In this document: in pieces, positions 1-64,000 of the stretch
Layout: each line of letters begins with the position of its first letter
How positions within the stretch are numbered: position 1 is the stretch's first letter
DNA from: Rhodothermales bacterium
GTDB taxonomy: Bacteria > Bacteroidota > Rhodothermia > Rhodothermales > VXPQ01
Direction: 5' to 3'
DNA length: 64,000 nucleotides
NCBI GenBank assembly: GCA_022821845.1
Contig: JAJECT010000012.1
Span: forward strand, 47,501 to 111,500
The notes under the pieces: generated by a model
Told to the model about the DNA's origin: nothing
The model's input: only the letters and a program-made list of their open reading frames with translations
Databases searched by the model: none
Made by a program: the position numbers and the translations under genes

Positions 1-722
1 GCAGGGCGCGCATTCCGGTTCGGGAGCAAACCGGCTACGAAACGGACGCGCGCCGTCTGTGGCGCGCGCTGCGGATTTTTCTGAACGAGGAATCGGCGCG
101 GCCCGACGTGCGTCCGGTGGGGTTCGAGGTGCGTTTCGGCCACGGCGCCTCGGACGGAGCAAGCGAGGACGGGCCGCTGGACAGTCCCGATCCGGTGGAG
201 ATACGTCTTTCCGACGCCCTACGGTTCTTTTTGCGCGGCGCGATAGATCGCGTGGACGAAACGCCGGAAGGGTATGAAGTATGGGATTACAAGAGCGGTT
301 CGGCGAGCAGCTATAACGCGGGGAATTTGCTGGCGGACGGCCAACGCTTGCAATGGGCGTTGTACGCCTTTGCGCTGGACGAACTGCTGGCCGCGCAAGG
401 GGCGCCGGGCCGGACCGGGCGCGGCGGATATTTTTTCCCGAACGAACGCGAGCACGGGCTGCGCGTTGCGAACCCCAAGCCCGGAAAGGAGGCCGTCGCG
501 GCCATACTGCAACCCTTTTTCGATCTGGCGGAGCAGGGCGCGTTTCTGCATGTGCATAAAAAGGGGGGCGTTTGCAGGTTTTGCGATTACAAGTCCGTGT
601 GCGAATCGGAAGGGAAACTGAAAAAAGATGTTGGCGAGGCGCTGAAAACGTGGCCTGACCCGTCCGCGGACGATGGGTCTCTGTCGCTTGTTTCTACGCT
701 GGAAAACTGGATGGAGGCGTAA
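1..722 (+). CDS. addB: AddB-like helicase-nuclease subunit, C-terminal part (5' end outside window)
   Basis: Only the last ~240 residues are present; the frame is open to the left edge. They form a PD-(D/E)XK nuclease domain of the RecB/AddB type, with GAIDRVDE followed by a WDYKSG core motif. Near the end is a C-x2-C-x5-C set (CRFCDYKSVC). In AddB proteins this pattern, with one Cys far upstream, holds a 4Fe-4S cluster that stabilises the nuclease domain. The stop at 720-722 is one base before the start of the AddA-like gene, so the two are surely co-transcribed. Inferred role: second subunit of an AddAB complex that resects double-strand breaks for RecA loading. The far N-terminus, needed to separate AddB from other RecB-family nucleases, is not visible. 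Confidence 0.8.
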   Translation, partial: RARIPVREQTGYETDARRLWRALRIFLNEESARPDVRPVGFEVRFGHGASDGASEDGPLDSPDPVEIRLSDALRFFLRGAIDRVDETPEGYEVWDYKSGSASSYNAGNLLADGQRLQWALYAFALDELLAAQGAPGRTGRGGYFFPNEREHGLRVANPKPGKEAVAAILQPFFDLAEQGAFLHVHKKGGVCRFCDYKSVCESEGKLKKDVGEALKTWPDPSADDGSLSLVSTLENWMEA

Positions 723-723
723 T

Positions 724-3700
724 ATGTCGTCTGTTTCGAACAAGAAAGGCGCCTTGAAGGATCAGGCGGAGCGGGACGTGATCGCCGAGCAGCTGGATCG
801 CAACGTGATGGTGTTCGCCGGGGCGGGCGCGGGCAAGACCTATGCGCTGGTGCAGCGGATGGCGGCCCTGGTGCGGACGGGGGCGTGCGAGGTGGATCGC
901 ATGGCGGCCATTACCTTTACGCGGAAGGCCGCCGGGGAAATGCGCGTGCGCTTCTTTCTTGCGCTCCGGGAGGCGGAGGCCGATCCGTCTATCCCCGAGG
1001 AGCAGCGCCGCCGCATTGTCGCCGCGCTGGATCGGATCGACCAGTGCTTCATGGGGACCATTCATTCCTTTTGCGGGCGCCTGATACGGACGCGTCCCAT
1101 AGAAGCGGGCCTGGCGCCGGGATTCCAGGAAGTGGAAGGCCGCGAGGAAGCCCTGTTGCTAAGAGAAACATGGGACCGTTTCGTAGAGCGGCAGTACGGA
1201 GACGGGGACGCCGACCCGGATCCGCGGCTGCAAACATTGCGCGAGGCCGGGCTGACCCCGGACGATCTCTATGGTTTTTTCGTGGATCGTTGCCGGTATT
1301 CGGACGTGCCGCTCAAGGAGACCCGTACGCCGAAACCGGATTTCGATCCGTATGTGCGCGAACTGGAGGCGTTTCTTTATTGCGAGGAAATATCGGAGGG
1401 CATGTCCTCCAATCCGGGGGCGCGAGACAAATTGATGAAGGCGGTGGCGCTGGGGCGGAATTTTATCGAGAACACCAAAGTCACGGACGATGCGGACAAG
1501 GCGGAGGCGCTCTCCATTTTCGAGGGACTGCATTCGAATTTTCTCACCCTGAAACACTGGCCCGACCGCGAAACGGCCAAATTGATTCGAGACGAACTGT
1601 TTCCGTCGTTTCGGGACCGGGCGGCGGCGCCGGTGTTGCGCGAATGGCGCGAATATTTGTACCAGCTTGCGTCGGGGTTTGTGGAAGATGCGATCGCGTG
1701 GTCCGACGACCAGCGCCTGAAGCAAGGGAAGTTGACGTTTCAGGATCTGTTGCTTCGAGCGGCGGCCCTGCTTCGGGACAATCCGTCCGTCCGCGAACAT
1801 TTGCAGAGCCGCTATCGCGTACTGTTCGTGGACGAATTTCAGGACACCGACCCCGTACAGGCGGAGATTATTTTCTATCTGACCGGACAGGAAACCCGCG
1901 AAAAGAACTGGCGCAAACTGACGCCGCGCCCCGGCAGCCTGTTTCTGGTGGGGGACGACAAGCAGTCGATTTACCGGTTTCGCCGCGCGGACATAGCCAT
2001 TGGCCGCTTTGTTCGGGAACGCATGCGGGAGACGGGCGGCGAAGTGGTGCAACTCAACACCAGCTTTCGTTCGCTGGGGGCGCTTTGCGATTGGCTTAAC
2101 CGCGCTTTTGCCCCGATTTTCGCGAAAGAATCCCCGCCCCGCCAGGCGGAGTTCGCGCCGCTTTGGGCGTTCCGCCCGGACGGAGTCGACGCGCATTGCG
2201 TTCGCACGATTTCTATTGAGAAATGGCTTCGAAAAAGCCGCGCCGAGATCGCAAAGGAAGACGCCCGCCGCATTGCTGCTTTTATTGCGCAGGCCGTGCG
2301 CGGAGAGACGACCTTGCAGGGCCTGGGCGCCGGGGACGACGCGCTCCTCGATTCCCCGGCTTCTTATGGCGATTTTCTTATCCTGACGCGTACGAAAGGC
2401 CACCTTGCTACGTACATGCGGGCGCTTGAGGAGGCGGGTATTCCCTACGACGGCGTGGGCGGGGACGGCCTGGGCCAGAGCGAGGAGGTGCAGGCCGTCG
2501 CGACGTTGCTGGAGGCCGTGCTGGACCCCGCCAACCCGGTGCATTTCCTTGCTTTTTTGCGCGGCCCGCTTGCCGGGTTGTCGGACGATATGTTGTATGC
2601 GTACCGGCAAGCCGGGGGCATTTTCCATTGGAATGCGGGCATCCCGGCGGGGCTGTCCGAGGAGGTGGCGCGCCGGTTCTTCGAGGCGCAGGGCCTGCTT
2701 GGCTACGCCGAGGCCGTCTTTACGACGTTGCCGCCTGCCGCGGCCTTGCAGTCGGTGCTTGCGAAGAGCGGGTATCTGGCGTTGGCTACGGCGCACCCCG
2801 AGGGGAATGCGTCGTTTCGGGCAGGCAACCTGATTCGTTTGCTGGCGCTGGTGCAGCAATGGGCGGCGGAGGGCCACCCTTGGGGGCGCATTACGGAAGA
2901 GTTGCGGGCGCTGGTTCAGGACCCGGCCCAGGGGGCGTCGCAGATGTCCGTCAACCTGGGGAGCCCGGGCGTGGTGCGGGTGATGAACGTGCATCAGGCG
3001 AAAGGCCTGGAGGCGCCGGTGGTTTTCCTGGCGGATCCGTACGATACGTCCGCCGCAACCAGGCAGAAAAAACCGTCGCATCATGTTTCCCGGAGCGACG
3101 AGGACACGTATCTCTCCATGCCGATCAGGAAGCAGTCGGGATCGTATGCGCGGCCGATTGTGGCGCAACCTGTCGGGTGGGCAGCCGACGAGGAAGAGGA
3201 GGTGCTGTTTGCCGAGGCGGAAGAGACGCGGATGTTGTACGTAGCCGCCACGCGGGCGAGAAATCTGCTGGTGGTTTCCGTCTATGCCGGAGGCGAAAAA
3301 GGACCTTGGTCGCCGTTGTCGCCCGCGCTTGCCGATGTGCCGGAGCTGGAATATTCGCCGCATTCCGACGACGCGGAGCGTGTTGCGCCCGCCGAAGGGC
3401 CGGGGCACGCCGAACTGCTTGCGCAGGCCCAGGAGCGGCTGCGCCTTGCAAAGGAAAAAAGTTATACGCTGGATTTGGCGGCGGGCGAACTGGCGGAGCC
3501 GACGCTGGCGCCGCAGCGGTCTCGCAAACAGGGGCGGGGCGTGAAGTACGGCCTGCTCGTGCATCGTTTGTTCGAGGAAGCGGTTCGGGGCGATCTTCCC
3601 GAAGACGCGCAGGCGCGGGTGCGGCGGCTGGCCGAAACGATCGACTGCGGCGATGCGGACGGGGAACGCCCCTGGACCGAAGACCCGCTGACCCCCCAGG

Positions 3701-4080
3701 ACGAGGAAATGGCCATGCAGGCGCTGGAGCGGTTCAGAAAATCGGCGTTGTGGGAAACCTTGCAGGCCGCCCATGAAGTTTATACGGAGGTTCCGCTGGC
3801 CGTGTCGGAGGACGTCGAGAAGGAAGGCGCGACGCTCGTGCGCGGGTTCATCGACCTGGCGTACCGGGACGACGCCGGGTGGCACATTGTCGATTACAAG
3901 ACGGATCGCGCCGATACGGAGGAGCAGGCCGCCGCCGTCCGGCGAACGTACCAGCCCCAACTGGATATTTATGCAAGGTACTGGCGTCGCCTGACGGGCG
4001 CGCCCGTGGCGGATGCCGTGTTGTGGTTGGCGCATGGGCCTGGGGGCAGCCGCGAAGAACAGACAGATAGCCCCCAATAA
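724..4080 (+). CDS. addA: AddA-like ATP-dependent helicase-nuclease (UvrD/Rep family)
   Basis: A protein of 1118 residues. Helicase motifs run in order: GAGAGKT (33-39), ITFTRKAAGEMR, LFVDEFQDTDPVQ, VGDDKQSIYRFR, LNTSFRS, VMNVHQAKGLEAPVVF and MLYVAATRARNLLVV. A C-terminal RecB-type nuclease follows, with GFIDLAY, HIVDYKTD and QLDIYARYWR. This is the AddA/RecB architecture: a 3'-5' translocating motor plus nuclease that processes broken ends. A longer start at 673 lies inside the preceding gene; ATG 724 gives the N-terminus expected for the family and a one-base gap to AddB. Paired with the upstream AddB-like subunit and followed by YhaN/YhaO-like genes, it belongs to a DNA break repair cluster. 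Confidence 0.93.
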   Translation: MSSVSNKKGALKDQAERDVIAEQLDRNVMVFAGAGAGKTYALVQRMAALVRTGACEVDRMAAITFTRKAAGEMRVRFFLALREAEADPSIPEEQRRRIVAALDRIDQCFMGTIHSFCGRLIRTRPIEAGLAPGFQEVEGREEALLLRETWDRFVERQYGDGDADPDPRLQTLREAGLTPDDLYGFFVDRCRYSDVPLKETRTPKPDFDPYVRELEAFLYCEEISEGMSSNPGARDKLMKAVALGRNFIENTKVTDDADKAEALSIFEGLHSNFLTLKHWPDRETAKLIRDELFPSFRDRAAAPVLREWREYLYQLASGFVEDAIAWSDDQRLKQGKLTFQDLLLRAAALLRDNPSVREHLQSRYRVLFVDEFQDTDPVQAEIIFYLTGQETREKNWRKLTPRPGSLFLVGDDKQSIYRFRRADIAIGRFVRERMRETGGEVVQLNTSFRSLGALCDWLNRAFAPIFAKESPPRQAEFAPLWAFRPDGVDAHCVRTISIEKWLRKSRAEIAKEDARRIAAFIAQAVRGETTLQGLGAGDDALLDSPASYGDFLILTRTKGHLATYMRALEEAGIPYDGVGGDGLGQSEEVQAVATLLEAVLDPANPVHFLAFLRGPLAGLSDDMLYAYRQAGGIFHWNAGIPAGLSEEVARRFFEAQGLLGYAEAVFTTLPPAAALQSVLAKSGYLALATAHPEGNASFRAGNLIRLLALVQQWAAEGHPWGRITEELRALVQDPAQGASQMSVNLGSPGVVRVMNVHQAKGLEAPVVFLADPYDTSAATRQKKPSHHVSRSDEDTYLSMPIRKQSGSYARPIVAQPVGWAADEEEEVLFAEAEETRMLYVAATRARNLLVVSVYAGGEKGPWSPLSPALADVPELEYSPHSDDAERVAPAEGPGHAELLAQAQERLRLAKEKSYTLDLAAGELAEPTLAPQRSRKQGRGVKYGLLVHRLFEEAVRGDLPEDAQARVRRLAETIDCGDADGERPWTEDPLTPQDEEMAMQALERFRKSALWETLQAAHEVYTEVPLAVSEDVEKEGATLVRGFIDLAYRDDAGWHIVDYKTDRADTEEQAAAVRRTYQPQLDIYARYWRRLTGAPVADAVLWLAHGPGGSREEQTDSPQ

Positions 4081-4146
4081 TCGGTTCATTCCGTAGATTG
4101 AACAAATTTCGCCGCCTTCCGCCGGATTTTTATCGCCAAAACACGC

Positions 4147-6741
4147 ATGAAGATACTTTCCTGCCATATCGACGCGTTCGGGGCGATGCGGGATCGCTCG
4201 TTCCCGGACCTGGATGCGCCGGTGGTGGTGGTCGAGGGAAGCAACGAGGCGGGCAAAAGCACGTTTTTTCACTTCCTGCAGACGATGCTTTACGGGGTGT
4301 ATCCCGTGCGCGAAGAGAGTCATCCCTATGCGCCGCGCGACGGGGTGCGCCTGGGCGGGCGTTTGAGTCTGGAGGCGGGCAACGGCGGACCATACACCGT
4401 ATCCCGTCTGCTGCGCAGTACTGTCACGGGCGATTTTGCAGGTCCCGACGGGCGCTCGGAAAAGTTGGGCAACCGGAACGTGCGCTTCATGCACATTTCG
4501 AGGGACGTGTACCAGGCGATCTATGCCCTGTCGCTGTACGATCTTGTTGCCTTGCAGGATAAGGAGAAGGCGTGGCAGAGGGTGCAGGATCGGCTGGTGG
4601 GCGGCCTTGGCGTGGATTTTATTCGTCCGATCCGGGAGGTAGTCCGGCAGATTGACGCGGAAGCGTCTGCGTTGTGGCGGCCAGACCTGCGCGGCAATTC
4701 GGAATCGAAGCGAATCGACGCGCGACAGAAAATATTGAAGCAGGAAATGCGCGAGGCGAAAGTGCGCGACCAGGAGTTGCGCGACTTGACCGGCGAGGTG
4801 GAGCAATACGAGCGGGAGGATCGGGAGCTGCGCGAGGAACGGGCAAGGCTGCGCACAGAAAAACATCGGATTGAGCGGCTTAGGCCGATTCGGAACCATT
4901 TACAGGGGATCGCCGATGCGTGGCGAGAGGCCGGAGATCAAGAGGAACTTGTCGGCTTACAGGACGATCCGGGGGCTACTCTGGAAGAGATTGCAAGAAA
5001 GATCGTGGAGCTGGACAACGAGCGGCAGCAGCTTGAATCCGAGCGAGAGGTTGCCGGGTGCGTTCTTGCCGCCGTGGAGGCGGGCGCGGGATTCGACCTG
5101 AATATGCCCTCCGACAATCCGTACGACGGGCTGTTGCGCGACCGCAAGCGCGCCGAAGACGAGTTACAAGGAGCCGAGCGGGCATTGATCGAGCAGGCGC
5201 GCGATATGCTGACGGCGGCATGGGACGACGGTTTTGCGGACGCGCTTGAACGTATTGCGCCCGCCGAATTGCGGGAGCGCATAAACCGATTCGAGAATGT
5301 GCAGCGGGCGGCGGATACCCGACGACAGGCCGAAGAGACCCAAAAGCAAGCCGCCGCCATGCAGCAGGCGAGCGAACCCGATGCGGGCGCTCTGCGCAAG
5401 ACGTTCCGAAATCAGGCCATGCTGGCGGGGTTGCTTTTGCTGGGTGCTTGCGTAGCCGTGGCGCTGGGTAGCATGGAATTGGCTATTGGGCTGGGCGTCG
5501 CCGGGGCGGGCTTCGGGTATATGGCTTGGCAGGCGCGTACGCAGGCCCGGCGTACGCCGGCATCTCCAACGGCGCCTTTTGCGGCGGGGCGGCCTCTGGA
5601 AGAAATTGAGGCGGATGTGGCCGCCCGACGCGCCGACGTCCGCGAACTGATGGCGGGGCTGCCTGTCCCGGACAGTCGTTTCGACCGCCCGGATATGGCG
5701 CTGGTTAGCGAAGTGAGATCGTTTCAGGATGCGGTGGGAGCGCGGCGGACGGCGCAGGAGCGCTTGGCGCAGCGTATGGGCGAATTGCAAGCCATGGCCC
5801 GGCGGGAAGAGAGTCGCATTGCGGAAGCGCACCGAGACCTTGCGCAGGAATGTGCTTCGCTTGAAACGGAGCAGGATGCATTGAAGGAGCGTTTGCGCGA
5901 ACTTGGCGGCGGCGATCCCGAAGAGGGCATTCGTCTTGTATCGGCGCGTAAAAGGGCGCGGCAACTGGCCGAAACGCTGGAGGAAAAATTGGCGACCGAT
6001 TATGCGGGTGAGGATATGGCGAAAGCCCGCCAGGAGATTGAAACGCTTGACCGCCAAGGCGCCGCATGGGATGCGGCGGACGAAGAGGCGATTGCCGTCA
6101 ACGAACGACTGGCGGCGTTGGACGAGGAAATAAATGCCCTGACGGAAAAGCGCACGGCAGCGGGGAAAGACATTGAAAATCGTAGTGCGCAGCCGACGCG
6201 CGCCGCGCTGGAAAGCGAGCAAGAGCAGCTCGAATCGGAACTGGATGTCGTTAAAGAACGCCACGACCGGCTGCGTTTGCTGCAGCACATTGTCCGGGAG
6301 GCGGACAGGCGTTTTCGGGAGGAACATCAGCCGGATGTGTTGCAGCGGGCCAGCGGGTATGTGCAGACCGTTACCGGGGGCCGGTACGAGCGATTCGACT
6401 ACGATGAGGACGAACGACTTCGCGTGTATCCCGCTCGGGATTCGCAGCATTCTTCGCACGTTCGGCCCTGGTCTGTCGAAGCGCCGCTCAGTCAGGGTAC
6501 GCTGGATCAGATGTATCTGGCGATCCGATTTGCCCTGATAGATCATTTGGACGAGGACCAGGAATCCTTGCCGGTGTTTCTGGACGAGGTGTTCGTGAAC
6601 TGGGACCGGGAACGGCGCGCCCGGTGCTACGATATTTTTTCCGAGGCGGCGGTCCGCCGACAGGTATTCGTTTTTACGTGCCATCCCTGGCTGGCCGAAG
6701 AAATGGAGCAGGCGCTGTCCGCGAAACGCATTCTCTTGTAA
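4147..6741 (+). CDS. YhaN-like AAA family ATPase (SbcC/Rad50-related)
   Basis: A protein of 864 residues. The Walker A motif GSNEAGKS is at 31-38, as in SbcC/RecF/YhaN proteins. Long charged coiled-coil stretches rich in Glu, Arg and Gln follow. Around residues 420-465 lies a very hydrophobic stretch (AMLAGLLLLGACVAVALG and onward) that could be one or two membrane helices. A Walker B segment (LPVFLDEVFVNWD) sits near the C-terminus. Paired with the YhaO-like nuclease at 6756, it matches the YhaN-YhaO pair, a relative of the SbcCD DNA-end nuclease with a membrane insertion in the coiled coil. The gap from addA is 66 bases and the gap to yhaO 14. Function in DNA-end processing is inferred from family and context. 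Confidence 0.87.
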   Translation: MKILSCHIDAFGAMRDRSFPDLDAPVVVVEGSNEAGKSTFFHFLQTMLYGVYPVREESHPYAPRDGVRLGGRLSLEAGNGGPYTVSRLLRSTVTGDFAGPDGRSEKLGNRNVRFMHISRDVYQAIYALSLYDLVALQDKEKAWQRVQDRLVGGLGVDFIRPIREVVRQIDAEASALWRPDLRGNSESKRIDARQKILKQEMREAKVRDQELRDLTGEVEQYEREDRELREERARLRTEKHRIERLRPIRNHLQGIADAWREAGDQEELVGLQDDPGATLEEIARKIVELDNERQQLESEREVAGCVLAAVEAGAGFDLNMPSDNPYDGLLRDRKRAEDELQGAERALIEQARDMLTAAWDDGFADALERIAPAELRERINRFENVQRAADTRRQAEETQKQAAAMQQASEPDAGALRKTFRNQAMLAGLLLLGACVAVALGSMELAIGLGVAGAGFGYMAWQARTQARRTPASPTAPFAAGRPLEEIEADVAARRADVRELMAGLPVPDSRFDRPDMALVSEVRSFQDAVGARRTAQERLAQRMGELQAMARREESRIAEAHRDLAQECASLETEQDALKERLRELGGGDPEEGIRLVSARKRARQLAETLEEKLATDYAGEDMAKARQEIETLDRQGAAWDAADEEAIAVNERLAALDEEINALTEKRTAAGKDIENRSAQPTRAALESEQEQLESELDVVKERHDRLRLLQHIVREADRRFREEHQPDVLQRASGYVQTVTGGRYERFDYDEDERLRVYPARDSQHSSHVRPWSVEAPLSQGTLDQMYLAIRFALIDHLDEDQESLPVFLDEVFVNWDRERRARCYDIFSEAAVRRQVFVFTCHPWLAEEMEQALSAKRILL

Positions 6742-6755
6742 AAGCACCCGGTTCC

Positions 6756-8003
6756 ATGTTCAGGTTTCTTCATCTGGCGGATATTCACCTCGACACGACG
6801 TTTCTGTGTCGTAGCGAGTCCTTGCGGGCGAGATTGCGGGATGCGCTGCGTCGCGCCTTCGAGCGCGCCGTCGGTACGGCCATTGCGGAAAAGGTTCATG
6901 CGGTGCTGATCGCAGGCGATCTATTCGATAACCAGCGGCTAAGTTTTGTAACGGAAGAGTTTTTGCTCGAACAACTGCGTCGCCTGGATGCGGCGGGCAT
7001 TCCCTGTTTCTATTGCACCGGCAATCACGATCCGTCCGGGCGCCCTCCTCGCAGCGGCAACATGGACTGGCCCGACAGGTTCCAGATTTTCGGCGAGTCC
7101 AGGCCCGCTTCGCACATGATTAAGAATGCTTCCGGCGAACCGCTTGCTTGCATTGTGGGGGCGGGACACAAGACGTCAGAGGAGGGGGCGAATCTGGCGG
7201 CTTCGTTTCCGAAAGCGGAATCGCATGTGCCGCATGTGGGCCTTTTGCATACGCAAGTGACATCTGCGAAGGAGGCGGCTGACCATGATCGGTATGCCCC
7301 CTGCGCTGTCGAGCATTTGCAAGGGAAGGGGTATGCCTACTGGGCGCTTGGACATGTGCACAAGCGGCAGCGCGTTGCCGACGACCCGGAAGCGTGGTAT
7401 TCCGGCAACATACAGGGGCGGCATCCGGGGGAAACGGGCGCCAAGGGCGGTTTGCTGGTTACGATTCGCGATGGGGGGCGCGTTGAAACGGAGTTTCGGG
7501 CCTTTGCGCCCATTCAGTGGGCCGAAATCGTGCTGGACGATTTGGAAGACGCGCACACCGTAGACGATGTGCGCCGCCGGGTCGCCGCCGATTTTTCCGC
7601 CCAGGCGGGCAAAGATGCCGCCGAGGCGTGGATGTTGCGGGTTCGGTTAGCGGGGCGTACGCCGTTGGCGCAGGAATTGCGCGATCCTGTGCAGCGGCAG
7701 GACCTTGAAGACAGCCTTTGCTCCGCGCTGGACGATGTGCTGGAAGTGGAGGTCAAGGCGGATCAGGTGGCGCCCGTGGTCGATGTGGACAAGCACCGGG
7801 GCGAGCCGCACTCGCTGGGGAGCGTACTGGACCTGCTGGACGGGATACGGGAGGGCCGCGAAAATCTGAACGATCTGATCCCGCCTGACGCCCTTGCCCG
7901 CACATTCGACTCGGAGGAGGAGCGCGAAGCTTATCTGCACTCCCTGCTGCGCGACCTGGACAGCGAGGCGGCGTACCGGTTGTTGCGGGAAGGGGCTGCG
8001 TAG
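6756..8003 (+). CDS. YhaO/SbcD-like DNA repair metallophosphoesterase
   Basis: A protein of 415 residues in the calcineurin-like phosphoesterase family. The metal-binding motifs appear in order: LADIHLD (residues 7-13), AGDLFDN, GNHDPSG, and GHVHKRQ further on. This is the Mre11/SbcD arrangement. An in-frame start at 6624 lies inside the ATPase gene; ATG 6756 starts right at MFRFLHLADIHLD and fits the family. It would be the nuclease partner of the upstream YhaN-like ATPase. The C-terminal ~130 residues (capping/ATPase-contact region) are acidic and less conserved. No regulatory signal is evident, and the gene appears to be the last of the four-gene repair cluster. Confidence 0.88.
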   Translation: MFRFLHLADIHLDTTFLCRSESLRARLRDALRRAFERAVGTAIAEKVHAVLIAGDLFDNQRLSFVTEEFLLEQLRRLDAAGIPCFYCTGNHDPSGRPPRSGNMDWPDRFQIFGESRPASHMIKNASGEPLACIVGAGHKTSEEGANLAASFPKAESHVPHVGLLHTQVTSAKEAADHDRYAPCAVEHLQGKGYAYWALGHVHKRQRVADDPEAWYSGNIQGRHPGETGAKGGLLVTIRDGGRVETEFRAFAPIQWAEIVLDDLEDAHTVDDVRRRVAADFSAQAGKDAAEAWMLRVRLAGRTPLAQELRDPVQRQDLEDSLCSALDDVLEVEVKADQVAPVVDVDKHRGEPHSLGSVLDLLDGIREGRENLNDLIPPDALARTFDSEEEREAYLHSLLRDLDSEAAYRLLREGAA

Positions 8004-8310
8004 GTTGGGGTTTGCGAACAGGCCGGGCGGGTCGTGCAATTGCGCCGCCTGCAAAGACATCCTTAATTATTTAATCTCCGATTTTTCGCGCCTAAATTTT
8101 TAAAGTGGTCGAATCGGCGGGCGGGTTTTGGCTGGCGGGGAGGAGTGGTTCGGGTTTATTGGACAGCGTTATCCCGGTTTTTAAGTGTTGACAAGGGTAG
8201 CAAACACAATTTCGGAATTTTTTACGTGGATTTGCGTAATATGGCGTAAGTATCGGATGTTTCCGCCCAAAACGTGTCCCGATGCTATGACTCAGGGACT
8301 TATCCCTGCA
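8004..8310. other. Non-coding stretch after the repair cluster
   Basis: No convincing gene. It is visibly more AT-rich than the flanking genes and holds the first copy of the CGCCTAAATTTTTAA motif (8089-8105) that recurs at 10053 and 10216. No clear hairpin with a T-run was found. Confidence 0.5.
8089..8105 (+). repeat. AT-rich intergenic motif CGCCTAAATTTTTAA, copy 1
   Basis: CGCCTAAATTTTTAAAG at 8089-8105 is matched by CGCCTAAAAAATTAAGG at 10053-10069 and CGCCTAAATTTTTTAAGG at 10216-10233. All three lie between genes in otherwise GC-rich DNA. Confidence 0.55.
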
Positions 8311-8535
8311 ATGAAACCAGACGACACGATGCGCTCTCCGCTCGCTATTTTGAAAAACGTCTTTACCGTAACGCCCTTGCCTCCTGGCCCGACCAAGCGG
8401 GAAAAAACCCGACAGGAATCCGACAGGCAGATCGTCGCCAGGCATTCTTCGGGCAACGTTCTCTTGCAGCAAGGGAAATATGCCACCCGGGAAGAACTCG
8501 ACGCGGAGCGTGAACGCGCCCTGGCTTTCCGGTGA
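8311..8535 (+). CDS. Small hypothetical protein, 74 residues
   Basis: A basic and charged soluble protein beginning MKPDDTMRSPLAILKNVF and ending GNVLLQQGKYATREELDA and on to ALAFR. The C-terminal pattern (GN-x-LLQ-x-GKY-x-T-x-E-E-L, then a charged helix) looks like a conserved short motif of small bacterial proteins, but I cannot name a family. The frame is also open upstream, with in-frame starts at 8185 and 8287; 8311 was chosen because the protein looks structured only from there. No Shine-Dalgarno sequence is visible. It could be a spurious frame. Confidence 0.4.
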   Translation: MKPDDTMRSPLAILKNVFTVTPLPPGPTKREKTRQESDRQIVARHSSGNVLLQQGKYATREELDAERERALAFR

Positions 8536-8700
8536 GACGATGCCTAATTGAAGCGCGCCGACAACGTTTCAAAGACGCCTTGGGCATTTTCGGCGTAGTT
8601 ACCGGCATTATTACTGCTTGCGCCGTGGTGTTTCGTTTGTTTTTTTGCTGAAGAGATTGGCGTATCGTGCCGCGTTCATCATCGCAAGCCCCCCGAACCC

Positions 8701-9285
8701 ATGAAAATCCGTCTTTTGCGCTGCGGCGTATTTTTGGGGATTTTGTGCGTTTTGGCAGTTTGTACCCTTGCGAGCTGCGGTCCTACCGAACGACAAAGGC
8801 TGACAGTGGCGGAAGCGCTGGAAGCGAGCGCGCGCACCTGGGAGGCGAGTGCGCAAACGTGGGAAGCGTACGCCGCGAACTGGGAGAAGATGGGCCAGAC
8901 CGGGTTTTCTTCGGACTACAGAAAGTGGTCTGGTCACAGTGCTTCGGACTGGCGGGGGATGGCTTCGCAGGCGCGGGAGAATGCCGCGCAGTATCGTGAG
9001 AACGCTTTGGAGAATCAGGAGTGGGCTTCTCAGGCGAGGGAGCGGACCTTGAAAGCGAGGGAGTGGGTTTCGGGGGCGCAGGAGCAGGCGGAAACCCTCC
9101 ATGAGGACGCTGCGGATGCACGGGACAACGCTTCGGATGCGCGAGAAAATGCCTTGAGGGCGAAGGATGCTTGGGGAACGCGGGCGTACGAATCGGAGGC
9201 GCGGGCGCATGAGGCAGTGGCGGCGGCATTCGAAGCAGAGGCAGCGGCGTGGGAAGCGGTTGCGGAGGCGTGGGGTGGGGATTAA
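8701..9285 (+). CDS. Trp/Ala-rich repetitive lipoprotein
   Basis: A protein of 194 residues. A type II signal peptide (MKIRLLRCGVFLGILCVLAV, then lipobox LASC with Cys around residue 26) predicts a lipid-anchored envelope protein. The mature part is an extended helix built of 7-residue steps: ALEASARTWEASAQTWEAYA, later SQARENAAQ, DARDNASDARENA and FEAEAAAWEAVAEAW. Small residues alternate with Trp, Glu, Gln and Arg, which suggests a coiled coil or filament resembling Lpp-type alanine-zipper proteins. It stands alone, with no neighbour that explains it. The opposite strand is also open over 8611-9357, a by-product of the biased repeats. Function unknown. Confidence 0.68.
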   Translation: MKIRLLRCGVFLGILCVLAVCTLASCGPTERQRLTVAEALEASARTWEASAQTWEAYAANWEKMGQTGFSSDYRKWSGHSASDWRGMASQARENAAQYRENALENQEWASQARERTLKAREWVSGAQEQAETLHEDAADARDNASDARENALRAKDAWGTRAYESEARAHEAVAAAFEAEAAAWEAVAEAWGGD

Positions 9286-9381
9286 AGGAGAGGAATGAGC
9301 GATGTGATTTCGTTCGCAAAAAATCCAAGCGAAATATAGAAAATTCTTGACAAGCACTGATCAATATAGTGGTGATTTACT

Positions 9382-9729
9382 ATGGAAATAATATTTATCA
9401 TTCTGGTGATTTATATAATTTTTAAAATCAGAAAGTGGTGGAATGATGATACCGAGGGAAACAATATTTACATTGAGGATGATTCTGAAGATGACGGTGA
9501 TTATTATGACGATACTTCCTATTATCGAAAATCCAACGATAACAGACCGAAATACGTGGTTCATAAAAAGTCTGATCCGACGGAGAAACAAAAAGATTTT
9601 GCCACGCTTTTAGCACGTAAAAAAGGTTTAACGCTTGACAAGGCTGCTCGACTCCGTTTTTCAAGGACTGAACCGGAAGATTTAAACCGGCAGCATTTCG
9701 CAGACCTTATTGATTGGCTACTCGATTGA
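9382..9729 (+). CDS. Small acidic membrane-anchored protein, AT-rich
   Basis: A protein of 115 residues. It starts with one very hydrophobic helix (MEIIFIILVIYIIFKIRKWW), followed by an acidic, Tyr-rich linker (DDSEDDGDYYDDTSYY). A small C-terminal domain follows, with a DPTEKQKDFATLLARKKG segment. That TEKQ-x-x-F-A-x-x-L pattern resembles a short motif seen in DUF3072-like and phage or plasmid proteins (from memory, not checked). Base composition is far more AT-rich than any other gene here, which suggests recent transfer. No Shine-Dalgarno sequence is visible. It is followed by a gene fragment and repeats. Function unknown. Confidence 0.6.
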   Translation: MEIIFIILVIYIIFKIRKWWNDDTEGNNIYIEDDSEDDGDYYDDTSYYRKSNDNRPKYVVHKKSDPTEKQKDFATLLARKKGLTLDKAARLRFSRTEPEDLNRQHFADLIDWLLD

Positions 9730-9755
9730 GGGGTTTTCTTAAGAACATCCAATAG

Positions 9756-9962
9756 ACCGGAAAATCCCTGTTCGAAGAGAAACTGAAGCTGCGAAGGCAC
9801 TTCCAACTGATGGCGGAGAAGCTCGACTGTAGTCCGTCTGAGTTCCGCGGGAAATATCTGGAGCGCTATGAAGGATGGCGCCGTACGCTGGAAAAGCGCA
9901 TATCCATCGACGCTGGCCTGACCCTGGGCAGGGGCAAAGACGGATTCAGCCCGCCGTTTTGA
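9756..9962 (+). pseudogene. Open gene fragment of unknown origin
   Basis: The frame opens right after a TAG at 9753-9755 and runs to TGA at 9960-9962. The first ATG is at 9810 and would give only 50 residues (MAEKLDCSPSEFRGKYLERY and onward). The residues upstream of that ATG (SLFEEKLKLRRHFQL) continue in the same amphipathic, charged style, as if the start of a longer gene were missing. The family is not recognised. It may be a degraded gene or a very short real one. Confidence 0.28.
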
Positions 9963-10023
9963 TGGGGGTTACGGTACCCAGCGGGGCTATCGCTACAAAC
10001 GCTACCCTTGCCCGGGCGCATGC

Positions 10024-10071
10024 AACCTTAATTTTTTAAGTTCAAAAATTAGCGCCTAAAAAATTAAGGTT
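10024..10071. repeat. Perfect 15-bp AT-rich inverted repeat
   Basis: The left arm AACCTTAATTTTTTA (10024-10038) is the exact reverse complement of the right arm (10057-10071), with an 18-base spacer. The right arm overlaps copy 2 of the CGCCTAAA motif. It could act as a bidirectional terminator or a protein site. It lies upstream of the coiled-coil gene at 10381. Confidence 0.6.
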
Positions 10072-10136
10072 CGCCTGTATGCCCCACAGAACACTTCCCC
10101 TTTTCCCAGAGAAAATACAGCGTATGCGCAGCGCGT

Positions 10137-10189
10137 CGCCCGCCAAACAAGCCCGGCGCTCCGCCCCCGAACAAGCCCGCCGCCGGGTA
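10137..10189. repeat. GC-rich dispersed direct repeat, copy A
   Basis: The segment begins CGCCCGCCAAACAAGC and ends GCCCGCCGCCGGGTA (10175-10189). It resembles 10756-10810 throughout its length (copy B). The core GCCCGCCGCCGGGTA occurs a third time at 10725-10739, overlapping the end of the coiled-coil gene. The copies flank that gene and look like REP-type intergenic sequences. Confidence 0.5.
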
Positions 10190-10215
10190 GCCCATTCGCT
10201 GCCAATCCCCCGTTA

Positions 10216-10233
10216 CGCCTAAATTTTTTAAGG
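10216..10233 (+). repeat. AT-rich intergenic motif, copy 3
   Basis: CGCCTAAATTTTTTAAGG, nearly identical to the copy at 8089. It lies 150 bases upstream of the coiled-coil gene. A short GCCT/AGGC stem around the T-run could act as a small terminator. Confidence 0.5.
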
Positions 10234-10380
10234 CGGCAAGGTTATATCCGGGCGGACAGCGTGTCTTAAGGGCTGTTCGCGATCTTTTGGGATTGCGTCC
10301 GCCGCCCTCGCGCCGTATATTCCAATAGCGGTCGAGCGGCTCCATACGCCGTTTTTCTCACCTTTTCGCCTATAACGACC

Positions 10381-10740
10381 ATGACGTTGGCCGAAACCAT
10401 CACATCCGCTATCGTGGCGATGGCCTCGTTGTCCTTGCCCGTCATCCTCGGATTCCTGCTTTACAGCACCCTGCACATCCGCAAGGACCTGAACCGGGAA
10501 ATCCAAAGCCTCCGCAAAGACATGAACGAGGATATGCAAAACCTTCGGCAGGACATGCATCAGGATATGCAAAGCCTTCGCAAAGACATGCACCAGGATA
10601 TGCAAAGCCTGCGCAAAGACATGAACGAGGACATGCAAAGCCTCCGGCAGGACATGCATCAGGACATCAGCAGAATCAATGCGCGGCTGGGCCGCATCGA
10701 AGGGCGCCTCTTTGGCATCGATACGCCCGCCGCCGGGTAA
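10381..10740 (+). CDS. Membrane-anchored coiled-coil protein with 11-residue repeats
   Basis: A protein of 119 residues. Residues ~10-30 form one membrane helix (AIVAMASLSLPVILGFLLYS). From about residue 40 to 105 the chain is tandem 11-residue units of the type QSLRKDMNEDM / QSLRQDMHQDM, an uninterrupted amphipathic coiled coil, ending in ISRINARLGRIEGRLFG. Such proteins anchor in the inner membrane and project a helical rod. The repeats are also evident in the DNA. The last codons (DTPAAG) fall within a GC-rich intergenic repeat, so the C-terminus may have been altered by repeat insertion. Gene family and function are not known to me. Confidence 0.6.
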   Translation: MTLAETITSAIVAMASLSLPVILGFLLYSTLHIRKDLNREIQSLRKDMNEDMQNLRQDMHQDMQSLRKDMHQDMQSLRKDMNEDMQSLRQDMHQDISRINARLGRIEGRLFGIDTPAAG

Positions 10741-11051
10741 ACCGCCCGCGCTTCGCCGCCCGCCAAACAGGCGCGGCACCCTGGCCCTCGAAAAAGCCCG
10801 CCGCCGGGTAAACGCCTGCCCGCCGCCCCAACCCCAATATTTTTCTTGCTTTTTATCCCGATTGCACATATATTACACATGTATTCGCTGATTTTGCGTC
10901 CGCCGCTTGCGGCCGTCCCTGCACCCCGCCCCGCTTTCCAGCATCCGCCTTCCGTCGCCCTCCATCCTTTGCCCATTGCCCTCCGCCGCCTGGCGACCCC
11001 GCTCCGCCGCTGGCCCAGTATCCTCCACCCGCCACCCCCACCCCTGCCTCC
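10741..11051. other. GC-rich non-coding stretch with direct repeat, copy B
   Basis: Contains copy B of the dispersed repeat (10756-10810) and an AT-rich patch around 10840-10890 (with TTGCACATATATTACACATG) that could hold the promoter of the radical SAM gene. The pyrimidine-rich run up to 11051 is open on several frames but looks non-coding. Confidence 0.4.
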
Positions 11052-12245
11052 ATGTCCATCCGCAAACGCCCGCCGCGCGCTTCGCCCCCGAAGCCGCCTC
11101 CCGGTTTGTCTCCTAATGCGTCTCCCCATGCGCCTCCCCACCCGCGCCTGAGTCGTCAGCCCGACGACGATCCGGGCTTTATGGAACTGCCCGTTCGGCA
11201 GGGTCGGGGCGCCCGCATCAACCCCCCGAACCGCTTCGAACCCCTGCGCATAGAGGAGGACCCCGCCGCGCTGGACGAAGAAGAATTGCGCCAGACGCCC
11301 ACGACATATTACGTGGACGCCACCAAAACCCTGCTGTCCCGCAACGACAGCCCGGATATCGGCTTTACGTATAGCCTGAATCCGTACCGGGGCTGCGAAC
11401 ACGGATGCGTGTATTGTTATGCCCGTCCTTCCCACGAATACCTCGGCTTTTCGGCGGGCCTCGACTTCGAAACCCGCATCCTTGTCAAGGAGCGCGCGCC
11501 CGAATTGCTCGCGGAGACCTTCCAGAAGAAATCCTGGGAGCCGCAGGTGGTGGCCTTGTCCGGCAATACGGACCCGTACCAGCCGCTCGAACGCCGCCTG
11601 GCCCTGACGCGCGGGTGCCTCGAAGTGTTCTTGCGGCACCGCAATCCGGTGGGGATCATCACCAAGAACTATCTCGTGACCCGGGACCTCGACCTGCTGG
11701 AGGAGATGGCGCGCTACAATCTGGTCCATGTGGTTCTGTCCATCACGACCTTGCGGGACGATCTGGTGACCACCATGGAGCCGCGCACGTCTCGGCCCGC
11801 TCGCCGGTTCAAGGCCATCGAAATGCTGGCGGCGCGCGGCGTCCCGGTTTCCGTGAACGTCGCGCCCATCGTACCCGGCCTGACGGACGAGGAAATGCCC
11901 GCCATCCTGAAAGAAGCGGCAAGTCGGGGGGCGTCGGGCGCCGGATACACGATTCTGCGGCTGCCCGGCGCCGTGGAGGACATTTTTACAGATTGGGCGC
12001 GCCGCGAATTCCCGGATCGCGCAAACAAAATCATCCGGCGGCTGGCCTTGATGCGCGGCGGCGAACTCACGGATAACCGTTTCGGAAAACGGATGCGCGG
12101 AGAGGGGGATTGGGCGGAACTGATCGCCCGCCTTTTCCGCATGGAGCGCAAGCGGTGGGGCCTGAACGCGCCGCGCAACGCCCTCTCCACGCGGCATTTC
12201 CGCCGCCTGGCGCATGGGCAGCGGAGCCTGTTCGACGGGGCGTAG
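11052..12245 (+). CDS. PA0069/SplB-like radical SAM protein
   Basis: Up to 397 residues. The radical SAM cluster motif is CEHGCVYCYARP (C-x3-C-x2-C), preceded by NPYRG. Downstream landmarks include GNTDPYQPLE, TKNYLVTRDLDLL and NVAPIVPGLTDEEMP. These match the PA0069 family, relatives of spore photoproduct lyase. The substrate is unknown. The first ~45 residues are Pro/Arg-rich and low in complexity, and the family core starts near GRGARINPPNRFEP, so translation may begin later than 11052; no good later ATG or Shine-Dalgarno sequence decides it. It is a single gene, with no operon partner evident. Confidence 0.85.
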   Translation: MSIRKRPPRASPPKPPPGLSPNASPHAPPHPRLSRQPDDDPGFMELPVRQGRGARINPPNRFEPLRIEEDPAALDEEELRQTPTTYYVDATKTLLSRNDSPDIGFTYSLNPYRGCEHGCVYCYARPSHEYLGFSAGLDFETRILVKERAPELLAETFQKKSWEPQVVALSGNTDPYQPLERRLALTRGCLEVFLRHRNPVGIITKNYLVTRDLDLLEEMARYNLVHVVLSITTLRDDLVTTMEPRTSRPARRFKAIEMLAARGVPVSVNVAPIVPGLTDEEMPAILKEAASRGASGAGYTILRLPGAVEDIFTDWARREFPDRANKIIRRLALMRGGELTDNRFGKRMRGEGDWAELIARLFRMERKRWGLNAPRNALSTRHFRRLAHGQRSLFDGA

Positions 12246-12543
12246 ATTTCTATTCAGGCAGACTTGTAAATCAGGGGGGGGGTAATAATCAAGTATAATA
12301 ATGTGAATTTTTAATGAAGTTCAAAGAAGGTTCACGTTTTTGCCGTGCAGCGACCCGAAAGTTAACGTATTATTCATGCAAAGTTCGCGATGGCGTTCGT
12401 TGTGGAGACGCACATCGCGGGGAGGTCCATGTCCCCAGGGCCGGTTGCAGTGCATTTCGCGAAAGGTGTTATCGTACTGTTCCAGCGGAGGGAAAGGCTT
12501 CCGTCATGTTCACGATATCCACCTGATTAGCGTATAGAACGCA
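12246..12543. other. Leader region of the TonB receptor gene
   Basis: About 300 non-coding bases, AT-rich just after 12270 (a G-run, then GTATAATAATGTG). It has a GTTAAC palindrome at about 12361 and a CGCGATG / CATCGCG inverted repeat around 12387-12419. No riboswitch class was recognised. Confidence 0.35.
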
Positions 12544-15500
12544 ATGACCAGTCCCGTTTTTGTTATCCGCGCAACCACCGCTTTTCTGGCCGTCCTCGCA
12601 CTGATCGCCGCTCCTGCCGCGCAAGCCCAGACGACCGGCAAAATAGCCGGAACCGTAACCGACGCCTCCAACGGCCAGGGGCTTCCTGGCGTAAACGTGG
12701 TCATAGTCGGCACCACCACGGGCGCCGTGACCGATGCGGACGGGGACTACTTCATTATTAATGTGTCCCCGGGCGCATACGATCTCCAGGCGAGCAGCAT
12801 CGGATTCGCGACGACCACGGTGCAGAACGTGCAGGTGTACGTGGACCAGACCACTACCATCGATTTCGATCTGACCGAGGAAGTCCTGGAAGGCGAGGAG
12901 GTGCTCGTGATTGCCGATCGCCCGCTTGTCGAGCGGGACGTTACGGGAAGCGTGCATCGTCTGAACGCGGAGGCGCTTGCTCGTACGCCCATTCAGAACA
13001 TAGACGATATCCTTGCCCAGCAGGCGGGGGTTTTCAATACGGGATACACCGCATACCTTCGGGGCGGCGTCCAGACCGAGGTTAATTATCAGGTGGATGG
13101 AACCTCGCTCAACAGCGGCTTGATTTCGGATAACTGGCAGCGGCTCAATACGACTTCGATTCAGGAAGTGTCGGTGTTGACGGGCGGCTATAACGCGGAA
13201 TACGGAAACGCCATGTCGGGCGTCGTAAACGTGGTGACCCACGAGCCGAGCGCATTTTCCCGGCATTACGGCGGCGCGCTCAATTATCGCCTCCGCCCGT
13301 CGGGCAAGTATCATTGGGGAAGCAATATGTATAGCGAGGACCTCTGGAAATACACCAACTTTGACCTGGGGTACTGGCAGACGCAACTGGAGACGGAGGC
13401 CAACCGGAATTCATACGCCGAATATTACCGCCGATTTTACGGCTGGGACGGCGCGCGCGTCCCCACGGCGAACGAGTTGCTGGATACCTATCGGCAGCAG
13501 ATCACCCCGCCGGACGTGCTTGCGAACTACGCGGAACGCATGCAGCACGAAGTGGAGGGCTCCGTATGGGGTTCGCCCATGGATCATCTGACGTTCCTCG
13601 TTTCGGGTCGGTACAAGCGGGGCGTGAATATATTCCCGCAGGCCAACGAGTATAACCCGGAGTACAACATTCAGGCGAAGCTGGGCTACCATTTCAGCCC
13701 GGGGAAGAAGCTGACGCTTAATGTGACGAACGGGTGGTATCACAGCAGTACGCTTACCGAAAGCAACTGGAACAACACCACGACCTCGCAGGAAGCGCGC
13801 TGGCAGCCCAATGCGGACATACGGGACCCCTATGTCGGGTCGGCGTACGCCCCGTGGGGCGGATACTGGCTTAAAGGGCCGGAAGAGAAAAACTTCAATG
13901 TCGGGACGCTGAAGTGGGACCATACCCTGAATTCCCGCACCTTCTACACGGTTGCGCTTTCCTACCTGCGGGACTACACCACGTCGCTGCAGGAATACGA
14001 CAAACTGAATACGAACACGGAAACGGTGCGATGGGGGGATAGCTGGTTCGACCTGGCGGGCAATTTCCGCCTGGAGGCGCGCCAGATTCAGGTAAACAAC
14101 TACAGCGACAGCCGGGGCTGGACGGGCAAGGCGGACATTACGAGCCAGTTGCACAAGTCGCACCAGGTCAAGGCGGGCGTCGAGGTCAAGCTCTACGACG
14201 TCGATTACCAGCATTACTACATGGAATTCCCGGCCGGGGACGTCTGGCATCTTGACAATGTGTTTGACGGCAACCCCGCGGAAGCCGCCCTCTATGTGCA
14301 GGACAAGATGGAATACGAGGGCATCGTGCTGAACGTGGGCATTCGTTTCGACGCCTTCAATGCGCGCACCATGTATTCGCCGAATCTCTACGACCCGCTG
14401 CTGTTCCAGACGCATAACGGCGGCGACGGCACGCATCCGAGGAACATTGCGCCGATCTGGCAGGCGCACCGGCCCGGGAAAGACTGGTTTGCCTTCAGGC
14501 AGGATTTCCGCGACGCGTTCCCGGATAACTGGGAGGATCTGCAGACGGTGTCCAGCGAATGGAAAATGGCGATTTCGCCCCGGCTTGGCCTGTCGTTCCC
14601 CATTACGGAAAACTCCAAGTTGCGCTTTAGTTACGGCCACTTCAACCAGCGTCCCTCCTGGGTTACGCTCATGGGCTTTCCCACCAGCTGGTACGACGCG
14701 GCGCCGTACGCCACGGTGCGCATGGACCAGTGGCAAGGGTGGTATGGCCATCCGGGCCTGAGCTACGACCGCACGATTCAGTACGAAATCGGCTTTACGC
14801 AAAACTTCTTCGATTTCGCCCGGCTTGACCTGGCCGCCTATTACAAGGATGGAAGTCGTTTGACGCGCTATTCGTACAACGGGACGTATAATCGGGACGG
14901 CGGCGGATTTGCGTCCACGGGTTGGGGGGCCGGCAACAGCGCTGGAAGCATCTGGTCGAAAAGCCGGAACATCGCCAACGACGGGCACGACAACATCTTC
15001 TATATCAATAACGCGTTCAAGGACATTCGCGGCATTGAAATCGTGGCGGAGAAGCTGTTCACGGGCCGCTGGGCGGCGCGCGCCGCGTTCGATTTCTCCA
15101 CGACGACGGGCGGGCGGACCGGCTACTCGCAATACCGCGAAGACGGCACGTCGGTGAATCAACCGCACTCCTACGAGGAGACCAAGGGGACGTGGCTGTC
15201 CAATTACGTCATGAAAGGCAACGTGAGTTACGTGACGCCGCAGAGCCTGGCGCGCGGCGTACTGGGGGACGTTACCGTGGGCTTGTACCACGAGTACTTC
15301 GCGGGCCCGCAGTACACGTACTATCCGGCGGATTACCAGGGCATCCAGACGCCGAACAACAAACGCTGGTTTCCGCACCACCGCACGGACCTGACGTTCA
15401 ACAAGCAGGTTTCCGTGGGAGGTTTCCGTCCGCGGCTTGGCGTGGAGGTGTTTAACCTCTTCAACTACAAGGACAAGATCCTGCTGAACGGCGACAACCT

Positions 15501-15630
15501 GGAGCAATGGGAAGAAAACGGAGAACTCCCCAAGATTACGAAATCGGGAGAGGACAATCTCTGGTTCTTCTACAACGCCGTCAGCAACCCGCGCCGCATG
15601 ATCTATTTCACGGTCGGCCTGAAGTTTTAG
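12544..15630 (+). CDS. TonB-dependent receptor with carboxypeptidase-like N-terminal domain
   Basis: A protein of 1028 residues. A signal peptide ends near AAPAAQAQ (residue ~29). A carboxypeptidase-regulatory-like beta domain follows (residues ~30-115, GTVTDASNGQGLPGVNVVI, then TDADGDYFI). The plug domain comes next (~120-240, with LRGGVQTEVNYQVDG and GGYNAEYGNAMSGVVNVVT), then a large aromatic-rich beta barrel ending in FTVGLKF, a typical outer-membrane C-terminus. It should import a ligand across the outer membrane using TonB energy. The next gene encodes an exported protein and the third a PorV-like protein, so the three probably form one transcript. Position at the head of a sugar-utilisation locus suggests a carbohydrate ligand (inference). 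Confidence 0.93.
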   Translation: MTSPVFVIRATTAFLAVLALIAAPAAQAQTTGKIAGTVTDASNGQGLPGVNVVIVGTTTGAVTDADGDYFIINVSPGAYDLQASSIGFATTTVQNVQVYVDQTTTIDFDLTEEVLEGEEVLVIADRPLVERDVTGSVHRLNAEALARTPIQNIDDILAQQAGVFNTGYTAYLRGGVQTEVNYQVDGTSLNSGLISDNWQRLNTTSIQEVSVLTGGYNAEYGNAMSGVVNVVTHEPSAFSRHYGGALNYRLRPSGKYHWGSNMYSEDLWKYTNFDLGYWQTQLETEANRNSYAEYYRRFYGWDGARVPTANELLDTYRQQITPPDVLANYAERMQHEVEGSVWGSPMDHLTFLVSGRYKRGVNIFPQANEYNPEYNIQAKLGYHFSPGKKLTLNVTNGWYHSSTLTESNWNNTTTSQEARWQPNADIRDPYVGSAYAPWGGYWLKGPEEKNFNVGTLKWDHTLNSRTFYTVALSYLRDYTTSLQEYDKLNTNTETVRWGDSWFDLAGNFRLEARQIQVNNYSDSRGWTGKADITSQLHKSHQVKAGVEVKLYDVDYQHYYMEFPAGDVWHLDNVFDGNPAEAALYVQDKMEYEGIVLNVGIRFDAFNARTMYSPNLYDPLLFQTHNGGDGTHPRNIAPIWQAHRPGKDWFAFRQDFRDAFPDNWEDLQTVSSEWKMAISPRLGLSFPITENSKLRFSYGHFNQRPSWVTLMGFPTSWYDAAPYATVRMDQWQGWYGHPGLSYDRTIQYEIGFTQNFFDFARLDLAAYYKDGSRLTRYSYNGTYNRDGGGFASTGWGAGNSAGSIWSKSRNIANDGHDNIFYINNAFKDIRGIEIVAEKLFTGRWAARAAFDFSTTTGGRTGYSQYREDGTSVNQPHSYEETKGTWLSNYVMKGNVSYVTPQSLARGVLGDVTVGLYHEYFAGPQYTYYPADYQGIQTPNNKRWFPHHRTDLTFNKQVSVGGFRPRLGVEVFNLFNYKDKILLNGDNLEQWEENGELPKITKSGEDNLWFFYNAVSNPRRMIYFTVGLKF

Positions 15631-15720
15631 GCCGCGCCGCATGGCGGGGCGAAGCGCCGTCCCGCCATGCGGTTTGTTCGCATACCTGTCCGGAACCTGC
15701 AAACCAAGTTATCCCCTGTT

Positions 15721-17754
15721 ATGAATGCATTACACACCGTATCGCGTCTTTTTGGCGCCGCCGCAATGGTTTGCACCCTGCTGGTCGGAATCATGCCTGC
15801 GCCTGCCGCTGCCCAGGTGTTCGATTTCAAGGACCTGACGCGCGCCAGGCTCTGGGCCCGGCTATGGAACTCGGGCGGCGTGGGACAGCCGACGCTGGGC
15901 GGTCAGGAGTACTACAAGTACGATTATCCGGGCCATGCGCTGGGCAGCAACGTGAACGATCATGCCGGGTGGCTCCTTTGGTCCGGGTACATGGCGTGGG
16001 CGGACATTGACGGCATCGGGTATCCGTTTCGCGTCATTCTGGCGTACGACCACAACCCGAACTTTATATCTCCGGTCGAAGGCACCCGGCTCATCCAGAA
16101 CTACAACATGGCGGATCCGTCGCTGAAGGCGGAAGAAATTCTGACCGGCGCGCATCGCATCAACGAGTACGACGTCCGGGTCGATTTTCGGGCGCTCGCC
16201 TGGAGTTATCCGGACTACGACGATTTCATCATCCAGGAATACACGTTTACGAACGAAGGCAACAGCCCCATTACGAACTTCCGGTTTGCTCCAACGGGCG
16301 CCATGAACATAGCGCTGCCTGTTCGCGGCAGGAGCGACGACGACGTGTACGAATGGGATATCGCGCACGAGGCGTTCTATTTCCGGGACGGCGTGGAGCG
16401 GGACGGCGACACGGCCGATCCGGCGCCGCCCCGGCCCTTCGGGCTTACGCGGAGCGACCTCGGCGAACCGGCCGACCTGGACGCGCCCAGCGCCATCAAC
16501 CACGAATTCCTGGCGCCGCAGTACTTTACGTACTACTGGCTGGACAAGCCGGTCAAGTCCGATCCGTCCGAGCGCGATCACATGAATATCGTGGACAAGT
16601 CCAACCTGAATCAGCACTCGAACCGCATTCAGGACGATCCGCTGAACGACAACCCGGAGGTGGACTTCGACACGGATAACTACATCTACCAGTCCCTGAC
16701 GTACGACCAGCCGTTGCCGCCCGAAACGGAAGACGGCCAGTCCCTCGCCGCCGAGGCGGCCCGCCTTGGGCTTACGACGCGGCCCCGGGGGCGGTACGAA
16801 TACCATATAGATTACATCTACGAGACGGGTCCCTACGAGATGGCGCCGGGTCAATCCCTGAAATTCGTGATGGTCGTGGCGGCGGGCATGATGGATATGA
16901 AGTACGTTGCGGAGGGCGGCCTCGAAAACGAAGCGCGCTTGCCCGAGGGCGGCGTCCGGTTGTGGGAGCATGTGGATGCGGCCAAGGAGTTGTATGATCG
17001 CGGCTACGAAGCGCCGGATCCTTCCCCCACGCCAACGAACGGCAACAATTCGCTAACGCTTACGCCTATTCCGCTTGGCGTAAAGGTGCAGTGGCCCGCC
17101 ATTCCCGACTCGTACCGGGATCCGGACTACAATGTGAACGATGTGGCGGGCTACCGGGTGTACCGCTCGACGCATCGCAACATTGGTCCCTGGACGATGA
17201 TCGCGGACATTCCCGTCAATGCGGCGGAAATGGAGAACGGGATGGTCACCTTCAACGACAGCGGGCTGGAACTGGGGGTCGGCGTGTATTACACCGTCAC
17301 CAGCTACGACACGGGACACGATACGCCATGGCCAGGGGATCCGAGCATAACGAGTTTGCCTTCGCTGGAGAGCGGGCAGGTCAACGTCAATGTAGACCCC
17401 GTATATCCCCAGGCCAAGCCCAGCGATAACCTCGACGATATTCGGGTATATCCGAATCCTTTCTTCCAGCACAGCCAACTGCTCGGGGAGGGCGAGCGGT
17501 ACCGCATCGAGTTCGTGAATATTCCGGCGCAATGCACCATTCGCATCTATACGCTCGCCGGGGAACTGGTTCGCGTAATCGAGCACACGGACGGCAGCGG
17601 CGACGAACCCTGGGGGTCGCGGGCCACTGCGGATTACCAGGTCAACGAGTATTTGCAGCGCGTGGCGCCGGGCATATACCTGTTCCATGTCGAGTCGCAT
17701 GTTCCAGGGCACGAGGGCGAAAGCAAAGTCGGCAAGTTCGTCATTGTCAAATAA
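15721..17754 (+). CDS. Secreted protein with C-terminal sorting-like domain
   Basis: A protein of 677 residues from ATG 15721; an in-frame ATG at 15667 would add 18 residues ahead of a good signal peptide (VSRLFGAAAMVCTLLVGIMP, cut near PAAAQ). The middle is beta-rich. A fibronectin-like segment (~450-560, VKVQWPAIPDS, VAGYRVYRSTHRN) precedes the C-terminal ~100 residues, which carry the IRVYPNPF signature, IRIYTLAGELVRVIEH and APGIYLFHVES and end VGKFVIVK. This is the FlgD-Ig/type IX sorting style, so the protein is probably exported to the surface. It sits between a TonB receptor and a PorV homologue, the usual partner of such cargo. No catalytic motif was recognised; it may bind ligand for the receptor. 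Confidence 0.85.
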   Translation: MNALHTVSRLFGAAAMVCTLLVGIMPAPAAAQVFDFKDLTRARLWARLWNSGGVGQPTLGGQEYYKYDYPGHALGSNVNDHAGWLLWSGYMAWADIDGIGYPFRVILAYDHNPNFISPVEGTRLIQNYNMADPSLKAEEILTGAHRINEYDVRVDFRALAWSYPDYDDFIIQEYTFTNEGNSPITNFRFAPTGAMNIALPVRGRSDDDVYEWDIAHEAFYFRDGVERDGDTADPAPPRPFGLTRSDLGEPADLDAPSAINHEFLAPQYFTYYWLDKPVKSDPSERDHMNIVDKSNLNQHSNRIQDDPLNDNPEVDFDTDNYIYQSLTYDQPLPPETEDGQSLAAEAARLGLTTRPRGRYEYHIDYIYETGPYEMAPGQSLKFVMVVAAGMMDMKYVAEGGLENEARLPEGGVRLWEHVDAAKELYDRGYEAPDPSPTPTNGNNSLTLTPIPLGVKVQWPAIPDSYRDPDYNVNDVAGYRVYRSTHRNIGPWTMIADIPVNAAEMENGMVTFNDSGLELGVGVYYTVTSYDTGHDTPWPGDPSITSLPSLESGQVNVNVDPVYPQAKPSDNLDDIRVYPNPFFQHSQLLGEGERYRIEFVNIPAQCTIRIYTLAGELVRVIEHTDGSGDEPWGSRATADYQVNEYLQRVAPGIYLFHVESHVPGHEGESKVGKFVIVK

Positions 17755-17799
17755 TCGCAGCGCGTTTTCGCAACACCCCTTTTACCAGAGGATGATATC

Positions 17800-18837
17800 A
17801 TGAAATCGGTTCCTGTCCGGAAGTCTCTCCCCTTGTTGCTTATGGCGCTGTGCATGTTTGGCGCGTTGCCGTCGCAAGCCCAGAACGTGCGTACGGCGGC
17901 GGGCATTGATCCGCCTGATTTTCAGCGGACGGCGCAGACAGGTTTCCAGTTTCTGCATCTTCCCACGACGGCCCGCAACGCCGCCATGGCTGGCACACAT
18001 GTGGCGAGCGGCGACGCTTCGGCGGCGTTCAATAACCCTGCCAACCTGACGGCTATCGACAACATCGACCTTTCGATCAGCCATATCAGTTACATCGCTG
18101 ATATTCAGTATAACACGGCGGTGGCGGCGAAAAATTTTGGCGTATGGGGCGTATTGGGCGTGCGCGTGGCCTCGCTGGACGCCGGGGATATGGTGCGTAC
18201 GGAAAATGTGCTGGACGAAGTAGCGAACACGACCAGCCGGAGCGCCGACCTGGGCACGTTTACCGCGGGCAATCTGCTTGTGGGCGTTACCTACGCCCGC
18301 GCCATCACGGACCGGCTTTCCGTGGGCGGAAATGTCAGTTACATCCAGGAGAAACTGGCGGAGACGGAGGTGAACAACCTGAGCATCGACTTTGGCGTGT
18401 ATTTCGAGACGGGGTTCCGCAGCCTGCGCCTTGCGCTGGTGGCCAAGAATATCGGCCCGGACGCCGAATACGTAGGTTTTACGGAGGTTTTCGGGATTCC
18501 GCAGAGCGTGCGCATGCCGATCGACTTCCGTTTCGGGGTAGCGTACGATTTTCTGGGTAGCGAGGCCACGCCGGGACAATCCCGGCTCAGCGGCTATCTC
18601 GAAGGCGTCCATCCGAACGACGGCCCCGAGCGGGTGCATGCGGCGCTGGAATACGAAGTGCTTGGCATGTTTGCCGCGCGCGGCGGATATCGTATGAACT
18701 ACGACGAGCAGGGGATTACCGCGGGCGCTGGCGTCAATTTCTCCAACATCGGTTTCAATGGCCGATTCGATTATGCATACGTGGATTACGGCAGGCTTTC
18801 GCAAACGCATATCCTGACGCTGGGCATTGGCATCTGA
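17800..18837 (+). CDS. PorV/PorQ family outer-membrane protein
   Basis: A protein of 345 residues. A signal peptide ends at LPSQAQ (~residue 28). The N-terminal part has the family hallmark FLHLPTTARNAAMAGTHVAS, then GDASAAFNNPANLTAI and SHISYIADIQYNTAV, a FadL-like beta-barrel start. The C-terminus ILTLGIGI suits barrel insertion. PorV/PorQ proteins shuttle or anchor type IX secretion cargo at the cell surface; the upstream gene encodes a plausible cargo. One of the few genes here with a clear ribosome site: AGAGG lies about 8 bases before the ATG. Confidence 0.9.
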   Translation: MKSVPVRKSLPLLLMALCMFGALPSQAQNVRTAAGIDPPDFQRTAQTGFQFLHLPTTARNAAMAGTHVASGDASAAFNNPANLTAIDNIDLSISHISYIADIQYNTAVAAKNFGVWGVLGVRVASLDAGDMVRTENVLDEVANTTSRSADLGTFTAGNLLVGVTYARAITDRLSVGGNVSYIQEKLAETEVNNLSIDFGVYFETGFRSLRLALVAKNIGPDAEYVGFTEVFGIPQSVRMPIDFRFGVAYDFLGSEATPGQSRLSGYLEGVHPNDGPERVHAALEYEVLGMFAARGGYRMNYDEQGITAGAGVNFSNIGFNGRFDYAYVDYGRLSQTHILTLGIGI

Positions 18838-18923
18838 CGCGGTTCCCGCGCTGCGGATATGCGCGCCGCGCCATCGGCGGCGCAGGCATTGCCGGATGCG
18901 CTTGAGCGACTGCACGAAAGAAC

Positions 18924-19856
18924 ATGGGAGCCGTAACAATTGCAGGCAGCTATGTAGTCGCCCTTGTGGTAGATACGGATCGGCTTCCGGTCGCCGAAGA
19001 GACGGTCATTGGCTGGAACTACCATGAAACGCATGGCGGGAAAGGCTCCAATATGGCGGTTGCGGCGGCCCGGCTGGGCGCGGACGCGCGTTTCTTTGGA
19101 AAAATCGGGCGGGATCGGTATGGAGAGGGTTTTCTTGAATTATTGCGGGAAGAGGGCGTCCGCGAAGACCATGTGCTGTATGCCGAGACGACGCCTACGG
19201 CCACGGGATTCATCATATCCTGCACCGACGGGCGCAATATCATCGTCACGGATCGGGGCGCCAACGGGGAGTTCTCTCCCGACGACGTAACGCGGCGCAG
19301 CGAAGCGATCACGCAAGCCGACGTGGTTGTTTCTCCCCTTGAAATACGGTTGGACACGGCGTTGGCGGCGGCGTGCGTTGCGCATAGCCACGGCGTACCC
19401 GCCATTCTGAATCCCGCCCCCGCCGAGGATTTGCGCAGCCACGACCTGGAATGCGTTTTTGCGCTTACTCCCAATGAAGGAGAAGCGCGCGTTTGCCTGG
19501 GTTTGCCGCCGGACGATCCGACCCCGGACGAAGAAATTGCGGTTCGTCTGCACGAACTTGGCGTGGAGCATGTGCTTCTTACGCGCGGCGAAAAGGGTGT
19601 CTTGTGGGTTTCCTCCGAAGGCGCGCGCGTGGTTCCGGCCCTGCGCGTCAATGTGCTGGATACGGTAGGCGCCGGGGACGCTTTTAATGCGGGATTTGCG
19701 GTTGGGCTGAGCGAGAAGCGCTCAATGACCGAGGCGATCGCGCTGGGCGTAACGACGGCGTCGCTTTCGACCGAGCTCCGCGAAACGATTCTGTCGTACC
19801 CGCATCGCGACAAGGTGTCCCGCCGATATGCGGAAGTGTTATCCTCCATTGCCTGA
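18924..19856 (+). CDS. PfkB family sugar kinase, ribokinase-like
   Basis: A protein of 310 residues. The sugar-binding signature is THGGKGSNMAVAAARLGADA, close to the ribokinase GGKGANQAVA motif. FFGKIGRDRYGEGF follows, then NPAPAEDL, LTPNEGEA and the ATP/anion-hole motif DTVGAGDAFNAGF (GAGD near residues 248-251, whose Asp is the catalytic base). It would phosphorylate a pentose or similar sugar using ATP in the cytoplasm. It starts 86 bases after the porV-like gene and is followed 27 bases later by a RhaT-like transporter, so kinase and transporter probably act on the same imported sugar. Ribose is the default substrate guess but is not proven. Confidence 0.87.
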   Translation: MGAVTIAGSYVVALVVDTDRLPVAEETVIGWNYHETHGGKGSNMAVAAARLGADARFFGKIGRDRYGEGFLELLREEGVREDHVLYAETTPTATGFIISCTDGRNIIVTDRGANGEFSPDDVTRRSEAITQADVVVSPLEIRLDTALAAACVAHSHGVPAILNPAPAEDLRSHDLECVFALTPNEGEARVCLGLPPDDPTPDEEIAVRLHELGVEHVLLTRGEKGVLWVSSEGARVVPALRVNVLDTVGAGDAFNAGFAVGLSEKRSMTEAIALGVTTASLSTELRETILSYPHRDKVSRRYAEVLSSIA

Positions 19857-19883
19857 ACGCGCCGCTTCAAATTCCCCTCTGGC

Positions 19884-20897
19884 ATGGATCTCGCATCAGG
19901 ATTTCTGCTTGTTTTGGTCGCCGGCGTATTGCAGGGTACGTTCGTGCTTCCCATGACCCTGACGCGAGACTGGGCGTGGGAGCATATCTGGGCCACATTC
20001 TCGTTCTTCGGAATGTTGTTGTTCAATGGCGCGCTGGCGCTGGTTACGCTGGGCGATCTTGCCGCCATTTACGCTGCCGTTCCAGCGCGCGACCTGATGA
20101 CGCTGGGCGTATTCGGCGCGGGATGGGGCGTCGGGGCGGTGCTTTTCGGCGTGGGCATGGACCGGTTGGGCATGGCGCTGGGCTACCCAATCATCATGGG
20201 CCTTATCGCCAGTATGGGGGCGCTGGTTCCATTGCTTGTTTTTTATCCCGGACAGGTGTGGGCGCTGCAAGGCCTGGTTCTTTTGTCGGGAACGGCCCTG
20301 GTGCTGTTCGGGATTGCGCTTTCGGCGCGGGCCGGGGCGAAGAACGCAACCGAAAACGCGCCGGAAGCATCTTCAGGTCGTCGCGCTTTCAGGGGGGCGA
20401 TCATGATTGCGATAGCCGCAGGCCTTTTGTCCAGCCTCCCGAATGTGGGCATTAACTTTGGCGCGCGCATGGTGGACGAAGCCATGGCCGCCGGCGTATC
20501 GTCGGTGTTTGCAGGCAACGCCGTCTGGGGCCTTTTTTTCGCGCTGGGGTTTCTTGTGAACTTTGCCTGGTGTCTGTTTCTGATGATTCGGAAGGGTTCC
20601 ATGGGTGCGTTCGCAGGTCCTGGCGCGGGCCGGAATATTTTGCTCGGCGCAGCCATGGGCGCTATGTGGATCGGCAGTTTTTACGCCTATGGCATGGGGG
20701 CGGCGAACCTTGGGGCATGGGGCGCGATTCTTGGTTGGCCCATTTTCATTGCCTTGTCCATTGTCGTGGGCAACCTGTGGGGGCTTTGGCGAGGGGAATG
20801 GAAGGAAGCCTCGGCTCGTTCTCGCGCCCTGCTCAACCGTAGCCTGATTATGATGACCATAGCGGTCGTTGTCATAGCCATAAGCCAGGTTTTATAG
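19884..20897 (+). CDS. RhaT-family sugar/proton symporter
   Basis: A protein of 337 residues, almost all in about ten membrane helices. Landmarks of the L-rhamnose-H+ transporter family (drug/metabolite transporter superfamily) include GVLQGTFVLPMTLTRDWAWE, GVGAVLFGVGMDRLGMALGY, NVGINFGARMVDEAM and LGAWGAILGWPIFIALS. It would import a sugar across the inner membrane with protons. The preceding gene is a ribokinase-like kinase (27-base gap). The substrate could be L-rhamnose or another deoxy or ordinary sugar; no rhamnose isomerase or rhamnulokinase is in the window. The stop is TAG at 20895-20897. Confidence 0.85.
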   Translation: MDLASGFLLVLVAGVLQGTFVLPMTLTRDWAWEHIWATFSFFGMLLFNGALALVTLGDLAAIYAAVPARDLMTLGVFGAGWGVGAVLFGVGMDRLGMALGYPIIMGLIASMGALVPLLVFYPGQVWALQGLVLLSGTALVLFGIALSARAGAKNATENAPEASSGRRAFRGAIMIAIAAGLLSSLPNVGINFGARMVDEAMAAGVSSVFAGNAVWGLFFALGFLVNFAWCLFLMIRKGSMGAFAGPGAGRNILLGAAMGAMWIGSFYAYGMGAANLGAWGAILGWPIFIALSIVVGNLWGLWRGEWKEASARSRALLNRSLIMMTIAVVVIAISQVL

Positions 20898-20921
20898 CCT
20901 CTGAATCAGCTTCGCAAGATC

Positions 20922-21764
20922 ATGATGCGTCATACAGCAAGGTTTTTCCTGCCCGCAGCCGCGTTCTGTTGTCTGGCGGCGGGCGTTTTCACCGCCGCGC
21001 ACCGGGATACCGGCGCCGCATCCAGTATTTATCTGCCGCCCGAAGGCATGGTCGAGATTCCCGACGGCGATTTCCGCATGCAGGTCGAATACCGGTGGCG
21101 CGAAGGCTTGACCAACGATACGCTCGTCGTGGATGCGCTTGGACACCGGTATCGCACCACGAGCACGCTGCATCTTCCGGCGTATTATATCGACCGGACG
21201 GAAGTCACGAACCGCGATTACAAGGCGTTTATGGACGCCACCGGCTACGAACCTGTCTGGCCCGAAAATTTTCTGAAACACTGGACGGACGGGTCGTACC
21301 CGCGCGGCCTGGCCGATCATCCGGTTGTGTGGGTGTCTCTGGAGGACGCCCGGACCTACGCCGAATGGGCGGGCAAACGATTGCCGACGGAGGCAGAGTG
21401 GCAGAAGGCGGCCCAGGGAACGGACGGGCGGGCGTGGCCCTGGGGGGGATTGTTCGATCCGCAGAAAGCGAATACCGATTCCGAGGGGACGCTCCCGGTC
21501 GGCAGTTATCCGGCGGGCGCAAGCCCGTACGGCGTGCTGGATATGGCCGGCAACGTATGGGAGTGGACCGATTCCTGGCAGACGGACGGGTACCACGAAT
21601 ATTCGTGGCTGCGCGGGGGAAGTTATTTTCATGCGAAGGGCAGCCTATGGTACATGCAGGGCGGCCCCGTAGCGGTGTACCAGCGCACGAAATTCTGGCA
21701 TATGACGCCCGCCCTCAACCGGACGCCCACGATCGGTTTCCGGTGCGTCCAGGATGTCTCCTGA
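20922..21764 (+). CDS. Exported SUMF1/FGE-fold protein
   Basis: A protein of 280 residues with a signal peptide (FFLPAAAFCCLAAGVF, residues ~8-23). The formylglycine-generating-enzyme fold shows in YYIDRTEVTNRDYKAF, PVVWVSLEDARTYAEWAG, KRLPTEAEWQKAAQ, GVLDMAGNVWEWTDSW and the closing GFRCV. The mature protein has a single Cys (in FRCV), so the cysteine pair needed for sulfatase activation is absent and no sulfatase is encoded nearby. It may instead bind ligand or belong to the non-catalytic SUMF1 group common in Bacteroidota. It follows the transporter gene by 24 bases, and the next gene is a glycosidase-like protein. Confidence 0.85.
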   Translation: MMRHTARFFLPAAAFCCLAAGVFTAAHRDTGAASSIYLPPEGMVEIPDGDFRMQVEYRWREGLTNDTLVVDALGHRYRTTSTLHLPAYYIDRTEVTNRDYKAFMDATGYEPVWPENFLKHWTDGSYPRGLADHPVVWVSLEDARTYAEWAGKRLPTEAEWQKAAQGTDGRAWPWGGLFDPQKANTDSEGTLPVGSYPAGASPYGVLDMAGNVWEWTDSWQTDGYHEYSWLRGGSYFHAKGSLWYMQGGPVAVYQRTKFWHMTPALNRTPTIGFRCVQDVS

Positions 21765-21818
21765 CCCGGCGTCATGCGCCCATCTTCCCCTGTCAACCCT
21801 GCCTTGCCCCAGCCTCTC

Positions 21819-24053
21819 ATGCATACCGGAATACGTCCGCCTCGCGTCTTCGTCCTGGCCGGCATACTGCTGTCCCTGTCCCTCGTCGTTCCTCCGACAA
21901 CGCTGGCGGACGCCGAAATACGCTACATTCCGTCTCGAGAAAACCCGCGGCAGGTGGTTCTGGAAAACGACCATGTGCGTTATGCGCTATCCCTTGATCG
22001 CGGCGTGCGCCTGGCGGAACTGGTTGATAAAAGGAATGGTGCAGACCTGCTGGCGGGCAACGCCCCGCTGGCGTTCGTATCGGTGCACCAGCCCTGGCCG
22101 TTCAACGACGTGGGGCATGACATATTGACCCTCGAAGAGGTACAGGAGGATGGGCATGTCGGCGTCATAACGCGCCACCGCGCAAGTTACGTGGAGAATA
22201 CGTTTGTCGTAACGCAGCGGTTCGCGTTGGGCGATGGCGTCGAACTGGCCTGGACGGCCGATGTCAAGAACAACTCCATGGCCGGAGGGAATTACCGCGA
22301 GGCCCAGGCCGTAGAAGGATTGATTCGTTTCCCGTTGATGCAGGATATCGCGATAGGCCCGGAGGCGGGAAGGCATTATCTGATTCCGACGCAGGGCCGG
22401 TTTTTCTGCATCGATAGCCCGGACGATTTCGTGTTCTACTTTACGCGCGGGACCGATCCGAAAATGCCCATCGACGTGTACAGCGACGAAACGCAAACCG
22501 GAATCTATTTTCACCTGCTCGACTCTGTGCTCGAATGGGATTTCGACGACAAGGACGCATACGTCAACCATACGTTTCTGCTGCATCAGGAGCCCCAGGA
22601 CGAAGCGCGGGTGATGGACGCGCGCATTGCGCCGCACGAAGGCGACTGGCATGAATCGTTTCGGGTTTTCAGGAAATACATCCGCGACAACTTTGATTTT
22701 ACCTATTACGAGCGCCCCGTGCAGGAGCGATATCGGGAGCGTTTCGTTTCTCACTTCACGTTTCTGTACGGTCGGGACATCTATGATTTCGAGCAGAACC
22801 GCTTCCGGATCGACGAATTTCTTGACGAGGGAGAAGCCAACTTCGGAGGCTACGATTACATGCTTCTCTGGCACGATTATCCCCGGATGGGCATTGACGA
22901 CCGGGATCAGTTCGCGATGTACGAGGACCTGCCGGGAGGGCTGGACGGCGTACGCGAAATGGTGGACCGCGCGCACCTGCGCGACGTGCAGGTTTTCATT
23001 CCGTACAAACCATGGGACATCATGCGCAAGGGCCAGAATCATTTTGTGGAGGAGGCGCGCATTGCCGAGGCCATCGGCGCGGATGGCGTATTTCTTGATA
23101 CGATGCGGGACTCCGACATTGCTTTTCGGGAAGCGCTCGACGCCGTAAACCCGGAGAACGTTTTCGTGAGCGAAGGACGCCCGATCCTGGCGGACGCCGA
23201 ACTTGTGACGGGGAGCTGGAATCAGCAGGGCGCCGCCACCAACAAGATGCCCAACGTGGATCTGTTTCGCTTCATTATACCCGAGCACAACGTACATAAT
23301 ATAAACCGCAGCGCCCGGGACCGCCGCGAACTGATACTGAATGCCTTGTTCAATGGCACGGGATTCATCGTGTGGGAGGATATTTTCGGGGAAATAAACC
23401 GGTATCCATGGGACGAACGGATTATGATCCGTCGCTATAGCCAGATCATTCGCGAGCACAGGGATGGGTACCTGACGGACGCCCCGGAGCCGCTTGTGCC
23501 CGCGTTACACCCGGACCTGTTTGTGAATGCGTTTGTGTCTCGCGACAAGGCTGTGTATCCGGCCTACGCGCTCAAGCGTTCCGGCGCGGGACAGCCTTCC
23601 CGCATGGATCCCCGGCGGGTCCTCGGGCCCTTCATGGAAGTGGACCACCCGGAAGATTGGCGGTACGTGGACGTATGGAATCATCAGCCCATTCTTTCCC
23701 GTCGCGTCGATGGCAAGACGCAGCTCATTATGCCGGAGGAGCTTGCGGACGACATGGCTGTCGTTGTAGGCATGCCCGCCAACCTGCATGTTTCCCTGCA
23801 AAGCGATTCCCTGCACGTGGAGGTTCGCCATGCGTTGGAAGAGAGCGTCATTCACATCAATACGGTAGACAACCTGACCATGATGGAAGAGCATCGCCTT
23901 GAACTGCCCGGTTCCGGCGGCTCGGTCAGCCTGAACGACCTGGACCTTGATTTTCCCTACAAAGCGCTTGTCAAACTGATGCAGCGCGGCGTAGCGAAGG
24001 ACGAAGTCGTCGTGGACGTGGGCTGGAAACAGTTCGATGTCGAATCCTATTGA
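21819..24053 (+). CDS. Exported glycosidase-like protein (DUF6259-type TIM barrel)
   Basis: 744 residues from ATG 21819; an upstream ATG at 21774 would lengthen the N-terminus. A signal peptide (RVFVLAGILLSLSLVVP) leads into a beta-sandwich (QVVLENDHVRYALSLDRGVR) such as precedes many glycoside hydrolase barrels. A catalytic-barrel-like region follows: FTFLYGRDIYDFE, YDYMLLWHDYPRMG, VQVFIPYKPWDIM, GADGVFLDTMRDSD and NVFVSEGRPILADAEL. The DTMRD and SEG acidic residues are at the strand ends where glycosidases keep catalytic acids (inference). The overall layout recalls DUF6259 proteins, which I name from memory only. It lies in the sugar locus, 54 bases after the SUMF1-fold gene. Confidence 0.7.
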   Translation: MHTGIRPPRVFVLAGILLSLSLVVPPTTLADAEIRYIPSRENPRQVVLENDHVRYALSLDRGVRLAELVDKRNGADLLAGNAPLAFVSVHQPWPFNDVGHDILTLEEVQEDGHVGVITRHRASYVENTFVVTQRFALGDGVELAWTADVKNNSMAGGNYREAQAVEGLIRFPLMQDIAIGPEAGRHYLIPTQGRFFCIDSPDDFVFYFTRGTDPKMPIDVYSDETQTGIYFHLLDSVLEWDFDDKDAYVNHTFLLHQEPQDEARVMDARIAPHEGDWHESFRVFRKYIRDNFDFTYYERPVQERYRERFVSHFTFLYGRDIYDFEQNRFRIDEFLDEGEANFGGYDYMLLWHDYPRMGIDDRDQFAMYEDLPGGLDGVREMVDRAHLRDVQVFIPYKPWDIMRKGQNHFVEEARIAEAIGADGVFLDTMRDSDIAFREALDAVNPENVFVSEGRPILADAELVTGSWNQQGAATNKMPNVDLFRFIIPEHNVHNINRSARDRRELILNALFNGTGFIVWEDIFGEINRYPWDERIMIRRYSQIIREHRDGYLTDAPEPLVPALHPDLFVNAFVSRDKAVYPAYALKRSGAGQPSRMDPRRVLGPFMEVDHPEDWRYVDVWNHQPILSRRVDGKTQLIMPEELADDMAVVVGMPANLHVSLQSDSLHVEVRHALEESVIHINTVDNLTMMEEHRLELPGSGGSVSLNDLDLDFPYKALVKLMQRGVAKDEVVVDVGWKQFDVESY

Positions 24054-24091
24054 GAAAAGACCGTCTTCCCTCGAAAAAGGCGTAAGCAAGC

Positions 24092-25393
24092 GTGTATCTG
24101 TCCGGCAATCATAAACGCGGCAAGTGGCTTCGGGTCGATTCGGCTCGCATATTGAAACGCCTGTTTTTTTGCGAGCGCGCGCTCATTATTGCGCAGGCAG
24201 GTTGGCTTCCGTCCATTGCGTCGTTCGAAGCCAAGACCACGCTGCCTCGCTTGTTATGGGAAGACAGCCTTATTGCAGACCAGTTGCGCGAGCGGATATT
24301 CGAACTGAAATTTCCGAGCCGCATTCTGGAAATTGGCGACGATGCGCCGCTTATTGACGTTTTCGAGGCGGCGCTCGACGCTCCGGGGCCGGAAGCGTTC
24401 CTGTGGTCTCTGGCGCGCGTATTCAAGCCTGCGCTCCGCGATATCTATCTTGCCTTTGGCGACGAGGCGGACGAACTGTCCCAGGGACCCATACGAAGGC
24501 ATATTCGCATCGCGGCAGCGGAGAAAGCGGCGCAGGCAGCATGGCTGGACGATGCCGCCGAAGCGATGTTCGCCGAGGCGCCGCAACGCAGGGAGGAAGC
24601 CGAGCGATGGACCGAGGCGCTTGCCGACTGGCTCCAGGCTACAGGCGGCGTTTCGTTCGATGCGCCCGCAGCGGCAGACCCTCCCGCACTGCCCGGAAGG
24701 CAGCCTTTCCGCCAGACGGACATCCCCGCCCGCGATCCGCAATTTCATCTTACAAGGTACTATTGGCCAGACATCGTCGATTCCTCGTTTGGATATGGAG
24801 AGGGGATACGCATGCAGTTGCGCAGCGCCGTAAGCCATGTGAACGAGGTTTGGGCCGTTGAGACCGCAGGGGCCATTCTGCACGCCTTCGCCGACGAACT
24901 GGGCTGGGAATACATCCGGGATACGGCCCGATGGACGTATGACGAAGCCCGGCATACCCGTATGGGGTTCCAGCGATTGCGCGACTGGGGATTCGATGTG
25001 TCCGATATCCCGCTGGGAAGTTATCTTTATGAAAGTACTGGCGGGCAGGATCCTGCTATGCGCCTGGGGATGTTGCATCATTTCGAGGCCAAGAACATTG
25101 GCAAGAAGGCGCAACGCCGGGACGCGTTCGAGACGTACCAGGACCGCGCGAGCCAGCGCGATATGGATTTTGACTGGGCCGACGAAACGATGCACGCGCA
25201 TTATGGCAAGGTGTGGCTTCAGGCCCTTGCTCAAAAACATCCGGATCGCATCCCGGACATCCCGGCGCTTCGCATGCGTTGCGAGGCGCTGGTTCTGCGG
25301 GAAATAGAAGATGCGACGGATTCGGAGAAAGAAGATATACGCGCATTGGCCGAGACCATGATAACCAAAGCCGAAAGTTTACTACATGCTTGA
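24092..25393 (+). CDS. Large ferritin-like di-iron protein (DUF455-like)
   Basis: A protein of 433 residues with a GTG start at 24092. The C-terminal half has a four-helix di-iron pattern: AVETAGAILHAFADE, then TYDEARHTRMGF (E-x-x-H), HHFEAKNIGKKAQ and DWADETMHAHYGKVW (E-x-x-x-H). This spacing matches DUF455/MiaE-type ferritin-like domains. The N-terminal half is mainly helical, with no motif recognised. It was probably first made as an oxygenase or iron protein; the substrate is unknown. It lies 38 bases after the glycosidase-like gene and 68 before the dehydrogenase fusion, so it may be co-transcribed with both. No signal peptide is seen, so it should be cytoplasmic, unlike its neighbours. 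Confidence 0.65.
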   Translation: MYLSGNHKRGKWLRVDSARILKRLFFCERALIIAQAGWLPSIASFEAKTTLPRLLWEDSLIADQLRERIFELKFPSRILEIGDDAPLIDVFEAALDAPGPEAFLWSLARVFKPALRDIYLAFGDEADELSQGPIRRHIRIAAAEKAAQAAWLDDAAEAMFAEAPQRREEAERWTEALADWLQATGGVSFDAPAAADPPALPGRQPFRQTDIPARDPQFHLTRYYWPDIVDSSFGYGEGIRMQLRSAVSHVNEVWAVETAGAILHAFADELGWEYIRDTARWTYDEARHTRMGFQRLRDWGFDVSDIPLGSYLYESTGGQDPAMRLGMLHHFEAKNIGKKAQRRDAFETYQDRASQRDMDFDWADETMHAHYGKVWLQALAQKHPDRIPDIPALRMRCEALVLREIEDATDSEKEDIRALAETMITKAESLLHA

Positions 25394-25461
25394 ACGGGAA
25401 CGCCCGCTGACGTTTTCCGCTGAGTATGCCGTACCTGCTTCATGCACTAACTCCCAAACCC

Positions 25462-28400
25462 ATGCTCCCTCGTTTACGCTATCCCAAACGTTCGACAAAG
25501 TCCGCCCTCTGGACGATTTCGCTTTGCGCAGGCCTTGCTTTTTTGGCGGGTTTCGTCGTTTTGCAGGGTCCGCCGGAATCCGGCGACGGAGCAGATTTAT
25601 CGCGCTTCGCCGCCGAGGAGATCCTGCGCAGCGCGTCTCCCGCGCCCGCCGCCACGTTCTCGACGCTGCCTGCGCGGCCCGACGAGACGGAGCTCGTCAT
25701 CAGGCAGGATGCGGAAGGTTCGAGTCTTTTCATACTCAGAGCGGGAAGCGAGGATACCCTGGTGACGGTGCAGGCCAAGCCGGATCACCGCCCGTTTCTC
25801 CATCCCATCCAGGCCCCGGACGGACGCGGCATGTTTACCGAGTACAGCCCGGGCCACCATCCGCACCAGACGGGTCTGTACTGGGGATTTACCCGCGTCA
25901 ACGGGCGCGATTATTTTCATCATCCCGAAGGAGACTACTGGCGGCGGGTTTCCGTGGATGTGTTGACGCAGCAGGGCGAGCAGGTCAGTTGGAGAACCAT
26001 CTACGATTTGCTCGATGAAGAAGGAGAAACCGTGCTCACCGAGACGCAGGTCTGGTCCATGATCGAGGAAGACGGGCGATATTTTCTTGATCTCGAATGG
26101 AGCGGAGAAGCGAAGACGGATGTGCTGATCGGGGAATTCGACTACGGCGGTCTGTTTCTGCGGATGCCGTGGACCCGGGGCATAGAAGGTTCGGCGGTGA
26201 ATGCGGCGCGGCAGCGAAACCAGGCCGCCGAAGGCCAGCGCGCCATGTGGCTGGACGTGGGGATGCAGGTCGAAGGACGGGACGACAGGGCGCATGTGGC
26301 GATATTCGATCATCCCGACAACAAAGGCTTTCCGCATCCCTGGCGCGTGGATGGGCAACTGGGCGTGGGTCCGGTCCGCGCCCGGCTCGGAGGCTGGATG
26401 ATCTCGGGAGGCGAGACGGAAAGCATACAGCATCGGCTCATGTTTTACACGGGCACGATGAATAATGCCGAAATCCGGAATCAATGGGAGCGTTACATTG
26501 GCATGGAAGGCGAACAGTATTCTGTGGTAGCGCTCTGGGACCTGGCGCAGCGCGAAGGCCGCCAGGCGGAATTTCTGACGCCGGATCGGGCGGTGGACAT
26601 CATGACGCTGGTTGACGGCTTTAAGGTGAATTCCTGGGCGAACGAGCCGATGATCACGCAGCCGATGGCCTTTGCCTGGGACGATCGCGGACGGCTATGG
26701 GTCGCTGAAAATCGCGACTATGAAACCCGCCGGATCGGGTTCTCGAATTCCGGGGACAGCCGCATTCTCATTCTGGAGGACACGGATCGGGATGGCGTGG
26801 CGGATAGCCGCAAGGTGTTTCTGGAAGGCATACCGTTTCCGTCGGCGCTCGCGGTCGGGTTCGGCGGGGTGTATCTTGGCGCGCCGCCCCATCTCTTGTT
26901 CATTCCGGATCGCGATGGAGACGATGTGGCCGACGTGGACGATATCGAAATTCTTCTTACGGGCTGGGGCATCCGGGATCGCCACGAGGTGCTCAACAGC
27001 TTTCACTGGGGGCCGGACGGCTGGCTCTATGGGCTGGAGGGGTTCGCCACCCCCTCCAGGGTGCACAAGCCCGTTCCCGGAGAGCAGGTCTACAAGCAGG
27101 GCGACCCCTTCCCCGAAGATATTCTTGAGGGAGAGGGCGTCGACATAGACGGGGGCGTATGGCGGTACCACCCCACGAAGGATCGGTTCGAGGTGGTTGC
27201 GCATGGTTTCAGCAATCCCTGGGGCATTGATTACGACGCCAAGGGCGAGTTCTTCATCACGGCCTGTGTGATTCCGCATGTATTCCATGTCATCCAGGGC
27301 GGCATTTTTCATCGCCAGGGCGGGCAGCATTTCAATCCGTACGTCTACAGCGATATTCGCACCATCGCCGAGCACCGCCATCGATCGGCGCACGGAGGCG
27401 CCCGGGTATACCAGTCGGATGCTTTCCCGGAAGAGCAGCAGGGACGGTTGTTCATGGCGAACATTCACGAACATGCGGTGCTATCGGATATCCTTACGCC
27501 CAGGGGATCGGGATATGTGGCGACGGAGGGCGAAGACTTCATGCTGGCCAACAATGCGCAGTGGGTCGGTTTCAGCATGGAAGTGGGTCCCGGGGGAGAC
27601 CTGTACGTACTGGATTGGCATGACGGGGCCATCTGCGGCAACGATGTGCTGGACAAGGATACGGGGCGGATATTCCGAATTGCTCCTGAAACTTCGCTCG
27701 CGGAGGACTGGGAAGGGCGCTACGACGATCTCCGAAACTTGTCCGACGCGCAGTTGGCTGCGCTGCAAACAAGCGTAAGCGACTGGCATTCGCGCCGCGC
27801 GCGGGTCATTTTACAGTACCGCGCCACGCAACGTCCCATCGACGCCGAGGCGCAGCAGGCGCTTCGCGCGCAGTTTGACGCCCACGAGAATCCGGACTAT
27901 CGCCTGCGGGGGATGTGGTCCTTGCATGTCGCCGGGTTGCTCGCCGGGGAACGCCTGATGGAGGCGCTGACCGACGAGGACGAATACGTGCGCGCGTGGG
28001 CCATACAGTTGCTTGTGGAGGATATGGATGCCAGTGAAGCTGCGCTGGAGCAATTCGCGCATATGGCGGAGATGGATCCGGCTCCTGTAGTGCGCAAGTA
28101 TCTGGCCTCCGCCTTGCAGCGAATGCCTCATGAAAACCGGTGGGCTATTGCCGAGGCCCTGGTGGGGCGTGCGGAAGACGCCGACGACCACAACATTCCC
28201 AAAATGATCTGGTTCGGGGTAGAGCCGCTGGTCCCGGAAGACCCGGATCGCGCGCTGGCGCTTGCCGCCGAGAGCAGCCTTCCGCTGGTGACCACCTTCA
28301 TTGCCCGTCGCGCCGTGGACGCGGAGAGGCTCGAACCGCTGGTCGAAGCGCTTGTCCGCTATGGCGACGTACGCAAGGCGTTGCTGCAAGGCATGCGGGA

Positions 28401-29427
28401 TGGCCTGGAAGGGTACGGCGACATCGCCGCGCCGCCCGGATGGGATGCGCTCTACGACATGCTCCGGGAAGACGAGGAAATGGCGCCGCTGGCCCTGGAG
28501 ATTGCGCAGATTTTCGGGGATTCGGACGCTGGCGACGCGCTGCTTGCTGCGCTCCGGGACGAAACCATGGATATGGATGTCCGCCGCGGCGCCCTGAACA
28601 GCCTGATCGAGACGCAGCACGCCGGGCTTGTCGCCGAGCTTCCGGTCCTGATGAAAGACCCTGACTTTCGGGTCGATGCGATTCGGGCGGTGGCGGTTTT
28701 CGACGAGGAAAGCCTTGGGGTCGTTTTGATGAAAGCCTACCCCGCGTTCAATTCGATGGAGCAACGCGCGACGCTGGAGACGCTGGCGTCGCGCCCCACG
28801 TATGGCTGGATGCTCACCGAGGCCATCCAGTCCGGCGCCATTGCGCGGGAGGAAGTGCCTGCGTACGTCGCCCGGCAATTGCGCCGCGTGGTGGGGAGCG
28901 GATTCGTGGAAGTATGGGGTCCAATAGACGACGGCCCCTCGGACGACGACGAAGCGTTCGCGGCCTATCGCAAGTTGCTTACCCCGGAAGCGATCGCTGC
29001 CGCCGACCCGTCCCGGGGACGTTTGCTGTACGACCGGGTTTGCGCCGCATGCCATGTGATGTACGATGTCGGGGGGCTGATAGGCCCCGACCTCACCGGG
29101 TCGAACCGGACCGACATCGAGTACATTCTTTCGAATGTGCTGACCCCCAGCGCGGACATCCAGGACGACTATCGCATGACGATCGTGACCATGCGCGACG
29201 GCCAGACCCTGATCGGCAACGTTTCCAACGAAACGGAGCGGCAGTTGACGTTGCGCATTGTCGGGCGGGGGGATGTGGCGCTTGAGAAGTCCGGGATCCA
29301 GTCGCGGGAAGTGTCCGCCAATTCGCTCATGCCGGAAGGCCTCTTCCGCGCCCTGACCGACGAACAAGTGCTGGATATCGTGTCCTATTTGCACGCCAGC
29401 GAGCAAGTCGCGCCCCCCGGAGAGTAA
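25462..29427 (+). CDS. PmoA-like/PVC-type dehydrogenase/HEAT/cytochrome c fusion
   Basis: About 1321 residues from ATG 25462; an in-frame ATG at 25426 adds 12 residues ahead of the signal anchor (TISLCAGLAFLAGFVV). Modules in order: a DUF6807/PmoA-like domain (~55-360, TEYSPGHHPHQTGLYWGF); a beta-propeller dehydrogenase-like domain of the planctomycete kind (~385-755, QPMAFAWDDRGRLWVAENRD, NSFHWGPDGWLYGLEG, MANIHEHAVLSD); helical HEAT-like repeats (~775-1160); and a C-terminal cytochrome c with CAACH (residues ~1194-1198) and a possible axial Met in NSLMPEG. It would oxidise a sugar-like substrate outside the inner membrane and pass electrons to its haem. That CcmF is encoded at 61610 fits the need for haem attachment. 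Confidence 0.82.
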   Translation: MLPRLRYPKRSTKSALWTISLCAGLAFLAGFVVLQGPPESGDGADLSRFAAEEILRSASPAPAATFSTLPARPDETELVIRQDAEGSSLFILRAGSEDTLVTVQAKPDHRPFLHPIQAPDGRGMFTEYSPGHHPHQTGLYWGFTRVNGRDYFHHPEGDYWRRVSVDVLTQQGEQVSWRTIYDLLDEEGETVLTETQVWSMIEEDGRYFLDLEWSGEAKTDVLIGEFDYGGLFLRMPWTRGIEGSAVNAARQRNQAAEGQRAMWLDVGMQVEGRDDRAHVAIFDHPDNKGFPHPWRVDGQLGVGPVRARLGGWMISGGETESIQHRLMFYTGTMNNAEIRNQWERYIGMEGEQYSVVALWDLAQREGRQAEFLTPDRAVDIMTLVDGFKVNSWANEPMITQPMAFAWDDRGRLWVAENRDYETRRIGFSNSGDSRILILEDTDRDGVADSRKVFLEGIPFPSALAVGFGGVYLGAPPHLLFIPDRDGDDVADVDDIEILLTGWGIRDRHEVLNSFHWGPDGWLYGLEGFATPSRVHKPVPGEQVYKQGDPFPEDILEGEGVDIDGGVWRYHPTKDRFEVVAHGFSNPWGIDYDAKGEFFITACVIPHVFHVIQGGIFHRQGGQHFNPYVYSDIRTIAEHRHRSAHGGARVYQSDAFPEEQQGRLFMANIHEHAVLSDILTPRGSGYVATEGEDFMLANNAQWVGFSMEVGPGGDLYVLDWHDGAICGNDVLDKDTGRIFRIAPETSLAEDWEGRYDDLRNLSDAQLAALQTSVSDWHSRRARVILQYRATQRPIDAEAQQALRAQFDAHENPDYRLRGMWSLHVAGLLAGERLMEALTDEDEYVRAWAIQLLVEDMDASEAALEQFAHMAEMDPAPVVRKYLASALQRMPHENRWAIAEALVGRAEDADDHNIPKMIWFGVEPLVPEDPDRALALAAESSLPLVTTFIARRAVDAERLEPLVEALVRYGDVRKALLQGMRDGLEGYGDIAAPPGWDALYDMLREDEEMAPLALEIAQIFGDSDAGDALLAALRDETMDMDVRRGALNSLIETQHAGLVAELPVLMKDPDFRVDAIRAVAVFDEESLGVVLMKAYPAFNSMEQRATLETLASRPTYGWMLTEAIQSGAIAREEVPAYVARQLRRVVGSGFVEVWGPIDDGPSDDDEAFAAYRKLLTPEAIAAADPSRGRLLYDRVCAACHVMYDVGGLIGPDLTGSNRTDIEYILSNVLTPSADIQDDYRMTIVTMRDGQTLIGNVSNETERQLTLRIVGRGDVALEKSGIQSREVSANSLMPEGLFRALTDEQVLDIVSYLHASEQVAPPGE

Positions 29428-29625
29428 AAAGAAGCGTAAAAACGACGGTTTTTCGTTCCTGCGCGCCCTTATTTCGCGTTTCGCGCTTGCGCAATTGCCT
29501 TTTTGGAAGTATGTTTCGTTTATTACGGGCGGGCCGCTTTTGAGAAGCCAGCGCTTTTCAGGGGGCGGCGCCTGTTTCGAAACACCTTCAACACGTACTT
29601 AGCCTAAAGTCATACCTCTACGCAC
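29428..29625. other. Short intergenic gap
   Basis: Contains a weak AAAAAC-GACG-GTTTTT stem at 29438-29453, a possible terminator for the fusion gene. Nothing else stands out. Confidence 0.25.
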
Positions 29626-29823
29626 ATGGCCTACGCACACACAAATTCCAAGGGAACGACCTATTACCTCCACAGCAAGCAGACCACGCTGAAGAACGGT
29701 CGCGAACAGACCATTTACTACTTTGGCAAGCAGGTGAAAGAGGGCGCTCTTGACGCCGTTCCCGCAGACCGCGAGGTCGCCGAGACGTCCAACGGCTTGC
29801 CCGTCCTGAAGAAAAGGAAGTAA
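29626..29823 (+). CDS. Small conserved protein of unknown function, 65 residues
   Basis: A short basic protein starting MAYAHTNSKGTTYYLHSKQT, then TIYYFGKQVKEGALDAVP, and ending GLPVLKKRK. I recognise this as a small conserved bacterial protein seen in many phyla (Y-HTNSKG-TYYLH start, then an I-Y-F-x-K/R-x-x-KEGALD segment). No function is assigned to my knowledge. It converges with dnaA, whose end is 73 bases away. No membrane segment or signal peptide. Confidence 0.8.
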   Translation: MAYAHTNSKGTTYYLHSKQTTLKNGREQTIYYFGKQVKEGALDAVPADREVAETSNGLPVLKKRK

Positions 29824-29896
29824 GGCGCGCCGCCCCGCCGGTTAGCGTCAATCCATGGCAGGGAGCGCGGCGATCCGCGTTCCCTGCTGGATTATT

Positions 29897-31357
29897 TTAT
29901 CCCTGTCTCAGTGCGCGGCCGGGCGTGTAGCGTTCCAGCCGTTCCCGGGCGCCAGCCATGTCGTCCCGAAACGCATCTTCCAGTTCCATGCGGTCCCGGA
30001 CCGCCCGGCAGGCGTGTATGACCGTCGAATGGTCGCGTCCGCCGAAACGGTTCCCGATGCTTTTCAGGGAATGCGAGGTGAGTTCCTTGCAAAAGTACAT
30101 GGCGAGATGGCGGGCGGTTACGGCCTCGCGCTTGCGCGTCTTTGCGGAGAGCAAGTCGGGTTCGATCCCGTAAAACTGGGCCACGCACCGCTGGATGTCC
30201 TCGATTTCGAGGCGCACCCGGCAATCCTCCATCAAGTCCCGGAGGATGCCCTTCGCCGTGTTGACGTCCATGTCCTGCCGGTGATGCGCAACGTAGGCGC
30301 ACAACTTGTTCAGCGCGCCTTCGAGTTGCCGGATGTTGGCGCGGATCCGCTCCGCCACGAATTCCAGCACCTCCGTCCGCAGGGATACGCCCATCTTTAC
30401 CGCCTTGTGCTGCAGAATCGCAATGCGCGTTTCCAGTTCGGGCGGCTGAATGTCCGCGGAAAGTCCCCATTGAAAGCGCGACAGGAGGCGCTCCTGGATT
30501 CCGGTGATGGCGGACGGCGGACGGTCGGCGCACAGGATGATTTTCTTCCCCCGTTGATGGAGTTCGTTGAAGATGTGGAAGAACTCCTCCTGCGTTTTCT
30601 CCTTGCCGCCGAGAAACTGTACGTCGTCCACGATCAGCAAGTCTATTTGCCGGTAGAAGTTGGAGAAACAGTGGACCCGGTTCTCCTGAATCGAGTGGAT
30701 GAACTGGGACGTGAACTGCTCGCCGGATACGTAATGGACGCGCAGGTTCCTGTTTTTTTGCAGGGCGTAGTTCCCGATCGCCTGTACGAGGTGGGTTTTG
30801 CCGAGCCCGGTGTCTCCGTAGATCGTGAACGGATTGTACCCGGTGCCTTTCGGGTCTTCGGCGATGGCGACCGCGCCTCCGCGGGCGAACCGGTTGGAAT
30901 GGCCCTCAATGAACGAATCGAACGTGTACTCCGGCTTGAGCGACGTATTCCGGATGGGCGCTATGGGCGGAGCGGGGCGTCCTGACGGCGCGGGCGCGGC
31001 GGGCCAGGCGCGGGGCAGGTATTCCCTGTTTTGCCGCACAGGTTCGAGCGGCAAGACGGCCGGTTCGTCCGGGTCCTCGTCCGCCGCGACATCCGGGGCG
31101 ATCTCGTAGGCGACGTTGGTCTGCCGCCCGATGACTTCTGCGGCGGTTTTCCTGACGACCGTCGCATAATGAGATTCCAGCCATTCGGTGTGGAAGGCGT
31201 TGGGGACAGCCAAACGAAGCCGCGCAGTCTCCTGGTTTTCCTCCAGATTGATCAAGCGGATCGGAGCAAACCAGGTGCGAAAGGACTGCTTGGATATTTG
31301 GTTGGAAATTTGAGTGAGACAGGTTTCCCACGTTTTTTCGGCGGTGGCGGAAGGCAT
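29897..31357 (-). CDS. dnaA: Chromosomal replication initiator DnaA
   Basis: A protein of 486 residues. It has an N-terminal DnaB/DiaA-contact domain (residues 1-~85, SKQSFRTWFAPI), a Pro/Ala-rich linker (~90-140) and an AAA+ domain with TFDSFIEGHSNRFA, Walker A GDTGLGKT (181-188) and Walker B LLIVDD (240-245). The C-terminal DNA-binding domain carries the signature FGGRDHSTVIHA near residue 445. It starts at ATG 31357. It binds DnaA boxes in oriC and opens the duplex. Upstream of it (31358-31898) is a candidate origin, and the direct repeats at 31427 and 31475 may be part of its own control region. Confidence 0.97.
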   Translation of the reverse strand: MPSATAEKTWETCLTQISNQISKQSFRTWFAPIRLINLEENQETARLRLAVPNAFHTEWLESHYATVVRKTAAEVIGRQTNVAYEIAPDVAADEDPDEPAVLPLEPVRQNREYLPRAWPAAPAPSGRPAPPIAPIRNTSLKPEYTFDSFIEGHSNRFARGGAVAIAEDPKGTGYNPFTIYGDTGLGKTHLVQAIGNYALQKNRNLRVHYVSGEQFTSQFIHSIQENRVHCFSNFYRQIDLLIVDDVQFLGGKEKTQEEFFHIFNELHQRGKKIILCADRPPSAITGIQERLLSRFQWGLSADIQPPELETRIAILQHKAVKMGVSLRTEVLEFVAERIRANIRQLEGALNKLCAYVAHHRQDMDVNTAKGILRDLMEDCRVRLEIEDIQRCVAQFYGIEPDLLSAKTRKREAVTARHLAMYFCKELTSHSLKSIGNRFGGRDHSTVIHACRAVRDRMELEDAFRDDMAGARERLERYTPGRALRQG

Positions 31358-31426
31358 GTACTATATCAAGAGGGTGGCGGTTCGAGGCAAGAACCGGTGG
31401 GGGTAAGGCAGAACATGGAGGCCCAT

Positions 31427-31484
31427 TTCGTTACAAGACATTTTATGCTTGCCCGCCACGGATTGCAAGTACAATTCGTTACAA
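31427..31484 (+). repeat. TTCGTTACAA direct repeat in dnaA upstream region
   Basis: Two exact copies at 31427-31436 and 31475-31484, starts 48 bases apart, between the dnaA start and the DnaA boxes. They could be origin or autoregulatory sites. Confidence 0.45.
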
Positions 31485-31516
31485 TTTTCTAACAAAGAAT
31501 ACACGGCCAAAAAGAC

Positions 31517-31536
31517 TTGTCCACGAGTTATCCACA
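31517..31536 (+). promoter_or_regulatory. Pair of DnaA boxes
   Basis: TTGTCCACG (31517-31525) and TTATCCACA (31528-31536) in the same direction, two bases apart. The second is the perfect DnaA consensus. Confidence 0.75.
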
Positions 31537-31638
31537 TTTGCATGTGAGGCTGTTCGCAGGCGCCTGTTTTCGTTCGGTTTGGCCGAAGCGCTTTGCGCGC
31601 CGTGCGTTCCATGCCCGTTCGCTTGCCCCTTTCCGCAG

Positions 31639-31695
31639 TTTAATTTTTTATTATAAATAATTAAAAATAATATATTTATACAATAAAATGAAATT
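31639..31695. other. AT-rich DNA-unwinding element candidate
   Basis: An almost pure A/T run of about 57 bases (for example TTATAAATAATTAAAAATAA) inside GC-rich DNA, about 100 bases from the DnaA boxes. It is the strongest local composition shift near dnaA. Confidence 0.6.
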
Positions 31696-31810
31696 TCGCT
31701 TCCTGACCGGCGCGCGCTGGCCGCCGGACCAGGGCTTTTTGCCGCCCACAGGGGCCGCTTGCTCGAAAGGAACCGCTTGCGCAGCCGTTAAATCCAGTTT
31801 TTTCACATAA

Positions 31811-31863
31811 GTACGCCCCTGCGCCGGGTTGCTCTGGAGCGGCTTCCCGGTACAGGGGCGTAC
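31811..31863. terminator. Hairpin downstream of glnK
   Basis: GTACGCCCCTG (31811-31821) is the perfect inverse of 31853-31863. It lies just after the end of the minus-strand glnK. On the minus strand it is not followed by a T-run, so it is at best an atypical terminator. Confidence 0.35.
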
Positions 31864-31898
31864 GGCCTTGCGGCAGGGGAGGAAAGACGCGCGCCGGG

Positions 31899-32264
31899 CT
31901 ATGCGCTTGCCTCGGCGGCTATGGGCGTAACGGCGGATACGTCTTCTTCGCCGGTGCGGATGCGGTAGATTTTTTCTACCGGAAGCACGAAGACTTTTCC
32001 GTCGCCCACTTCGCCCGTCCGCGCTGCGGCGACCAGGGTTTCGATGGCTGTGTCGAGCACCGGATCCGAGACGCCGATGTCCAGCATGATTTTCTCGGTG
32101 AGCTCTTTTTTGGCCGTGGTGCCCCGGTAGGTTTCCACGATTTCCGTTTCGCCGCCGTGGCCGCGAACGCGCGTAACCGTAAGGCCGGTGATTTCCGCCT
32201 GGAACAACGCGGTGAGCACGTCGGTGAGTTTTTCGGGCCGAATGATTGCTCTGACTAATTTCAT
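31899..32264 (-). CDS. glnK: PII nitrogen regulatory protein
   Basis: A protein of 121 residues with clear PII features: MKLVRAIIRPEKLTDVL, EITGLTVTRVRGHG, TGEVGDGKVFVLPV and RIRTGEED. The T-loop is altered relative to E. coli GlnB: Tyr46 is kept (TYRGT), but the uridylylation residue Tyr51 is Ala, and Gln39, a MgATP/2-oxoglutarate ligand, is Glu. PII proteins sense ATP, ADP and 2-oxoglutarate and close the AmtB channel. The gene follows amtB by 49 bases on the same strand, the usual amtB-glnK pair. Regulation by uridylylation seems unlikely. The C-terminal Ala-rich tail (TPIAAEASA) is short. Confidence 0.93.
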   Translation of the reverse strand: MKLVRAIIRPEKLTDVLTALFQAEITGLTVTRVRGHGGETEIVETYRGTTAKKELTEKIMLDIGVSDPVLDTAIETLVAAARTGEVGDGKVFVLPVEKIYRIRTGEEDVSAVTPIAAEASA

Positions 32265-32313
32265 GGCAAGTACCTCAAAGGGTAGATGATGAATGATAAG
32301 GGTGTGGGGGTGG

Positions 32314-33654
32314 CTATGCCGCGGAAGACCGCGCGTCCTCGTCGAGGAGCAGCACGATGCCTTCGCCGTCGGAGTAGGCTTCTTCGCCGTGGCTCACGAT
32401 ATCCAGGCCCATGCCTTCGTGCGGAATGCCCGGACGCAGCGAGGTGACGAGGCCTACTACCTTGAGGATAACGAACGTAACCAGGCCGCTGTACGCCATG
32501 ACGGCGACTATGGAAAGGGCCTGGATGCCCAACTGGCCCGGATTGCCGAACAGGAGCCCGTCTGATCCGCCGTTCCATGCGCTTTCTGCGAATACGCCCG
32601 TAAGCAGGGCGCCCATGATGCCGCCAAGCCCGTGCGCGGCGAATACGTCAAGGGAATCGTCCAGCCGCGTACGCGCCCGCCATTGAATGGCGAAATAGCA
32701 CGGCAAGGCCGTAATGGCGCCGATCAAGACCGACGAGATCGGCGAAACGAATCCGGCGGCGGGCGTGACGGCCACCAGGCCCACCACGATGGCGGTTGCG
32801 GCGCCTACAGCCGTAACCTTGCCGGTCCGGCCTATGTCAAGGATGGTCCACATGGTAAGCGTGGCTGCGGGCGCCAGCATGGTGTTTACCAGCGCGAGCG
32901 CCGCGATGCCGTCCGCGGCAAGGGCGCTGCCCCCATTGAACCCGAACCAGCCGAACCAGAGGAGTCCAGCGCCCAGCAGGACGAAAGGCACGTTATGCGG
33001 TATGATGGCTTGTCTGCCGTAATCCTTGCGCGCGCCCAGCACGAGCGCCGCCACCACGGCCGCTACGCCTGCGTTGATGTGCACCACGGCGCCGCCTGCG
33101 AAGTCGAGTGCGCCCAAATCCCCCAACCAGGCGTTTCCGCTCCATACCCAGTGACACACCGGGGCGTAGACGAGCAGGCCCCACAGCGAGATGAAGATCA
33201 GATACGCCTTGAAACGCATCCGCTCCACCACGGCGCCGGAAATCAGCGCGGCGGTAATGATGAAGAACGTGCCCTGGAACGCCATAAAGAGCAGGGAGGG
33301 AATGCTGCCGTCGGCTTCCAGGCCCACGCCGCTGAGGAAAGCCATCGAGAAGTCCCCGATCCATTTGTTGCCGTCCCCGAAGGCCAGCGAATAGCCGAAC
33401 ACGGCCCAGAGCACGCCCGCCACCCCAAGCGAAATAAAGCTCATCATCATGGTGTTGAGCGTGTTTTTGGAGCGAACGAGCCCGCCGTAGAAGAAGGCGA
33501 GGGCCGGCGTCATCAACAGAACAAGGGCGGTGGAGATGAGCATCCACGCCGTATCGGCGCCGGACAGCGCGGATTCCGCAGCGGCGTCCTGGGCGAACGC
33601 GGGTTCGGCCAGGGCAAGGGCGGGAAGCGCAAGGAGGCAAAGGAGAAAGCGCAT
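32314..33654 (-). CDS. amtB: Ammonium transporter AmtB
   Basis: 446 residues from ATG 33654. An upstream start (33735) would add 27 residues ahead of a good signal peptide (FLLCLLALPALALAEP, cut near AFA), so 33654 is preferred. About eleven membrane helices follow, with family motifs DTAWMLISTALVLLMTPALA, FYGGLVRSKN, GTFFIITAALISGA, DFAGGAVVHINAG (the pore His of Amt) and FAAHGLGGIMGALLTG (the second pore His). It admits ammonium and is closed by PII when nitrogen is plentiful. Transcribed before glnK. The 5' region (33655-33775) is very AT-rich and should contain the promoter. Confidence 0.95.
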   Translation of the reverse strand: MRFLLCLLALPALALAEPAFAQDAAAESALSGADTAWMLISTALVLLMTPALAFFYGGLVRSKNTLNTMMMSFISLGVAGVLWAVFGYSLAFGDGNKWIGDFSMAFLSGVGLEADGSIPSLLFMAFQGTFFIITAALISGAVVERMRFKAYLIFISLWGLLVYAPVCHWVWSGNAWLGDLGALDFAGGAVVHINAGVAAVVAALVLGARKDYGRQAIIPHNVPFVLLGAGLLWFGWFGFNGGSALAADGIAALALVNTMLAPAATLTMWTILDIGRTGKVTAVGAATAIVVGLVAVTPAAGFVSPISSVLIGAITALPCYFAIQWRARTRLDDSLDVFAAHGLGGIMGALLTGVFAESAWNGGSDGLLFGNPGQLGIQALSIVAVMAYSGLVTFVILKVVGLVTSLRPGIPHEGMGLDIVSHGEEAYSDGEGIVLLLDEDARSSAA

Positions 33655-33905
33655 GACGAAGGTCGTTTTTGTTAAAAAATTAGGTTTTTTACTGCTAACA
33701 CGGAAAAAAATAATACAAATTATCCTTTTTATCAACTTTTTTAAGATTTTTTAGGCCAATAGGGCTGTTTTTGTTAAATATTCATTCAATTCCGAGATTT
33801 TTTGGCCTGGATCGGGCGGATTCTTCGGATTGCGGCAGCCCGCGGAGGGGAAAGTCCGGGACAGCAAGGCCGCGCTTTCGGGCTGGCGGCGGGCCTTGCG
33901 CATGG

Positions 33906-33934
33906 CCTTGCGCCGGGTTGGGCCCGGCGCAAGG
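33906..33934. terminator. Strong 12-bp hairpin
   Basis: CCTTGCGCCGGG (33906-33917) pairs perfectly with CCCGGCGCAAGG (33923-33934) around a 5-base loop. It lies just beyond the terminator of the sugar dehydrogenase gene and may back it up. Confidence 0.4.
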
Positions 33935-33935
33935 G

Positions 33936-33983
33936 CATAAAAAAACCCTGTCGGCGCCGGGATACGGCCCGCCGCCGACAGGG
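33936..33983 (-). terminator. Rho-independent terminator of the sugar dehydrogenase gene
   Basis: On the minus strand an 11-bp stem (CCCTGTCGGCG with CGCCGACAGGG, arms at 33973-33983 and 33946-33956) is followed at once by a run of T (33939-33945). It begins 37 bases past the stop of the minus-strand gene ending at 34020. Confidence 0.8.
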
Positions 33984-34019
33984 AAAGGGAAACAGCGCAA
34001 TAAGCGAGGAGAAAAGGCG

Positions 34020-35351
34020 TTATTCCATGCCCTTGTAGACGATGCGCCAGATGCGGCCTTTCATCGAATCCGCTACGTACAGGGAGCCGTGCGGGCCGAA
34101 CGCCAGCCCCATCGGGCGGTATGCGGCGTCGCCGGGCGAGGCGAGGGTCTCCGCTCCCTTGAATCCGTCGGCGAAGGGTTCCCAGTCGCCGGTCGGCTCG
34201 CCGGAGGCGTCCATGGGGACGAAGGCCACCATATATCCCTGCTGGGGAAGCGGCGCCCGGTTCCAGGAACCATGAAACGCAATGAAGGCGCCGTTCCCGT
34301 ACTGCGCCGGGAAGTGGTCCTGCGTGTTGAAGACCAGGTCGTTGGGGGCGTAATGGCCGGGGAAAGCCGCCACCGGGTCGCCCGTCTCGGCGCACCGCCC
34401 GACGTCCATGCCATCGCCGCCGTATTCGGGCGAGAGGACTTTGGCCCCCTGCTGGTGATCGTAGTAGCAATACGGCCAGCCGAAATCCGACCCGTCGTAG
34501 AGGCGAAACATTTCCTCGGCGGGCAGTTCGGCGTTTTGCTCGTCCGTATAGTGATCCGGCCACAGCGTGTTCAACTGGTCGCGGCCATGCTGTACGACGT
34601 ATATGTCGCCGGCGCCGGGGTGCCACGCCATCGCCAGGCCATTGCGTATGCCCGTCGAGAAATGATGTCCGTCCGCTTCCTGGGTCTGGGCGGTCGCCAT
34701 CGCGTCGAACTGCCATACGCCGCTCTGGCGTTCAAGTTGGGAGCAGGGATCCTCCCCCGGCGAGCCGGGCGTGCGCATGGATTCCTGGCATGCGTTCGAC
34801 GGCGCGCCCACATTGACGTACAGACGCCCGTCGTCGTCGAACGCGATCGCCTTGGAGGCGTGCTGTCCCTGCGCCACGAAATCCCCCACGACGAGTTCAG
34901 GGTCGCCGGAGGGTGCGAGGGCGTCGCCCTCGAAGGCGAACCGGTGGACCGACGTATCCGTCGTGGCGTACAGATAGCCGTCGTAGCGTTCGAGCCCCGT
35001 CCCGGCGACGTTGCCGAAACTGTGCATGGAATCTGCCTTGCCGTCCTGGTCCGTATCGCGGAGCGCCGTAATGCCGCCGCCATCGTCCGGAAGCTGCCGG
35101 TGTATGACGTAGATGTCCTCGTCCGCATCCACGACGATATGCCGGATGCGTCCTACATTGTCCGCCACGACCCCTGCGCAGAAGCCTTCGGGAAGGACCA
35201 GGCCTCCGTTATCTTCGTCGCATACGGAGGCCATGGTGGCGGCGCCCGACAGGGGCGGGGGATCGTTTCCTTCGGACAGGCTCCAGCCCGCGATAACGAG
35301 CAGGGGAAGCGCGGCGGGCAGCAATAGTTTCGTGAGGCGGCGGGTATTCAT
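34020..35351 (-). CDS. PQQ-dependent sugar dehydrogenase-like beta-propeller
   Basis: A protein of 443 residues with a signal anchor (KLLLPAALPLLVIAGW, residues ~8-23). The mature part is a six-bladed propeller of the sorbosone/glucose dehydrogenase type: LPEGFCAGVVADNVGRIRHI, VDADEDIYVIHR, TDQDGKADSM, FSTGIRNGLAMAWHP, PNDLVFNTQDHFP, AFHGSWNRAPLPQQGYMVAF and the closing YRPMGLAFGPHGSLYVAD. It would oxidise a sugar or sugar acid in the periplasm with pyrroloquinoline quinone. No PQQ synthesis genes are in the window. It is a single gene on the minus strand with its own terminator. The nearest gene upstream on that strand is the aldo/keto reductase, 102 bases away. Confidence 0.83.
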   Translation of the reverse strand: MNTRRLTKLLLPAALPLLVIAGWSLSEGNDPPPLSGAATMASVCDEDNGGLVLPEGFCAGVVADNVGRIRHIVVDADEDIYVIHRQLPDDGGGITALRDTDQDGKADSMHSFGNVAGTGLERYDGYLYATTDTSVHRFAFEGDALAPSGDPELVVGDFVAQGQHASKAIAFDDDGRLYVNVGAPSNACQESMRTPGSPGEDPCSQLERQSGVWQFDAMATAQTQEADGHHFSTGIRNGLAMAWHPGAGDIYVVQHGRDQLNTLWPDHYTDEQNAELPAEEMFRLYDGSDFGWPYCYYDHQQGAKVLSPEYGGDGMDVGRCAETGDPVAAFPGHYAPNDLVFNTQDHFPAQYGNGAFIAFHGSWNRAPLPQQGYMVAFVPMDASGEPTGDWEPFADGFKGAETLASPGDAAYRPMGLAFGPHGSLYVADSMKGRIWRIVYKGME

Positions 35352-35453
35352 GATGTTTTCGGTTGGGGTGGACGGTTTGGAAATAGCGTATCGCCTATCG
35401 TTTCAAAATAGCGTTTGGGCGGGATTGTTGCCACTGCGTTTGCGTCTCGCCGA

Positions 35454-36263
35454 TTACCATGCGGGCGCCCAGGAGGGGTCTACCATGCGTTTTCCGCAGG
35501 CGAGGGCCTCGATTCGCTGCATTTCCCCGGCGTCCAGCGAAAAATCGAACACCTCGAAATTTTGCCGGCGGTATTTGGAACGGGCCGCTTTCGGGATGGC
35601 CGCCACGCGGTCGAGTTGAAGCAGCCAGCGCAACGCCACTTGCGCGGGCGTCTTGTCGTGCGCCACGCCAATGTCTTGCAGCGTTTTGTCTTGCAGTACG
35701 TCGCCGCGGGCAAGCGGACTGTAGGCCGTAAGCAAAGCGTCGCATTCCTGCGACAGGGCGCGCAACGCATGTTGACTCAGGTAGGGATGGAATTCCACCT
35801 GATTGCAGAAAATGGGCGCGTGCGCAGCGGCCCGTCGCATCAGGGCAGGCGGGAAATTGCTGACGCCGATATGCCGTACCGCCCCCGCCTCCTGCAAGGT
35901 TTGCATCTCGTCGAGGCATGTCTCCAGTTGCAGGTTGGGCGTTGGCCAGTGAATGAGCAGCAGATCGACATAGGGCGTATTCAGTTTCGACAGGCTTTTC
36001 CTTGCGGCCGGGGCGATTTGGCCCGGCGCGAGCGCGTCCATCCAGATTTTCGTGGTCAGGAAAATGTCCTCGCGCGCTATGCCCGCGTCGCGCAGTCCTT
36101 GTCCGGTTTCTTTTTCGTTGCCGTAGGCGACCGCCGTGTCGATGTGCCGGTATCCGATTTCGAGGGCTTCGGCCACGCCGCGCCGGCAGGCTTTCCCCGT
36201 AAGGAGGTAGGTGCCCAGCCCCAGCGCGGGCACGTCCGCGCCCTGAATGGTTTTCAAAATCAT
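35454..36263 (-). CDS. Aldo/keto reductase
   Basis: A protein of 269 residues. The AKR signature IGYRHIDTAVAYGNEKE carries the catalytic Asp and Tyr; TTKIW carries the catalytic Lys and LLIHWP the His. The NADPH-binding region appears in AIPKAARSKYRRQNFEVFDF, where the family usually has IPKS. The length is typical. It reduces aldehydes or ketones, possibly sugar-like, in the cytoplasm. It stands between the MoaD-E1 fusion and the sugar dehydrogenase on the same strand. The physiological substrate cannot be told from sequence. Confidence 0.92.
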   Translation of the reverse strand: MILKTIQGADVPALGLGTYLLTGKACRRGVAEALEIGYRHIDTAVAYGNEKETGQGLRDAGIAREDIFLTTKIWMDALAPGQIAPAARKSLSKLNTPYVDLLLIHWPTPNLQLETCLDEMQTLQEAGAVRHIGVSNFPPALMRRAAAHAPIFCNQVEFHPYLSQHALRALSQECDALLTAYSPLARGDVLQDKTLQDIGVAHDKTPAQVALRWLLQLDRVAAIPKAARSKYRRQNFEVFDFSLDAGEMQRIEALACGKRMVDPSWAPAW

Positions 36264-36360
36264 GGGTTAAAAGGGTACGCTTGCGCGGCTTAAGGGTAGT
36301 TGATTCAGTCCTCAAAGAGCGGTTTGCGAGGCGCGCGCCGTTTCCGTTGGTTAAGGCGGC

Positions 36361-37812
36361 TTAATACTTTGGCAGGGAGGGATCGATTTCGTCGCTCCAG
36401 GCCAGCACGCCGCCCTTCAGGTTCGAGGCGCGTTCGAATCCGCGCGCGCGCATCAGCTGCACCGCTTGCGAAGAGCGCCCGCCCGAGCGGCAGTGCACCA
36501 CGATGTCCTCCTGCTTGCGGTCCGCCAGTTCGTCCAGCCGTTCCGGGAGTTCGTCCAGCGGAATAAGCGTGCCGCCGAGGTTGGCGATATCGTATTCCTG
36601 CGGCTTGCGCACGTCCAGAATAAAGGGGCGGTCCCCTTGGTCGATTCTGTCTTTCAGTTCGCGTACGGTGATTTCGGGGAGGGATGCTTGTTGCGTCATG
36701 GCGTGGCCGTTTGGTTGGGTTGGAATGCCGCAGAAGGCTTGATAATCGATGAGTTCGGTCTGGGAAGGATGGTCGCCGCATACCGGGCACGCCGGGTTGC
36801 GCCGGACGCGCAGTTCCCGGAAGCGCATGCCCAGCGCGTCGATGAGCAGCAGGCGCCCGACGAGCGGCTCGCCCACGCCGGTAAGCATTTTGATTACTTC
36901 CGTGGCCTGCGCCATGCCCGCCAGCCCCGGGAGGACGCCCAGCACGCCCCCTTCCGCGCAGGAGGGGACCAGTCCGGGCGGCGGCGGCTCTTCGTACAGG
37001 CACCGATAGCACGGCCCACCCGGCGCGCCGAACACAGACACTTGCGCTTCGAACCGAAAAACAGAGGCGTAGACGTTCGGAATGCCCAGCATCACGCACG
37101 CGTCGTTGACCAGGTAGCGCGTAGGGAAGTTATCCGTTCCGTCCGCCACGAGGTCGAATCCCGAAAAAATGTCCAGCGCATTTTCGCTTGTCAGCGCGGC
37201 GTCGAAGGTTTCCACTTCGACGAACGGATTCGCGTCGCGGATCGTTTCGCGGGCCGCCGCCAGCTTTTTCCGCCCCACGTCCTTCGTTCCGTACAGAATC
37301 TGCCGTTGCAGGTTGCTTTCGTCCACCACGTCGTAGTCTACGAGGCCGATTTTGCCTACCCCGGCGGCAGCAAGGTACAGGGCCAGCGGGGAGCCCAGTC
37401 CGCCCGCGCCCACGACCAGCACGGAAGACGCCTTGAGTTTTCGCTGGCCCGCCATTCCGAACTCGGGCAGGGTCAGGTGCCTGCCGTATCGCGTGATTTC
37501 TTGCGGACTCAGGGCGCCCAACAGGCAGGCGTCGCCGCCGGTCCCGCCGGCCACGGACGGCACGATGGAGAGTTCGTCCGCCGGGTCCAGCGCGGTTTTC
37601 TCGCGATCCAGATACCGGATATCCTCTTCGTTGCGATAAATATTGACGAATTGCCGGAGTTTGCCGGTTTCTCCAAAGAGGTGTTTCTCTATGGCCGGGT
37701 GTTTGCGGACCAGACCCGCCAACACTTCCTCGACGGTTGCGCCTTCGATATCTACGGCGCGCTCGTCGTTGGCGTACGCGCGCAGCGGGGCGGGAATATA
37801 AATGCGGGCCAT
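36361..37812 (-). CDS. MoaD-like/E1 (MoeB/ThiF)/rhodanese triple fusion
   Basis: A protein of 483 residues with three domains in order. A ubiquitin-fold MoaD/ThiS-like domain (1-93) ends in SVAGGTGG at its boundary. An E1-like adenylating domain (~100-350) has GAGGLG at 135-140, VVDESNLQRQI, GTDNFPTRY and zinc pairs CYRC (268/271) and CPVC (342/345). A rhodanese domain (~375-483) has catalytic Cys441 in HCRSGGRS. E1 enzymes activate a sulfur carrier's terminal Gly; the rhodanese loads sulfur. Here the carrier is part of the enzyme, so its GG is internal unless it is cut. The JAMM protease gene directly upstream (6-base gap) could do the cutting. Likely role: sulfur transfer for a cofactor, cysteine or tRNA. 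Confidence 0.9.
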   Translation of the reverse strand: MARIYIPAPLRAYANDERAVDIEGATVEEVLAGLVRKHPAIEKHLFGETGKLRQFVNIYRNEEDIRYLDREKTALDPADELSIVPSVAGGTGGDACLLGALSPQEITRYGRHLTLPEFGMAGQRKLKASSVLVVGAGGLGSPLALYLAAAGVGKIGLVDYDVVDESNLQRQILYGTKDVGRKKLAAARETIRDANPFVEVETFDAALTSENALDIFSGFDLVADGTDNFPTRYLVNDACVMLGIPNVYASVFRFEAQVSVFGAPGGPCYRCLYEEPPPPGLVPSCAEGGVLGVLPGLAGMAQATEVIKMLTGVGEPLVGRLLLIDALGMRFRELRVRRNPACPVCGDHPSQTELIDYQAFCGIPTQPNGHAMTQQASLPEITVRELKDRIDQGDRPFILDVRKPQEYDIANLGGTLIPLDELPERLDELADRKQEDIVVHCRSGGRSSQAVQLMRARGFERASNLKGGVLAWSDEIDPSLPKY

Positions 37813-37818
37813 TCCGGG

Positions 37819-38256
37819 TCAGGATGTTTCCAGGGCGGATTGTACGATTATTTCCTCCGGCAGAAACCGCGAGCGGTCTTCGGCGAGCGACCATGCGGAC
37901 AGGTCGGCGGCTTTTCCGTTTTCCACCGACGCGATCACGTACGCGTATCCGGGGAAGGTCGCCAGTTCCAGGTCCGTTTGGGAAGGAATCGCGGGATGGT
38001 CCGGGTGCGAGTGATAAACGCCCACGATGTCCAGATTATCCTTTCGGGCGGCCCGCTCCGCCGCGAGGTAGTCCTCGGGCGCAATGACATACCGGTCTTC
38101 TCGCCGGTTCGGGTTGCGGTTTACGGCGCGGCGCGCATACGCCACGTCGTTTCCGTCCGCGCCGCGCCGTCCGATCAGAAAGCCGCAGCATTCCTCCGGA
38201 TACGTCGCTTCGCCGTGTCGGCGAATATGGGCGAGTACGTCCGCTCGCGTTTGCAT
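37819..38256 (-). CDS. JAMM/MPN+ (M67) metalloprotease
   Basis: 145 residues from ATG 38256. A longer frame to 38328 would overlap tRNA-Leu, so the shorter start is right. The zinc-protease pattern is complete: Glu22 in PEECCGFLIG, then VYHSHPDHPAIPSQTDLE, with His82, His84, Ser92 and Asp95. JAMM proteases in bacteria release or process ubiquitin-like sulfur carriers after their GG end (for example Mec+ with CysO). This gene is 6 bases upstream of a fusion that contains such a carrier joined to its E1, so the natural substrate is the Gly-Gly site in that fusion (inference). Confidence 0.9.
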   Translation of the reverse strand: MQTRADVLAHIRRHGEATYPEECCGFLIGRRGADGNDVAYARRAVNRNPNRREDRYVIAPEDYLAAERAARKDNLDIVGVYHSHPDHPAIPSQTDLELATFPGYAYVIASVENGKAADLSAWSLAEDRSRFLPEEIIVQSALETS

Positions 38257-38276
38257 GGCGGGAATATGTCTAAGTG

Positions 38277-38360
38277 TGCCCGGGACTGGATTCGAACCAG
38301 CACGTCCTTTCGAACGCTGCCCCCTCAAGACAGTGCGTCTACCAATTCCGCCACCCGGGC
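38277..38360 (-). tRNA. tRNA-Leu (GAG anticodon)
   Basis: An 84-base cloverleaf on the minus strand: acceptor GCCCGGG / CCCGGGC, D-arm GGCGGAATTGGTAGACGC, anticodon arm CTGTC-TTGAGGG-GGCAG (anticodon GAG), a long variable arm as expected for Leu, and T-arm with GGTTCGAATCC. No CCA is encoded. Confidence 0.93.
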
Positions 38361-38463
38361 ATGAACTTGCTCAGCGTATCCTTCGATGGAAATGCGCATG
38401 GACGCCCGCCGCCCTTGCAGGAACGGCTCCGGCGCCATGGCGCTATCCATTATGTAGTATGCG

Positions 38464-38536
38464 TGATCCCGGCAGGAATCGAACCTGCGACCCACTGATT
38501 AAAAGTCAGTTGCTCTACCAACTGAGCTACGGGACC
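38464..38536 (-). tRNA. tRNA-Lys (TTT anticodon)
   Basis: A 73-base cloverleaf on the minus strand: starts GGTCCCGTAGCTCAGTTGG, anticodon arm CTGAC-TTTTAAT-CAG (anticodon TTT), T-arm GCAGGTTCGATTCCTGC and end CGGGATCA. No CCA is encoded. Confidence 0.93.
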
Positions 38537-38663
38537 ATGCCATGCCGCGTCAACCTGCGTACTCCGATGGCGCCGCCTCGAAATATACAAACTTTTTCCG
38601 CCGTGTATAACGCGCCCGATATACGCTATCCGCCGCAAAAAGATGCAAGGGGGATCCTGATCC

Positions 38664-39080
38664 TTAATCGGCGCGTCCGACGTCTCGCCACAGGTCGGCC
38701 ATCGGTTTGCGCAGCAACAGGACGCCCTCCATCAGGCGGCGGTCAAAGTTAATGAATCCGTGGGCCAAATAAATTTCTTCGGGCGAACAGTCGTACAGCA
38801 GTTTGAATTCCTGGTCTCCCTTGCGTCGATCCGCGCTGACGATCGCGCCTGCGAGTCCGGTCCGGGCCGTGCCGCGAAAAAGGTCGAGGTTTTCCCTGTC
38901 CGTGCCGAGGGCGCCGTTCACGTACCCGTAGTCCATTGGATAGATAATGGCGGGATGCGCCGGGTGCCGCGTTCCGTACGGGCGGTCTATGGTGACGCCG
39001 CGGCTGCGAATCAGCTGTTCCCAGCGCGCCCAGTCGATTTTGCGCCGGGCCAGTTCCGTAAGCCGATCCGTCGTTTCCAT
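38664..39080 (-). CDS. Small inorganic pyrophosphatase-like protein
   Basis: A protein of 138 residues. It has a soluble-pyrophosphatase-like segment RPYGTRHPAHPAIIYPMDYG and YVNGALGTDRENLDLFRG, followed by an SADRRKGDQEFKLLYDCSPE region. It is shorter than the classical ~175-residue family I enzyme and matches the small ~120-140-residue relatives. Some active-site acids of the full-length enzyme (for example the D-G-D-x-L-D set) are reduced to DRENLD, so activity is uncertain. It lies between tRNA-Lys and aspS on the same strand, 63 bases after aspS, so it may be read through from aspS. Confidence 0.7.
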   Translation of the reverse strand: METTDRLTELARRKIDWARWEQLIRSRGVTIDRPYGTRHPAHPAIIYPMDYGYVNGALGTDRENLDLFRGTARTGLAGAIVSADRRKGDQEFKLLYDCSPEEIYLAHGFINFDRRLMEGVLLLRKPMADLWRDVGRAD

Positions 39081-39143
39081 GAACGCGAGGCGGTATAATC
39101 CGTCTTTGGGCGGGGAATGCGGGTTTCGCGCCCGGGTCCCCGC

Positions 39144-40976
39144 CTATTCGGGCGTTTCGTCCGATACGATCTCAATGTGCAGCGCCTCCAGTTGCTTCGC
39201 GTCGACCGTGTCCGGGGACTGCACCATCAACTCCTGCGCGCTCTGCGTTTTCGGGAAGGCGATGACGTCCCGGATGTTGTGCGTGCCCGCCAGCGCCATG
39301 ACGATCCGGTCCAGACCGAAGGCAATGCCGCCATGTGGCGGCGCGCCGTAGCGAAACGCGTCCAGCAGGAAACCGAATCGCCGCTCGGCTTCTTCCTCGT
39401 CGATGCCCAGCAAGCGAAACATGCGGCGCTGCATATCGCTCGAATGAATCCGGATCGACCCGCCGCCCAGTTCCACGCCGTTGAGCGTCATGTCGTACGC
39501 CCGCGCCCGCACCCCGCCCGGATTCGTGTCCAGCGCCGCCGCGTCGTCGGGGTGGGGGGCCGTGAACGGGTGGTGCATGGCCGTAAATCGCCCGCCGTCC
39601 GCATCCCGTTCGAGGAGCGGAAATTCCGTTACCCATACGAACCGCCATGCTTCGCCCTGCGGCGGAATCAGGCCGGTTGCGTTCGCCATGTGCACGCGCA
39701 ACTTGCCCATATGCGTAAAAATCTCCGGGTCCGGCCCCGCCAGCGCGAGCACAAGGTCCCCGGGCCGGGCGCCCACCGCTTCTATGCACGCGTCCACGTA
39801 TTCCCGGGCGATCACATGTTCCTTCACCGAGGAATATCTTTCCGAGCCGTCCGACGGCAGTTTGAAGTAAATCAGCCCGCCCACGCCGATTTTGCGGCGG
39901 ACGATGTCCTTGTCGAGGCGGTCCATCTGGCTGCGCGTCCAGTCTCCCTGCCCCCTCGCCACGATCGCCACGATGCGCCCGCCCCCCGCCAGAATGCGGT
40001 CGAAAACCCGGAACCCGGAACCTTCGAACGCCTTGCTTACATCCTGTATTTCCATGCCGAAGCGCAGGTCGGGTTTGTCCGAACCGTATCGCTCGATGGC
40101 CTCGCGCCAGGTCAGACGCGGGAACGGCGCGGGCAAATCGACGCCCTTCGCGTCTTTCCAGATGGCCTGCATGAGCCCTTCGAACGTGGCGTAAATTTGC
40201 TCCTCGTCGGGGAAACTCATCTCTACGTCGATCTGCGTGAATTCGGGCTGCCGGTCCGCCCGCAGGTCTTCGTCCCGGAAGCACTTGACGATCTGGAAAT
40301 ACCGATCCAGCCCGGAGATCATCAGAATCTGCTTGTAGGTCTGGGGCGATTGCGGGAGCGCGTAAAATTGTCCCGGATGCACGCGGCTCGGCACCAGATA
40401 ATCCCGTGCGCCCTCCGGCGTCGATTTCATGAGCACGGGGGTTTCCACTTCCACGAAGCCGTTCCGGTCAAAGTATTCGCGTATGGCCCGATACGTTTTG
40501 TGGCGCAGGATCAGGATGTCCTGGAGTTCGGGCCGCCGCAGGTCCAGGTACCGGTAGCGCAGGCGCAGGTCTTCGTTCGCCGTTCGCCGTTTTTCTTCGT
40601 GCGCCGATACGGCGAAGGGGACCGGTTCGGCGCTGTTGAGCACGACCAGGTCCTGCACCCGCACCTCGATTTCTCCGGTCGGAAGCTTCGGGTTAATGGT
40701 TTCCTGCGTTCGTTCGCCCACGATGCCTCGTACGGAAACCACATATTCGTTGCGCACCAGATCGGCGCGTTCGTACGCCGCTTTTTCGTCCTGGGGGGAA
40801 CACACGACCTGGGTTAGCCCGTACCGATCCCGCAGGTCCAGGAAGATTACGCCGCCCAGGTCGCGACGGGTGTCCACCCATCCCTTGAGCACGACTTCCT
40901 TGCCGACGTGTTCGGCGCGAAGTTCGCCGCAGGTGTGCGTACGGATCGGGTGCAGGTCTTTGTCGTTCGCCGGCAT
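39144..40976 (-). CDS. aspS: Aspartate-tRNA ligase
   Basis: A protein of 610 residues. An N-terminal OB-fold anticodon-binding domain (residues ~1-110) shows VVLKGWVDTRRDLGGVIFLD. The class II catalytic core has motif 2 FRDEDLRADRQPEFTQID and motif 3 GGIAFGLDRIVMALAG. A bacterial-type GAD insertion lies in between, and ELGGGSIRIHSSDMQRRMF marks the AspRS signature. Length is normal for bacterial AspRS. It charges tRNA-Asp, and possibly tRNA-Asn if the enzyme is non-discriminating; the sequence alone does not decide this. Start at ATG 40976. Confidence 0.97.
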   Translation of the reverse strand: MPANDKDLHPIRTHTCGELRAEHVGKEVVLKGWVDTRRDLGGVIFLDLRDRYGLTQVVCSPQDEKAAYERADLVRNEYVVSVRGIVGERTQETINPKLPTGEIEVRVQDLVVLNSAEPVPFAVSAHEEKRRTANEDLRLRYRYLDLRRPELQDILILRHKTYRAIREYFDRNGFVEVETPVLMKSTPEGARDYLVPSRVHPGQFYALPQSPQTYKQILMISGLDRYFQIVKCFRDEDLRADRQPEFTQIDVEMSFPDEEQIYATFEGLMQAIWKDAKGVDLPAPFPRLTWREAIERYGSDKPDLRFGMEIQDVSKAFEGSGFRVFDRILAGGGRIVAIVARGQGDWTRSQMDRLDKDIVRRKIGVGGLIYFKLPSDGSERYSSVKEHVIAREYVDACIEAVGARPGDLVLALAGPDPEIFTHMGKLRVHMANATGLIPPQGEAWRFVWVTEFPLLERDADGGRFTAMHHPFTAPHPDDAAALDTNPGGVRARAYDMTLNGVELGGGSIRIHSSDMQRRMFRLLGIDEEEAERRFGFLLDAFRYGAPPHGGIAFGLDRIVMALAGTHNIRDVIAFPKTQSAQELMVQSPDTVDAKQLEALHIEIVSDETPE

Positions 40977-41198
40977 GGGGAAATGTCGGGTGGTTACGGA
41001 ATGGATGCAAGATAAACGGTTCGGTGCGGCGCCCTTGGACGAAGCAGCGGCGCATGCGTTCGCAGATCGGGCGGCACAAGAGCAAGATCGGGCGTAAATT
41101 ACGCATCAGGACGATGGGATACCCTGATGGAACCGCGGCTTGCGTTGGCAGCCGGGCGATACGCCCCGGATTTTTGACGGCATTTTCCGAAAAATTTC

Positions 41199-42722
41199 AT
41201 GCTGGCCCTTTTTGAAAACCCCTACATCCTCGCCATACTTGGCTATTTGCTTGCCCTGGTCGGGGTCGGATATTACAAGAGCCGGGTCGTAAAGACGGGC
41301 GAGGATTTCATGGTGGCGGGCCGTACGCTGCCCTGGTGGGTGCTGGTGGGCACGCTGCTCGCCACCTGGATGGGAAGCGGCTCGCTGTTCGCCAACGCGG
41401 GCCTGGGGTATCGCAACGGCATGGCGGGGCTGTGGACCAGCGCGGGCGCCTGGGCCGGCATCGCGCTCATTTATTTTATTGCGCGGCGCATTCGTCATTT
41501 CGGGAAGGTAACCGTGCCCGACATTTTCGAGGCCCGGTACGGACGGGTTTCCAGCGTACTGGCGACCATCGCCACCGTCATTGCCTACCTCACCATCGTT
41601 TCGTACCAGTTCCGGGGGGGCGGCAACGTACTGCATTATATTACGGACGGCGCGATTTCCGTGCAGGGGGGCATTGTGATTACGGCGGTTTTCGCCATTG
41701 CCTATACGGCGCTGGCCGGGATGTTGTCGGTCGTGTACACGGACGTTGTGAATGGCGTGCTTATGGTGCTGGGGGTGCTTGCCACCGTACTCTTCATGGT
41801 GAACGCGGTGGGGGGCATGGACGAGATCGTCCTGTACGCGGAAGCGGCGGGGAAATGGGAATTGTTCGGAAACTGGGCGAACGAGCGCAGCGGGGCTACG
41901 TCCGGGCCGGTCGTGGCCATATCCTTTCTGATTCCCACCATGCTCCTCCTGATGGGGGACGCCAATATGTACCAGCGCATATTCAGCGCAAAGGATGGCA
42001 ATGCGGCGCAGAAGGCGGTCTTTTTCTGGGTGATCGGCGTGGTGGCGCTCGAATCCGCCGTGTATTTCCTGGGCTTGACCGGCGCCGCGGCGGCGAATCA
42101 GGGGCTTATTCCCGAACTGTTCGCCGGGGGCGCCGCAGATGTGGCGACCAACCGGTCCGAATATATTATTCCCGCGCTCGCCATTTCCGACGGCATGCCG
42201 CTTGTGCTGGGCATGACGCTGGTGGCCACCATGATGGCGATCATCGTTTCCACGGCCGACTCGTTCCTGCTGGTGCCTGCGACGAACCTGACGCGGGATG
42301 TGGCGCAGCGCTTTATCGCGCCGAATATGGGTTCCCGCGCCATCGTGCTGATGAGCCGGGGATGGGTGCTCCTCCTGGGGATTGTCGCCTATTTGCTTGT
42401 GGACCAGTTTCCGACCATTTTGACGGCGGCCTATACCGCCTACCTGGTGTACGGCACGTCCATCACGCCCGCCTTGCTTGCGGCGTTTTTGTGGAAGCGG
42501 GCTACGGCGGCGGGCGCCATCGCTTCCATTCTGACAGGAACCGTCGTTACGCTTGCGTGGACGTTCTGGATGCCCGAACAAGCCTGGTTCGGCGCTTTGC
42601 ATCCGTTTTTGCAGGAAGTAACCTATCCCGCCGTCGTTTTGTCCGTTCTGGCGCTGGTGGGCGCAAGCCTCGCTACGCCTCCTCCTGATCGCGCCCGCTG
42701 GGAACCCTTTTTCGGGGGATAG
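41199..42722 (+). CDS. Sodium:solute symporter family transporter
   Basis: A protein of 507 residues with about 13 membrane helices. Family signs include GYLLALVGVGYYKSR, SEYIIPALAISDGMP, LVATMMAIIVSTADSFLLVP and ATNLTRDVAQRF. A stretch RYGRVSSVLATIATVIAYLT near the first third carries the typical PDIFEARYG lead-in. It imports an organic solute (sugar, proline, pantothenate or carboxylate types) with Na+. The solute cannot be read from sequence. It diverges from aspS and has no clear operon partner; the next gene on its strand is an outer-membrane efflux protein after a 230-base gap containing the GGATACTCTGA palindrome. Confidence 0.9.
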   Translation: MLALFENPYILAILGYLLALVGVGYYKSRVVKTGEDFMVAGRTLPWWVLVGTLLATWMGSGSLFANAGLGYRNGMAGLWTSAGAWAGIALIYFIARRIRHFGKVTVPDIFEARYGRVSSVLATIATVIAYLTIVSYQFRGGGNVLHYITDGAISVQGGIVITAVFAIAYTALAGMLSVVYTDVVNGVLMVLGVLATVLFMVNAVGGMDEIVLYAEAAGKWELFGNWANERSGATSGPVVAISFLIPTMLLLMGDANMYQRIFSAKDGNAAQKAVFFWVIGVVALESAVYFLGLTGAAAANQGLIPELFAGGAADVATNRSEYIIPALAISDGMPLVLGMTLVATMMAIIVSTADSFLLVPATNLTRDVAQRFIAPNMGSRAIVLMSRGWVLLLGIVAYLLVDQFPTILTAAYTAYLVYGTSITPALLAAFLWKRATAAGAIASILTGTVVTLAWTFWMPEQAWFGALHPFLQEVTYPAVVLSVLALVGASLATPPPDRARWEPFFGG

Positions 42723-42934
42723 GACGATGGCGCCGCTCGCCGCGGAGCGGGCGCTTTTCGCGGATCCGCCGGACGTTCGATCCGTGTTGCCGTATTCCGG
42801 GCAAATACGGTTTTGTTTTGGCGAAAAGCATAACAAGGCGTACCCATTGTACGGAAAACATCCCCGGTTTGTTACGTCCGCTTGCGGCAAACCCCGGCAA
42901 TCTGTAGCATCTTTCCGTAAATCTGGATATTTTA

Positions 42935-42971
42935 GGATACTCTGAGTTTCGTGGGCTTAATCAGAGTATCC
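42935..42971. repeat. GGATACTCTGA palindrome upstream of the RND operon
   Basis: GGATACTCTGA (42935-42945) and its exact inverse TCAGAGTATCC (42961-42971) around a 15-base spacer. The spacer and right arm (42946-42971) match 58641-58666 with two mismatches in 26 bases. It looks like two ends of the 58413-58666 element joined after loss of the middle, or a regulator site. Confidence 0.6.
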
Positions 42972-43011
42972 GTTGTCCGTAACCCCGCAGGGTGCACCGG
43001 CGGGTTTCAGT

Positions 43012-43047
43012 TTCTGATCATCGAATACATTCTGATCATCGAATACA
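43012..43047 (+). repeat. Perfect 18-bp tandem duplication
   Basis: TTCTGATCATCGAATACA occurs twice back to back (43012-43029, 43030-43047), just before the chosen start of the outer-membrane efflux gene. It could be a control site or a recent slip. Confidence 0.6.
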
Positions 43048-43055
43048 AGGCGCAT

Positions 43056-44582
43056 ATGGCGATACCTGTGGTTGCAATGCGGACCATGCTGTGCTTGCTT
43101 GTCGCCGGGTTTTGGCTTCCCGGTTGCTCGCTTGCCCCGAAAACGGCGCTGCCCGATCCCGTGGCCGAGTTGCCGGACGCGTTTTCGCAAGGCCTTGCCG
43201 AAGGGCCGCGCGAACCCGCGGAATGGTGGCGCGCTTTCGGCGATCCGGCGCTGGACGCCGTCGTCGATTCTGTGCTTGTCCGCAATTTCGATCTGGCTGC
43301 GGGCATTGCGCGGGTTCGGCAAGCCCGGGCGCGGGCCCGCATCGCGCGGGCCGCGTTTTTCCCGGCTGTTCAGGTTCAGGGCGGCGTCAACGACGTCGAT
43401 TCGCCCACCAACGCCGGCGTTGGCGCGCAAATTCAGGAATTGGGGCTGGGCGGAGGCGCGGACGGCGCGCCGGCGCTTTTCACGCTGCCGGATCGGCTGT
43501 CGCTCACCACGTACGAACTGAGCGCGGGCTTTGCCTACGAACTGGATTTCTGGGGCCGCGTACGGAACGACGCCCGTTCCGCCGGGGCCGAATATCTTGC
43601 TTCGGAATCGGATTTCCATGCCGCCCGCATCGGGATTCTCTCCGAAACCATCGCGGCCTGGTTCGAGATGACCGCCTTGCGCAAGCAGACCGCGCTGTCG
43701 AACGAGATCGTGGAGGCGCTTCTGGAGCAGGAACAGTTGGCCCTGGCCCGGTACCGCGAAGGACTTGCCGGTTCTTCGCATATCTATCGGGTGCGTCAGG
43801 AAGTGCGCAACGCGCAGGCCGGGGCGTCGCGACGGGCGCGCGCGCTGGCCGACGCCGAGGGGCGCCTCTCTGTCTTGCTGGGGGGCTATCGAGCGGATAT
43901 GGAAGCCATGCTGCCGGATGCGCTTGCCCCTTCGCCGGGCACGGAGCCTCCTCCGCCGGGCGTTCCCGCCGATCTTTTGCTCCAGCGGCCGGATGTGCGC
44001 GCCGCCGCGCAGCGACTGGACGCCGCCCGCTACGCCGTCGGGGCCCGTCGCGCCCAGCTTTTGCCCGCCCTCTCCTTGTCGGGATCGATCGGGCTGCAAA
44101 GCGCGGATGCGAACGAACTCTTCCATGTGGATCAGTGGTTCCGAAATCTGATCGCGAACCTGACGGCGCCCCTCGTGCAGGGCGGGCGCCTCCGAAACAA
44201 TGTGGCGCTGGCGCAAGCCCGTTTCGACGAAATGGCCGCTGCCTACGGACGCAGCGTGGTTACGGCGGTCAACGAGGTCGAGGCGGCCCTGGCCGGATTG
44301 GAAAACGAACGGCAACGCCACGCTTTTCTTGTTTCCCGGCTGGAGCAGGCCCGGGCTTCGGCGTCGCTTGCGTCGCAGCGATACGCGGCGGGCGTCGGGA
44401 GTTATCCCGATTACCTGAACGCGTCGCTCGCGCGTTTGCAGGTAGCGTCTGCGCTTGCCGTTGCGGAACGGGACCGGGCCCTGGCTCGTCTGGCGGTGCA
44501 CCGCGCGCTTGGCGGAGTCTGGGTTGCGCCGGATTCCCCTGAAACGCGCGGCATGACCCTTGCCGAGCCCGCCATGGAATAG
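43056..44582 (+). CDS. RND outer-membrane efflux lipoprotein, NodT/TolC family
   Basis: 508 residues from ATG 43056; the frame is open back to 42951. AAGG sits 5 bases before this start. ATG 43077 is an alternative. A lipoprotein signal (CLLVAGFWLPGC, Cys ~24) leads the chain. Two repeats of the OMF type follow, with RQARARARIARAAFFPAVQV, LTTYELSAGFAYELDFWGRV, RQEVRNAQAGA, LLLQRPDVRAAAQRLDAARY and YAAGVGSYPDYLNASLAR. It forms the outer-membrane channel of a tripartite pump with the next two genes. Upstream lie a palindrome and an 18-bp tandem repeat, possible control sites; no regulator gene is adjacent. Confidence 0.93.
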   Translation: MAIPVVAMRTMLCLLVAGFWLPGCSLAPKTALPDPVAELPDAFSQGLAEGPREPAEWWRAFGDPALDAVVDSVLVRNFDLAAGIARVRQARARARIARAAFFPAVQVQGGVNDVDSPTNAGVGAQIQELGLGGGADGAPALFTLPDRLSLTTYELSAGFAYELDFWGRVRNDARSAGAEYLASESDFHAARIGILSETIAAWFEMTALRKQTALSNEIVEALLEQEQLALARYREGLAGSSHIYRVRQEVRNAQAGASRRARALADAEGRLSVLLGGYRADMEAMLPDALAPSPGTEPPPPGVPADLLLQRPDVRAAAQRLDAARYAVGARRAQLLPALSLSGSIGLQSADANELFHVDQWFRNLIANLTAPLVQGGRLRNNVALAQARFDEMAAAYGRSVVTAVNEVEAALAGLENERQRHAFLVSRLEQARASASLASQRYAAGVGSYPDYLNASLARLQVASALAVAERDRALARLAVHRALGGVWVAPDSPETRGMTLAEPAME

Positions 44583-44614
44583 GCGCCATTTTTCAGGATA
44601 CACCCAAACAATCC

Positions 44615-45838
44615 ATGACTCGACGCAAAGGCTTATTGGTGGCGGGCGGCATTTTGCTTGCCTGCCTGATTCTGGCGACGTTGATGATGCAGCTCAGGCC
44701 CGCGCCGGAAGCCCGCCCGCTTCCCGACGGAACGCCCGCGGTCCTTACGGCGCCCGCCGCCCTCGGCGTCGGCCCCATTCCCGTGCACGGCGCCGGCACG
44801 GTTCGGCCTGTCGCCGAGGTCCATGTCACGCCCGAAGTCCATGGCAAGGTGTCCTGGGTGAATCCTGTTTTTCAGAGCGGGGGGCGGGTTCGGGAAGGAC
44901 AGGCGCTCTTTCGCATCGAAGACGCCGATTACCGCAACCGCGTCCGGCAGGCCCGCGCAAGCGTAGCGGCCGGGCAGGTAGCGTTGATGCAGGCGCAAGA
45001 AGAAGCCCGCATCGCGCGTTCCGAGTATGCGCAATTTCAGCGCCGCGAGGGGGACGCCCCTGCCCCGGAAGAAGCCAACGCGCTTGTTTTGCGGGAACCC
45101 CAGCTGCGGGCGGCGGAAGCGGCGTTGGCCCGCGACAGCACGATCCTGGCCGACGCCGAGTTGGCTTTGTCTCGGACCGAAGTGCTTGCCCCCTTCCACG
45201 GCGTCGTGCTGGAGGAATCCGTGGACCCGGGTCAGTTCGTGGCGGCGGGGCAGGGCGTGGGGCGCCTGTACGCTTCCGATGCGGTTGAGGTGGTGGTCCC
45301 GCTCTCCGACGCGGACGCAGCCCTGATTCCTGACCTTTGGCGATTGCAGGCGGGCGACGGCAATGCGCGGGTCGCGGCGCGCGTTCTGGCCGAATACGGG
45401 GACGGACGCTATGCCTGGAGCGGCTATGTGGATCGGGCGGAAGCCTCCCTGGACGAGCAGACCCGAACCATCGATGTGATTGTGCGCGTTTCCAATCCGT
45501 TGGCGGGGGGCGCCCGGGCGGACGCCCTGAAAGATTCGGCGGATTATTCCACTGCGCCGCCCCTGCTTGTCGGGAAATTCGTGGAAGTGCAGATCGAGGG
45601 GGTCGTTCCAGACGAATATTTCATGGTGCGACGCTCGGCGCTGCGGCCCGGAAACGAGGTTTGGGCCGTGCGCGACGACACGTTGCTGACTTTGCTCCCG
45701 GTGCGCGTTTTGCAGCGGACGGACGACGAGGTGTTCGTCGTCGGGGGGCTTGAAGCCGGTCAGGAGGTGGTCGTGGGCGGAATCTCGTTCGCAACGGAAG
45801 GCATGATCGTGCGAACCGCTTCGCGAGGAAATCCATGA
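44615..45838 (+). CDS. RND periplasmic adaptor (HlyD/AcrA family)
   Basis: A protein of 407 residues with an N-terminal membrane anchor (LLVAGGILLACLILATLMM). A barrel-sandwich hybrid and alpha-hairpin domain runs ~75-190, with AEVHVTPEVHGKVSWVNPVF, SGGRVREGQALFRIEDADY and QAEEEARI-like coils. The closing lipoyl strand is ALSRTEVLAPFHGVVLEESV, and a C-terminal beta-barrel follows. It bridges the pump in the inner membrane to the outer-membrane channel. It starts 32 bases after the outer-membrane gene and its last four bases (ATGA) overlap the permease start. This fits one operon. Confidence 0.93.
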   Translation: MTRRKGLLVAGGILLACLILATLMMQLRPAPEARPLPDGTPAVLTAPAALGVGPIPVHGAGTVRPVAEVHVTPEVHGKVSWVNPVFQSGGRVREGQALFRIEDADYRNRVRQARASVAAGQVALMQAQEEARIARSEYAQFQRREGDAPAPEEANALVLREPQLRAAEAALARDSTILADAELALSRTEVLAPFHGVVLEESVDPGQFVAAGQGVGRLYASDAVEVVVPLSDADAALIPDLWRLQAGDGNARVAARVLAEYGDGRYAWSGYVDRAEASLDEQTRTIDVIVRVSNPLAGGARADALKDSADYSTAPPLLVGKFVEVQIEGVVPDEYFMVRRSALRPGNEVWAVRDDTLLTLLPVRVLQRTDDEVFVVGGLEAGQEVVVGGISFATEGMIVRTASRGNP

Positions 45839-48800
45839 ATGGGGACGAGCGTTCCGCCCGGGAGCAACGCGGCCCCATCGTCTGGATGGCGAAAAATAGC
45901 GTTGCGGCGAACGTGCTCATGCTGTTTTTGCTGGTCGCCGGGCTGATCGCTGCCGGAAACCTGACGCAGGAGGTACTGCCCGACATTTCCCTGAATCGCA
46001 TTCAGGCGATCGTGCCGTATCCGGGCGCTTCGCCAGGGGAAGTGGAAGAATCTGTCGTTCGCAAGATAGAGGAACAGATTCGGCTGGTGGAAGGCGTCGA
46101 GCGTGTCGAGGCCGCGGCTTCCGAGGGGCTTGGGTCCGTCGTGGCCGAGTTCAAGTGGGGCGCGAACATGGATCGCGCGCTGAACGCGGTCAAGGCAGAG
46201 GTGGATCGCATTGCAACGTTTCCTGCGGGTTCGGAGCGCCCCGAAGTGCGGGAAATCACGAGCAGGACAAGAATCATACGGCTGCTGGTCTACGGCGACG
46301 CGCCGGAACGCACCCTGAAGGAATTGGCGGTTGCGCTCGAAGAAGGCATCTCGTTGCTTCCCGAAGTATCCCTTGCCGAAACCAGCGGCGCCCGCCCCTA
46401 CGAAATTTCCATAGAAATACCGCAGAGCCGCCTGCGCGCGTTGGGGCTTTCCCTGGAGGACGTCGCGCTTGCGGTTCGGCAAGGGTCGCTGGACCTTTCC
46501 GCCGGCAAAATATCCGCGGGCGAAGAGGAGATACTTGTTCGTACCCTTGGCCAGAATTACGAACAGGGGGATTTCGAGGATATTATCGTACTGGTTCGCC
46601 CGGACGGGACGTCGGTTCGGCTGGGCGACGTCGCCACGGTGCGGGACGGCTTCGCGGATACCGATCTGGGCGTGCGTTACGACGGGCAGCCCGCCGTCCG
46701 CGTGGATGTGTACCGTACGGCGGACGAGCAAGTGCTGGCTATCGCCGAGGCGGTGAACGATTATCTGGCCCGCGAGTTCATGCCCACGCTGCCGGAAGGC
46801 GTTGCCGTAGCGGTCTGGGCAGACGATTCGAAGGACGTCGGGGGGCGTCTCGCGCTGATGGTCGAGAACGCCCTGCTTGGCCTCCTCCTTGTTTTCATAG
46901 CCCTGGCGCTATTTCTGCATATTCGTCTGGCCCTGTGGGTCGCGCTTGGCCTGGTGGTTTCCTTTGCGGGCACCTTTCTGGCGATGGAATGGCTGGGGGT
47001 CTCGATTAATATGTTCTCGCTGGTGGGCCTTGTGCTTGCGCTGGGCATTGTGGTGGACGATGCGATCGTGGTCGGGGAAAGCATTTATTCGGAACGGGAA
47101 CGGGGCGTTCGAGGCTTGACCGCCGCAATCCGGGGGACGCAACGGGTCAGTAGCCCCGTCATATTCTCTGTATTCACGACGGTGGCGGCGTTTGCGGCCT
47201 TGTTGTTCGTACCCGGCACGCAGGCGCAGCTGGGCCTGGCCATCCCGATGGTCGTGATCGCCGTGTTGATGCTTTCGCTGGTGGAGTCGCTGCTGGTGCT
47301 GCCGAATCACCTTGCTCATTTGCCGGATTCCGAGGCGGGGCAGGGGCGCTGGTGGACCCGCGCGCTGGACAGGGCGCGGGGCGGCGTGGACGCCTTGCTG
47401 AAGCGGATTGCGGAGGGCCCGCTGGATCGGGCGCTGCGATTCAGCGTAGCCCAACCCTGGATTGTGATCGCCGCCGCCCTGGGGCTGATCATCCTGTCGA
47501 TAAGCATCGTCGCGTCGGGCATTGTCCCGAATCAGTTTGTTACCCCCATCGAAGGCAATGTGGTTTCCGCTACGCTGGAGATGCCCGTGGGGACCTCCAG
47601 CGACCGCACGGCGCACGTTGTCGTGGAACTCGAAGCGGCGGGACATCGGGCGGCGGCGCGCATATCGGCGGATGCGTCTCGGGGCGGCGAGCCTCTGAAC
47701 GTCGGCGTCCTGGTTACGATGGGCGAAGCGACGAGTCTGTACGATCCGTTGGGCGGGGATGCGGTGGACGCGGCGCGGAGCCACCTTGCGTCCGTTCAAT
47801 TCAAACTCATCGATTGGGAGCGGCATGGCGTTGCGGCGTCTGCGTTTCAGCAAGCATGGCGAGAAGAAGCCGGAACGATCCCGGAAGCCCAGTCGCTCTC
47901 GATTTCGTCGAACATCGTCGCGTTGGGTTTGCCGGTGCATTTCGAGCTTTCGCATCCGGATCCGGAACAATTGACCGTGATTGCAGAGGAATTCGCCGGG
48001 GAATTACGCGCCATCGACGGCGTTTTCGATGTGCGCAGCAACCTGGACGAGGGTTTCGAGGAAATTCAGCTGGAACTGAAGCCGGAAGCCCGAACGCTGT
48101 CTCTGACGCTTGATCGGTTTGCGTCGCAGGCGCGCGCCGCCTTTTTTGGCGTGGAGGCGTTGCGGGTGCAGCGAGGGCGGGAAGATATGCGCGTGTACGT
48201 GCGGCTTCCGGAGGAAGAAAGGGATTCTGAATTCGATATTGACCGGTATATCATGAGGACGCCCGGGGGCGGCGTTCCGTTGGGGCAGGTCGCCAACGCG
48301 CGCTTTGCCCGGTCGCCTTCCGCCATTCGCCGGGTGGATGGCCGGCGCGCCGTTACGGTCACGGCCGACGTCGATGTGCGCGTCGCCTCGGGGCCCCAGG
48401 TGAACGCGCTTCTGGAGCAAGGCATCCTGACGCGCATGGCGGCCCGATATCCTGCCTTCGACTATGCGTTCGGAGGCGAACGGAAGCAGCAGGCAGAAGC
48501 CAATGACGCGCTGGGCAGATTGATGTCGTTCGCCCTGCTCGTCATGTACGTGCTGATGGCGATTTCCTTCGGTTCCTACATGCAGCCGCTCATCATTATG
48601 GCGGCGGTTCCGCTGGGGCTGGTCGGCGTGGTGGCGGGGCACATGGTATTAGGGATCAGCATAGGCATCTGGTCGATGTATGGGCTGGTGGGCGTGAGCG
48701 GCGTGGTCGTCAACGACGCCCTGATGATGATCAAACGCATCAACGAGCTCAGGAAATCCGGCATGGCGCCCGAGGAGGCCATTATTACGGGCGCCAGGAA

Positions 48801-49002
48801 TCGTTTCCGCGCTATTCTTTTAACGTCGGTTACTACGTTCGCGGGCGTAACGCCCCTTATTCTGGAGACCAGCACCTATGCGCAACATCTTGTGCCGCTT
48901 GCTACGTCCGTCGGCTTCGGCGTACTTTTCGCGACGATACTATTGATCCCTGTGGCGCCGGCGCTTGTCGCCGTGCATTATCGTTTGCTGCCGGGACGGT
49001 AG
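45835..49002 (+). CDS. RND multidrug efflux permease (AcrB/MdtB family)
   Basis: A protein of 1055 residues with 12 membrane helices in two halves. Landmarks: VAANVLMLFLLVAGLIAAGN, a periplasmic porter region (PGASPGEVEESVVRKIEEQI), the TM4 proton-relay motif LALGIVVDDAIVVGES with paired Asp, the second half VSGVVVNDALMMIKRINEL, and a Thr/Ser-rich ILLTSVTTFAGVTPLI. The substrate can be drugs, lipids or metals; the AcrB-like rather than CzcA-like form of the first membrane segment points to hydrophobic compounds (weak inference). It is the last of a three-gene tripartite pump operon and overlaps its upstream gene by four bases. Confidence 0.94.
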   Translation: MNGDERSAREQRGPIVWMAKNSVAANVLMLFLLVAGLIAAGNLTQEVLPDISLNRIQAIVPYPGASPGEVEESVVRKIEEQIRLVEGVERVEAAASEGLGSVVAEFKWGANMDRALNAVKAEVDRIATFPAGSERPEVREITSRTRIIRLLVYGDAPERTLKELAVALEEGISLLPEVSLAETSGARPYEISIEIPQSRLRALGLSLEDVALAVRQGSLDLSAGKISAGEEEILVRTLGQNYEQGDFEDIIVLVRPDGTSVRLGDVATVRDGFADTDLGVRYDGQPAVRVDVYRTADEQVLAIAEAVNDYLAREFMPTLPEGVAVAVWADDSKDVGGRLALMVENALLGLLLVFIALALFLHIRLALWVALGLVVSFAGTFLAMEWLGVSINMFSLVGLVLALGIVVDDAIVVGESIYSERERGVRGLTAAIRGTQRVSSPVIFSVFTTVAAFAALLFVPGTQAQLGLAIPMVVIAVLMLSLVESLLVLPNHLAHLPDSEAGQGRWWTRALDRARGGVDALLKRIAEGPLDRALRFSVAQPWIVIAAALGLIILSISIVASGIVPNQFVTPIEGNVVSATLEMPVGTSSDRTAHVVVELEAAGHRAAARISADASRGGEPLNVGVLVTMGEATSLYDPLGGDAVDAARSHLASVQFKLIDWERHGVAASAFQQAWREEAGTIPEAQSLSISSNIVALGLPVHFELSHPDPEQLTVIAEEFAGELRAIDGVFDVRSNLDEGFEEIQLELKPEARTLSLTLDRFASQARAAFFGVEALRVQRGREDMRVYVRLPEEERDSEFDIDRYIMRTPGGGVPLGQVANARFARSPSAIRRVDGRRAVTVTADVDVRVASGPQVNALLEQGILTRMAARYPAFDYAFGGERKQQAEANDALGRLMSFALLVMYVLMAISFGSYMQPLIIMAAVPLGLVGVVAGHMVLGISIGIWSMYGLVGVSGVVVNDALMMIKRINELRKSGMAPEEAIITGARNRFRAILLTSVTTFAGVTPLILETSTYAQHLVPLATSVGFGVLFATILLIPVAPALVAVHYRLLPGR

Positions 49003-49045
49003 TTTCTGCGTACGCGCCCGCCGCAGCGCCGTCGCTGGCCTTGCC

Positions 49046-50317
49046 CTACCATTCCGTATCCTCTTCCTCTGCGTACAGTTCGGCTGGCAATCGATAATTT
49101 ATGCCCGCGATATCGAATGCAGAGGCTTCGATCAGGGCCGTGAATCGGGAGAAGTGCCCGTCTTTTTTTTTGCTTCGAAACAAGCGCTCCATGACGCTGT
49201 GGTACCGGGACTGAAGCCGAAACCATGGCAATACGCCGAAGGTCCGGTCCGCAGGGTATTTCAGTTCGTCCGCCAGATTGTTTCCGATGAGCGCCCGGGA
49301 CACGCGGTACACGTATCGCGCCAGCGCGCGACGGGCTTCCGGTTTCGTAACGCCTATCACCAACGGAGCCGAATTGATCAGTGCATTCGCCATCGCAATG
49401 GCCTCCAGTTCGTTTGCAGGCTCGCACATGCGGCCTAAGTAAAATATTTTTAACGCTTCTTCCTCGTCGCGATACAAAATCGTTTCGGGAACGCCCATTA
49501 AAAACCCCGAATAGCGCCATATCTGCATAAAACTCTCACGCTCTTCGAGACTGTATTCAGCGCCCAGGCTTTGCAGGTGTTTTAGCAGCCTTGCGGAAAA
49601 GGCGGAGATGGAGAATGCCATATGCGCGGAACTGATCGGGACGCCCCATGCTTCCGCATCCCAATCCTCCGCGTTGTTCAGGAGATATCTTATTTGTGCG
49701 TGAACCAGCCGAATGCGAACGGATAATCTCCAGCCGTCCCCGCCTCGTTCCAGGCCGCCCGGCATGAATATTTCGACCATGTGGCGGTTATTTTGCTTTA
49801 AGCGTCTGACGCCGTATTCCCGAACCCGCCCGGTTATAAAAAACGACTTGCTTATATTCGTAGAAAACCCTTCTATCAGCGTGCCTCCTACGAACGCTCC
49901 GAGCACCAGTTGCGAATTCCTGTGGAACATGCGGATGCCCGGGGTATAAGCCGAAAAATCAACCCAATCGGGCGGCGTATCCAGTTTGTTCAGGAATTTG
50001 CAAAGCGCGGGCGGCGCGTCGCGCAGCGCCTTGTCTCTTTCCGCGGGGTCTGCGGCATTCATCCCGATTTTGTACCATCGCGCCGCGTCGCCGGGCTTCA
50101 GCGACGCCATTTGTTCGATTACTTCATCGGCTTCCGGATCTCCTATAAGCGAGTGGGCCACGTAATGGGCGGCCGTCTTGGGGTCCCGCGTCTGCGCTTT
50201 GGCATAGCCGGGAAGGTAACACGAAGGGATTTTCGTCGGTTCTTCCAGCATGCCTGGCTCGCCTGCTTGCGCGCTTGCCAGACTTGATATCTCGCCAGTT
50301 CGAGGGGGAGGGGTCAT
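49046..50317 (-). CDS. MpaB/rubber-oxygenase-like protein (DUF2236)
   Basis: 423 residues from ATG 50317. Longer starts lie inside the upstream gene; this one leaves a 17-base gap. The domain of the MpaB/Lcp/DUF2236 oxygenase family shows in RMFHRNSQLVLGAFVGGTLI, FSTNISKSFFITGRVREYG, MVEIFMPGGLERGGDGWRLS, VRLVHAQIRYLL-like helices and an IPISSAHMAF-style helix. Members use haem b with a His ligand or act on terpenoid chains (rubber cleavage, side-chain cleavage). It directly follows a squalene/phytoene-synthase-like gene, so a joint action on an isoprenoid is likely (inference). Confidence 0.75.
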   Translation of the reverse strand: MTPPPRTGEISSLASAQAGEPGMLEEPTKIPSCYLPGYAKAQTRDPKTAAHYVAHSLIGDPEADEVIEQMASLKPGDAARWYKIGMNAADPAERDKALRDAPPALCKFLNKLDTPPDWVDFSAYTPGIRMFHRNSQLVLGAFVGGTLIEGFSTNISKSFFITGRVREYGVRRLKQNNRHMVEIFMPGGLERGGDGWRLSVRIRLVHAQIRYLLNNAEDWDAEAWGVPISSAHMAFSISAFSARLLKHLQSLGAEYSLEERESFMQIWRYSGFLMGVPETILYRDEEEALKIFYLGRMCEPANELEAIAMANALINSAPLVIGVTKPEARRALARYVYRVSRALIGNNLADELKYPADRTFGVLPWFRLQSRYHSVMERLFRSKKKDGHFSRFTALIEASAFDIAGINYRLPAELYAEEEDTEW

Positions 50318-50334
50318 TTCGCTCAGGGCAGGCT

Positions 50335-51369
50335 TCAGGGAGAAGGCAATCGCTTCGTCAATATCCTGAAGAGGAACGTCAGCGCCCAATTCGAGCGCGC
50401 CAGGATACTGGTGAAGATAACCACTGCCCATACGCTTCGCCGCGATATTTTTACTTCCTGTCCGCTGCGGAACGCGGGGGTTGCGTGAATGCGGCGCAGG
50501 GTTAGCACGGCCATGCCCAGGGCCCACAGGCAGTGCCGCCGAATGCCCGTTTCGCGCGCGGGGATGATCAGGGCGTACCGGAGCGCGTTTGCGAGGTGTC
50601 CTCGGGCAATCCCGACGAGTCTGGATAAGCCCTGGACGAATCCGGGGTGGGTCTGGCCCGGGGACAAGGAGCGCAGGTCGAACCCGGCGGCCAGAAAAAC
50701 GTCCCGGGGAAGCCAGCATGCGCCGCGTTCCTGGTCGTCCCATAGGTCCTTGAGAATGTTGGTCATTTGCAAGCCTTGTCCGAAGGAGACGGACAGCGGC
50801 AGCAACTCCTCGCGACGCGCGTTGATTTCGCCGGAATAGTCGCAGAACAGTTCGGTGAGCATTTCGCCCACCACCCCGGCGACGTAATAGCAGTAGCGAT
50901 CAAGATGGGGGACGTCGTTCAGGCCGCCCGGCGTGGCGTTTTGCTGAAATTCCGCCATGCCGCCCGCCATGATGCGGACGCAGCGTTCAAGCGCGGCGCG
51001 CTGGGCGGCGTTGAATCCGCTGGCGACGCGGATGACGCGGTCGGCGTTGGCGACGAGGTCCCGCTCGTCCTCGGTGGCGGCGGGCGACAGCAAGGCGCCG
51101 AGTTCCCGCGCAAACGGCTCGGCTTCTTCCCGTCCGCCGACGATTTCGGCGAAACGTTCCGCGAACGCCCGCTTTTGCTCGGCGGAGAGGGCCGGATCGT
51201 CTTCAATGGTGTCCGTGATGCGGCACAGCAGGTAGGCATTGCCTACTACGTTGCGCAGCCCGGTCGGCAACTGCGGGATCGTAAGGGCAAAGGTCCGGGA
51301 AACGCCTTGCAGGATATGTTCCTGGTATGCGAGGTCGCTGACCGACACTGTTTCCGGGGGAGACGTCAT
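50335..51369 (-). CDS. Squalene/phytoene synthase family protein
   Basis: 344 residues from ATG 51369. An in-frame start at 51711 would run across the partner-gene end, so it was rejected. The family's first Asp-rich motif is at DTIEDD (53-58), in [13 protein letters not shown], and the second in [18 protein letters not shown] (~205-220). The C-terminus is hydrophobic ([20 protein letters not shown]), like the membrane anchor of squalene synthase. It joins two prenyl diphosphates, making squalene or a similar C30/C40 product. Together with the downstream MpaB-like gene it forms a two-gene terpenoid unit. No hopanoid or carotenoid genes are present to fix the product. Confidence 0.85.
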
Positions 51370-51485
51370 GGTTTTCGCTGCATACGCCTGCGGGTTTCCG
51401 CTTTCGCGCAAAGGGAAAGGTATGCGGTTTATTGCAAATTTGTCAAGCGCAGGGCATTTGCTCGGCGCGGCGAGCGCCAATGTAG

Positions 51486-52127
51486 TCAGTCCCAAAGGTG
51501 GTTTTTCGGGGGAAACCACGCCTGCAATGTTTCCCGGAGTTCGACGAAAGCGGGATCCTTGCAGGCTTCCGGCTGCGAAATACGGGCAATTTTCTTGAAT
51601 AGCGCGGAAGAACGCTTTACCCTTTTGCGTTTTAGCGCTTCTTCCATCGCAAGCTTTGGGTCGGAAGGTTTGAGGGCGCCATCTGCCCAAAGTCCACAAG
51701 CCCGTAACCATTGCCTGAGCGCGTCAAAGTCATTGCCCCAGCCAAGGACTTCCGCAACTTTTCCAGACGGCGCCCATATCCAGTTTTCGAGTTCCGGCTC
51801 AATGACGATTGCCTTGCACCGACCTTTCCAGCCGTTCCGTTCAAGGCCCTTCTGAACGTTTTGTTGTAATTTTTCTCTACCCAAAGATTCTTTGCCGCAA
51901 CCCTGGAGGTCAAAAACCACCAAGGCGTATTCGTGACTTTGAAGGCGGGGCCTCAACAGGGAAACAGCATGCGTTCGGCATCCCGGATCGCGTTGTGGGT
52001 GTACCTCGATATCATACGCTATTTGCCGGCTCCCCGGTCGTCTGTGTCGCGCCAGCAGTCCCTTGAAGGCCTGTTCCATATTGCTGTCCGCAACAAGAAC
52101 GAACAAGTCTTTGGCATAGCCGCTCAT
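51486..52127 (-). CDS. DUF4276/MAD4-like partner protein of the AAA ATPase
   Basis: 213 residues from ATG 52127, which overlaps the ATPase stop by ATGA. Landmarks are [20 protein letters not shown] at the N-terminus, [16 protein letters not shown] in the middle and [13 protein letters not shown] after it; the C-terminus has [18 protein letters not shown] and [10 protein letters not shown]. The alternation of acidic motifs on hydrophobic strands recalls TOPRIM-like or DUF4276 proteins. From memory it also resembles the MAD4 component of the methylation-associated defence system; not verified. Overlap with the ATPase gene means the two are translated together and probably act together. Confidence 0.6.
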
Positions 52128-53389
52128 CCCATGATTCCTCGCGCAAATAACACGTCTGTGTCCACGGTTCCTTGCCAATCCCGCAAGATGGGGTGATCTG
52201 CGCCGCGCACGATGTCCGTAGCTCCGTTTTTCTTATCGAAGCATAACACCTCCTCAGGGCGGGCCATTTGCAGGAAGGCGGATGAATGGGTAGCCGCCAG
52301 CGCCTGCGAATCATAGGCCGACGCCAATGAATCGTACACAGCCTGGATTGCAAGCGGGTGAATGCCGTTTTCGGGTTCTTCCAGCAAATAGAGATACCCT
52401 TCTTCGGACAGATACGGAATGAGCGTGAGCGCCAGAAACCGGAGCGTACCGTCGGAAATTCCCCAGGACGGTACGCAAATACCCGTGTCGTACTTGATCT
52501 CAAGGTAGGCGTGCCGATCGTCGTCGCGTTCTCGTACTCGAATTTCCGTGACGTCCTTCAGGGCGGTGCGAATATGCTCCAGCCAGTCCGCGTAATTTTT
52601 CCGGTTATTCTCTTGCAAATTCCTGATCGTCCAGGGAAGGTTCGCGCCGTCGCTGGAAAAGCCGTTGCGTCGCAGCGCAGGGGGACTGGCCTTGCGCATC
52701 TTCACGCTGTCCAGCGCCAGGAGTTTTACCTGCGTCGCCAGCATGCGTTTTACGCTGGTGGCGACGGGGAACACGTCAGTGGACTCGGGCAAGTTGCCGA
52801 GCGTTGAACGATACGGACCGAAGGAAATACTGGTGGCCCAGCCTTTTCCCGCTGATGACGAGACTTCGCTGTGGAAAGTATCCCTGCCTTCGGGGGATTT
52901 GCTGAGTATGGTTCGTACGCCAGAGTGACCACCACCCAGCAAGATGCCAGGGACCGGGTTCAGGGGGGAAGGAAATATGGACAGTTGTCGTTCTTCCCGG
53001 TTACGGCGAGGCATAAGCAGGCCTCTTTCCGATTCGATAATGGCCGCTTCGTTTGCCTTTGCCTTTATGGCTACCTCATAACGAAATATTTCAAAGTTCT
53101 TTTCAGGGGCCAACCTGTTTTTGATTGCGTCGGAAATATCGAATTCCACCGCCAGTTCGAAACCAGGGTTGTCTGTGGGCCTTCCCCAAACAAGGTCCTG
53201 AAAGTTGTCGGTGCGTTTTTCTACAGCCGCCTCAAGGCCATCCTGCACCATGTCGCCGAGGAAGGCCACCACGTCGAATAACGTACTCTTCCCGCTGGCG
53301 TTAGGGCCAACCAGGACATGGAAAGAATCCATCGCCACATCCACATGGCGAAGACAACGGTAATTCAGGGCCTGGATGCGACGAATCAT
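52124..53389 (-). CDS. AAA15/AAA21-family ATPase of a two-gene module
   Basis: A protein of 421 residues of the OLD/RecF-like ABC ATPase class: Walker A VGPNASGKST (27-36), Q-loop region GRPTDNPGFELAVEFD, signature GISDGTLRFLAL, Walker B LYLLEEPENGIHP (~333-345) and H-loop ATHSS (~366-370). Such stand-alone ATPases team with a downstream nuclease or effector in several anti-phage systems (for example PARIS and MADS). Here the effector gene overlaps by four bases. No methyltransferase, integrase or kinase gene is adjacent. Function in defence is an inference from architecture. Confidence 0.8.
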   Translation of the reverse strand: MIRRIQALNYRCLRHVDVAMDSFHVLVGPNASGKSTLFDVVAFLGDMVQDGLEAAVEKRTDNFQDLVWGRPTDNPGFELAVEFDISDAIKNRLAPEKNFEIFRYEVAIKAKANEAAIIESERGLLMPRRNREERQLSIFPSPLNPVPGILLGGGHSGVRTILSKSPEGRDTFHSEVSSSAGKGWATSISFGPYRSTLGNLPESTDVFPVATSVKRMLATQVKLLALDSVKMRKASPPALRRNGFSSDGANLPWTIRNLQENNRKNYADWLEHIRTALKDVTEIRVRERDDDRHAYLEIKYDTGICVPSWGISDGTLRFLALTLIPYLSEEGYLYLLEEPENGIHPLAIQAVYDSLASAYDSQALAATHSSAFLQMARPEEVLCFDKKNGATDIVRGADHPILRDWQGTVDTDVLFARGIMG

Positions 53390-53479
53390 CGGAGCGTGTC
53401 GCAGAGCGGTTTCGGAAGGGTTCGCGTCCTTAATCTAACCAAAACCCTTGTTTCAAACCCTGCAAACTTCCCTGTTTCC

Positions 53480-55030
53480 TCAGAATCCCACCCGTACGCC
53501 CAGCAGGAAGCGGTGCTTCGTTATGTTCTCTTCGACGAGCGGCGGATCCGCGACATGCAAGTACGGGCTGTACTGGTCGCGGTATTCCACGCCCGTCCAC
53601 GCCGCATCCACATGAAACTGGTCCGAGAAGCTATACGACGCGCCCAGGGACAGGAAGCCCCGGTCGCGATCCGATTCGCCGCTGCCCTCCGAGACCTTCA
53701 GGTCGAACGAATCGGGATAGTTGGCTATGCCGCCGCGCAAAGTAATACTTCCAAATGCGTACGACGCGCCGAGCCGCATATTCCAGACCGGCTCCATGGT
53801 ATCCCGTATTTCCCGGTTCAAATCTCTGTACGCGTCGCTGTCCGCCTCATGCCCGTCGAACTCCGTCTGGGACCAGTCCACGTATTCCATATCCACCGCC
53901 AGAAGCAGGTTTCCGAGTTCCCATGACACGCCGCCCCCGATGCGCCAGGGCGTACGCAATTCGTATTCGTACTGGTAGTCGATCTCGGCGTCCAGCGAGC
54001 CGCCTTCGTCGAACCAGGTTGCAAGTTCCCGGTAATGGGTTTCGCTTATTTCGTAGAACGTCGGCGTTTCTATCGAGAGGCCCGCGCGCAACCCGCTCGA
54101 AAACGTCGTCGATACCCCGCCGCGCACATTGAATCCGCTCAGGTCTGAATCGAAACCCTCTTCGTACCGCAAGCGCTGAAAACCAAGCAGGGAACCGGCG
54201 GGCAGGATGACCTCGTAATCTTCCGCTGTGTTTTCGCCGTAGGCGTCCTCTTCCTCGTATGCGTTGTCTATCCGGTACGAACCGAAGGCGAAGTTGGCGG
54301 ACAAGCCGACCATCACGTTCCGGCTCGCCTCCCATGCGCCACCGAGGCTCAATTCGTGCATGCGTCCTTTTTCGAGTACGTCTCCCGTTTGCCCGATTCG
54401 CGTACCCGGCGCAACGGCCTCATAGAAAAGCGCGCCGTCCGTCTCCACGTTTTCCTCCAGAAATTCAATGGCGCCGCCTTCGTAGGCCAGTTCGAGAATG
54501 TCGCTGGAGAAAACCGGATAATATCCGTCGTCGTCCTTGTCTATCGTAAACTCGTCGCTATAGGGCAGCCACGAAGCGCTGATGGAACTGGAGGAGTTCG
54601 TGCCGGCAAAAGCAAGATTGCGGTCGAACGTGCCCAGTTCGTTGAGCGCGGCGCCCAGCACGAATGACCCTTGCGACGTCGGAAACTTCTGGATCCAGGC
54701 CAGATTGCCGAGGCGCGTCGTGCGCACGTCGGTTTCCGCTTCGGACGACATGCGAATGCCGGTCAGGTATTTCGAGGCGTCCGTGGCGGAGAACGCATGC
54801 AGGGAGCCGCCGGCCTCCGAATTCTTGAAATAGCCCAGCCCGGCGGGATTCGTACGCAATGCGCCGTAATCCGCCACGCCGGCCATGCCCACGCCCGCCA
54901 TGCCCGCCATGCGCGGGCCCGTCGCCGGAGACCTTGAGGTGTAAACGTACATGTTGTCGAGGGTCTGCGCATACGCGGGAGACCCCGCGAGCAGGACAAG
55001 GACAAATACGGATAGAAGGCGCCTTTTCAT
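53480..55030 (-). CDS. FadL/OmpP1-like outer-membrane protein
   Basis: A protein of 516 residues. The signal peptide ends at SPAYAQ (~residue 22). GPRMAGMAGVGMAGVADYGA and ALRTNPAGLGYFKNS near the N-terminus are the FadL hatch-type start. The chain continues as a beta barrel with alternating aromatic residues and ends FLLGVRVGF. FadL proteins let long-chain or aromatic hydrophobic molecules cross the outer membrane. It has no co-directional partner within 90 bases. The nearest upstream minus-strand gene is the repeat-rich lipoprotein. Confidence 0.85.
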   Translation of the reverse strand: MKRRLLSVFVLVLLAGSPAYAQTLDNMYVYTSRSPATGPRMAGMAGVGMAGVADYGALRTNPAGLGYFKNSEAGGSLHAFSATDASKYLTGIRMSSEAETDVRTTRLGNLAWIQKFPTSQGSFVLGAALNELGTFDRNLAFAGTNSSSSISASWLPYSDEFTIDKDDDGYYPVFSSDILELAYEGGAIEFLEENVETDGALFYEAVAPGTRIGQTGDVLEKGRMHELSLGGAWEASRNVMVGLSANFAFGSYRIDNAYEEEDAYGENTAEDYEVILPAGSLLGFQRLRYEEGFDSDLSGFNVRGGVSTTFSSGLRAGLSIETPTFYEISETHYRELATWFDEGGSLDAEIDYQYEYELRTPWRIGGGVSWELGNLLLAVDMEYVDWSQTEFDGHEADSDAYRDLNREIRDTMEPVWNMRLGASYAFGSITLRGGIANYPDSFDLKVSEGSGESDRDRGFLSLGASYSFSDQFHVDAAWTGVEYRDQYSPYLHVADPPLVEENITKHRFLLGVRVGF

Positions 55031-55193
55031 GGGAATACCTGTCTGGTTTGGTTCTGGATTAGCGTATTGATAGACCAGGTTTTTGGGTTCGCAAGGGCAC
55101 AGGACGGGTTAGGGATCGCTGAAAAAGCGCGATCCTGACCATACTTCCGGGGTAGGCGGCCGAGCCGTCGCTATACCGGCCGATGCGGTATGC

Positions 55194-56549
55194 TTATCGC
55201 CCGCGGGAACGACCTGAAGACGAGGAAGACCCTCCCGAAGAAGACCGTCCGCTGCTGCCCGACGAGGACCTGGGCGGCGGGGAAGAACGCACGGTGCGCC
55301 CGCTCGAGCCGCTTCCGCTGCTGCGCGAGGAGGGTGTCCGCTGTACAGTGCGTCCGCTCGAGCTGCTTCCGCTGCTGCGCGAGGAAGGCGTCCGCTGTAC
55401 GGTGCGCCCGCTTGAGCTGCTTCCGCTGCTACGCGAGGAGGGCGTCCGCCGTACGGTGCGTCCGCTCGAGCTGCTTCCGCTGCTGCGCGAAGAGGGCGTC
55501 CGCTGTACAGTGCGTCCGCTCGAACTGCTTCCGCTACTGCGGGAGGAGGGCGTCCGCCGGACGGTGTTCCGGTTCCCGGTGGACGACGAGGACCGGGAGC
55601 CTGGCGTCCGCTCTACGGTGCGTCCGCGCGAACCGCTATCGCCGCTGCGCGAGGAGCCGGACGTGCGCACTGCGCTCCGGCTGCCGCTGGGCGAGGAAGA
55701 TCGGGACCCTGGCGTCGAGCGTACGGTCCGCCCGCTGGATCCGCTCCTTGTCGCGGTAGTGCGCCGCGTATCGCGGGTTCTGCTGGTCGTGGCGTCCGTT
55801 CCGCCGCGCGCCGAACGCCCGCCGGAAACAGCCGAGCCGCTGCGCGTCTTGCTGGCGGAAGCGCCTCCCGCGTTGCCTATCTCGCGGACGCCGTTCCTTC
55901 CGACGTCCCCGGCGTATCCATGGGTTCTCGCCCCTCGCCCCATGGTCGCGCCGCGCCGTCCCCATTCCCCGTCTCTCGGGCGAATCGATCCCGGATAATC
56001 GTACCGCCACCCCCCGTAATACGGATTCCAGGTGTGCGCGTAGCCCGGATAGTAGCCGCCGTAGGGACGGTGGTAGTACGGATTATAGTTCCAGGGACTG
56101 TAATGGTAGGGGCTATAATGCCACGGGCTGTGCCCCCAGCGATTTCCGCCCCAGCCCCAATGCGATCCGAAGGAGACGCCCACGCTAATGCCGCTGTATC
56201 CGTATCCGTAGCTCCAGGGATCGTACCAAAGCGGGTCGTGCCAGGACGACCCGAAGAACGGACTGTAGGACCATTGCGGGCTCCAGCCGTAGTCGAACCG
56301 GTCGAAATACCGGCGATATCCGTAGGGACCGCTGTAGATGTACCGGTCGCTGTAGTAGCGTTCCGTTACCACCGTGTCCTCGGCGCTTTCCACCACTTCC
56401 ACGTAATCCGGGTACCGTTCGTATTGCTGAACGGTGCTCAATTGCGTGTAACAACCGGACAGCAACGCCACAAGCAGTCCTGCGGCGAACGGCGCCGCGC
56501 GTAATGCGGGGCGAGCGGTTTCCCGCTCATGTAATGTCGATCGTTTCAT
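55194..56549 (-). CDS. Repeat-rich lipoprotein with Tyr/Trp domain and Ser/Arg tail
   Basis: A protein of 451 residues. A lipoprotein signal (PFAAGLLVALLSGC, Cys ~33) leads. The next ~160 residues are Tyr/Trp/Pro/His-rich (YYSDRYIYSGPYGYRRYF, then HSPWHYSPYHYSPWNYN), a low-complexity surface segment. The C-terminal ~240 residues are Ser/Arg/Gly/Thr, ending in tandem 18-residue units of the form SSSSGRTVQRTPSSRSSG (54-bp DNA repeats, 55284-55566). This recalls other Bacteroidota envelope proteins of unclear role (binding, adhesion or matrix). The DNA repeats make the opposite strand open too, and they are prone to length change between strains. Confidence 0.65.
   Translation of the reverse strand: MKRSTLHERETARPALRAAPFAAGLLVALLSGCYTQLSTVQQYERYPDYVEVVESAEDTVVTERYYSDRYIYSGPYGYRRYFDRFDYGWSPQWSYSPFFGSSWHDPLWYDPWSYGYGYSGISVGVSFGSHWGWGGNRWGHSPWHYSPYHYSPWNYNPYYHRPYGGYYPGYAHTWNPYYGGWRYDYPGSIRPRDGEWGRRGATMGRGARTHGYAGDVGRNGVREIGNAGGASASKTRSGSAVSGGRSARGGTDATTSRTRDTRRTTATRSGSSGRTVRSTPGSRSSSPSGSRSAVRTSGSSRSGDSGSRGRTVERTPGSRSSSSTGNRNTVRRTPSSRSSGSSSSGRTVQRTPSSRSSGSSSSGRTVRRTPSSRSSGSSSSGRTVQRTPSSRSSGSSSSGRTVQRTPSSRSSGSGSSGRTVRSSPPPRSSSGSSGRSSSGGSSSSSGRSRGR
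55284..55566. repeat. 54-bp tandem repeats inside the lipoprotein gene
   Basis: A conserved anchor (GTCCGC within AGGGCGTCCGC) recurs at 55336, 55390, 55444, 55498 and 55552, each 54 bases apart, so about five units. They encode 18-residue Ser/Arg repeats on the minus strand. Confidence 0.85.
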
Positions 56550-56866
56550 GGTGGCAACCGGTTTGGTGAAAACTTGAGGGCAGCGCTTCCGTTAAAGGAA
56601 TGTACGGATAAGGATGCATAAGGTGCCGGTTGATTGCAAACAAACGACGGAACTTATTGCTTTCCCTGAAGAAAGAACGACGTTCGTTCGATTCCAACGG
56701 CTTTGCCCCGGAATAAAGCAAACATCGGGCCATTCCCGGAGATCCCGAAAAATTCGGAGCCGTTTTTTCCGCGTTCCGGTCGAATTCGCTCCGGGAGGCC
56801 TGCGATTTTTCGTCCAGTGCGCCTGCGATAGCGCCCTTCAATAAACGACGCCGACTGTGCAATATT
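56550..56866. other. Divergent promoter region between lipoprotein and proS
   Basis: 317 bases with no convincing gene, between two genes read away from each other. No clear operator palindrome was noticed. Confidence 0.4.
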
Positions 56867-58342
56867 ATGGCCGATGCGATTACAAGCCGGCAGGAAGATT
56901 ACGCCCAATGGTATCTCGACATTGTGCAACATGCGAAGCTGGCCGACTATTCGGCGGTGCGCGGCTGCATGGTGATTCGCCCGAACGGCTGCGCGCTTTG
57001 GGAGAATATGCGCCGGGCGCTCGACGACATGTTCCGCGAAACCGGGCATGAGAACGCCTATTTTCCCCTGTTCATACCGCAGTCCTTCCTGGCGCGGGAA
57101 GCCGAGCACGTGGAGGGATTCGCCAAGGAGTGCGCCGTGGTTACCCACTCGCGCCTTGCGGAAGACCCCTCTGGCGAGGGCCTCCTGCCCGACCCCGCTT
57201 CGAAACTGGAAGAGAATCTTATTGTCCGTCCCACCAGCGAAACGATTATATGGGACGCGTACCGGAGCTGGATTCAATCCTGGCGGGACCTGCCCATTCT
57301 CGTGAATCAATGGGCGAATGTCGTGCGCTGGGAAATGCGCACCAGGCTGTTCTTGCGCACGATGGAATTCCTGTGGCAGGAGGGGCACACGGCCCACGAA
57401 ACGAAAGAGGAAGCCATCGAGGAAGCCCGCCGCATGCTGGAAGTATACGCTACGTTCGCCGAGGAATGGATGGCCATGCCGGTGATTCGGGGCGTAAAAA
57501 CGGCCAGCGAGCGTTTTGCGGGCGCGGTGGACACGTATTGCATCGAGGCCATGATGCAGGACGGCAAGGCGTTGCAGGCAGGCACCAGCCATTTCCTGGG
57601 CCAGAACTTCGCCAGGGCGTTCGACTGCCAATTCCAGAATCGGGAAAACCAGCTCGAATATGTGTGGGCGACGTCCTGGGGCGTCTCGACCCGTCTGATC
57701 GGCGCGCTCATTATGACGCATTCGGACGATCAGGGCTTGATTCTGCCGCCGCGCCTTGCGCCCGTGCAGGTGGTGATCGTGCCTATTTTCCGGAAAGACG
57801 CCGAGCGGACGGTTGTGCTCGAAGCGGCCGAGCGCATCCAGGCGGCCCTGCGCGCGGCGGGCGTTCGCGTCAAACTGGATGCGCGGACGTCGCACCGTCC
57901 CGGCTGGAAATTCAACGAATACGAAGTGCAGGGCGTACCCGTCCGCCTCGCTATCGGCCCGCGGGACGTCCAGAATGGCAAGGTGGAAATGGCCCGCCGG
58001 GATCAGCCCGGCAAGGAAATCGTTTCGCAGGAAGGGCTTCCCGACCGCATCCGGGCGGCCCTCGACGATATTCAGCAAGGCCTGTTCGACCGGGCGCTGG
58101 CCCTGCGCGAAGAGGCTACCCGGCGCGTCGACGACTACGAGACGTTCAAGGACACGCTGGACCGGCGCGGCGGGTTCGTGCTGGCCCACTGGGACGGCGA
58201 TCCGGCGACGGAGGCGCGCATCAAACAGGAAACGAAAGCGACCATCCGCTGTATTCCCATGGATGGCGCGCAAGAAGCGGGTCGGGATATGCTGACCGGC
58301 AAGCCGTCGAACCGCCGCGTTCTGTTCGCCCGCGCCTATTGA
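56867..58342 (+). CDS. proS: Proline-tRNA ligase, archaeal/eukaryotic type
   Basis: A protein of 491 residues. Class II core motifs: [40 protein letters not shown] with [11 protein letters not shown], and the anticodon-binding domain ([20 protein letters not shown]). No long editing insertion is present between motifs 2 and 3. A C-terminal extension ends in the conserved Tyr (FARAY). This is the type-3 ProRS of archaea, eukaryotes and some bacteria, which differs from the longer bacterial type of E. coli. It charges tRNA-Pro. It stands alone on the plus strand, followed by the nested-palindrome element. Confidence 0.95.
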
Positions 58343-58412
58343 GTATCCTTGACGCAAGCACGCATTCACAGGAGAACCCGTACATCGGACTGCGCATCGA
58401 CCGAAGGCTACA

Positions 58413-58666
58413 GGATACTCTGATCAAGACCGCTTCGCTCAGCGCGTCACGTTCGCCAGTAAAGAACGTCATGCCTGAATCATTGAAATCAGCAGAAAAC
58501 ACTGTAGATTCGGTATGCCGTGGACGTGACGCGCCCTTCGGGAGGCTGCGAGGGGCACGCTGGCTGTGTCATTCCTCATTACGTGGGGCCTACCACGCTG
58601 CTTCGTCATTCCTTGCCAGCGCACCCCTCGCAGCCTCTGAGCTTCGCGGGCTTAATCAGAGTATCC
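58413..58666. mobile_element. MITE-like or structured-RNA element with nested inverted repeats
   Basis: A roughly 250-base block after proS. The outer ends GGATACTCTGA (58413-58423) and TCAGAGTATCC (58656-58666) are exact inverses; similarity extends to about 20 bases with mismatches. Inside are an 11-bp perfect pair (58442-58452 with 58524-58534, GCGCGTCACGT) and a 23-bp pair (58542-58564 with 58615-58637, two mismatches). Folded, an outer stem would close two hairpins. The bases TACA flank both ends (58409-58412 and 58667-58670), as in a target-site duplication. No transposase is encoded. The outer motif recurs at 42935 and 61595. Confidence 0.6.
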
Positions 58667-58714
58667 TACATTGATTCGTCCGGCCCTGATCTCAAACCGG
58701 GAGCGTACCGTCTC

Positions 58715-61153
58715 GTGCGCGCTGCATTCGCTTTTTTCGCTTTCGCCGTCGCCGTGTGGCCCTTTGGCGCCCTCGCCCAGGAATGGGGGGCGGCGTCCGG
58801 GCGCGTCCTGACGGCTGCGGAGGACGCCCCTCTCCCCGACGTCAGCATTCTGGTAAGCGGAACCAACTTTGGCACCGCAAGCAGGCAGGACGGGACCTAC
58901 GTGCTCCGGCTGCCGCCGGGAACCCATGCGCTGCGCTTCTCGGCGGTGGGGTACGAGACCGCGCGGCGGCCCGTACAGATTCGCCCCAACGAAACGACGG
59001 CCCTTGACGTTCGCCTGAGGCCATCCCTGGTCGAGATGGAGGATATTGTGGTGGAAGGGGATGTATTTTTTACGGACCCCGGGGCGTACGAACTGGAATC
59101 GGAGACCATCCGCAACGTGCCTTCTCCGTTCAAGGGATTCCAGGCGCTCAGCGTCCTGCCGGGCGTCGCGGCCAACAACGAACTTTCCAACCAGTATTCG
59201 GTGCATGGCGGCGGATTTCACGAGAATCTTGTCCTGATCCACGGGTTCGAGACGTACATGCCGTTGCGCCCGAGGCAAGGGGAGCAGGAAGGGCTTGGCT
59301 TGCTGAATCCCGACCTGGCCGACCGGGTCGTGCTGTACACGGGGGGATTTCCGGCGAAATACGGCGGAAAATTGTCCTCGGTGCTGGAAACGCGCTATCG
59401 CCGCCCGCATGTCGAATCCATGGCCGGGTCCGCCTCGGCGTCGTTGCTGGACGCCAGCGTTGCGCACCGGGGCGCCGCGGCGGGCGGGCGTTTTGGGTGG
59501 AACGCCGGTTTTCGGAAAGCGCGCGCGCAGCATTTCTTCCGTACGCAGGAGCGGAAGGGGGATTATCGTCCCGACTACACGGACGTACAGGCGCTCGCGA
59601 CCTGGCGCTTCGGGGCGGGGCATGAGATCGAAGCGCTGGGCATGTACGCCAACCATGTGTTCCGATTCAGCCCGGAGAGCCGCAAGACCTGGTTTGGCGT
59701 CGTGAGCCTCGACCCCGACGTACCCTCGGACCTGCGTTCTTTCTGGACCCGGTACGAGGGCGCGGAAAACGACGGGTACCGAACGCGGTTCGCGGGGGTT
59801 CGTTTGCTGAACCGGCTCGCTCCTTCGGTCCATGCGGAGCACGACGTGGCCTGGTTTGGCGTTTCCGAGACGGAACGTTTCGATATCGAGGGGTCTTCGG
59901 TGGTGTTTCGCGTCGATCCCGGCGGCGATCCGGCCACCGGCGCGGGCCATGTTCCCATAGGCAATGTGACCGAAGAGGAGTTCGCCGACAACGCCATAGA
60001 AAGCGCCGCATGGACCGGGCAGGGGCGGTATCGATGGCGGGCGGGGCGGCATGCGGCGGAGGCGGGCTGGCGCGTCCGGGCCTATTCCTTTTCCGACCGG
60101 ATCGACGAGTACGCCAACCTGTACGGCAGGGACACCAACGGGGAATCCGTGCGCATCGAGGCGAATCGCTTCTCCGACGAAGCCGCGCTTTCGGCGTGGC
60201 AAACCGCTGCGTACGCGCAGAATACCATGCAGCGCGGCGGGCTGCTCCTTACCGCCGGGGCGCGGGCGGACCGTTTTTCGTTCAACGGCGCCTGGACCGT
60301 CTCGCCGAGAATTTCGGCCCGGTACGCGGTCAGCGAACGCTTCGCGGCGACCAGCTCGTGGGGCTATTATCACCAGACGCCGACCTATCGCGAATTTCGG
60401 GGAACGCCTGCGCCGGGCGAAGCCATCCCCGACGCGCTGAACAGGGATATCCGGTCCCAGCAGGCCATACAATATGTATTGGGCGGCGAATATTTTTTGC
60501 CCGCCCGGCGGCTGCATGTCCGCGCCGCCGCCTTTTACCGGGATATGGACCGGCTCATATCCTACGACGTACGAAACGTGCGCCTCCTGTATTCCGGGCG
60601 GAACGATACAGAGGGGCAGGCGCTGGGGCTGGACGTGCACCTGTACGGCGAACTCGTGCCCGGCCTCGAAAGTCGCCTGAATTACGGGTATCTGCGCGCC
60701 GTCGAGACGTTTCTGCCGGAATACCGGACCGAGCATCGCAGCGGAACCATTGCGCGTCCGTCGGATCAGCGGCACACCATCTCGTTTTTCGTGCAGGACT
60801 ATGTGCCGCGGGATTCCACCTGGAAAGCCCATCTGCGCGGGCTTTTCGGGAGCGGATTTCCCTACACCCCGCCCATCCCGGACCGGCAAGTCGGGCAATT
60901 CGTGGTTCAGGCGCCCGGCGAACGCAATTCGGCCCGGTACCCCGCGTACCGCCGCGTCGATATTGGCGCAACGAAGACGGTGCGCGTCGCCGCGGGCTTG
61001 CGCCTGGAATTGACCATGGAACTACTCAATGCGTTCAATATGACGAACACGGTGGCCTATGCCTGGACGCCCAACCGCGACGGAATCTGGGAGCGCATTC
61101 CCACGCGCCTGACGCCGCGCACGTTCAATCTCCGGGTTCGCCTCGCGTGGTGA
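58715..61153 (+). CDS. TonB-dependent receptor, SusC/CirA-like
   Basis: 812 residues from a GTG start at 58715, with GGGAG about 10 bases upstream. The open frame reaches back to 58520, but that part crosses the palindromic element, so the start after it is preferred. It gives a clean signal peptide (MRAAFAFFAFAVAVWPFGAL, cut near AQ). A carboxypeptidase-like domain (~25-110) precedes the plug (~125-250, YSVHGGGFHENLVLIHGFET, GGFPAKYGGKLSSVLETR) and a beta barrel ending TFNLRVRLAW. It should take up a nutrient or siderophore. Ligand unknown. No partner lipoprotein of the SusD type is adjacent. Confidence 0.9.
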   Translation: MRAAFAFFAFAVAVWPFGALAQEWGAASGRVLTAAEDAPLPDVSILVSGTNFGTASRQDGTYVLRLPPGTHALRFSAVGYETARRPVQIRPNETTALDVRLRPSLVEMEDIVVEGDVFFTDPGAYELESETIRNVPSPFKGFQALSVLPGVAANNELSNQYSVHGGGFHENLVLIHGFETYMPLRPRQGEQEGLGLLNPDLADRVVLYTGGFPAKYGGKLSSVLETRYRRPHVESMAGSASASLLDASVAHRGAAAGGRFGWNAGFRKARAQHFFRTQERKGDYRPDYTDVQALATWRFGAGHEIEALGMYANHVFRFSPESRKTWFGVVSLDPDVPSDLRSFWTRYEGAENDGYRTRFAGVRLLNRLAPSVHAEHDVAWFGVSETERFDIEGSSVVFRVDPGGDPATGAGHVPIGNVTEEEFADNAIESAAWTGQGRYRWRAGRHAAEAGWRVRAYSFSDRIDEYANLYGRDTNGESVRIEANRFSDEAALSAWQTAAYAQNTMQRGGLLLTAGARADRFSFNGAWTVSPRISARYAVSERFAATSSWGYYHQTPTYREFRGTPAPGEAIPDALNRDIRSQQAIQYVLGGEYFLPARRLHVRAAAFYRDMDRLISYDVRNVRLLYSGRNDTEGQALGLDVHLYGELVPGLESRLNYGYLRAVETFLPEYRTEHRSGTIARPSDQRHTISFFVQDYVPRDSTWKAHLRGLFGSGFPYTPPIPDRQVGQFVVQAPGERNSARYPAYRRVDIGATKTVRVAAGLRLELTMELLNAFNMTNTVAYAWTPNRDGIWERIPTRLTPRTFNLRVRLAW

Positions 61154-61609
61154 ACGGGCGGGGAACCCCTCGCGGCCTTGCCGTTAAAAGGGCTATTCCT
61201 TCCGTAAACGGATGCGAATAGCGCGCGCCTGATGCGGATGCATATAAGAACCTGACAAGAATATCTTCAGGGAGTCGGTCTTCGGGTTCGGACGGCAGGC
61301 CCAGCCTCCTTCTACGCAAGCGAGGTCTTTTCTTCGGAAAGGCAGGGACGATCGAAAGAATGCGAGTGATTCCCGCATTGTTCAAGGTAGAGGTTCTTCT
61401 ATCCACCGCTCGGGAGCGCGTCCTTTTCGGGAGACGCCCCGGCGCCGGTTTCGGGCGCTTGCCGCGCCTGGACGGGCCGGGGCGCCCCGCTTTTTCGCGA
61501 ACGGCGGGGCGCGGGGACGGCGGGCGACGATCTGTCCTGCGTATCCTGATCCATCGAACGTTGCATTTGGCGCTGGCTCGCGCAGAAAAATCAAGGATAC
61601 TCTGAGCCT
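61154..61609. other. Non-coding gap before ccmF
   Basis: About 450 bases, GC-rich. A perfect 9-bp GCGCCCCGC / GCGGGGCGC hairpin lies at 61482-61512. The motif GGATACTCTGA is at 61595-61605, 4 bases before the ccmF ATG. No gene recognised; the short open frames do not resemble proteins. Confidence 0.45.
61595..61605 (+). repeat. GGATACTCTGA motif before ccmF
   Basis: A single copy of the motif that forms the left end of the 58413 element and half of the 42935 palindrome. No inverse partner was seen close by. Confidence 0.5.
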
Positions 61610-64000
61610 ATGTCCGGCGTCATCGGACACATTCTGATCCTGTTCGCCTTTGTGGTCTGCGCGCTTGCGGGCTACGCCTATCTGCGGGCTGCGCGCACCG
61701 GCCATGCCGAATGGAAGCAGATCGGCCGCATCGCCTGGGTCGTTATGACCGCAAGCCTTGCGGGCGCGGCGGCGATCCTGATGGTCCTGCTCCTCACGCA
61801 TCAGTTCCAGTACGCCTACGTTTACCAGCAAACGTCCCGCTCGCTTCCGACCCACTTCCTGGTGTCGTCTTTCTGGGCCGGGCAGGAAGGGTCGTTTCTC
61901 CTCTGGATTCTTCTGATGAGCGCACTGGGTCTGGCGCTGACGCGCGTTGGCCGCGACTGGGAAGCCCCCGTGATGACCATTCTGGCGGGCTCGCAGTGGT
62001 TTCTCGTCTCGATGATTGTGGGCTTGCAGCTGGGGCCGTTGCAGGTGGGCGCGTCCCCCTTCGCCACGCTGGCCGACAAGTTCCCGGACGCGCCCATGCT
62101 GCAAATACCGGGTTTCATCCCGGCGGACGGATCGGGCCTGAACGACCTGCTCCAGAATTACTGGATGGTGATTCACCCTCCCACGCTTTTCGCAGGGTTC
62201 ACGCTGATGGCGGCTCCCTTTGCGTTCGCGCTTGCGGGACTCTGGAAGCGCCGGTATACCGAGTGGATTCCGCAAGCGTTGCCGTGGGCGCTTGGCGCTA
62301 CGGCCGTGCTGGGCGTCGGCATTGCGATGGGCGGCTATTGGGCGTACGAAACGCTTTCGTTCGGCGGCTACTGGGCGTGGGATCCCGTGGAGAATTCTTC
62401 CCTGGTGCCCTGGCTTACAGGCATCGCTGCGGTGCACGCCATGATTATCCGGAAGAAAAGCGGGCGGGGACACAAGTCCACCTTCCTGTTCTGCATTTTT
62501 TCGTACATGCTGGTCATTTATTCGACGTTTCTCACCCGGAGCGGCATACTGGGCGACGTGTCGGTGCATTCCTTCGTCGATCTGGGGATGATGAACCAGT
62601 TGCTCGTGTGGATCCTGGGCATGGGCGCGGTCGGGTTCGGCCTGTTTGCGTATCGCTACCGGGAGTTGCCCGCGCCCGAGCGGGAGCCCAACGTGCTCTC
62701 GCGGGAATTCATGACGTTTTGCGGCGCGATGCTGCTGGCCTGCCTGGCCGCCGTCGTTACGGTTGGCACCAGTTCGCCTATTCTGGGGAAATTGTTCAGG
62801 GAGGCGCCGTCCACCGTGCCGATAGATTTCTACAACAAGTGGTCGCTTCCGCTTTCCGTGCTGATCGTGTTTCTGGCGGGCCTCGGGCAGTTGTTCTGGT
62901 GGAACCGGATGAATATCGAACAGGTGAACCGGGTGCTGCTAAAACCCATTGTCGGGGCGGTCGTCAGCACGGTCGCGGTGCTGATTTTTACCCCGTTCGC
63001 GGCGGAAACCGTTCGGCGTCCGGATGTTTCGGCGGCGGGCGGGGCGCCGGAGGCCGCGCAGGCGGGATTCGGGTTGCTGGAAAGCATTCAGGGGTTCGGG
63101 GCGGTCTACGGGACGGGCATTCTGCTGCTGCTCCTCGTGTTTATGGCGTTCTTCGCGCTGTACGGGAACGGCATGGTGCTTTGGAGGATCGGACGCGGCA
63201 ATCCGCGTATGGCGGGGGGCGCGACGGCGCATGTGGGGTTCGCCATTATGGCGCTGGCCATCGTGGCGTCCAGCGGGTTCAGCAAACCCATCGGCGTCCT
63301 GCGCGGCGCGCCGCTCGCGGATCGGTCGGATACGTTCGTGCTGGAGCGAGGACAGACGCGCTCGGTGGGGGGATACCTTGTGACCTGGTCCGGGCGCGAA
63401 CGGACGGCCCGCAACCGCCCGGTGTACGTGCTGGACTTTGTCGATCCGCACGGGCGCGCCTTCACCGTCAGGCCGGTCGTGTACAAGAGCGATCAGGCGC
63501 AGTGGATTCAGCATCCCGACCACGAAATGTACCCGGACAAGGATGTCTTCGTGGCGGTGTCGCCGAGCGCCATGTACGAGGCGGCCGACGAATCCGAAGA
63601 TCCGTCTGCGAAACAGGGCGAACTGACGATCTCCCGGGGAGATTCTACCGTGGTGGGGGGCGATGCCTTCGCCATCCGGTTCGTCGATTACCAGACGAAT
63701 ATCCCCGACCTCCCCGATTCCACGGAAATCGGCGTGGCGGCCTTGCTGGACGTGACGAATCTGGAGACCCGCGAAACCCGCCGCCTGAGCCCGGTCTACC
63801 TGATCATGCAAGACCGTTCGCAGCAATACATTCAGAATCGCGTGAACGATTGGGGGTTGACAGTCACGTTTACGGGCATGAACGTGGACAACGGCTCCAT
63901 TCGCCTGTTTCTGGAGGGCGTTGCCGTCTCGCCGGACGAATGGATCGTGGTGCAGGCCTGGGAAAAGCCGTTCATTAATTTCCTGTGGTTCGGGTTTCTG
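61610..64000 (+). CDS. ccmF: Cytochrome c haem lyase subunit CcmF (3' end outside window)
   Basis: The frame from ATG 61610 (MSGVIGHILILFAFVV) is open to the right edge, 797 residues so far. It has many membrane helices and the haem-handling WWD signature GGYWAWDPVENSSLVPWL, with GQEGSFLLWILLMSALGL and NYWMVIHPPTLFAGF upstream and HSFVDLGMMN after. A periplasmic soluble stretch (GQTRSVGGYLVTWSGRER onward) precedes a closing WEKPFINFLWFGF. CcmF works with CcmE/CcmH to attach haem to cytochromes c (system I). Cytochromes such as the CAACH protein at 25462 need this. The start has GGATACTCTGA 4 bases before the ATG. A long frame 61711-63978 in another phase is a shadow. Confidence 0.93.
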   Translation, partial: MSGVIGHILILFAFVVCALAGYAYLRAARTGHAEWKQIGRIAWVVMTASLAGAAAILMVLLLTHQFQYAYVYQQTSRSLPTHFLVSSFWAGQEGSFLLWILLMSALGLALTRVGRDWEAPVMTILAGSQWFLVSMIVGLQLGPLQVGASPFATLADKFPDAPMLQIPGFIPADGSGLNDLLQNYWMVIHPPTLFAGFTLMAAPFAFALAGLWKRRYTEWIPQALPWALGATAVLGVGIAMGGYWAYETLSFGGYWAWDPVENSSLVPWLTGIAAVHAMIIRKKSGRGHKSTFLFCIFSYMLVIYSTFLTRSGILGDVSVHSFVDLGMMNQLLVWILGMGAVGFGLFAYRYRELPAPEREPNVLSREFMTFCGAMLLACLAAVVTVGTSSPILGKLFREAPSTVPIDFYNKWSLPLSVLIVFLAGLGQLFWWNRMNIEQVNRVLLKPIVGAVVSTVAVLIFTPFAAETVRRPDVSAAGGAPEAAQAGFGLLESIQGFGAVYGTGILLLLLVFMAFFALYGNGMVLWRIGRGNPRMAGGATAHVGFAIMALAIVASSGFSKPIGVLRGAPLADRSDTFVLERGQTRSVGGYLVTWSGRERTARNRPVYVLDFVDPHGRAFTVRPVVYKSDQAQWIQHPDHEMYPDKDVFVAVSPSAMYEAADESEDPSAKQGELTISRGDSTVVGGDAFAIRFVDYQTNIPDLPDSTEIGVAALLDVTNLETRETRRLSPVYLIMQDRSQQYIQNRVNDWGLTVTFTGMNVDNGSIRLFLEGVAVSPDEWIVVQAWEKPFINFLWFGFL

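Follow-up and report, generated by a model that had tools for sequence, protein, structure and literature searches.

The sequence at 58413–58666 of the analysed stretch of Rhodothermales DNA (the window, 64 000 nucleotides in total) is best explained as a MITE, a non-autonomous mobile element, of ∼254 bp that generates a 4-bp target-site duplication (TSD), has multiplied within one genus and would be mobilized in trans by a transposase of the IS5 group. We assign this reading a probability of about 95%. An earlier note on the same DNA, made from the letters alone, had suggested either a MITE or a structured leader RNA of the neighbouring TonB receptor gene. The MITE suggestion is borne out by further copies in the genome, the statistics of the flanking duplications, exact empty sites and an IS5-family partner whose ends match.

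Architecture and setting of the element

The element begins 70 bp past the stop codon of a gene (56867–58342) that appears, on inspection of its sequence, to encode prolyl-tRNA synthetase (ProRS), and it ends ∼45 bp upstream of a GTG at 58715, which is the likely start codon of the next gene, a TonB-dependent receptor according to its domains. The mechanically called open reading frame (ORF) of this receptor starts within the element, and inspection of the ORFs inside the 254 bp revealed none resembling a transposase. The features of the region are as follows.

42935–42971: 37-bp mini-element, GGATACTCTGA-15 nt-TCAGAGTATCC; unaligned in the nearest relative (G001)
58339–58352: TTGA-GTATCC-TTGA at the ProRS stop codon; single TTGA in G001
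58409–58412: left TSD, TACA; one TACA, without the element, in sister species
58413–58666, + strand: whole MITE copy, 254 bp, with no gene of its own
58413–58431, + strand: left terminal inverted repeat (TIR), GGATACTCTGATCAAGACC; its outer part is common to the ends of IS5-family remnants in G004
58442–58534: internal hairpin 1, with a perfect 11-bp base stem (58442–58452/58524–58534); missing in some copies
58542–58637: internal hairpin 2, with arms 58542–58564/58615–58637; missing in some copies, for example one in G002
58582–58597: small hairpin inside the hairpin-2 loop (CGTGG/CCACG); compensatory changes among copies at pairs 170–185 and 171–184
58648–58666, − strand: right TIR, ending in CTTAATCAGAGTATCC
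58667–58670: right TSD, TACA; one TACA, without the element, in sister species

The nested inverted repeats described in the earlier note (an outer pair, an inner perfect 11-mer and a 23-bp pair) are all present in the sequence at these positions, as are the TACA flanks. The outer arms (58412–58442/58637–58667) are 31 nt long and 84% complementary, the 23-nt arms of hairpin 2 are 91% complementary, and the TIRs are imperfect repeats of ∼19 bp starting with GGATACTCTGATYAA. The proposed folding check was run, and the fold of the element lies far beyond that of shuffled sequences, both as RNA (z = −8.7) and as DNA (z = −8.6). The outer motif had also been placed at 42935 and 61595; the former proved to be a complete mini-element rather than a lone motif, whereas at 61595 only the 11 nt GGATACTCTGA were found. 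The latter position lies within sequence common to the nearest relative; it is probably not a copy. On the − strand at 55234–55674, the window also contains seven 54-bp tandem repeats within a serine/arginine-rich ORF.

Copies, target duplications and decay

A search for full-length copies, as had been proposed, found them in the same genome and in related genomes, together with their TIRs and TSDs. The genome of the window (G000, a draft of 45 contigs) carries at least 37 near-full-length copies (85–92% identical) and three further copies that are cut off at contig starts, a count that is a lower bound with 40 candidates scored. The mean identity between copies within this genome is 89%, and the closest pair is 99% identical. 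The end motif, with at most one mismatch, occurs 169 times in this genome and 123–412 times in each of five sister genomes, compared with 0–1 matches per genome of the genus for a reversed-motif control. Every genome of the genus carries the family (one of 49 genera and six of 114 genomes of the order), which is absent from all 108 other Rhodothermales genomes searched. A plasmid search gave no match to the family, and the IMG/VR matches to the end pattern were rejected as elements, being single motifs with no second end. Contigs of the draft often break inside the element: the starts of contigs C2, C20 and C31 and the ends of C5, C10, C15, C37, C43 and C44 fall within copies, and the repeat, which is scattered over the genomes of the genus, therefore probably breaks assemblies.

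Identical flanking 4-mers were found at 21 of the 77 full-length copies from the six genomes, against 5.8 expected and a maximum of 12 when the flanks were re-paired; for the genome of the window alone, the count was 12 of 26 against 4.2 expected. No duplication length from 5 to 9 bp stands out among the 77 copies. An excess was also seen at 2 bp (15 versus 5.1 expected in the same 77 copies), for which the 4-bp duplication does not account and which may come from AT-rich flanks pairing as TA. Only about one quarter of the copies retain identical flanking 4-mers. The target is AT-rich with the consensus TNNA, mainly TTAA or TAAA, and the insertions lie mostly between or beside genes.

The site of the present element is empty in G004, where it reads GGC-TACA-TTGATT with one TACA, and G003, G002 and G005 also carry a single TACA without the element. 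The TACA flanks had been taken as consistent with a target duplication; the tetranucleotide is single in these four sister species and doubled here, and the 4-mer statistics agree with that reading. The nearest relative, G001, lacks both the element and TACATTGATT at this locus, which suggests a small deletion, so that absence of the element there may not equal a never-used site. For a second copy (L021), the corresponding site in G001 is empty, allowing for one mismatch in the duplicated bases; the site of another (L029) is occupied in both genomes. Two copies in G002 (L153 and L166) have unusually long flanking inverted repeats, of 11 bp and centred on the element, as though the target had been a palindrome; such flanks were not significantly more frequent than in shuffles.

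The sequence TTGA-GTATCC-TTGA at the ProRS stop codon probably marks a site from which another copy of the family has been lost, leaving a 6-bp footprint. At the same site, G002 has a 165-bp copy with both ends, hairpin 1 only and TAAC on either side, G003 and G005 have 37-bp mini-elements and the mini-element of G004 is degraded. A single orthologous site thus displays several stages of MITE decay. Other reduced forms of the family comprise copies without hairpin 1, truncated copies and mini-elements of 37–77 bp.

A probable IS5-type partner

The earlier note had further proposed looking for a transposase with matching ends, and an IS5-family partner was found, within the genus as broken copies in G004 only. 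A search of the six genomes with the DDE_Tnp_1 and IS5_4 models recovered three broken IS5-type transposase genes, all in G004 and with ends resembling those of the MITE, and NCBIfam assigns these remnants to the IS5 family (NF033581, transpos_IS5_4). A 100% match to a G004 remnant exists in a Rhodothermales MAG chromosome (GenBank OX638295.1). The remnant L124 has lost the middle of its transposase gene and retains both ends, as TTAT/GGATACTCTGATTTAATCC … ATCAGAGTATCC/TTAA, the left end also being given as GGATACTCTGAT. IS5_4 relatives in other phyla are 59–69% identical to the remnants, and the ends of the relatives L137–L139 are the same as the MITE-like ends save for a few bases. L138 has an intact gene of 315 amino acids, the ends GGAACCTCTGAACAAGTCCC and GGAACCTCTGATTAAGTCCC and CTAA on either side, and L139 has TTAA on either side, both being 4-bp duplications of the YTAR type. 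The outer ∼12–19 bp are common to the MITE and the IS, and the interiors are unrelated.

Other candidates were considered and rejected. The genus has further DDE transposases (L118, L120, L122 and related genes), none with GGATACTCTGAT ends. In G004, the duplicated sequence that precedes two right ends is part of a family of internally repetitive genes and not of an autonomous copy. Duplicated, internally repetitive genes occupy 115–123 kb and 338–341 kb of G004 (the region of L097 and L108–L109), with a MITE right end downstream in two places.

The mobilizer of the MITE is thus likely to be an IS5-family transposase, judging from the sequences of the remnants and their matching ends. Supplied in trans, such an enzyme would bind the ends common to the MITE and the IS, move the MITE and paste it into a new 4-bp target. 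The six genomes yielded no intact transposase with MITE-type ends, and present mobility is therefore something that we infer; the partner could be missing from the G000 assembly, where contigs break inside the element. With hundreds of end motifs and a transposase that is nearly extinct in the genus, the family offers a tidy case for studying MITE persistence.

The hairpin interior, alternative readings and known systems

Several stem pairs of the interior change on both sides together among the 77 copies; one pair is T–A in 55 copies and C–G in 22, with no intermediates. On the + strand, G–U combinations (317) are not in excess over A–C combinations (377), and in 70 of the 77 copies it is the − strand that has the more stable fold, so that there is no indication of selection for a + strand RNA. 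The symmetry of the arms could be explained by hairpin-templated repair or by a constraint at the DNA level. The interior probably persists as a passenger of functional ends, its long hairpins keeping both arms alike, and service to the TonB receptor gene would not be the reason. Where the neighbouring genes are in tandem, the element has their orientation in 33 cases and the opposite one in ten (p = 0.0006, 77 copies from six genomes), with the genes called by a heuristic and some copies possibly orthologous rather than independent; a cruder gene caller gave 28 versus eight. One possible reason, which we offer as conjecture, is that transcripts containing the − strand hairpin, the more stable of the two, are selected against.

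A different reading of these observations is that selection maintains the interior itself, in the form of a DNA structure or of an oriented element acting at the transcript level, which would turn a stranded MITE into a genus-wide regulatory or insulating repeat that outlives its transposase; we regard this as unlikely. A related proposal, that the sequence arrived as a MITE and is now a chromosomal repeat retained by the host for a function such as transcript insulation or a DNA-binding site, with a preferred orientation, would accommodate the 33:10 bias and the double changes that preserve hairpin pairing. However, closely related species differ in their sites, many copies are decaying and the bias is equally explicable by selection against harm in one orientation, and we consider this proposal distinctly unlikely.

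The suggestion of a structured RNA, according to which the element would be part of the TonB receptor transcript and regulate the receptor as a riboswitch or leader RNA, draws on the strong fold, the proximity of the element to the likely start codon, the compensatory changes in the stems and the predominance of tandem neighbours running in the + direction. However, Rfam 15 at the gathering score matched only two tRNAs in the 64 000-nt window and nothing in the element, no terminator-like site was found and many different genes adjoin the copies. Furthermore, the sister species keep the same TonB gene with the upstream site empty, and the stem changes described above favour no transcribed strand. 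A leader-RNA role is therefore unsupported, and this part of the earlier note is very improbable. Palindromes of the REP/BIME kind moved by a Y1 (RAYT) transposase, which the many copies, their location between genes and the palindromic minimal forms of 37 bp might recall, have a negligible probability, since Y1 (PF01797) was found in none of the six genomes by a search that did recover it in known genomes as a control, and since 4-bp target duplications, to our knowledge not expected of Y1 enzymes, contradict such a system.

The MITE reading also has practical consequences, because the element could otherwise be mistaken for a regulatory RNA or for coding sequence, as with the TonB ORF that starts inside it. 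In addition, the family is suited to studying why hairpin interiors keep pairing. No earlier description of it was found in the literature covered (open-licence papers), and as far as searched it is new as a family, of limited surprise and of a kind of element that is already known; the mechanism is ordinary and well supported.

Among known systems, REP/BIME sequences with RAYT (PMC2817692) are likewise short intergenic palindromes in high number, but differ in that the present genus has no Y1 transposase and its element has a target duplication. The IS5 group of the IS5 family (NF033581) has similar ends (GGAACCTCTGATTAA in the IS and GGATACTCTGATYAA in the MITE) and, like the MITE, a 4-bp YTAR/TNNA target duplication, whereas the MITE has no transposase and an interior unrelated to that of the IS. 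The MITEs of P. gingivalis (BrickBuilt, MITE239, MITE464/PgRS and MITE700) have ends that match IS5-family elements (PMC4596501). They likewise occupy a host of the FCB group, and the interiors of BrickBuilt similarly bear no trace of a transposase, but their ends and interiors differ from those of the Rhodothermales MITE; BrickBuilt has 23-nt tandem repeats and a non-uniform duplication length, in contrast to the hairpin interior and 4-bp duplications found here (PMC4596501). Stable secondary structure and truncated forms are common among prokaryotic MITEs according to a review (PMC10969869). Chunjie of Geobacter and QMITE2 of Coxiella come from other hosts, QMITE2 has duplications of 7–9 bp and both are likened here by description, not by sequence; like the present family, they are ∼190–235 bp elements with dozens of copies and many truncated derivatives, and QMITE2 shares with the Rhodothermales MITE a very stable predicted secondary structure (PMC10969869).
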